DNA from: Tubulanus polymorphus
Taxonomy: Eukaryota; Nemertea; Palaeonemertea; Tubulaniformes; Tubulanidae
Reading direction: 5' to 3'
Length of the DNA: 64,000 nt
Assembly (NCBI RefSeq): GCF_964204645.1
Contig: NC_134028.1
Coordinates: forward strand, 24,216,153-24,280,152
Part shown: piece by piece, positions 1-64,000 of the stretch
Position numbering within the stretch: the first letter of the stretch is position 1
Layout of the letters: each line of letters starts with the position of its first letter
Program-made: the position numbers and the translations under genes
Notes under the pieces: generated by a model
Seen by the model: the letters and a program-made list of their open reading frames with translations, nothing else
The model's database searches: none
Told to the model about the DNA's origin: nothing

Positions 1-453
1 GTCGACGAAACTTTTTAACCGTCTCGACTTCTACGACGCTAAATCACCCGGAAGACTAATTTCCTCCGCACCAGAAAATACGCCGGAGTGAAGTCTAAGT
101 GTTCCTTTAGTTGCCATCAAAATCAAGAAGCATTTGGCAAACATGGAATCACTCGACGCACGCAGTATGCATGCGACATCAAAAACCATTTAAACGTCAC
201 AGACAACGACGTATCGGCGCCGCACTCTCCCTCTCTTCTCTCTGAGCCTCAACGGTAAACAACAAACGGTCATTTACCAACGACGAAAACCCTGCTGTAA
301 TCGAATCGACAACCGATGCTACGAAAAATGATGTTTCGAGTGGATGATAATGGAACAGTGGCATTATCATTAAGAGAGCTCGTCGGTGAACCGCGCCAGA
401 TTTATGATAGACCGACGTCGCTGACGCAAACCATACAATATCTCATACGCATT

Positions 454-1045
454 AAGCCGTGATCACACGGCGACGATTTCACCCGGGCCGGGCTAACCTA
501 GACCAGACCCTTGCTTATCAAGTGCATTTATAGGTAAACCACTCATTACTAAAATGCTATCAAAAACAACGCTGCAACAAGTGAGGTGAGTTACTTCTAC
601 AACCAGTTAGCATTCATACGCAGTAATTTGACTGGGCTGAAATTCGGCACGGGGCCCGGTCTGACGTTTAAGGGCGAGCCAGGCACGAACCAATTCAGCG
701 CCAGCGTGGAGGGCTAGCTCGGGCCAAAAGCACTCCTGCACCATTGCAACTTAAGTAACAATGCATCCAACCATGATCACATGATTTGAGACTATTCGGC
801 AAATTAGCCCAGACCAGAATCAACATGGTCAGTGGCTATTTGGAGAAACTAGCTTGGACTGGCCCAGAGTGAAATTATGCGTTCACACGTAAATTGCTCA
901 CTCATTACTTAAATGCTAACAAAACGATCCCGAGGCAAGTGAGGTCAGTCACTTCCAAACCCAGCTAGCATTTGCACCCAATAATTCGAGCTGTGCTATA
1001 ATTCAGCACGTGCCTGGTCAGACGTTTTTGATCGGGCCAGACGCG
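454..1045. repeat. G/C-rich palindromic MITE family A, nested or tandem copies
   Basis: Begins with the family-A terminal motif AGCCGTGATCACACGG. Inside are two direct copies, about 345 bases apart, of a module starting AAGTGAGGT and running into GGTCTGACGTTT-like sequence (589-672 and 938-1030). The same module recurs near 11701. GGGCCGGGC and GGCCCGGTC palindromic pieces are typical of the family. The right boundary is not clear. Confidence 0.6.
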
Positions 1046-1700
1046 GATGCTTTAGTAACTTGTTTCATTATTATTCAGTAAGAATCGTGAAACTTTCACC
1101 AATTAGCGGATTACATGAAACAATCAGTAAGTCGAGAATAACATCAACTTTGACTCGTCGGACATGTGAGCGATGTACTTTCTCATTGAATTTACTTATA
1201 TTGCTGGGCAAGCGTTCAGTTCAGGGAATTCGGTTAATGAAGCCTCTAGCCGACGTGTCTGTCTGGCGGGCAAACTCTATTTGCTCAAAAGTCAATTTAT
1301 TTACACAAATCTAATCCATCATCGATCCACAGTCGAGACGAATTGCTGAATTTGGAAATTTAATTTTCTCAAAAGGGCGTTAAGGTCGCGGTAAATCGAT
1401 ATGCCTGAAAAAATGAAATCGACTAACTGGATCTATAATTGTCAGCGCCGACATCAAAGATTTAGAAGCAAGCGCCGCGCATAACTAGCGCCTTCGAGAT
1501 CACAGATATGAGAGCATAAAACCGTAAAAACATAATCTTAAGATTACAAATATTAGAATCTAGTCTGGTAATAAAGATAAACGAAACAAAAGCATTTCTC
1601 GTAGGTAAAAAGATAAAAGCGTGTTCGCTACGGTGTTTGCGGAGTAACAAGTCGAGATAAAGAACTGCAAAGATATGAAGACACACTGAAGATAAACTTA

Positions 1701-2013
1701 AGCCCCGATCGCACGAGCAGTGTTCCTTTAGTTGCCATCAAAATCAAGAAGAGCCTGTTTGGCCCGTGCCAAATTTGGCCTGACCAAAAACGTCGGACCA
1801 GGCCCGAGCCAGATTTTAGCACCAGACAAATGATTGCGTTTGAATTGCAACTGGCACCGGAAATGATCCACTTCGCTTTGTTTAAGCATTGTTTAGTATC
1901 GAGTGAATGGTGGGCGTGTGAACACGCTCTCTCATTAGGCACGGGCCAAATTTGGCCAAAGCCTGATCCGTGCCAATTTGGCGCGGGCCAAATCGTCTCC
2001 GTGTGATCGTGGC
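1701..2013. repeat. MITE family A, complete copy with terminal inverted repeats
   Basis: The left end AGCCCCGATCGCACGAG and the right end CCGTGTGATCGTGGCT are inverted copies of each other with few mismatches, giving a 313-bp element. The interior is a run of GGCC/GGGCC palindromes (GGCACGGGCCAAATTTGGCC and similar). It carries no coding capacity, so it would be a non-autonomous DNA element. The superfamily is not recognised. Confidence 0.7.
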
Positions 2014-3295
2014 TATAGAACTAAATCTAAAACCGAGCCTTGAGAAATAGCGCAAGCGGTCACAGAGCCAGATAAAGCTAATAACGAAGCTAATGCATAA
2101 CAAGCGATAACGCAAGACGCCGGACAAAAAATGGCAAAATCGATTAAATGTCAAAGGAAGATGAGACACGAACGGGAAAAAACGCATCAAATGTCAATAG
2201 ATGAAAGAGAATGCGCTCTTACGAAGAACATTATAATTAAATCAACCCCCACAAATATTCAGCCTCAATTCATACAGAACACATTCAATTTGCCGATGTC
2301 ATTTCAACGTTGAAGAATCTTCCCTCTTTAATGCGTTTATGTCTTCTTCGCCACGTTTCGCGTAAAGTGGTTATGAAATCATTCACAATAAACTGCTAAT
2401 AATAGAGTTGTGTGGATTCTGAGTTTTTGCGCGGTAGCTCAAAATGACGAGCAAACTACATTATATCCAGTGTGAAATCTATTAATACTTAATGTAGACA
2501 AAATGCTCAGTCGAGAATAAAATGCTCTGATCAACTGAAGACAAATAATCAAGTCCAACAAAATAATCGTATGTGATGAAATTTATCAAAATAAAACGAC
2601 AAAGTTTCGGCTGTTGTTGACTAACAGCCATCATCAAGTGGAATGACCAGAAACAGAAAGATGAAGTTTTAGTTTTCTTATGGAAATTCAATGCACCAGC
2701 GCAAACACGTAAAAACCAACATCGCTGGTTTGACCATAAAAACCTCTTGTCTGTCAATACAGACTGAAATGCAATAGCTGAGTTTGAGGAAAAATCCTCG
2801 AGACAAGTTAACCTGAACTCGACTGCATGGAAGATGTTTTCCCTCTCTTCCACTAGACACAGGGCAAGGCCGAGTCGGGCCAATTCCAGTTTGTTGAACC
2901 GCCAACATCTTCGAGGTTTAATAAACTGTAGAACAACCGGCGCACCTCCAAAGAGTATGACTGTCTACATATTTGTTTTCGTCTCAGCTGGCTTTGCGGA
3001 GGATGAAAAGTTAGACACTCTGCTGTGTTGTTAATATCCCTAGGGCTACGGAACTAGAATACAGATGACAAGAAACAGTGATGGCAACCATTATCACAAC
3101 AACAATCACCAGAGCACACAAAGTAACATGGTGGTCCATGGCATTCATTTACACCACGATCTGCGCGAGTTCCCTCATATTTACCACTGAGGTCTTTGTC
3201 CTTCATGCATTTCAGCTGACAGTCAATAGTTGTATTAACACTTCATTACTAAGAGAGTACTAAATTTAGGTTCCATTCTACACAGGACAGATATA

Positions 3296-3500
3296 AGCCA
3301 CGATCACACGAGCATTTTTGGGCCGGGCCAATGGAACTGTTCATACCGGTGCCAAATGGGCCCGAGCCTGTGTTACGTCAAGCTGGACCGGTGAAACGTG
3401 TGCGAACGCAAAGCATTGATTTGGTACGTTCTAAATTGGTCCCTTACAAGTACAGGCCAAATTAGAACGGATTTACCGGTGATAGCATGAACGCAGCTGG
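3296..3500. repeat. MITE family A/B hybrid copy
   Basis: Starts AGCCACGATCACACGAGCA, the family-A terminus, followed by GGGCCGGGCC. The second half carries GTTCTAAATTGG, which is diagnostic of family B (full copy at 5815-6095). It may be a nested insertion or a related subfamily. Confidence 0.55.
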
Positions 3501-4064
3501 ACATGCCATCTTTATAGTCAGCGGCGTAGAGCAAATCTTTCTCCGTGATATGATTTACTACTGAGCAGTAACACTGACTGTAATCGCGTAAGGCTTCTAA
3601 GTATGATTCCGAGTAACCGGCTATATCCCTCGAGTTCGACAGGATCAGGTAAACGAATCATCTCCACAAATCGCATCTCGACAAAATCCGTGTTTTTTCG
3701 CAGCAGAAACGAGAGAATTTGTACGAACGAAAAACACAAAGAGCTTCCGGTGAGAAAAATGTTATTCCGAATAAAGCGAGCTGCTTGAGGAAATAGACCG
3801 ATCGCTATGAAAGCAATTCTTGATTTTCTTGAAGAGCTTCGAGTGGCAATCATTGAAACGATAGTCGCAACAAATCAATTATTCGTTCAATTTTACGTTT
3901 TTTCCTTCAAATTCACCGCGCCGTGTTTCATGGTTTCATGTGGCTTTATTGACTCCATGGTTCCCACGGTTACATGAATTCAAAGTTCCCAAGTTTTTCC
4001 AAAGTATCTCATGGGTGATTTTTCAATTTTCATTAATGGAAATGACCACATATCATCATGCAAC

Positions 4065-4310
4065 AGTCAACATTTTAGTGGTGACTGGTTGATAAAGGTG
4101 ATTTTCAAGAGAAATCGCTGAAGAAAGTTGCCCTAGGCAAATGCAATACGTGAAATGTAATGAATTTCACAAATATTTCCCTGATTTGAGGAAAATTTGT
4201 CAAATTCCCAAATATTTCCAAACCGGGAATTATTATCTCAGAATTCCCAAGTTTTTCCCAATTTCCCTGTTCTGTGGGAACCATGTGACTCGATTGAACA
4301 GTCAACACGA
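4065..4310 (+). repeat. Dispersed repeat family C, copy 1
   Basis: This stretch aligns with the reverse complement of 61905-62130 in the DSTYK intron. Shared blocks include CAACATTTTA, TTGATAAAGGTGATTTTCAAG, then AAATTTG and TTTCC-rich sequence. A weaker relative, with TTCCCTGATTTTTCCAGG, lies near 29950-30060. There is no coding potential. Confidence 0.6.
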
Positions 4311-4509
4311 TTTATTCTACAGGAAATTTCACTGTGTTTCAATGTGTGAAACTATGCACGGAAATTCTTCTTCTCAGTTCAGCAATAACAGTTATTGTCA
4401 TTTTTCGAATCACTCACTTCTTTAAATATTCTTGAAATAGTAACATGAGCTAAATGGCCACAGGTCTCATACAAGTCAAACCTCCAAACTTGCCCGACAA
4501 CCATAACCT

Positions 4510-4582
4510 GGTGTATAGCCTAATGGTTAGTGCTTCGGGCTTGAATGCTGAAGATCCTTGGTTCAAGTCTTGGAAGGGTTAG
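4510..4582 (+). repeat. tRNA-derived SINE head
   Basis: An A-box-like TAGCCTAATGGTTAGTG is followed about 30 bases later by a B-box GGTTCAAGTC, the internal pol III promoter spacing of a tRNA. The acceptor and T stems do not pair well, so this is read as a tRNA-derived SINE or tRNA pseudogene and not a working tRNA. Confidence 0.5.
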
Positions 4583-5526
4583 GATGGCATTTTTTTCATA
4601 TGGCACTATTTTTCCTTAATGCACCATTACATAACATCTATGGGATACCTATATCTAAACTTGCATCGCTTCATAGCCTCCTAACTTGGGAAATTGTCAT
4701 TTTCAATAGATGCATCCAGCTTATGAAGAACATATTCAACATACCATACTGAAAGTATGGATTAAACAGATCTGGATTAAGTAGGTTTAATCTGTATTAA
4801 TCGCAAAGCTATTCATGATGAATTACACACGAATGCTCAAAAAGTGAACAGACAGCTACCATCATCAATCACTCTATAATAAGCCTCTCCCAGATACCGG
4901 TTGACATAAGATGATAGGTGATAAATATCTAAAAATATAGACACCCTTCACAAGACAAGCCATTTATCAACTTCATTTCAACGTATAGTAAAACCGTAAG
5001 TGACAATTTAAATTCCTTCAAACAGGAACAAGATACTGTAGTTTAATCCGCTGAATCCAAATGCATTAAAATTCAGTAAATGTCACTTTAGACTTCAATT
5101 TACATCGAAGTAAATCATAATCTTGATTGCGTGTGATAAATGCTGCAATATCACAAACATATAATGACAATGAGGAATGGTGGAATAACCTCTACTCTCA
5201 GATGTGGAGAATAGACAATAAGATTAAAACCTGCTGTACGCAAATTAAAAAGTGAAGAATTAAAATCGGCGGGCTCAACATTGTGGACTCTCGACTAGAG
5301 ACCTTCACAACCAGATGATCGTCTCTAGAAAAGAGTCTGAATCATTGCATCTTCTGACTTTAATATCAGATTTCATTTTAAATCCGACGATCGGGAAACA
5401 TTCGCATAAAATCCGTGAGACATTCAATTTCCGATCGTACGGAAACAAGAATAACAGGATGTAATTTGTTTCTTCGTTTTTAGAGTCTACTAAATGCGGG
5501 GTTCGCGGCGACGTATAGTTAGATCT

Positions 5527-5560
5527 GCTGCCTGCGGGATTTGAACCCGACTAATGACAG
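5527..5560 (-). repeat. tRNA-derived SINE fragment (B box)
   Basis: On the minus strand the sequence GTCGGGTTCAAATCCCGC is a perfect B box with T-stem complementarity. No convincing A box or cloverleaf was found upstream, which fits a SINE or degraded tRNA relic. Confidence 0.4.
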
Positions 5561-5814
5561 ACATTCACTATATAATAAATCATACAGTGATGAATATAGT
5601 TGACAACGAGCGCCGGTCTGCTACCGATACGGAACAGTTGTGTGTCGTGTAGATGTCATGTTAAGCATGTCTCCTTCATTAAACTACTACTGACAGACAT
5701 GACGCTAGATTTCTCTTAATACTTGCGTGCTGACGAAAGGCACAAGGGGTAAAGCGGAAATGAAAAAGATGAAGAAAGTGAGAGAGAAGAGAATGAGCAA
5801 GAAAAACCGCATTC

Positions 5815-6095
5815 ACACAACGTTATTTAGAACGTTCTTGATTTGATATGTTGCAATTTTGAACGGACCAAGCGTTCACGCAAGTTACCAGTTTTTTCTT
5901 GTAATCGGTCCATTCCAATTTTTCGAAACGACTGATAGACCAATTAAAAAAACCAATGCAGGTCCGTTCTAAATTCTAGAACAGACCAATTCTACGCGTG
6001 TGAATGAACAGCATTGATTCGTTCCATTCTAAATTGGTCCGTTCCCAGGAACGGGCCAAATTAGACTAACTAGCGATGTGAAACACGGCTATACG
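5815..6095. repeat. MITE family B
   Basis: Contains several inverted copies of GTTCTAAATTGGTCCGTTC-like sequence (AACGGACCAA and GGTCCGTTCTAAATT) and ends in GTGAAACACGGCTAT. Related copies lie at 15062-15230 and 22828-23170. The ends resemble family A (CACGGCTAT), so A and B may share termini. It is non-coding. Confidence 0.6.
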
Positions 6096-7025
6096 GATGA
6101 TCGAGATAAACAGAGGCAAGAGAGACTGAGGGGATAGAATAGAAAGTGAGAGAGAAGTGAGAAAATGAGGTAGAGTATTGATGAAACAAGAGCTTGAACA
6201 AACACTGGTCGATCTATAGCGACTATAATACGCTGACGACAATAGTGACGTTGTCAATAAATATATCCGGCTGCCTACGTGCCTTCGGGCGTTGATGAAT
6301 TCATCAATAATAATCTGTTCGAATGTAGACAAAACAGGTTGGAAATTCCGTATAAAAAGAGTGCGCTAGAATGTAAACTCTGACACATTGTAGTTAGCAT
6401 CGTTTACTGTTAATTCAATGTTCCACTAATCGATCACGATACAAAATGACTGGCATATTTTTTCTCGTTTCAGAATTGCCCCCATTTCTAAATCTAGGCC
6501 GATAGTTGTGTCATGTTTCCGTGACGCAACAAACATTCGACTGAGGGCGCAGGGTTAACCATGGTTGAATCATTTGACGATAGTAGTGTAATAATGTTAG
6601 TTTGTATTAAGGATGAATTTGAGCGTTATGCTTTCAATTAGAACAGCGACATTATTGAATTAATCAGTAGTTCTCAGAGGGCATGTTACAGTAATGTCCG
6701 GCTAACACTTGTAACATCTATCTATATTTCACACCACACAGAGGAACACACCATCGCCTTTAGGCAGTACACAACGACTTACTAGCCTTGCAAGTTCCAT
6801 TATTCAAGTTAAGACAAAAGACTAAACAAGAGGTTTTGAAAAGATTTGTAATAATTGGAATGAATATATCATGTTTTTGTTGTTGAATAATGAACTGTAG
6901 GAGGATTGGCTGTAGTCCGAGGGTTTGTGAAAGAAATCAACTGTTCAAGTGCTGGAGTTACTTAGAGGGTATATGACAGACATAAAGTGTTGAAATACTA
7001 GTTGCACTTGGAGGATTTATGACAG

Positions 7026-7300
7026 AAATGAATTGTTGAAATACTAGCTGTACTGACAAGACGACGTTGATCGGCCTAGATCGTCCTTTGTTTTTTTCCT
7101 GCAGCTGGTACTGCTGAGACTAGATAAAACAAAGTGTACTTGAAGGGTTAATGATGAAAATGAAGTTTTTAAAGGATTTGTGAAAGAAATGAACAGTTGA
7201 AATACTAGTTGTACTAATATATTCATGATGTCCGACATTGATCGGTTGTATTGACCTTCATTTTTTTTCTGCAGGTGGTACTGCTGAGATGTAGATAGAA
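7026..7300. repeat. Imperfect tandem duplication with repeated splice-acceptor-like tract
   Basis: Two similar blocks, about 165 bases apart, each contain TTGAAATACTAG, TGTACTGACAAGA or TGTACTAATAT, ATTGATCGG or TTGATCGGC, then a T-rich tract and CTGCAG followed by TGGTACTGCTGAGA. The T-rich tract plus CAG looks like a plus-strand splice acceptor copied twice. No open frame supports real exons here. Confidence 0.45.
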
Positions 7301-8063
7301 AGAAGTGACCAACGCGCGACATCGTCAATGAATCGATGATAAAAACCAATGAGCTACTGAAAAAACTGCTGTTTGAATACAGTACATAATACAGTTCAAT
7401 CGAATGCATGAAAGCAACAGGTGTTTCACACTCTATAAAACAACGGGTCGGATTTTTATTAAAGTACACGTAACGTCGATTGATTATACAGAATATCAGT
7501 TTAATAAACGTTATATGAGCAACAGCTTGAAGTCACTTCATTTTAATGAAATCCACAGATACGTTTCTTCCTGCTTTTTATGGCCTATCATGGTGGAATC
7601 TGAAGTCCATCATATTCGCAAATAAGACTAACGAACTCAATAGTTTTCAGCATATATCTACATCTATGTCATTACACTGATATCACCCGAGAGTGTTTTG
7701 GACGTCATTTCATACGTCCATGTCGTTTGCCTCACATCTGATAGATGTCGCTGCTCTTCATTCAAAACAAACATGGCGGCTCCGGGGCAGGCAAAATTTT
7801 TAGAAGTAAAAATTGTGAATTTTGTGCGACTAATCGAAACCTTGGGACAGAGGATTCTGAAAACAATTGAAACCTTTAAGGGGATAAGGGATTAGATACT
7901 TCTTTGTCTTACGCATTGACTGAAAGCACCACCGGCGGGAACTCAGTCCCAACAAATTTGACGCACCGATCTTTAAATGATGGGATTAATACAAATTTCA
8001 GTAAAATAAATGTTAAACGCATTTCGTAAGGATGAATAGACAGATGAATGGTTTTGTACTTAC

Positions 8064-34190
<26,127 letters not shown>

Positions 34191-34709
34191 GTTTGCAGCA
34201 GGATCGGGAATAGGCAGTGACAGCTGTTTACACTACTCATTCGCATAACCGACACTAGAGGCCGACACCGACCGAGCTACGGGAGATACAGTCGGTTCGG
34301 TTCGAATCCCGAATAAATAGAACGAAACATCCATTTTTAATATCTATCGTTATTTATTCATTATTCAATCAATCACCTTTCATGCATGGCACACGTACAA
34401 ATTTCAAAGCACCAAAGTTCAAAAATCTATGACAATTTTGAGACTTTCATAATTTCGTATCACAGATTTTCTAGGTCGAGAGGATACACAATTTCCATTA
34501 AGATGAATACATATTACACTATATACAACAGAGCAATCTTTCAGCTATATTCTATAAGCCATCCTCAATACCTGATGATGGATCAGCTGATAATGGCTAT
34601 CAAAACATAGCCGAAACATTGCTCTACAATAAATTTGTTAAACTTTTCATCCCTTTCTAGACTTATTGCGGAATCCCTCCTTGTTCTTGACTTTACATTT
34701 TCAGATATT
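34191..34709. other. Short intergenic region between the CARD-DD gene and PKC
   Basis: About 520 bases separate the stop codon of the CARD-DD gene from the PKC start on the same strand. It must hold the 3' end of one and the promoter of the other. A hammerhead-like repeat occupies 34574-34640. No TATA box or polyadenylation signal was assigned with confidence. Confidence 0.6.
34574..34640 (+). repeat. Hammerhead-like repeat tail
   Basis: Contains CTGATAATGGCTAT, a short loop, ATAGCCGAAACATT and then ACAATAAA. It has the same layout as the motifs at 12571 and 43001, with the core changed from CTGANGA to CTGATAA. Confidence 0.5.
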
Positions 34710-36009
34710 TTAAATTTCCTTATTCCTTCTCTCAACCCAATTCTCAATTTTTCCTGAAAAACGAAAAAGACTGTATGAATATCCGGACTAACTCGTATAC
34801 TCGACAATTATGATTTTAGAGGCTTACCAGCAACACGATTGCAACGAGCCGTTTTCAGTGCAGATATCAATCTCTTTAATGTTGCTTTTTCGTCTTCAAC
34901 TTCCGTCCATTTATGCAGCATTTGAAAACTCTGTTCTTTCAGGTCATCTCTGAAATCTTTCTGAATTACGATGATCTCACTTTCATCTAATAATAGACGG
35001 CGTCCGAGACTTTTCCAATTGCTTAATATAGCGGGATCACTACTGAATTCACGAATCACTTCCTTAACTGAAACATCACAAAAATCATCAAAACGGTTTG
35101 AAAAAGTTTGAAATAAAAGCAAATAAAACATTTCTGAAGATAACATCATCATATTTCCTTTGGTGTCTTGCAATAGCGGGTTAACTGGTGCCTTAATTGG
35201 AGGGACTCATCCCTCGATTTCAAAAGGCTTAGTCCAAACCTACTTTAAGAATCAATGTTTTTTATCTTTTAGTTGTTAAATCTTTTTAATCATGAATAAT
35301 TATTTCCTGTTTGACATCGAAGCAAAAGCATGAATATTGTTTTTGCAGCGGGAATAGATTATGCGATTTTGTTGTTTTCCGTGATGTTACCCTTTTTGGT
35401 CATCAATATTCTTTGGGGTATATAAATTGAGGGAAAGTTCAATCTAACTGCAGTTTAGGTCCCCTTTCTACTGTGGGGCACTAGTGTTATTAAAGAATAG
35501 TGTTATGGTTAGGTTTGGTGCATAACCATTAGGGACATTTAAACTGCAGTCGCAGATTTAGCATATTCCTTGGATTCCGTACCAATTTTTAATTCTTCTT
35601 CTGTAGCTATATCTTCCTGTTGTGTCTTCATGCTTAATTGAGACATTCCATCACTGATTTCATTGTTTTCGCTATCCTCAGACGCTGTTGTATCTTCGTC
35701 CGGTGGCGGCTCATAGTTGTCTAATTCTTTAACCACATCCTCATAGTTTCCATACTTCACGAGAATTTGGTGGAATGCGTTGTAAGATTTAGGGTGGTCT
35801 TTATGTTCTAGGATCTTCAGAAATGTCCGAAGTCGTTCTGTTCGAGTGGCGCACGACTGAATCTTCTCTTCATCTTCAGAAGACAGCAGGTTTTCACTTA
35901 CTAACTCGTCGTGGATTTCATCTAAGTTTAACCGATCTGTCAGAACTTTACGACAACCTCTCAGTTTTCTCTTTTCCAGATTTCTTATCTTAGTTTCATT
36001 TTCTTGCAT
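34710..36009 (-). CDS. CARD plus death-domain adaptor, CRADD/RAIDD-like
   Basis: Adaptor of the RAIDD type, expected to link a death-domain partner (PIDD in vertebrates) to a CARD-bearing caspase in the cytosol. Three exons give about 236 aa: 36009-35583, 35067-34828 and 34753-34710. The CARD (about residues 10-95) includes LTDRLNLDEIHDELVSENLL and the helical FLKILEHKDH block. An acidic Ser/Glu linker follows, then a death domain (about 143-225) with FSSDPAILSNWKSLGRRLLL and a typical C-terminal helix, ending in ENWVERRNKEI. The donor of exon 1 (ATTG/GTACGG) was chosen because it joins the death domain in phase; without it the frame stops at 35539. The N-CARD-DD-C order equals CRADD, which is shorter (199 aa in humans). 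Domains are clear; orthology is inferred. Confidence 0.8.
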
Positions 36010-37895
36010 TTTCCTCGTTATTTAAAGGTCGGCACCTAACTAATTAAGGTTTCACTTTTTACCCAAATTAAGCCAAAAACGTAGGGTCTGCGACCTTGAT
36101 TCGGTAGTAATGAAGCACGTATAACTAATATGCGGATTTTGGATTTATCATAATATGGATACTGGACTTGTTTGTGAACCATTCAGCGGCCCGCCGCCGG
36201 CGGTCAATCTGCTGCTACAGAACAGCCAGGACTCTTAGTGTCTTCAATATTTGATTCTGTTTTTTACATTTCAACACTTTTTTAATCATTTTTTTTCCTT
36301 TCCAAAATATCAAGTCAATGTGCCCCTCACGGTAGCCATAAATGTTTTGTTCAAATTTCGGGCCGGGCCCGGAATCTGACTGGACCGGCGTCAAAGCCCA
36401 GACCGACTATTTCCTACAGCCCAACAGCCCTCTCCAAGGATCATGGCAGCCCTGATCCCAAATGCATCCGACGGCACCCTATCGCTTCTCTTTTTCAAAC
36501 ACAGTGCCGCTGAGTTTTGTAAGCGGCGATTTCGGTCGCGCCCAACTTAATCGATTCGATAAGTGGTACCCGAACATTGAGATTCTGATAAATCAGAGGC
36601 CGACCTATTTCGGGATCGTAATAAAACAATTGCTGCTACTAGCATATAATATTGTGACATACACATTTACGAGAGGGATCATTAATTCTGTTCCATATAA
36701 TTGAGTGTATTCAGACCATATGACGCTCGAATGTGTTTACTGTGTACTAAGCTATATATATATTGATAAAAGGTAAGTGACGCATGTTTTTAGAATTGAC
36801 GGTCTAGTCGCTGGCGTCATCAGTTACATCTGAATTCATGTCTTGTATTTTGTCGCAGCTACGAACTCTTCGTCAAGTAAAGGTCGTTTAAGATTATCCA
36901 TAATAATATGATAAGAGAAAATATTGGAATTCAAGTTTATTAAAATATTCTACAATAATCATACGCGGTATATGAGCTTATTGGGGAATCACCGAGGCCT
37001 ACAGATAATCACTAATAGATAAAATCGACAAACTCATAGAAAGAGTATTCTTGAGTCATATCTTATTTTCTAACCGATGATCAGCAAAACTATATTTATT
37101 TTCCAAAACCGTCAGCACAAAATTGTGGACCTCAGTTGGATAGCGTCGATTCTTTGAAAAGTCAGTATATGTTATTGATACTTTCAAATTCAAATTAAAA
37201 AAGATTACTTCCTCGTTTAAAGAATTAACAATTGTTCCATTCAATATTTGTCGGAAATTGAAATTTCAGGATATTAAGTTTTACCAGTGTAACGAGTACA
37301 CTTCCCTGGTTTTATTAATGCTAAATCGTTTGGTTGCCCGGTTAACGCTGCGATTGATAGTTCAGTTACGTTCGCTTAATGGCTTTTTCCAGCAGCGAAT
37401 GATTGAAATATGAAAATCTAAAACCTAAAACGTTAAAACACTCATTAAAGAATCGACGAGGGTTCGTATTCGTGGTATATCCTGCCGCCATAATAGAAAA
37501 ACGTCTCCCAGAATCAATGGAGCTATTATACGATAGCCATTTGAATCACGGATTTCATGTCTGTTTTGTAGGGGGATAGTTCCTCTTATTTATTTGATAG
37601 GTAGATTTGATATTGTTTGATTTGATTTGGCGGTGTCCTTACCGGGAACGAAACAGAGGGTTTGCGTACGCACACGTAGCAATAATATTCACTTTAACCC
37701 CTATCATTGTGTGTAATTGATGACATTTATTACAACGATATCAGACAGTTATGTGGTTAAAAGCTTGATGAGTCAGCCAGTAAATTTTCCGATGTTTGTG
37801 AATGAACGATACTTATTGTGATATATTCCTATCCTCAACTCCCCGGTGACAATCTGATAAATCATCAGAAACTCGAATTTCTCTATATGTTACAG
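36010..37895. other. Intergenic region upstream of ACSL
   Basis: Divergent spacing between the minus-strand CARD-DD gene and the plus-strand ACSL gene, so it should contain both promoters. A family-A fragment (GGGCCGGGCCCGG) lies near 36358. The frame at 36462-36704 has a hydrophobic stretch but no usable donor, so it was not accepted as the missing ACSL membrane-anchor exon. That exon may be here unrecognised. Confidence 0.45.
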
Positions 37896-40800
37896 ATGAA
37901 GCCGAAACCGCAATCCGTACTACTACACCCAGATCCCGGCAACGTCTCGGCATTCGAATTGGTAAGCAATTCCGTCGATCTGAAGTCCACTAATTAACAA
38001 ATAGCTCTACTTAGATACGCAGAATGAAGAATCTTCAGGCAGTTCTGCTTGGCGTAATTTCGCTATACGCGCGCGTTGCATGCATATACTCCCGATCAAT
38101 TCGTCGTTGTTGTCACCACCACCACCAAGTTTGATATTGTACAAACACGTACTACTTCAAGCAGCAGCTGTCTGCAGTAGAATTCATATCGATACGTGCT
38201 GCGTGCAGACTTATAATACTGTAATATTTCAAACGTTGAACTACTTGGTAATTATGGGAAGCAAAGAGGTAAATTTTCGTAGTTATTATATGTCTATATT
38301 GTACAGTATAATCCATATCGAATGAGCAGAAATGAAATGGTATAAATAGAGCCAAATTAGGATATTTGATTATCAGTACATGTATACATTTATCATTTCA
38401 CTTGTTCATGTTCAATATACTCAGTACTCGATCTTGTTGTTCTGTTGTAAAGATGGGAATGAACTATATCATGTAAACAGACCATTTTACTATCTGCGAT
38501 ATGAAAATACGTACTTGTCGTTGCTTACATCTGAAGTGTTGCAGCGTTCTTTGTTCTAATTGAAATTTTCTGAATTTATATTTAGAATTCATATTATGCC
38601 ACCTCATCAATATCATACACACATAGATAGTTTTGTCAAATAATCGCGTTTTATTTCGTATCAGTTCATTGCTTGTCGATATCTTTGGTTATTGCCGTTA
38701 GTGATTTCAGCGTATTTTCATTGCTTCGTTGGCAATTCGACATCTGTGTCTATTTTTCACATCTGTCATTTCGGGCATTTTTTACTAACAACTTACTTGA
38801 ATGAGCGAGCGTAGTTTCTGTCCATTGTAATCCTCGCTAATGGTTATATATTTTGACGATATGCAGAGATTTGTTGATAAATAAAAATGATGTATGACAT
38901 TCTAAAATTGAATCTAAAGTAATAATCAGTCATTACTTTTGAAATGCGTGTTTAATAATGGAAATATTGCACCCATTCCACTTCTTAAGACGAGCGGGAC
39001 TAACTATAAGGTAACTAACCCAATAGCCAGTTTCTGAAAGGAATGGTATTTTCTCGTTCTCTAATATAGGATGAAATAGGTTCCAGAGTGCCGATCGAAC
39101 TGCAAGATGGCCAGCTCAAAGGGATATTCTTTGAAGATGCGACTACGATCTATGAAGCATTTGAGCGCGGTTTGAGAGAATCAGGTACATGTTTTCCTCT
39201 TACGTATAAGAGGTCGAGGATCAGATGTTAGCGAGCATGTTTATGTCATTCAATAATTTTTGAAAAACGAAATGTAGAAACAGCTGTTTCCCCGAAACGG
39301 GCATCGTTTTCATTCATGAAACTTTATTCTAAAATCTACAAAAAACTATAATCTGTTCAAATATTGGTTTTTATCATTCACTTGGAAATCGTCTGTTCAA
39401 ATATTGTTGATTAATTGATCGGTTTTGAAACTGAATTTCATAGGGTTGCACATTTTCATTTATCATTCCGATTCTAACTAATGCATGATTTTACATTAGA
39501 AATTTTGTGTGGAAGCCAGTTCCTCATTTTTAAACATTTCCTGAATAATATTATCCATCTAAAATGTTAAGATGTAACACCGCTCCAGATGCACATATCC
39601 AAAAATTTCCGTTGAATATTTTTAGGTAATGGGCCTTGTCTGGGCGTACGTAAAGATGGCAAAGGCCCCTACGAGTGGATAAACTACCAGGAGGTGAAAA
39701 CTGCTGCACAACACTTCGGTTCAGGTCTACTCAAAGATTGGCATCTTGTCGGTCAAGGCACCAATATAGGCATATACAGTAAAAATAGACCAGAAGTAAG
39801 TAATTCGTTGATATGGAATGTATTTAATCACTATTTCAAGATTTCTATTATAATATTCACTAATTCTGTCAATCTGTGGTATTGTTTTACTTTGAACTAT
39901 GTGGATCTTCGTCAGTTTGGTGGCGCCGCATCTGTTTGAAAACTGTGTCGCATTTCGTCGATAATTTAACATCTTTCGGTTTTTCTCGGCGCTTGTCGTC
40001 GATCGTTTTTCGTGGCGATTCTCGTTGTTTTGGACTTTTCGCTGCTGCTGCTATTCGTAAGATTTCTAACGCTCGGTCGTCTCGGGATTTCCACTGCGAC
40101 AGATAAGCAGGCGTGTAATGGCGTTTTGTTTTCGGATTCTGGTATGGTCGGCGACCATTCGCTCGTTCCGGAATGGCTGACCTCGGTGATTTCTTCGCTG
40201 CAATTCTATCGGCGAGGTTGACGACTTTCACGGCCGAGTCACTTGAAACATCGCGTGTTTTAGTTATACGATCTTTCGTCGGTTTCAACTTTTTATCGTC
40301 GGATTTATCGTCGTCTATATCTCGTAACAGTGCATCGATGTCGGCCAGAATATCTTCGAATGATTCTTCTTTTTTCGCCTCATTGACTGGAGAGGAGATC
40401 TCTGGAATCTTCTTCGCGCCAATTTCGATCTGAAAAAATGTATTCATAGTAATAAACAAATTCTAGCGCAGGGATTTGATTTCGGTATAAATGTTTTTGC
40501 ATATGCTACACATTACCTGGCTTGTCTCCAATGAGTTTGCATACGTTTTCAAATCGGCATTCGTTTGCCCAATTGGGACAACTATAGAATATGAAATAAA
40601 TGAAAACGCATGTAACACAATGATTTGATCGGATTGATATCGTGTAGAATCATAAAAATCATATATACCTTTATTCATTCGACAGATTCCAAGTTTCGGA
40701 AAACAGGACAACAAACTCGAATGTGCGCCCATCTTGTTCGTTGAAAGCAAATAAAGTATTTTGCTTATTTCAAATTCACAAAATTGTGATCGTTGCTTGA

Positions 40801-43800
40801 TAACTATGTAATTAAGTAAATTGTGGTAGTATTTTTGTAGTGACTTCGTCCGCAATGGCTGCATCAAAGTTACTGGATACCGTTGCTATGGTGTATCGTA
40901 GGCTACGAGAATGCCACGTCACAGTTTCAGCGGTTGTTAAGGGACGATTGACTTCTTTCCAACATTGGGCTACCCTAACAATTTAACATATTATTATAGG
41001 TTATTAGTAATGTTTAATAGAGTACAAATATAACCATTGATGAAACACTATGTCCGTGTTGGGACGATATAAAGTAAAGAGCCCGAGAAGTTTCCTTTGA
41101 GCTTAAGATTTGTTTCGACTTTAACCTAATACTCCAGAAGATGATGTGCCATAGTCGACCAAAACCCACAATAAAAAGAAATTTTTTTTCTTTTTCTTTT
41201 TATTGTGGGTTTTTGTCGACTATTGATATTGGACAGCCACTTGTCTATGGAAACCAAAATGATGTTCAATGTTATAGTCGAATCAATAAACTATTTGCTT
41301 AAAGCATTGAACTCTTGCTTAAAGGAAACTTTTCGGACTTCATCTTCCTCGTCTCATTAGTGTGGGATTCTCTGAGTAAAATATGTCTAATTTCAGTGGT
41401 TTTTTGTGGATCTCGCCTGTCACATGTTTTCTATGGTTATCGTGCCGCTGTACTCCTCTCTGGGCGCCGAAGCGAGCGCTTATATGATAAGAGAAAGTAA
41501 GTACGGATAAATAGAACGTTGACGAAAATGAAAATGACTAAAAAGATACGTCGTATGGATAATAATTCGGAAATATTGTTTCCATTTCAGCTTTTTTGGA
41601 GACGATCATTGTCGAAGATGAGAAGAAAGCCCGGGATATTTTATCGGTGTCGGAGAAAGTCGAAAACGTCAAGCGGCTGATTTTGATCGATGATTTTAGC
41701 GAAGCTCTGGTGAAATTAGCGGAAAGCAAAGAAATCGAAATATACACGTTTCAATCTATCATCGTAAGTTCTGTAATAGAATGTTTATATCCCCCCCCCC
41801 CCCACGAACGTCTTACTATTAGTAATATATAATTGAGTAAAAATATAACCATTGATGAAACGCTATTTCCGCCGTGTTGTGACGATATAAAGAGTTCGAA
41901 ACGTTTCCTTAAAGCTTATGATTTACGTACGTATAACTATATTACGAATACTTTTCTGGAAACCATTTCAGGAATTAGGGAAAGACAACTTGATAGCTCC
42001 ACAGGTAATATTCCTAGTAGTTAGAAAGTAACCGATTGATTTGTGGAATATTTACTTAGCGGATTTATATATCGTGGCTAAATTTTTCAGCCACCATCGC
42101 CGAGTTACATATTTTCGATATCTTACACTAGTGGATCAACGGGTGAGAGAGAACTGTATATTGAAATAAATACCTTATGAATCCCTCTAAAATACAAAAA
42201 AAGCATTAAACATTCAAACAGAAATTTACGTTTTGGTATCTAGACTCCAAGAGCAGGTTCCATAGTTGAGTTGAAATCTGACCCCCCGAGATAAAACATT
42301 GGAAATAAACTAATTTCAACTCAGAGTTGACTAAAATTATTAGATTGGTACCTGCATCTTTAAGCGGGTGAAATGATACTGCACTTTCACAGTTCTAGAT
42401 CGGAAATTATATTATAATTCATCTTGCAGGTGAACCGAAAGGAGTCTTGTTAACACACGAGTACATATTAACACTAATGGGTGGATTTTACCGCCGCCTC
42501 AATGTAAGAATTATCGCATTATCGAAATAATGAAAATCATTGTGAATTTCTAAATGTACATGAATGTAAAAAAAAAACATTGCTATTCGTGTAGGAAGAT
42601 CCGAACATCGCGCTCAATAAAGACTGTGTTATGATATCCTATCTCCCGATGGCTCATGTTTACGAACGCTTCAATATGGTCAGTCGAGCAATAATTCAGA
42701 GTTTGATACTTTCCCATTTTACGTTAGATTATTGCCTTGGATAAACTATTATATATTTGATCAGATAAACGTAATACAATGCGGAGGAAGGATTGGATTT
42801 TATAGCGGAGATCCCCGAACACTCATGGACGATATACGAACTCTAAAACCGACATATTTCCCGACTGTACCACGTGTTCTATCACGTATATATGACGAGG
42901 TATGTACGCAATTCATCTGACAATATTTCATGAGTTGACTGCAGTGAACTGATGTAAATCTCAGTGTAGAGTTAACGAATAAAACCCACAGTTTGTTCCT
43001 CTGATGATGAGGTTTAGTTTGAACCTCGAAACTGTGAGGCAATAAACTGTTTTTACAGAAGTAACTGTGGGTTTTATTCGTTATTTCAAGAGTTTCTTTT
43101 CCTAATGAACGAAGCATTGATCGCGTTTGTTAATCATTGTAGATTTGGAAGTCGGTGAACCAAGACCTTTTCAAAAAGTCGCTATTCAAATGGGGTCTAC
43201 TCGTCAAAATGAAACATCTTAAAACGTAAAGTATAACAATGTTACATGTTTTAATCATCGATTCGATGGATGACCTCTGATGTGAAGAAAATTATGAAGA
43301 AAAAACTACGATACTATTTGAAGTTTCAACTCTTAATTTGTCAATCGCTTATAATTGAGTCGAAACTTTGAAGTACTCTCGTAGTTTTGTCCTCATATTG
43401 TCGTTTTTTCCCCAATTGAATTAGACAGTTACTTATGTCCACCGAAATCATCTCTGAGTCGCTTCTTTATTCCAGAGGGAAAATGACGTTCAACACATTT
43501 TACGACCGAATCATATTCAGCAAATGTCGTCAACTGTTGGGAGGAAATGTAAAACTGATGACGAGTTCGTCTGCTCCGATACAGGCGCAGATTATCGACT
43601 TCGCTCGATGTGTTTTTGGGTGTAGGGTAAGGATACTGTCAGTCAAATTGATATCCGAGTAGAATTTTTAAAATTGTATCCATCACGATTATAGATTATA
43701 TAGGTTTTACTCGATATCTGGTAAACAGGTCGGTTGATTATTTTAGGTGATAGAGGGCTATGGACAAACTGAATTTCTAATCGCTACGATGGGTCATCCA

Positions 43801-46800
43801 GACGAATGCGAAGCTGGGCATGTTGGTCCTCCAACCGATGTATGCATGATTAAACTTGTTGATGTTCCCGATATGAATTATCTATCAATTCATGGCAAAG
43901 GCGAGGTATACTAGAAAAATCATTAACTCTAAAATCTCGCTTATCTAAGGCAGGTTTTGATTTAGCGTATTCCGGCCGCTTCTATCAGGTTTATATATTA
44001 TGCCATTACGGAATATGTAGAAGGTATTCTGGTCGAAAAGAAAGCGCCAGAAGAGAATTCCAGAATCCCGGTAGAGACTAATCGAAACCTGCTGCCTATA
44101 TGATGTAGAAATGAAAATAAAACGATTTCTGTTTGATTCAGATTTGCCTAAAATGTAATGTGCAATTTCCGGGTTACTATAAAAAACCAGAAGCTACTGC
44201 TGAGATTGTAGACGACGGTGGCTGGCTCCACACGGGAGATATTGGACAATGGCAATTGGTAAGACCCCAAAATCATATCGGCTGTTATTCGAAACATAAC
44301 TAAATGATATGAAAGACAAAATAAACAATTGCTTCAGTTTAAATGGAATAGATTTATTATTCATATTTAGAAAAATAAACGTAATTGCTATGTACAAAAC
44401 ATGCGTGTGATGCAACAGTAATAAATTTTACACATATTTTGTTTCCATCGCGTTTCGCTGTGTGGTTTTTATTTCATAAACTAGAAATTGTCTAATGATT
44501 CGAAACTGATCGTGATTATTTTCAGAATGGATGTCTCCGAATAATAGATCGTAGGAAAAACATCTTCAAATTAGCACAGGTAAGCGCTCGCGAAGAAAAT
44601 GAGCAGTATTTGACCCTCTTTATGAGTGTCAATAGAATAGATACATATTAATTATTTTTTGCGTTAATATTCGTGACCCAATACCACATATCAAATACAA
44701 GTTAAGATAAAAAAACATGTGTCACAATGATATTCCATAAACCATTTCAGACATATTCGCGCATAGCCATACTACATTCTACATGATAATAGATATATGT
44801 ATTAAAACTGATAGAAACGGTGTATTTAAACTCAGGCAGATGTTACACTTCATTAAACATTGAAATATAGAAAGCGATATACAATAAAATGGACTTGAAA
44901 TATAAATTTTTCGGGTCCATTAACAGGAAGGAACCGATATTTTCTCTAGATGTTGTAGATGCGTATTTTATGTTTGTTTTTTAGTTCTGTTTTCTTATAC
45001 AGTGATGATAAATACGATATTCCAACTAAAATTCCTTCTACGTCTAAACACATCGTGTACAGCTGAACATCAGACCTCAGAAAACAAAAAAGTCACGGAA
45101 TTTCTAAACTTAGTCGTCTGAGCTCATCGGTACTCGCTTATCGGAAACACGGGAAACATCGACAGCAATCACCCAATGGGCTTTCTCTAGCTCTAGTGCC
45201 CAATCTCTTCAAAATCGGAACTGAAAACAAAAAGTTAATTCTACAGTGTTCTCGTGTCATTTGAATTAATCACGAAAGTAGACATCTATTATGATAACAA
45301 TTTTCAAATGAGTATTTAAAGGTTTCTTACCATTTGACTGTTTTACAGAACCATTGACAACTGGCTGCGAACTGTCGGGACCATTTGCCAATGTCTCATA
45401 ATTAGCATCGGCTTCCGCTTTAGGATCGGCTTCCGGATTAGGATCGGGTTCCGGTGGTGGACTGGAGTAACCTGAATCAACCGAATTATAATGAGTTAAT
45501 TATTTGAAATATATCTCATAATCGCTTTTGCTAGTCGTGATAATGAATAATGATATGTAAAAATATGCAAGGTCGCCAAAAAAAATATCTAGATAGTTGG
45601 TGAACCTGCCCCGAACTGCTGCCTACCTGTCCTAGTAATTCGAGTGGTAGTGCGACGTTGTTCTGTCCTGCCAGCACCGGTCGTTACCGACTTCACTGTC
45701 GTCTTGACCGTTTCGCGAGTCGTACCACCCTCGCTTACCAGTGTCGCCACGGTATCCTTTTCTTCAACGACTGCTCCCGTGACTGGATCAACCGATTCGC
45801 TGACCGTACTTTTGACTTGTTCTTCCCTGAGAGCCAGATCGGCCTCGGGCAGTGTACTTTCTGCCATTCCTGACGATTTTGCAGTTGGTTGCCAATAAAA
45901 TGCTCAAAATAAACTCGCTATAGCAACGACAGTGAATTTTCCACTGTTTTACAGCAGAAAATCTTCCACGATCCCAGATTTATGCAGAACAACTTCATAA
46001 AATGTAACGACCCTGGGGGTGTTACAATCCAGCTCAATTCGACAGATCGAAAGTGCCTCGATACATCATATCATCATATACATATCACATTACTACTATG
46101 TTATTCAAACATATTCATGTTTCATCAAATGGATTCCATTACTTATGCAAAATATTAATACTATAACATTGCAGAACACTACCGCCACATTCAGTCCTAC
46201 CGAGCATTTGTGGCGGATGCAGTGATCGCTTTTTTTTGTAAAAAAAAAACCACATTTTCTTCTCGCTCTTTTCAGGGAGAATACGTTGCTCCAGAAAGAA
46301 TTGAAACTATTTACTCTCGAAGTGAATTTGTAATGCAAGTTTTTGTAGACGGTAGCAGTTTGAAGGTATCTATCCAGTTGTACATGTTACAATAGACTTC
46401 GTTCAACTCGGATCCGTTCAACTCGGATGTTTTTACCTTATATTTTTTTTGACACAATGAAATACATAATATTTAACTCAGATATTACTCAAGTCGGACA
46501 TATCTTTACGGTCCCAAAAGATCCAACTTGTGGAAAGTCTACTGTATGTAGAACATCCCTGCTAACCCCTTATTTTGTCGCATGAACAACTACATGTTTC
46601 TATTACGATCGTTTTTTGTCTATGTAGAGGTGGCCAGTGGCTATTATTGTACCAGATGAGTTGCCTTTAATGAAATGGGCGCACGAAAACCGCATCGAAG
46701 GAAACCTCGCCAGGTTATGTCATTCAAAGGTCAGACATCCGTAATGAAACAGAAATGAAATGTTTTTAAAATTCGGTTATGTTTAATAATCTTGACGAAA

Positions 46801-47443
46801 CACTCTTGAGTCCTCAAGATGATACGAAAAATGAAAAATGAGAATCCCTATTAGAATATAGTCGAAACGTTAAAATAAACTCTCGAGCAAACGTTTCATA
46901 CACACTTCTCTTTTTGTATTGATGGTTTTTACCGTATTATGATAACTTTATTGAAAATGTTCTCTTATTTTATAGAAGGTAATCAGTGCCATCATCAACG
47001 ATCTCCATCTTCTTGGCAGAGAGGCTGGTCTAGCTGGATTTGAACAGGTAAAAGGCCCCGCCGAGCATGACCGGTTACTCGTGACGTCATACCGGGCGGG
47101 GTGAATTGTGGGAAGTGTAGAAATGTTCATTGTGTGAATACTACGTATTTTTCATTACGTTCAAAATATGTTTTAGAATTATTGGTGCATATATACATGC
47201 TTACCGCAACCCAAAGCGATACTGAAATACCGGCCTCTCATCCATGTATTCATAACTGAATGTCAAACTGAATTCTGAAGCTCGACTCCTTACTCTCCAC
47301 AGGTGAAGAACATAAAGGTGCATACAGTGCCGTTCACGACTGAAGCTGGTCTTCTCACCGCAACGCTCAAACTCAAACGGCCCGCATTAAGGAAACTTTT
47401 CGCCAATGACATCAAGAAACTTTACGAGGAACTCGAAGAATAA
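37896..47443 (+). CDS. Long-chain-fatty-acid-CoA ligase (ACSL1/5/6-like)
   Basis: Activates long-chain fatty acids to acyl-CoA with ATP at ER or mitochondrial outer membranes. Nineteen coding exons join in phase (673 aa): 37896-37961, 39070-39184, 39626-39795, 41397-41496, 41591-41763, 41972-42004, 42091-42142, 42430-42503, 42595-42678, 42765-42899, 43143-43225, 43425-43626, 43747-43905, 44142-44258, 44526-44579, 46276-46365, 46628-46729, 46976-47047, 47303-47443. The AMP-binding P-loop is YTSGSTGEPKG (231-241), then GYGQTE (433-438), and the ACSL signature WLHTGDIGQW with IIDRRKNIFKLAQGEY. The C-terminus reads LKLKRPALRKLF. The first exon begins right after a TTACAG acceptor-like site, so its ATG may be internal and an upstream membrane-anchor exon is probably missing. 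Human ACSL1 is 698 aa. Two genes are nested in its introns on the other strand. Confidence 0.95.
39887..40732 (-). CDS. Nested gene: putative N-myristoylated protein, unrecognised
   Basis: Three exons, 40732-40669, 40581-40517 and 40429-39887, give 223 aa with GT-AG borders and matching phases. The start sits in an AACAAGATGGGC context. The protein begins MGAHSSLLSC: Gly2 and Ser6 fit the N-myristoylation pattern and Cys10 could be palmitoylated. Residues around 50-75 form an acidic amphipathic stretch (FEDILADIDALLRDIDDD). The rest is basic and polar, with a distinctive YTPAYLSQWKSRDD near the middle of the last exon and a Lys/Arg-rich tail. No membrane segment or enzyme motif is seen. The whole gene lies in the ACSL intron between exons 3 and 4, on the opposite strand. 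I do not recognise the family; a membrane-tethered scaffold or ciliary cargo protein is possible but unproven. Confidence 0.7.
41008..41110 (+). repeat. Dispersed repeat left copy flanking ACSL exons 4-5
   Basis: Shares ATATAACCATTGATGAAAC, TCCGTGTTG, GACGATATAAAG and AGTTTCC with 41818-41922 in the same orientation. AACACAATATCCGTGTTG near 12357, beside the foldback element, is a further relative. Confidence 0.65.
41152..41222. repeat. 30-bp-arm hairpin
   Basis: TAGTCGACCAAAACCCACAA at the left is mirrored by TTGTGGGTTTTTGTCGACTA at the right, with one mismatch over 30 bp and a T-rich loop. The AAAACCCACAATAAA end is shared with the MITE at 42973 and with the foldback at 47868. Confidence 0.8.
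41818..41922 (+). repeat. Dispersed repeat right copy, abutting ACSL exon 6
   Basis: Same repeat as 41008-41110, ending about 50 bases before the exon 6 acceptor. It carries TCCGCCGTGTTGTGACGATA and AAACGTTTCC. Confidence 0.65.
42241..42355. repeat. Short palindromic repeat, family H relative
   Basis: CAGGTTCCATAGTTGAGTTG at the left is loosely mirrored by CAACTCAGAGTTGACT and GGTACCTGC at the right. It resembles 21656-21766. Confidence 0.4.
42973..43083. mobile_element. 111-bp MITE with hammerhead-like core in an ACSL intron
   Basis: Perfect 20-bp terminal inverted repeats, TAACGAATAAAACCCACAGT and its complement. The interior at 43001-43032 reads CTGATGATGAGG, a loop and CCTCGAAAC, that is a CTGATGA box, a 4-bp GAGG/CCTC stem and a GAAAC box, followed by CAATAAACTG. 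Confidence 0.8.
45138..45867 (-). CDS. Nested gene: small protein with C-terminal cysteine cluster, unrecognised
   Basis: Three exons, 45867-45606, 45471-45331 and 45220-45138, give 161 aa with GT-AG borders in matching phase. The N-terminal part is acidic then Thr/Val-rich (DTVATLVSEGGTTRETVKTT) and becomes Arg/Thr-rich. The middle exon is Pro/Glu/Asp-rich with a PDPNPEADPKAEADAN repeat-like run. The last exon ends in GDCCRCFPCFR, four cysteines in nine residues, which would suit palmitoylation of a soluble protein. No membrane segment or known domain is seen. It lies wholly in the ACSL intron between exons 15 and 16, on the opposite strand. Function unknown. Confidence 0.7.
46388..46546. 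mobile_element. pogo/Tigger-like MITE, copy 2
   Basis: Starts TACAATAGACTTCGTTCAAC and ends GTGGAAAGTCTACTGTA. The interior shares CAACTCGGAT, TATTACTCAAGTC and CAAAAGATCCAACTTG with copy 1 at 21805. It lies just after ACSL exon 16. Confidence 0.65.
46795..46935. repeat. Degenerate hammerhead-like repeat in an ACSL intron
   Basis: Carries CTCAAGATGATAC, then TATTAGAATATAGTCGAAAC and GTTAAAATAAACTC, matching the tail of the 12376 foldback. GAGAATCCC and AAACGTTTC words of the same family flank it. Confidence 0.5.
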
Positions 47444-47730
47444 CGATAAGCCCAATAGCGGGCTTCATGTTTGCGCCGCCTTCGCGATCATTATGCAATT
47501 AACTATTTTCATAACGAGTCTTTCTTTACCTTTAATCAAGTAAGACGGATAATAATTGATAATTTCAACCTATCGAATTTACTGTGACGTTTATATATCT
47601 CTCTGATTGTCACTAAACTGTGTAAATATGAAAGAAATGATTTTTGTGTGTCGGGGCTGATTTTTGGATGAACGCAGCATTATACATGCATACATACATA
47701 CATATATACATACATAAATACATATTGTGA

Positions 47731-47740
47731 AATAAATAAA
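47731..47740 (+). terminator. Candidate ACSL polyadenylation signal
   Basis: Overlapping AATAAA hexamers (AATAAATAAA) about 290 bases after the ACSL stop codon, the first clear pair in the 3' flank. Confidence 0.55.
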
Positions 47741-47867
47741 CTTGATAGAAAAAAATTCTTCGCGTTTTCTTCATTACTTCTTCATTACTTCATATGGGCC
47801 AATAAAATGTGCTTTTTTATTTGTAGTTGTACACTTCGACGTGCAGAATTGATTATCATAAACTTTA

Positions 47868-48051
47868 AAACCCACTACGTATATATAAATTCAAAAGATT
47901 TGAAATGAATTTATTGCTCAAGATTTAAAAAAATGACACGATGTTTTTAGACCGTATTGTCAAGTGCGAGAGTCCAAAACATCGTGTCATTTGTTTTTAA
48001 CTTTCGAGCAATAAATTTCATTTTTAAGCCTTTTAAATTCATAGTGAGTTT
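47868..48051. mobile_element. Foldback MITE just past the ACSL 3' end
   Basis: Imperfect arms of about 80 bp. AAACCCACTA mirrors TAGTGAGTTT, AATTTATTGCTC mirrors GAGCAATAAATT, and ATGACACGATGTTTT mirrors AAAACATCGTGTCAT. The AAACCCAC terminus links it to the elements at 41152 and 42973. Confidence 0.7.
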
Positions 48052-51000
48052 CTAACTTATACGCATTAAAAGGATTGAAAATGACTATATTTCATGACTG
48101 CTGCATTCGGCCCAAAGTTTCCTCGCGTATACGGTCATTCGAAATAATGAGGCGGCAAGAAACACGCGGTATATTTTCATCGAACTTTGGAATTTGGGTG
48201 TGTAATTCGGTTACAGTCGTCGCAATTGGCTTAAGCTGCATCATTCACATCTCAAAAACTAAAACCTCGCCAAATTCCCTCACAGCCAAGATGACAATTT
48301 CACGCCGGCGTGCCTCCTACAATGAAATTTATCCTTATGATCTTCTCTTGTCGTATGCATTTCCATCTCTGCATTCGCCTAATACCATTAGCATCGCACT
48401 CGTAATCAAAGTTCTTCGGCGATTGGTAACCGCCTGCATCGGGGAAAAGCAGCTTACCGCATTTGTTTTTATCAGTTGTTGAAATCCAATAGTTATTTAT
48501 TGGAATCACTAAGGTGATTATAGACAAAACCCGCGCAATAGGATTTGCCGCTGTAGATCTTCTGTTTGGTTGATAATTGGCGGAATTTGTTATAGAATTA
48601 GTGTCTATCTGGCCTTCATCCGACCGCTAAGCTTATTCGGCATTTAGAGCTTCCAGCCCATCAAAGGACAGTCATACTTTTTATCCCTTTATACGGCGAG
48701 GAGATACGTGTAGTTGCGGGGCTGACGAAATACCTTAAAACTTGACATCGAATCGTCCACAACTCGTGGGAAAATGTACACCGAATATTCGGTTTGGAAA
48801 CCTTACGCCCTGTGTCATTGTAACGGGCACTTTTCGACAATTAGACTTAAATCCAACCGTGGCTTTTACGCATTTTGTTAAGACCGCGATTTGAACGCGG
48901 GGTACATATTTGATTTAAATCGGCACAGACTTTGACAACCGTCGTTTATTAGACGGTGTGAAAGTCAAATAGGAAACCGACAAATAACCGTACATTTAAG
49001 TCCGTGTCTGTGTCAACTGAACTCGCCGTCCAAATAACGCTGTTTGATAACATTACCGATTACAATAAGTTATTTGCTGGCTGTTATTGCAAGCCTATTA
49101 GCGCACGAATTATTACGTTTTTATCGCCGATGTATAAACGCACTTAGGTTATGTGCTGTAGAATGTAAAAATTTCCAGTTCAGGTAAAAACATAATTGTA
49201 AAATTGTCGCTTGAATTTACTCATGGTCTGAACAAGTGTTACTCGGATTCAATAAATATACATATAAATATATTACTAGAAATGAGAGAGATTTAGATGT
49301 TCATCGATATAAAAAGTGTGAGGATGAAAACCGATAGATATTTGGGTAGCGGTCAATTGACACATAAAATACCGGTTCGAAATCTTGTTATACGTATATA
49401 AAAAAAACCCTACGCACTAAAAACCGCTTAAAAGTTATCAACAAAAACTGTCTATATTACTACACGGTGCGACAAAAATGTTGAAATGTTCTCGATGACC
49501 CCGACAGACTGACGTTTTGAGATCCCCTTGAACGAAAGATGCCTCGAAAAATTGCGCTTCAAGTTGTCTATTGATTGTTTACGAGGACGACATCCAAAAC
49601 CCTTCACGTCAAACACTGAGATCGTTGGTTACCTGTTCACTGCCTTTGTTTCGGGATTGCCGGTCAACAACATCCCCCAGTCGCCATTGTGTACGCGGCT
49701 GAACGCAACAGGGACATCAGTGAAGAAGCATCGGGCTTATCCGATTTATAACACGTGTGGATAACTGGCACAGGAGGGCTTAGACCCCCTTCAGTTGGGA
49801 CTAGAGTGTTTTAAAGTAGAAGTCAAGTCGGCCTTCTGATAGCCCGACAACAAAGAACGCAGATTGGAAATAAAGCTGAGTTGAATATGAAAACTACTTC
49901 ACTTTGCTCTTAACAAGACAATAACAATACATTTTTTACGTATTTAACTTTTGAATAGTTTTGTCTATGCTTGTAAGTAACTGGTTACACAGATCAGACG
50001 GCTATTGTCTGATCATACAACTATTCTAAAATGTAAGATGCACCCAAAATTCATACGTTGACAAATAACAATACGATATTACGCTAAAACAATATATTCA
50101 GCCCTCGTGGAGAGATTGAGTTGTGTTTTTAACATTACATCATTATATAACTCCAAAATATTTTTCCTGGTGGTTTTGAAACTTCAACAGATTAAGAGAG
50201 TCGCAGAAAGTTTCTGTAGGCGGTCTATTCATTCGAGTGAAGAGTTATATATGTACATAACTACTACTTTACTTTGAACAGTAAAACAACAAAATTATGA
50301 TTCATCTAAAAACCAAAACCAGATGTTATGCCGAGCTTTTTTGAGGTGTAGTTCTATTTCAAGGAAAAAGGCTCTTTCTTACCGTGAAAAGGGCCACTTT
50401 CGTTTTGAAAAATGACACATCTAAAATATATGATATTCCCGGAATAAATCCTTTGAGAATGGATTGCTTATCATTATCCGAAAGAAAGCATGAAAATTGT
50501 ATCCAAATTTTGGAAAAATCTTGATCCAAATTTTTTGACACGACTTTGAAGGGCACTTTGAAAATTTTAGATGGTTCGTTCGCTACCCCCGAACCCCTAC
50601 TCAGCACGAGTCTGACTGATGCAGGGTGGTGATGGTGGTGATGGTGGTGGGATGTAGATAATGGGATGATACCGTTAAAGGCCCGGTGTATCGTGATAAA
50701 TAGAACGATTAGACACCGGATTAATTCTACTATTGATACCATACGCTCGTATTATCATGAGTAACGACGTCACCGGTGAGAAGTTTGGTTTCGGAAAATC
50801 GGGCGAAATCGGTTATTTTATGACGTATTAGTCCCGATAGCGGCAGGTTCATGCTTATTATCTTTATAAATGTTGCGCAGAAAATCCCCAATGCTCTTAG
50901 TGACGTGTAGCCCGACCGTGGAACCGAAGCTATAATATGATTGAGCTTTCATAAGCCTATAATAGTCTTTTGTAGGCTTAAACGCGATGCAAACGCATTA

Positions 51001-54000
51001 AATATAGTTTGATCGCGTGCATTATCTTTTTTTCAGTACAATAGCCACGTACAATGCGTGTTTTACCATATTAAACAATTCATTTTACTTTTAAGACTAT
51101 ACCAGTCCCATTTGTATACCGGGTTCTTGTCGGCGCACTGAACGGGATGAAAGCATTTTCTTGAAACCTGATCGAAAGGGGTCGGTCACTACTTTTTTTT
51201 CAAGTCGATCTAAAAGATAAAGCAAAGCCGAAATGGCGCAGTCTAAATGCACGTTCCCGAAGCCTTACTTTATATCTGTTCATCAAAGTGTTTACCTACT
51301 CTGGATAATGCGATTAAACAATGCTAAAACTTTAGCTTTCACTATAAGCTTATTTCATGGGATTAGCGAAAGGCACGCGGTAAATAGAAAACGAAGTCCC
51401 TTCGTGAACCACAAGCAAACAAAACGATCAAGGATGCTTCGAGTTTTGTGTATCTCTGTGTATGAAGAGTGTAACGCAAAACCGGGCATTTTATGCGCCG
51501 TTTAGCGCGGTTGACTAGAGATTGACGCATCTATCCATCTCATTTGCATTACTGTCTTCGATTGGTTGGAAGTAGATAGTGGAGAAAGTGCAGTAACGGG
51601 AATCGACGAGCTGGTGAAAGTTTTTGCTAATATCGGTGTCTAGTTATCTGTAAGTTGGAGTTGTAGTTTGTGGTTGATCGAAATACACACGTCTACTAAT
51701 CTATTAGCGGGTAAGTTTTTATGAATCTTTTTCAAACCAGGAACTAGCTCAGAATATTCACCAAACACAAACGATATTGAAATAATTCAAAGCTTGATTT
51801 ATTGCCGAAACGAGAGCCAAAGAGAAAGAGAGCGAGGGATAGAGGGACGTGAATTTATATTGCTCCACTAGACAATGGCCAGACGTCAGTAGGACAAAGT
51901 CCAAAATTTAATCACCAGTGCCGAGTGAAGTGAACGGTTAGGATTACAGCGATAAAGACAATATTGATTTTAATATAATTACAATACGGATATATAGTAC
52001 ATAATATGTTTGTAATGAAAATTGAATAATGACGTGGATATTGAATTAACAGAAACAATCTAGTTTTTAGATGAATCATATTTCTCTGAACTGTTTTAAG
52101 TTGAATGGTAATTATGTAATATATATTCTCTTCGCGCGCCGTTAAGCGGATTTCAGGCATGCAACTTTTTATCGAAATATGTCTACGATCATATGATTAG
52201 ATTCTGAAAACGAAAGCCCAAAATTAGAGCATTTTTCAAGACTATTCTCATATTCAAAATATCAGCCGCTAAAACTATTCTTGATATCTATCAAGTCTGC
52301 GAATATGATTCGTAGAGATATTTGTCAACATGTTGATTTATGGTATTTGCAAGTAAGCGTAGAAATAGATACGATCAAGATGGACATGTATCTTGTGTAT
52401 ATGGTTTGTTTATTGTGCAGTTTGGACATAATATGATTTTGTTACAAAATTTGATAATGCATTACTGAGTTGATCCAACCGGCTAATTTTGGCCTATAAA
52501 AAAGCACAGAAAATATTCATAACTTCTGTTCATAAAGTCATTTATAAAATCATATTTAAACACTGCAGTGCACAAAGATGACTGTAGATATTTTAAAGTG
52601 ATTCTGGTAGGGTGCGACGAATTCGAATTCAAATATTTGAATACCGTTTTTTTTTTAGTTAACAGTCGGGATTCGATTTCGAGACACAACCATCGAAATT
52701 TATTTCTTAGCCCTCCATTTTTGTACATTTCGTATTACGTGATATATATATATATATACCACTTAGTGAATAAGTTTCAGGCGTATAATAGTAGGGTGTG
52801 TAGCGATTACGATACCGAGCACGTGAGTCCTTATCGGTTGTCTAGGACTTACTTCAAGCCGTTCACAAACTGTACAGTAAACAATGAAAAATACAACTGT
52901 CGTAGGTATCTACGTTATTTCTTTGTTCGTATATCCCAATTTTAATTCAACCAGCCCAAACACCACTTTCGCTTCGCGGATTTAAACTCGTGGATGGAAT
53001 ATATTGTTTTTATCCGCGGATAAGGGTTTGCATTTCACATCTTCTGCGCGACACTTGAGAAGTTTACGAAGCTTTTTGCATTATGCGAACACTGGTTTTC
53101 GACGACTACTTCATCGACAGAGGTATAATCGTTAATACGTGAGATGAGTTCATAATAATCCGGTTATGATCAGGTTTCAATTTTTGTGATCGAAACAAAC
53201 CTTTTTGAAGGCGCGCGCGAACGGTTTTAGAAATAAATGAAATATGCGCATAACGGTTGCTAAGTCATTGTCCTCTCCTTTATAAGTCTCAAGTAGTCAA
53301 ATATACATGAAATTCGGCCTTAAAAAGTCTCACGCAATTTCAAATGTTATTATGAAACTTTGTAAATGCCACGGGAACAGAATATTTAAGGAGAATTATG
53401 CGGAACATCGTATACTGCACTTCATCAAATAGTCATTGACATGTTGTGGTAGTCAGAATCTGCACAGAATTTCAAATATTGAAATACGGAGGAGATAACA
53501 TTTGTTTCTCAAATCGAGATAGAAATGCAAATTTCGATTTCGATTATGGTTGATAACTTCGTGAAAAACTGAAAATGAAATGGATATTTTATTAGAACAA
53601 TTCTGTATGATAGAAAGCAGCAGGAAATTCACTGGTGCATTTATTAGATATAAACTATTTTTCGCCACACAGTCAAACGCGCTTAATCCGGATCGGCTTA
53701 ATCCGAATTTTGGTCTAATGCGGGCAATATTCGCAGTCCATTTCTTCAATTATAAACAAGAAAATGAATTTCAATTCGCTTTCCATCCGTAAACCTGGTG
53801 AATTGTGTTGGTCCCGAATGATACGAATTAAGCAGGTACTAAACAGTATAGTTTAATATTGAGTAATAAGCACCGATTTTTCAAATGAAGATATGCGTGG
53901 GTAACATTGGTTCGGGGAATGAGCTATATGTCAAGAGGGTCATCGACTGTTTACAACCTAGCGTGAATAGGTATTAGCTGAATTAGTGTGCGCGTAAATA

Positions 54001-55781
54001 CTATTTTACTGACAAGCTTTTATGATAGTGCCAATCTTGCCTTGTTCTCCGGCGGTTCACATAATACTTTAAAATCTCTCTGTGTTCGCATCCACTGCGC
54101 AATGCCTGTTCATATTTGACGTGGTCGCTCTGCCACAAAAGGGAAATATGAGCTCGTGTTTGGTTTAATCACCCAAACGGAGAAACTTTCACGTTTACCG
54201 ATTTGTCAATAGCATTTAAAGCTAAATACCTAAACATGTACACCTATCTGAGTTCAATAGAAACTTCTATGTAAACAGATTACTGTCCCTGCGTCTGGAT
54301 AAAGCCATTTAATAGCGTTAACCATATAGGCCATTTGTCACGTTCGATGCATAGTTGGCTTGTTCGTATACTCAACAAATCAAACATATTGTATTTAACT
54401 TTATATTAGCGCGTCTTATTACAATTCGGCGATGGCACATCCGCCGAAATCGCGCATCATTTCTGACGACAAACAATGGCTTCCGGTTCCGTGTTGAATT
54501 CAAGCAGCAGATTCAGCGCGAGTCTTAGATGGCTTCGGATCGGATCTCACAGTTAGATAAACCTTATATTTACCCGGAAGTACTAAAATCTCAATCAGAA
54601 GATGTCCGCTCAGAAGCTCATATCCGCACGAATAGCCGCGCCTATTTTAGGCTATTTAATTTAAATACCCCCACCATCCCAAGCAATTTAGCCCGACCCT
54701 AGATTAATTACAACGCAGTCGAAGTCGTGTTATACGTACATGTTAGAAGAACCATTGCCGAGATCACTTTTCCTCGTACGCTTTCGTTTATCCAGAAAAT
54801 GAGTTGCACAAGATAAACAGAACCCTTTGATTAAAGAATGAATTGACGGAGGAAGCTCGGGTTATTCAGAGCGGTATTTAGCGCGTTTAAAGAGCGCTTA
54901 TGGTGAAGTAATTCTTTCTATAAACTCGAACAGAAGCCCCACTTAAACGAATGAAAAGTTCTTCCGTTAAATTTTTCGGACATTGTCTTTTTCTTGATGG
55001 GTATCACATTCTTGGAGAGATATCTCATCCATCAGTATTTGCCGAAACGAAGTAATCGCATTTCGAGTTTACAATGGCAAATTTCACACCCTTTCACGAA
55101 AATGTCAGCGTAGACCGAACGAAATATCGAGGCATTGCCAAAACTCTTTACTAAAAGCAAAGCAAACACGAGAAAGTGACGAGCATTTTAGTGCCGTATT
55201 ATAACGGTTAATAGTTTCAATAAATGCAGGTTGATTTTGTCGATTTCGAGTGGATAGCTTCCTATCGGTAGTTAACTTATTTCTCTTAATCATTTATTCG
55301 TACCGTGATAAGGTTATCTTGGTTGAATAATTGTAACAGAACTTTTGTAGTACAAATTGATTTCAAAAGAAATTGAATCAATTTCCATAAACATATTAAC
55401 GTGGTTTTGGCTGAATTCCTATTAAACCAGTACCACATGTATATTGGTATAAGGTACTGATCATCAATTCACAGCAAAATCAATTGTTCTCTGTGTTTTT
55501 ATATATCAATAGCGGTCAGTTACTAATGAAATCGTGGGGTGATAACAGAGAAAGTTTTCTCGGTCGACGTATGATAGATCTCTGTATGGCATTAATTGGT
55601 GATCCGGTCGCGATCGTTCAGCCAATCAGGGCTCTTCATAGCGCACACTGGACTAGAAGTTCGTCGTACTTCAATACGCTTCACTCACAAAGAAATTCAA
55701 ACAGAATATCAAAGTTGATCGATCATTCATCATCGCTTCTTCGTTTTTTAGCTTTTGTTCGGAACTTATCGCGTTGTCAAG
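48052..55781. other. Region with no recognisable gene, upstream of Dmbx
   Basis: About 7.7 kb. The reading frames at 48075-48482, 50359-50742 and 52568-52945 match no known family, and the 50359 frame includes a run of His codons from a GATGGTG repeat. Repeats are much sparser than in the left third. A Tigger-like CGCTTAATCCGGATC fragment lies near 53685. The position upstream of a developmental homeobox gene fits a cis-regulatory role, which cannot be shown here. Confidence 0.45.
55617..55632 (+). promoter_or_regulatory. Possible CCAAT box of Dmbx
   Basis: TTCAGCCAATCAGGGC is a good CCAAT-box context, about 155 bases before the start codon. No initiator or TATA element was assigned, so this is only suggestive. 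Confidence 0.25.
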
Positions 55782-57580
55782 ATGCAAGGATATAACGGAT
55801 TTGCTTTCCCACCACCGGCTTCTGCTCACATGGCGCGATGTCCACTACCGACTTCTCATCATCAGTCCGCGTTCAGTATCAATCCTCATTCGTCGCTTGT
55901 AAATAATCCAGCCCTTTACGGATTTCCAGGAAGTTTCAACGGACCAGTACCGACTCTTACGTTAGCCGAAAGATTAGCAGGTATGATATTTATAACTTTC
56001 TTTGCTTAAGATATGGAATCATTAATTTGATTGATAGATTTTGATATGATTTGATTTGGTGCCCCTGCTCATATTACAAACCCATGACTAACCCATACAA
56101 ACGAATGACTTTTTAAGAACGATCAAAGACGTGTTGAATGTGTAAAATATACGATGAATTTTCAAGTTTAATTTCATTTCGTAATTCGTTTGCTTTTTTA
56201 CTATCTGAAAATGAATAATATAACGATTTACGATTGTTTGTTTTTAGATATCATTCTGGAGGCTCGTTACGGCGCCCAACGTAAGCAAAGAAGAAGCCGG
56301 ACTGCGTTCACAAACCAACAACTCGGGGCACTTGAAAAAACTTTCGCAAAAACTCATTACCCCGATGTTGTTATGAGGGAACGGCTGGCTATCATGACGA
56401 ATCTACCAGAAGCAAGAATCCAGGTAAAATTTATTAAGGCTCAATGTTTTTTTCAAATTCATTATCAAAGCTTTTAATTGCCCGGGTAAACTTGTTTTAG
56501 TTTTCCCTATTCTCTTCTTACATATGATGTAAGTAAAGCCAAAGAGCATTTGGATTTTAGGCTGAGTAAATTATAATTGTTATAACAAAAATAGATTATT
56601 TCTAATGTCTGATTTTGATGTTTAAAGATTATTCAAACCTGTAGCGGTAACAAAACTTCAAAGTTTGATGTTTTATTCAAAATTGTTTCTTCAAAATTAC
56701 TGTTCTATATCCCGAATTACTAATAATAAAATTTCCGACATTTTAGGTATGGTTCAAAAATCGAAGAGCCAAGTTTCGCAAGAAACAGAAAGGCGTGAAA
56801 GTCAATCAACCAGCGAAGTCATCGAACGGGCAAAATCTCAGCCATTCGTCGACAACACCAACTCGTGCCATACCGCCATCCGGGTCAGCTGATGTGCTTG
56901 AGGATGACGGCTCGTCCGATGAAACAATGATGGATGCAGACAACCGCGATGTCGATACTTCAGTCGATGTAGACAATGAGGAAATGTGTGGCGAAGATGA
57001 CAATGGCAATGACGTGAACGGAAAGTACGAAATGGTCGAAGATAAACATCAAATATCTGCTGTTAATGAAGGTTAGATTTACAAAAACGATCGCATTTTA
57101 TCCAAAGTTCTATTAAGTTAAGAAAACTAAACTCAAAGCTATGTGATTATCATCTTGTGATTTATTTATAGGGTTATCGCAATCGGATTCTAGTGCTTCT
57201 ATTGCACATGGAGAAACCAGTACAAAATCAACTAAGTGTCGAAACGGAATCTGGAAAGTTGAGAGTATGATCAATGAACCTTCACAAACAGGTAATTATT
57301 GAAAATCATAGATAATCGTTCTCGTCCAGAATATGCTGATTTAAAAAGAATGATTGTTATTCTAGGGAAAATCTCTTCAGAAAATCATCTAGTTTCCACG
57401 AACCCCATGACTCCATATTGGTCTTCTCCGTTCGCATTTTTGGGCATACGACCACAGCCGGGACTCGACAACAGTGCAGTTACTGACATACCGTTCGGAC
57501 ATTCCACTTCTCATCATCAAATACCAGCGAGCATGTACCCAGCATACGCGTGGCAGCAACTTTACTATCACATCCAACAA

Positions 57581-57613
<33 letters not shown>

Positions 57614-57946
57614 AGATACCCGTTCAACAGACTAACGACGGCAACGCACAGCTCAACATCGGCTTGGGCAAACCCTGAACAACACGACCCAGCGGCGTCT
57701 TGGATAGAATCACCTTTCGCAGATGCCTCGAGGATCCACGTCTCTTCGCCAATAACCGCCGCTCCGAACGAAAAGTTAGACAGTGAACGCGACGAAACTT
57801 CGTCGGCCAATATCGCCAAGAATTTAAGCTTAGATACTTTGCGTAGTAGAGCGAGAGAACATACTGATTCGTTGAGTTCAACGCCCGATACTAGAAGTCT
57901 ACGAGAATTGACTCAACTTCCTAAACCAAATTCAGATGAAAAGTAA
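55782..57946 (+). CDS. Dmbx: Dmbx paired-like homeobox transcription factor
   Basis: Nuclear transcription factor of the diencephalon/mesencephalon homeobox family. Five exons, 55782-55980, 56248-56423, 56747-57071, 57172-57291 and 57381-57946, give 461 aa. The start MQGYNGF resembles vertebrate MQHYGVNGY, so the ATG at 55782 was chosen. The family hallmark [16 protein letters not shown] spans the first intron. The homeodomain is about residues 80-139 ([12 protein letters not shown] through [13 protein letters not shown]), with W48, K50 and N51; Lys50 predicts TAATCC-type binding. Exons 3-4 encode an acidic Asp/Glu region. Exon 5 has a polyglutamine run of about a dozen near residue 345. An OAR motif, [12 protein letters not shown], lies at about 423-434. 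It is longer than vertebrate DMBX1 (about 380 aa), mainly from the acidic and Gln-rich inserts. Confidence 0.95.
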
Positions 57947-58819
57947 ACAATTTCTTGTAATTCGCGAAAGCACTTTCCGGCGTGTTTTCGTGTTCTGGTT
58001 TTTTTTTTGTTGTGTATTCGTGTCTTCAGCGTAAAAATTAAACTATCATATTATTAGAAGAAATATACCTTGAATATTCCCATCTTTTCAATTTTTCGTC
58101 GTTATATTTATTGTGAGGAATGATCTTATTCTAGGAAATGCACCCGCTTGTTCACCGCAGGCAAGCGAGGAATTAACTAGGATCAGATGCATGTTCCGCG
58201 CTCATTACATTATCGAAGTCGTTTAGAGCAAATGATAAACACGCCGTCAGGGCCTGGCCTGCCTAAGATCCAAATCTAACTTGGGCTCCGCTTCAGTTGC
58301 AGTAGTCGTCGTCCGCCGCAGTGTCGAGTGTCCTTTCTCAGTGCTTCGGGTCCGCCGGGCTGCATGTTGTAATTGAAAACTAATAATTTTACTTCACATA
58401 TTTCATTCTTATATTCCCATGACAAAATCTAAGGAAAAAAAATAAATCCACTGCTTTTCAATGTTCCGGTGTTTCCACTCGACTGAGCAACTGAGTCTAT
58501 CGCATATTGAACGAGACACTGGCAAGCAAAGGTGAGGCTTTGGCGAGTGAGGTTTCTGGGATTTCCCCATAGATGTATCCAGTGTCGGCCGGTATGCCGT
58601 GTACACATAATAGTCCTAATTAATTTTAGATTCTCCCTTTCAAGCAAATTCTAATGACAAAAATGATTAGATATTTAGTATCCCTGGTAAATTCTTGAGT
58701 GAATTAAATTTGTTGATTAATTTACCATAAATCATACACTTTATTTTAACAAGGGTTACCCGACTGGAAATTTTCATAGGCAGCACTCTATATTTCAAAC
58801 CAGGAAGTTCCAGATTGAT
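57947..58819. other. Dmbx 3' flank
   Basis: Presumed 3' UTR and intergenic DNA. No canonical AATAAA directly downstream was identified with confidence. No further gene was seen. Confidence 0.4.
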
Positions 58820-60934
58820 GTCTGTCTGCAGAGTTTCCAGAACCTGTCATGTCAGGTCTTAAGTCCCGAAAAAACCCAAACTCATGACAATATTTGACGG
58901 AACGGCGAAATATCTAGGCATGTGTTAGACGAATGGAAGAACATTTTGAGTTGAATGAATATTCTGACCCGTCGTTAATATCGAAAATGATTCAACAATA
59001 ACGATAAGGAAAATGTTCTGACAAATAATTCATTTGAAAGGTTGATTTATAAGAAGAAAATATTTATGTGTAAACTATGACTTATTTCTGTATTAAAGGT
59101 AAAAAATACGTTTCTGGCAAAGATGAATTAATTAATGTAGAAATAAGAGCACATTATAAGAGAATATTTTCGCTAGATGAATCGAGGTCTTGATATTTCG
59201 TTTCCGCAATAAGACACTGAAAATTATCTGCTCACTATCACAGTTCGGCAACACTCCTCACTGTCCTGAAGTCCTGAAGTCTCACTATTTATATTCATTT
59301 TCTTTATGATGTACATGTAAAAGAGCCGAATGCAATATAGAGACTGATTTTAAATCAACTCATCAATTTAAAGCATGAAGTTTTTTTCTTATATCAGTTT
59401 TAATGCAGACCTGTCACCACAGGTCCCGAGAAGCTCTGTAAAATGGCGCGAGCCGCCGTGTGAGGTCTCGCTTCATAATTAATGTTTTATAGTAACTTAA
59501 GATTAACTATATCCATGGTTAGCAATCTATTTTATATTCATTACTATAAAGATACCATAAAAAGTAAAGTTTTTTCCATTTCATCAGTTTTAGTGCAGAC
59601 CTGTCACCACAGGTCCCGAGGAGCTCTGCAAAATGGCGCGAGCTGCCGTGTGAGGTCTCGCTTCAAAATTATTGTTTTGTAGTAACTTAAGATTAACTAT
59701 ATCCATGGTTAGCAATCTATATTATATTCATTACTATACAGATACCATAAAAAGTAAAGTTTTTTCCATTTCATCAGTTTTCAAGCAGACCTGTCACCAC
59801 AGGTCTCGAGAAGCTCTGCAAAATGGCGCGAGCTGCCGTGTGAGGTCTCGCTTCATAATTAATGTTTTATAGTAACTTAAGATTAACTATATCCATGGTT
59901 AGCAATCTATTTTATATTCATTACTATAAAGATACCATAAAAAGTAAAGTTTTTTCCATTTCATCAGTTTTCAAGCAGACCTGTCACCACAGGTCCCGAG
60001 GAGCTCTGCAAAATGGCGCGAGCTGCCGTGTCAGGTCTCGCTTCATAATTATTGTTTTATAGTAACTTAAGATTAATTCTATCCATGGTTAGCAATTTAT
60101 ATTATACTCTTTACTATAAAGATACCATAAAAATTAATGTTTTCCTTCATTTCATCAGTTTTAGTGCAGACCTGTCACCACAGGTCCCGAAGCTCTGCAA
60201 AATGGCGCGAGCTGCCGTGTCAGGTCTCGCTTCATAATTATTGTTTTATAGTAACTTAAGATTAATTCTATCCATGGTTAGCAATTTATATTATACTCTT
60301 TACTATAAAGAGACCATAAAAATTAATGTTTTCCTTCATTTCATCAGTTTTAATGCAGACCTGTCACCACAGGTCTCGAGAAGCTCTGCAAAATGGCGCG
60401 AGCTGCCGTGTCAGGTCTCGCTTCATAATTATTGTTTTATAGTAACTTAAGATTAACTCTATCTATGGTTAGCAATTTATATTATACTCTTTACTATAAA
60501 GAGACCATAAAAATTAACGTTTTCCTTCATTTCATCAGTTTTAATGCAGACCTGTCACTACAGGTCTCGAGAAGCTCTGCAAAATGGCGCGAGCTGCCGT
60601 GTGAGGTCTCGCTTCAAAATTATTGAAATCAAATAATTCACAATCATTGCATCTTTACAAGGCAAACATAAATTCTTAAATGAATTCATAACACACCATA
60701 GTTTGTTTTTTGTTTTAGAATAATATATTCAGAAAGCACTAAGATATGTTCTTTTTGTTTCTTATCGGCTATCATTTGTTTTAAATCCGCGCCTATCATA
60801 TCTTCTAATCGTCTATCATCGGTTCAGTCATTACGATTTTCATTTTAGCAAATCGACCTGTCACCTGAGGTCCCACCTGTCATGTCAGGTCTTGGGCCCT
60901 GACATGACAGGTTCTGGAAACTCTGCAGACAGAC
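58820..60934. mobile_element. TIR-bounded element carrying a 190-bp satellite array
   Basis: A perfect 37-bp inverted repeat (58820-58856, starting GTCTGTCTGCAGAGTTTCC, and 60898-60934) bounds 2.1 kb. Weaker similarity continues outward (GGAAGTTCC / GGAACTTC). Between the ends lies the tandem array at 59377-60625. ACCTGTCATGTCAGGT and GACCTGTCACC-type dyads occur in both ends and in the array units, so the array seems to have grown from the terminal sequence. No transposase is encoded. Confidence 0.75.
59377..60625 (+). repeat. Tandem satellite, ~190-bp unit, about 6.5 copies
   Basis: The anchor GCAGACCTGTCAC occurs at 59405, 59595, 59785, 59975, 60166, 60355 and 60546, a period of 189-191. 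Each unit holds a GACCTGTCACCACAGGTC dyad, AAATGGCGCGAGC and TTAAGATTAA. Each unit opens a 61-69-codon frame starting at TTTTATAGTAAC-like sequence, but the period is not a multiple of three and the frames do not fuse, so these are not real genes. Confidence 0.95.
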
Positions 60935-61045
60935 CTAAATGAAGTTCCAAGTACGTCTAATAAATTGAGTAATAAATTTAATAGGGGCGGGGTATACTAC
61001 AAAGAGGAGCTTTTCTACTTTTGTGGCTGATGTAACAAGCGGAAA

Positions 61046-64000
61046 ATGGCAGGTTTTCAACGATGCCAATCGATTTCTAGCAGTGAGGACACTTTGGGGA
61101 AAGGTTACGAAGAAATAAAATCTACTTTCACTTTCTTCCGGGAAAATGGGCGTAAACTGGAAAAACTTTGTCGTGATACTAAGTGTATCTATGAAGAAAT
61201 CGAAAAAGATCTAAGGGGGGTTAGCTTTCGGAAATCCCTTTCAAATTACCTTTTACTGGAAGGAGAGGAGAAAAAAGTTGAGCAACTCAAACATAATCCG
61301 AGTCTGATTTTTGTCGGTAAGATTCTTCTTTCGCTTTCTTGACTAATATTAACAGGCTTTATTTCCTTCATTGGGCTCTTGGTTTGTTTACGATTTACAC
61401 GACATTCCTGTTTTAGGGCAAACCAAGGCTGGTAAAAGTTCGCTGATCAACGAACTGCTCGGCAAATCGCTGGTAACTTCGGATCAACGACCGTGCACCG
61501 CGCGACTCGTCAGGCTGACTTACGGCGATGTTGCGTTTCCGAAAATCACGATACTAAACCCCGATTCATCGGTGCACACACCGGCTGAACAGATAAAAAC
61601 CTCCCACGTTCCGACGGAATTCGTTAATTTACCGTTTGAAGAACGCGATAACGAGACGACCGTTCAAACTAGCGTACAAGTTGAAGTCAAACATCAGTTG
61701 CTGGAAGCCGGCGTAGATATCATCGATTCTCCGGGGAGGAATGAAAATAAAACGTTGGATAACCTCGTTACGCAACAGATGGATTCAATACTGCCGTTAG
61801 TGATGTATGTAATTGATGGCAGAAACTGCTTGACAAGTTCGGTAAAATATCAGTTACATTTTCATTTACATCACTGGATAATTGTACAATAGAACCAATA
61901 ACAGCAACTGTTGACTCCATCCAACAGTAGTCAGAAAATTTTTAAAAAACTGGGGAATTGGAAATTTGTGAATTTGATAGATTTTTCATTAAGCTGGAGG
62001 ATATTTTTGAAATTTTAACATGCTTCACATAGCATATGCCCAGGGTGAATTTTGTCAGCAATCTTTCTTGAAAATCACCTTTATCGACAACTTGTCCCCA
62101 TTAAAATGTTGACATCCCTGTAGTATGATCCTATCTGGCCTACTAGGGCTAGTTTCGTGAAAGGTCAAATTCAAATTTTCTGGTGTAGGCCTATTGGTTT
62201 CTTCACATTTTCGATTCGGAAAACAATTCAAACTTAACTATTTTGAGCTTGAACTTTTTCCAGAAACTGATTTTTAAATCCATCGTATTTCATATTTACA
62301 GGACATTCAAGATATTCAAGCAATTATCGAAAAAACGTCGTCTTGCGAAAATGTGTTTTTCATCGTGAATAAGATCGACCCTCAGCCGAAACGCGGGACA
62401 AGTTCTTCCGACGAGACCGATTCCGATGAAACGGACGACGACAGCGAATCCGAAGACGACATCATCAAACGAGAGCAAGGCATCAAAGCAAAAATATTCA
62501 ATAAGCTCGTCCGTGCCAAATTCATCAACAAAAAATATGAAAATAAAATGGATGATTGTCCGAATTTCCACGCTTTATCGTCATGGGAAGTGAAGACATA
62601 CCGAAGAACCTACCAAAAAAATCCAGCGATGGCTGAAAAAACACGTTACGTAGATCATTTCTACCGATTTCAGAAATGTTTGAATGACTACATCAAAGAA
62701 CAATTGGATCGAAAGATTAAGACAGCAATTGACGGCATTTTGATGTCCCACTGCAGATGTTTAGATTTTTTCATTCTGACCGCGAACGATATCAGCAAAA
62801 CGCAACGATCCGTCGAGAAGGATATGCTCGATTTCGCTAAACAAGAACAGAGTCTGTACAGGAATGCTACCGAAATGATTGACCAGCAAGCTTCGGATTT
62901 TAATAAGCTCCTGGTTGAAAGGATGGCCTTGAAAAACAACGATATTATCAGCGCAGTTGGGCAGTACGAATACCAAGAGGAAGAGCTGAAGGTGACGATT
63001 ACCAGAGATAAAAGAATTAAAGATTCAGAGTTTGTAGACCGCTGTAAACGTAAGATCGTTGAAGTAACGCAAAGATATCTCAGCGAAGAGATCACCAATC
63101 TTTTAGTAGAAAAGTTTAATCAAGGGGACATGCTATTGTCGGAATTAGCTTCACGCGTAGAGGCACTAGGGAGTGACGATGGGTATCAAGGCGCGGCTCG
63201 AGTCCTGAGGAAAACGCTCATAGAGTGTTACCAGTTCGATTTAGTTGGCAGAGAGTTTAAAAAGAATATATTGCAAAAAGCGTGGAGTGCCGTGGTACGA
63301 TTTTTCAGCAGTATAGCGAGTTTATTCTCCCGAAGTGTTGCTGTTGGGGAGCCACGTTGGAAAGAATCAGTCGCGTCTGCAACTTTGAGTGAAGTCGACC
63401 ACGCACAACTTACGAAATTTGTTCTCGAAGGAGTCAAGGAACATGTCACATTCGGACATAGTAAGTTTGAAAATGAAATGGCCAATCTGCAGCAGATTCA
63501 TGAATCGAATTGCGCAATGGGTGAAGCGGAAAGGAAGAAGTTGACCAATCAAGCACCAACAGTTGCTCAGTTGCAGCTCGACGCTTTTGATCTGAATGAT
63601 CGATTCACATACAACAATATCGTATTGTTAGAAACTATTGGAAAAGGCAGGTGTTTTCAAAGCATTCATATATAGAATTACTGCCCTATACTGCACTACA
63701 CTTGAAGTTAATGATAATATTCCTTATCGTTCCGCGATTTTAGGGGCACAAGGCGTTGTATATGGTACCACAGTCAAAGGACCTGATGGCGAAGATTGCG
63801 CCGTGAAAGTCATCAAGTACCAAAGTAATCAAGATTTAGGCGATTTGGCACTTGAAATTCATTACACCAGGTAATATAGCAGAATCACTTGAATTACAAT
63901 GTATCATTGTTTTTTTGTAGCAGTTTCTAATTGTTTGCATGAATTTTCAGACAATTCAAGCACGAGAATATCATGCCTTTATATGCGTCAGTGCTGATGC
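61046..64000 (+). CDS. DSTYK-like GTPase-kinase (partial, runs off right edge)
   Basis: Dual-specificity Ser/Thr/Tyr kinase family with an N-terminal dynamin-like region. Exons are 61046-61316, 61417-61841, 62302-63646, 63744-63870 and 63951 to the window end. Residues 1-90 are helical. A G1 P-loop follows at 91-98 (GQTKAGKS), a G3-like DSPG at 194-197 and a G4 NKID at 255-258. An acidic Ser/Asp stretch and long helical region follow, including HCRCLDFFI, close to vertebrate HCHCLDIFI. The kinase begins at about 676 with glycine loop GKGAQG (679-684), Lys702 and Glu718 in DLALEIHY. Vertebrate DSTYK has its kinase at a similar position but a degraded P-loop. The intron in the glycine loop seems to use a GC donor. 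It could be the single ortholog or one of several invertebrate paralogs. Confidence 0.88.
61905..62130 (-). repeat. Dispersed repeat family C, copy 2, in a DSTYK intron
   Basis: The reverse complement matches 4065-4310: GTCAACATTTTAATGGGG, GATAAAGGTGATTTTCAAG, AAATTCACAAATTTCC. It fills about half of the 460-bp intron between exons 2 and 3. Confidence 0.6.

Follow-up and report, generated by a model that had tools for sequence, protein, structure and literature searches.

The locus raises the question of whether an animal protein keeps a GTPase and a protein kinase, both with their catalytic motifs, in one chain, and whether such a protein is DSTYK itself or a relative of it. The window, a stretch of 64,000 nucleotides from the nemertean Tubulanus polymorphus (C4:24216153-24280152; C2, C3, C4, C5, C6 and C9 are contig labels of the assembly containing the window, C4 being the window's own), holds a multi-exon animal gene on the + strand in its last 3 kb.

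Gene model and catalytic domains

The spliced reading frame was open and ran beyond the window end, and reading the remainder from the same contig placed the gene end at window-equivalent position 65105 on C4, giving a protein of 936 amino acids encoded by six exons on the + strand. The features within the window are as follows.

61046..61316, + strand, exon 1: ATG, N-terminal region and the strand running into the P-loop (open reading frame, GT donor and in-frame splice; same exon in the tandem copy)
61417..61841, + strand, exon 2: G1 GQTKAGKS (61316/61417-61439), G2 PCTA with Thr118 (61497-61499) and G3 DSPG (61725-61736); Dynamin_N, E 1.9e-17
62302..63646, + strand, exon 3: G4 NKID (62368-62379), acidic insert, putative helical trunk, first kinase strand and start of the Gly-loop; ends with a GC donor
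63744..63870, + strand, exon 4: kinase N-lobe with Lys702 (63806-63808) and Glu718 (63854-63856)
63951..64000, + strand, start of exon 5: continues past the window, with HRD, DFG and APE in the remainder of the gene

Intron 1 splits the codon of the first glycine of G1 (61316/61417-61418), and the interval 61417-62420 of the initial annotation runs from exon 2 through intron 2 into the first part of exon 3. A misjoining of two separate genes was ruled out, as a single frame of exon 3 runs from G4 through the trunk to the first kinase strand. The intron at 63647-63743, with a GC donor (GGAAAAG/GCAGGT) and an AG acceptor, is present in both of the tandem copies described below.

The initial annotation had reported GxxxxGKS, DSPG and NKID motifs in order, and the spliced translation bears this out, with GQTKAGKS at residues 91-98, DSPG at 194-197 and NKID at 255-258. 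Pfam Dynamin_N matched residues 88-256 over profile positions 2-167 of 168, with the E value given above, and MMR_HSR1 was also matched. As that annotation had also proposed, the motifs lie upstream of the kinase and within a G domain, here one of dynamin class fused to a kinase with intact motifs. In 200,000 shuffles of residues 1-672, the ordered G1-G3-G4 pattern never arose, a result that, together with the Dynamin_N match, rules out chance motifs. Thr118 in PCTA, which we take to be the G2 threonine, was invariant across the six intact family members of this genome.

When solved structures (PDB) were searched with the window protein alone, the best match was 2j68, the bacterial dynamin-like protein BDLP (E 5.1e-11), followed by Fzo1 and IniA. 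A profile of 408 positions built from the six intact members, all from this genome, matched 2j68 at E 8.6e-21, Fzo1 at 2.3e-14, mitofusin-2 at 6.2e-11 and mitofusin-1 at 8.4e-10. The best mitofusin-2 and mitofusin-1 entries aligned at profile positions 53-403 and 59-401, respectively, while other mitofusin-1 entries ended at 241. Non-dynamin GTPases such as Der also matched this profile, mainly at the P-loop, the best of them (E 4.7e-11) ranking among the mitofusins. From these matches, we take the class of the G domain to be that of BDLP and the mitofusins, and the presence of G1, G2, G3 and G4 within the Dynamin_N domain places the protein by its motifs in this class of the dynamin superfamily. 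The likeness to BDLP (2j68) and the mitofusins (Fzo1, MFN1, MFN2) covers the G domain and, in the profile search, extends some way into the region that follows. These proteins differ from the window protein with respect to the membrane, as no clear transmembrane segment was found in its residues 1-672, where the six 18-residue stretches of highest hydrophobicity begin at 206-208 and 373-375; BDLP and the mitofusins are also not known to carry a kinase. The helical trunk is proposed from similarity, because single-sequence AlphaFold models made with no alignment reached a mean pLDDT of only 40.1 for exon 3 and 32.9 for exon 2 alone.

Given alone, the kinase domain matched Pkinase at E 1.1e-42. 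The Gly-loop, Lys702 and Glu718 were found together with HRD 790, DFG 813 and APE 835, which lie past the window end, completing the motif set of active eukaryotic protein kinases. With its main catalytic motifs intact, the kinase looks working, as does the mitofusin-type GTPase. A genome search with this domain returned 36 matches, the nearest after the tandem pair being DSTYK, at 50% identity over one exon.

DSTYK and opposite decay among the paralogues

A separate gene of 931 amino acids and 13 exons lies at about C3:7.779-7.791 Mb. Its identity to human DSTYK is 49.7% over 918 columns, and the two group at a support of 100/100; the human sequence used is a provisional one (929 aa), which agrees with print at K681 and D777 (PMC11933320) and at L91 (PMC8490499). 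We identify the C3 gene, from this similarity, as the Tubulanus DSTYK. The window gene aligned to it by blastp at 25% identity over 938 columns (E 1.6e-82) and to the provisional human sequence at 25% over 860 columns. Its sequence makes the window gene a DSTYK (RIPK5, SgK496) paralogue that keeps the motifs of both enzymes. The two are alike in layout, in length (936 and 931 amino acids), in similarity over the full length and in three common introns, and they differ in that the DSTYK of this genome is decayed at G1, G3 and G4 and has DLG where the window gene has DFG. The colinear N-terminal region, trunk and C-terminal kinase fit the DSTYK family in a wide sense, but one-to-one orthology to vertebrate DSTYK fails, since, judged against the provisional human sequence, the orthologue is the C3 gene. 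The identification of the window gene as the animal's own DSTYK, made in the initial annotation, is not borne out.

In the DSTYK of this genome, the kinase motifs HRD, DLG and APE stand. Its G1 reads GQTSNAKA, with the lysine kept and the second glycine and final serine gone, its G3 reads MSPC, with the aspartate and glycine lost, and nothing resembling NKxD is found at G4. Dynamin_N was matched there at only E 0.097, and a solved-structure search with residues 1-645 returned nothing at E ≤ 1. Alignment to the profile of intact members with hhalign placed P-loop on P-loop over 358 columns (probability 99, E 8.1e-18). Judged by its motifs, DSTYK is a pseudo-GTPase in Tubulanus too, and the attribution of the GTPase loss to vertebrates, made at first, is not supported. 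The vertebrate P-loop reads like GQDCNVKC and lacks GKS, and the N-terminal half of human DSTYK appears to be a decayed copy of the same GTPase. If the provisional human sequence is right, the decay predates the split between Tubulanus and vertebrates, because the DSTYK of this genome is already decayed.

In two papers, DSTYK outside its kinase domain is depicted as low-complexity or without known function (PMC8490499) and as non-catalytic (PMC6981171). The weak Pfam signal may be a reason why the region has passed as non-catalytic in the latter. Among the open-literature matches listed, as judged from titles and the starts of abstracts, we recognised no description of a GTPase-like domain in DSTYK, although one may still exist in print.

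A protein search of the genome returned 11 matches at E ≤ 1 among 17 candidates scored, comprising two exons from the window gene, two from its tandem copy, five G-domain exons elsewhere (two on C2 and one each on C5, C9 and C3:18.17 Mb) and two weak exons at C3:7.787 Mb, which are part of the DSTYK gene. The two C2 genes, C2a and C2b, have G1 sequences of GQVNSGKT and GQVNCGKS, G3 sequences of DSPG and DAPG, and NKSE and NKVE at G4. Their kinase halves are without HRDxKxxN and DFG and keep APE, with C2a retaining the HRD aspartate; C2a scored 30.2 bits against Pkinase, below the cut-off of 31.7, and C2b was not listed. Our motif-based guess is that both are pseudokinases. The C5 and C9 loci read GALNSGKS, DTPG and SKCD, and the kinase-like exon of C9 is weak (PK_Tyr_Ser-Thr, E 0.0018). 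The C3:18.17 Mb locus (C3b), read over its G1-G3 exon, has GRVNCGKS and DCPG. Lying 3' of C3b is an extended array of repeats that is open in more than one reading frame (RPRQFIILVLSPATIHYFGF...).

Counting the window gene, its tandem copy, DSTYK, C2a, C2b, C5, C9 and C3b as eight loci, G1 and G3 are kept at seven, DSTYK being the locus where they are lost, and a strict NKxD occurs at two of the seven loci with a readable G4, the window gene and its tandem copy. Full models were obtained for five (the window gene, its copy, DSTYK, C2a and C2b), C5 and C9 being modelled as fragments up to the C-terminal exons and C3b as its G1-G3 exon, and both halves are intact in two of these five, only the window gene and its near-identical copy. 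The C2, C5 and C9 loci have the appearance of dynamin-class GTPases with decayed kinase-like C-terminal parts, with full models for C2 only, and perhaps form an animal family of GTPase-pseudokinases.

A probable single fusion and the tandem copy of the window gene

Introns were compared on an alignment of six models, in which splice joins were picked by score. The intron between G3 and G4, before exon 3, falls in the same column and in phase 0 in all six, and the phase 2 intron after the alpha-C region, after exon 4, is common to all four models that span it. A phase 0 intron after HRDIKxxNxL was found in two of the four spanning models, the window gene and DSTYK, and the remaining two introns of the window gene are not common to other models. 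Because introns are common and similarity extends over the full length, these comparisons point to a single ancestral GTPase-kinase fusion, and the shared introns rule out independent fusions. The same family evidence favours the suggestion in the initial annotation that the ancestral protein was a true GTPase fused to a kinase.

The full-length tree put the window pair, DSTYK and the provisional human sequence together on one side of a branch supported at 99/99; a tree of the G domain alone left the window gene unplaced and separated the two outgroups. The root was inferred from the intact G1 and G3 of BDLP and an EHD-like protein, neither of them a family member. The parsimonious reading of these sequences is an ancestor with both enzymes, one loss of the GTPase on the DSTYK branch and decay of the kinase in C2a and C2b.

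A Hox search gave ten matches that all lie on the same strand of C6, at 5.318-5.635 Mb (5318231-5634774), and two on C5. The Hox-type homeodomain matches on C6 look like an ordered Hox cluster. In one of the four Hox flanks read, the homeodomain is followed by KLNGPN, resembling the Lox5 peptide, which we take to be a lophotrochozoan mark. If this mark and the provisional human sequence hold, DSTYK would have been a pseudo-GTPase before the protostome/deuterostome split. No match came from a scan of viral contigs, whose reach is limited to close relatives.

The near-identical tandem copy lies at C4:24286674-24290730, 9.5 kb 3' of the window gene. Unless the assembly is wrong there, the duplicated block spans 5757 bases at 99.4% identity, with bounds near the gene, and exon 2 is 100% identical between the copies. 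Sixteen codons differ, with 13 amino-acid changes and three silent ones, and with dN at 0.0059 and dS at 0.0051 purifying selection after the duplication is not in evidence from these 16 codons. The G and kinase motifs are untouched by the 13 changes, and the reading frame is open in each copy.

A proposed GTP-switched kinase and its alternatives

With moderate confidence, we propose that the window protein joins a BDLP/mitofusin-class GTPase to a helical trunk and a C-terminal kinase, and that, as the likeliest mechanism, GTP-driven dimerisation on membranes switches the kinase on. Binding of GTP would lead the G domains to dimerise on the late-endosomal or lysosomal membrane, for which the mitofusins on mitochondria would be a parallel; dimerisation would bring the kinase domains together for activation in trans, the activated protein would act in membrane fusion or signalling, and hydrolysis of GTP would reset it. 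In DSTYK proper, what is left of the G domain would serve as no more than a scaffold for membrane attachment or dimerisation. We assume membrane binding of the window protein by analogy with DSTYK and the mitofusins, and the nucleotide-controlled activation suggested in the initial annotation stays a proposal. The sequence case is firm, with support for both catalytic domains and their motifs, for one fusion, for GTPase decay in DSTYK and for kinase decay in C2a and C2b; the GTP switch of the kinase is hypothetical.

In published work, DSTYK, including its kinase-dead form, is placed on late endosomes, where DSTYK phosphorylates STING (PMC11933320), its overexpression causes late endosomes and lysosomes to fuse and enlarge (PMC6981171), and it regulates membrane fusion with the notochord vacuole (PMC7012607). 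A mitofusin-class module would make sense of these late-endosome, lysosome and vacuole fusion roles.

A possible but less probable reading is a protein with two folded domains whose GTPase does bind nucleotide but acts only as a scaffold for membrane recruitment or dimerisation, with the kinase independent of nucleotide state. In favour of a scaffold, DSTYK proper functions although its G domain is decayed, and the kinase-dead form of the human protein is still found on LAMP1 membranes (PMC11933320), so that the halves are separable. However, G1, G2, G3 and G4 have stayed intact in a lineage 25% identical to DSTYK, which suggests that a full nucleotide cycle is in use. It is improbable that the window gene is a recent duplicate in decay, its motifs intact only through youth. 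The 13 amino-acid against three silent codon changes between the copies would fit such decay, yet 16 changed codons are too few for an estimate of selection, and the lineage is old, as its identity to DSTYK indicates, with six exons open and the catalytic motifs kept in both copies. We give hardly any credence to the window gene as a direct DSTYK orthologue whose GTPase was lost in vertebrates; its full-length similarity to the provisional human DSTYK would allow this, but the C3 gene has about twice that identity to the human sequence (49.7% against 25%), groups with it in the tree and is already decayed at G1, G3 and G4, and direct orthology was rejected on the identity figures and the tree.

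Returning to the GTP-switched reading, we hold it somewhat probable that the DSTYK family is an unrecognised class of the dynamin superfamily, made up of mitofusin-like GTPases joined to kinases, in which one enzyme has decayed per branch and of which the window gene keeps the ancestral GTP-switched membrane kinase. The family would then be a case of opposite enzyme losses inside one fusion. If the N-terminal region of DSTYK is a decayed mitofusin-class module, its late-endosomal location and membrane-fusion phenotypes would be explained and its N-terminal variants would gain a frame, and the window gene, as a relative still with GTPase motifs, makes the idea testable. p190RhoGAP, which is not known to carry a kinase and has a G-domain class other than that of the window protein, is a precedent for a hidden GTPase-like domain such as we propose for DSTYK. 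Its pseudoGTPase domains are GTPase-like domains within a region once deemed unstructured (PMC5593906). LRRK1 and LRRK2, described in PMC9573974 as carrying a Roc GTPase and a kinase in one chain, offer an analogy in how the window protein might work; they lie outside the family and differ from it in having Roc-COR and leucine-rich repeats in place of a dynamin-class G domain. Malformation of the kidney and urinary tract and spastic paraplegia type 23 have both been associated with variants of DSTYK (PMC8490499), though the pathogenicity of these variants is debated (PMC7012607).

Just 5' of the window gene, a 190-bp tandem repeat of 6.6 copies with 94% matches occupies window positions 59378-60625. 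A homeobox exon lies at 56172-57076, with its end in an adjacent open frame, and looks Dmbx-like.
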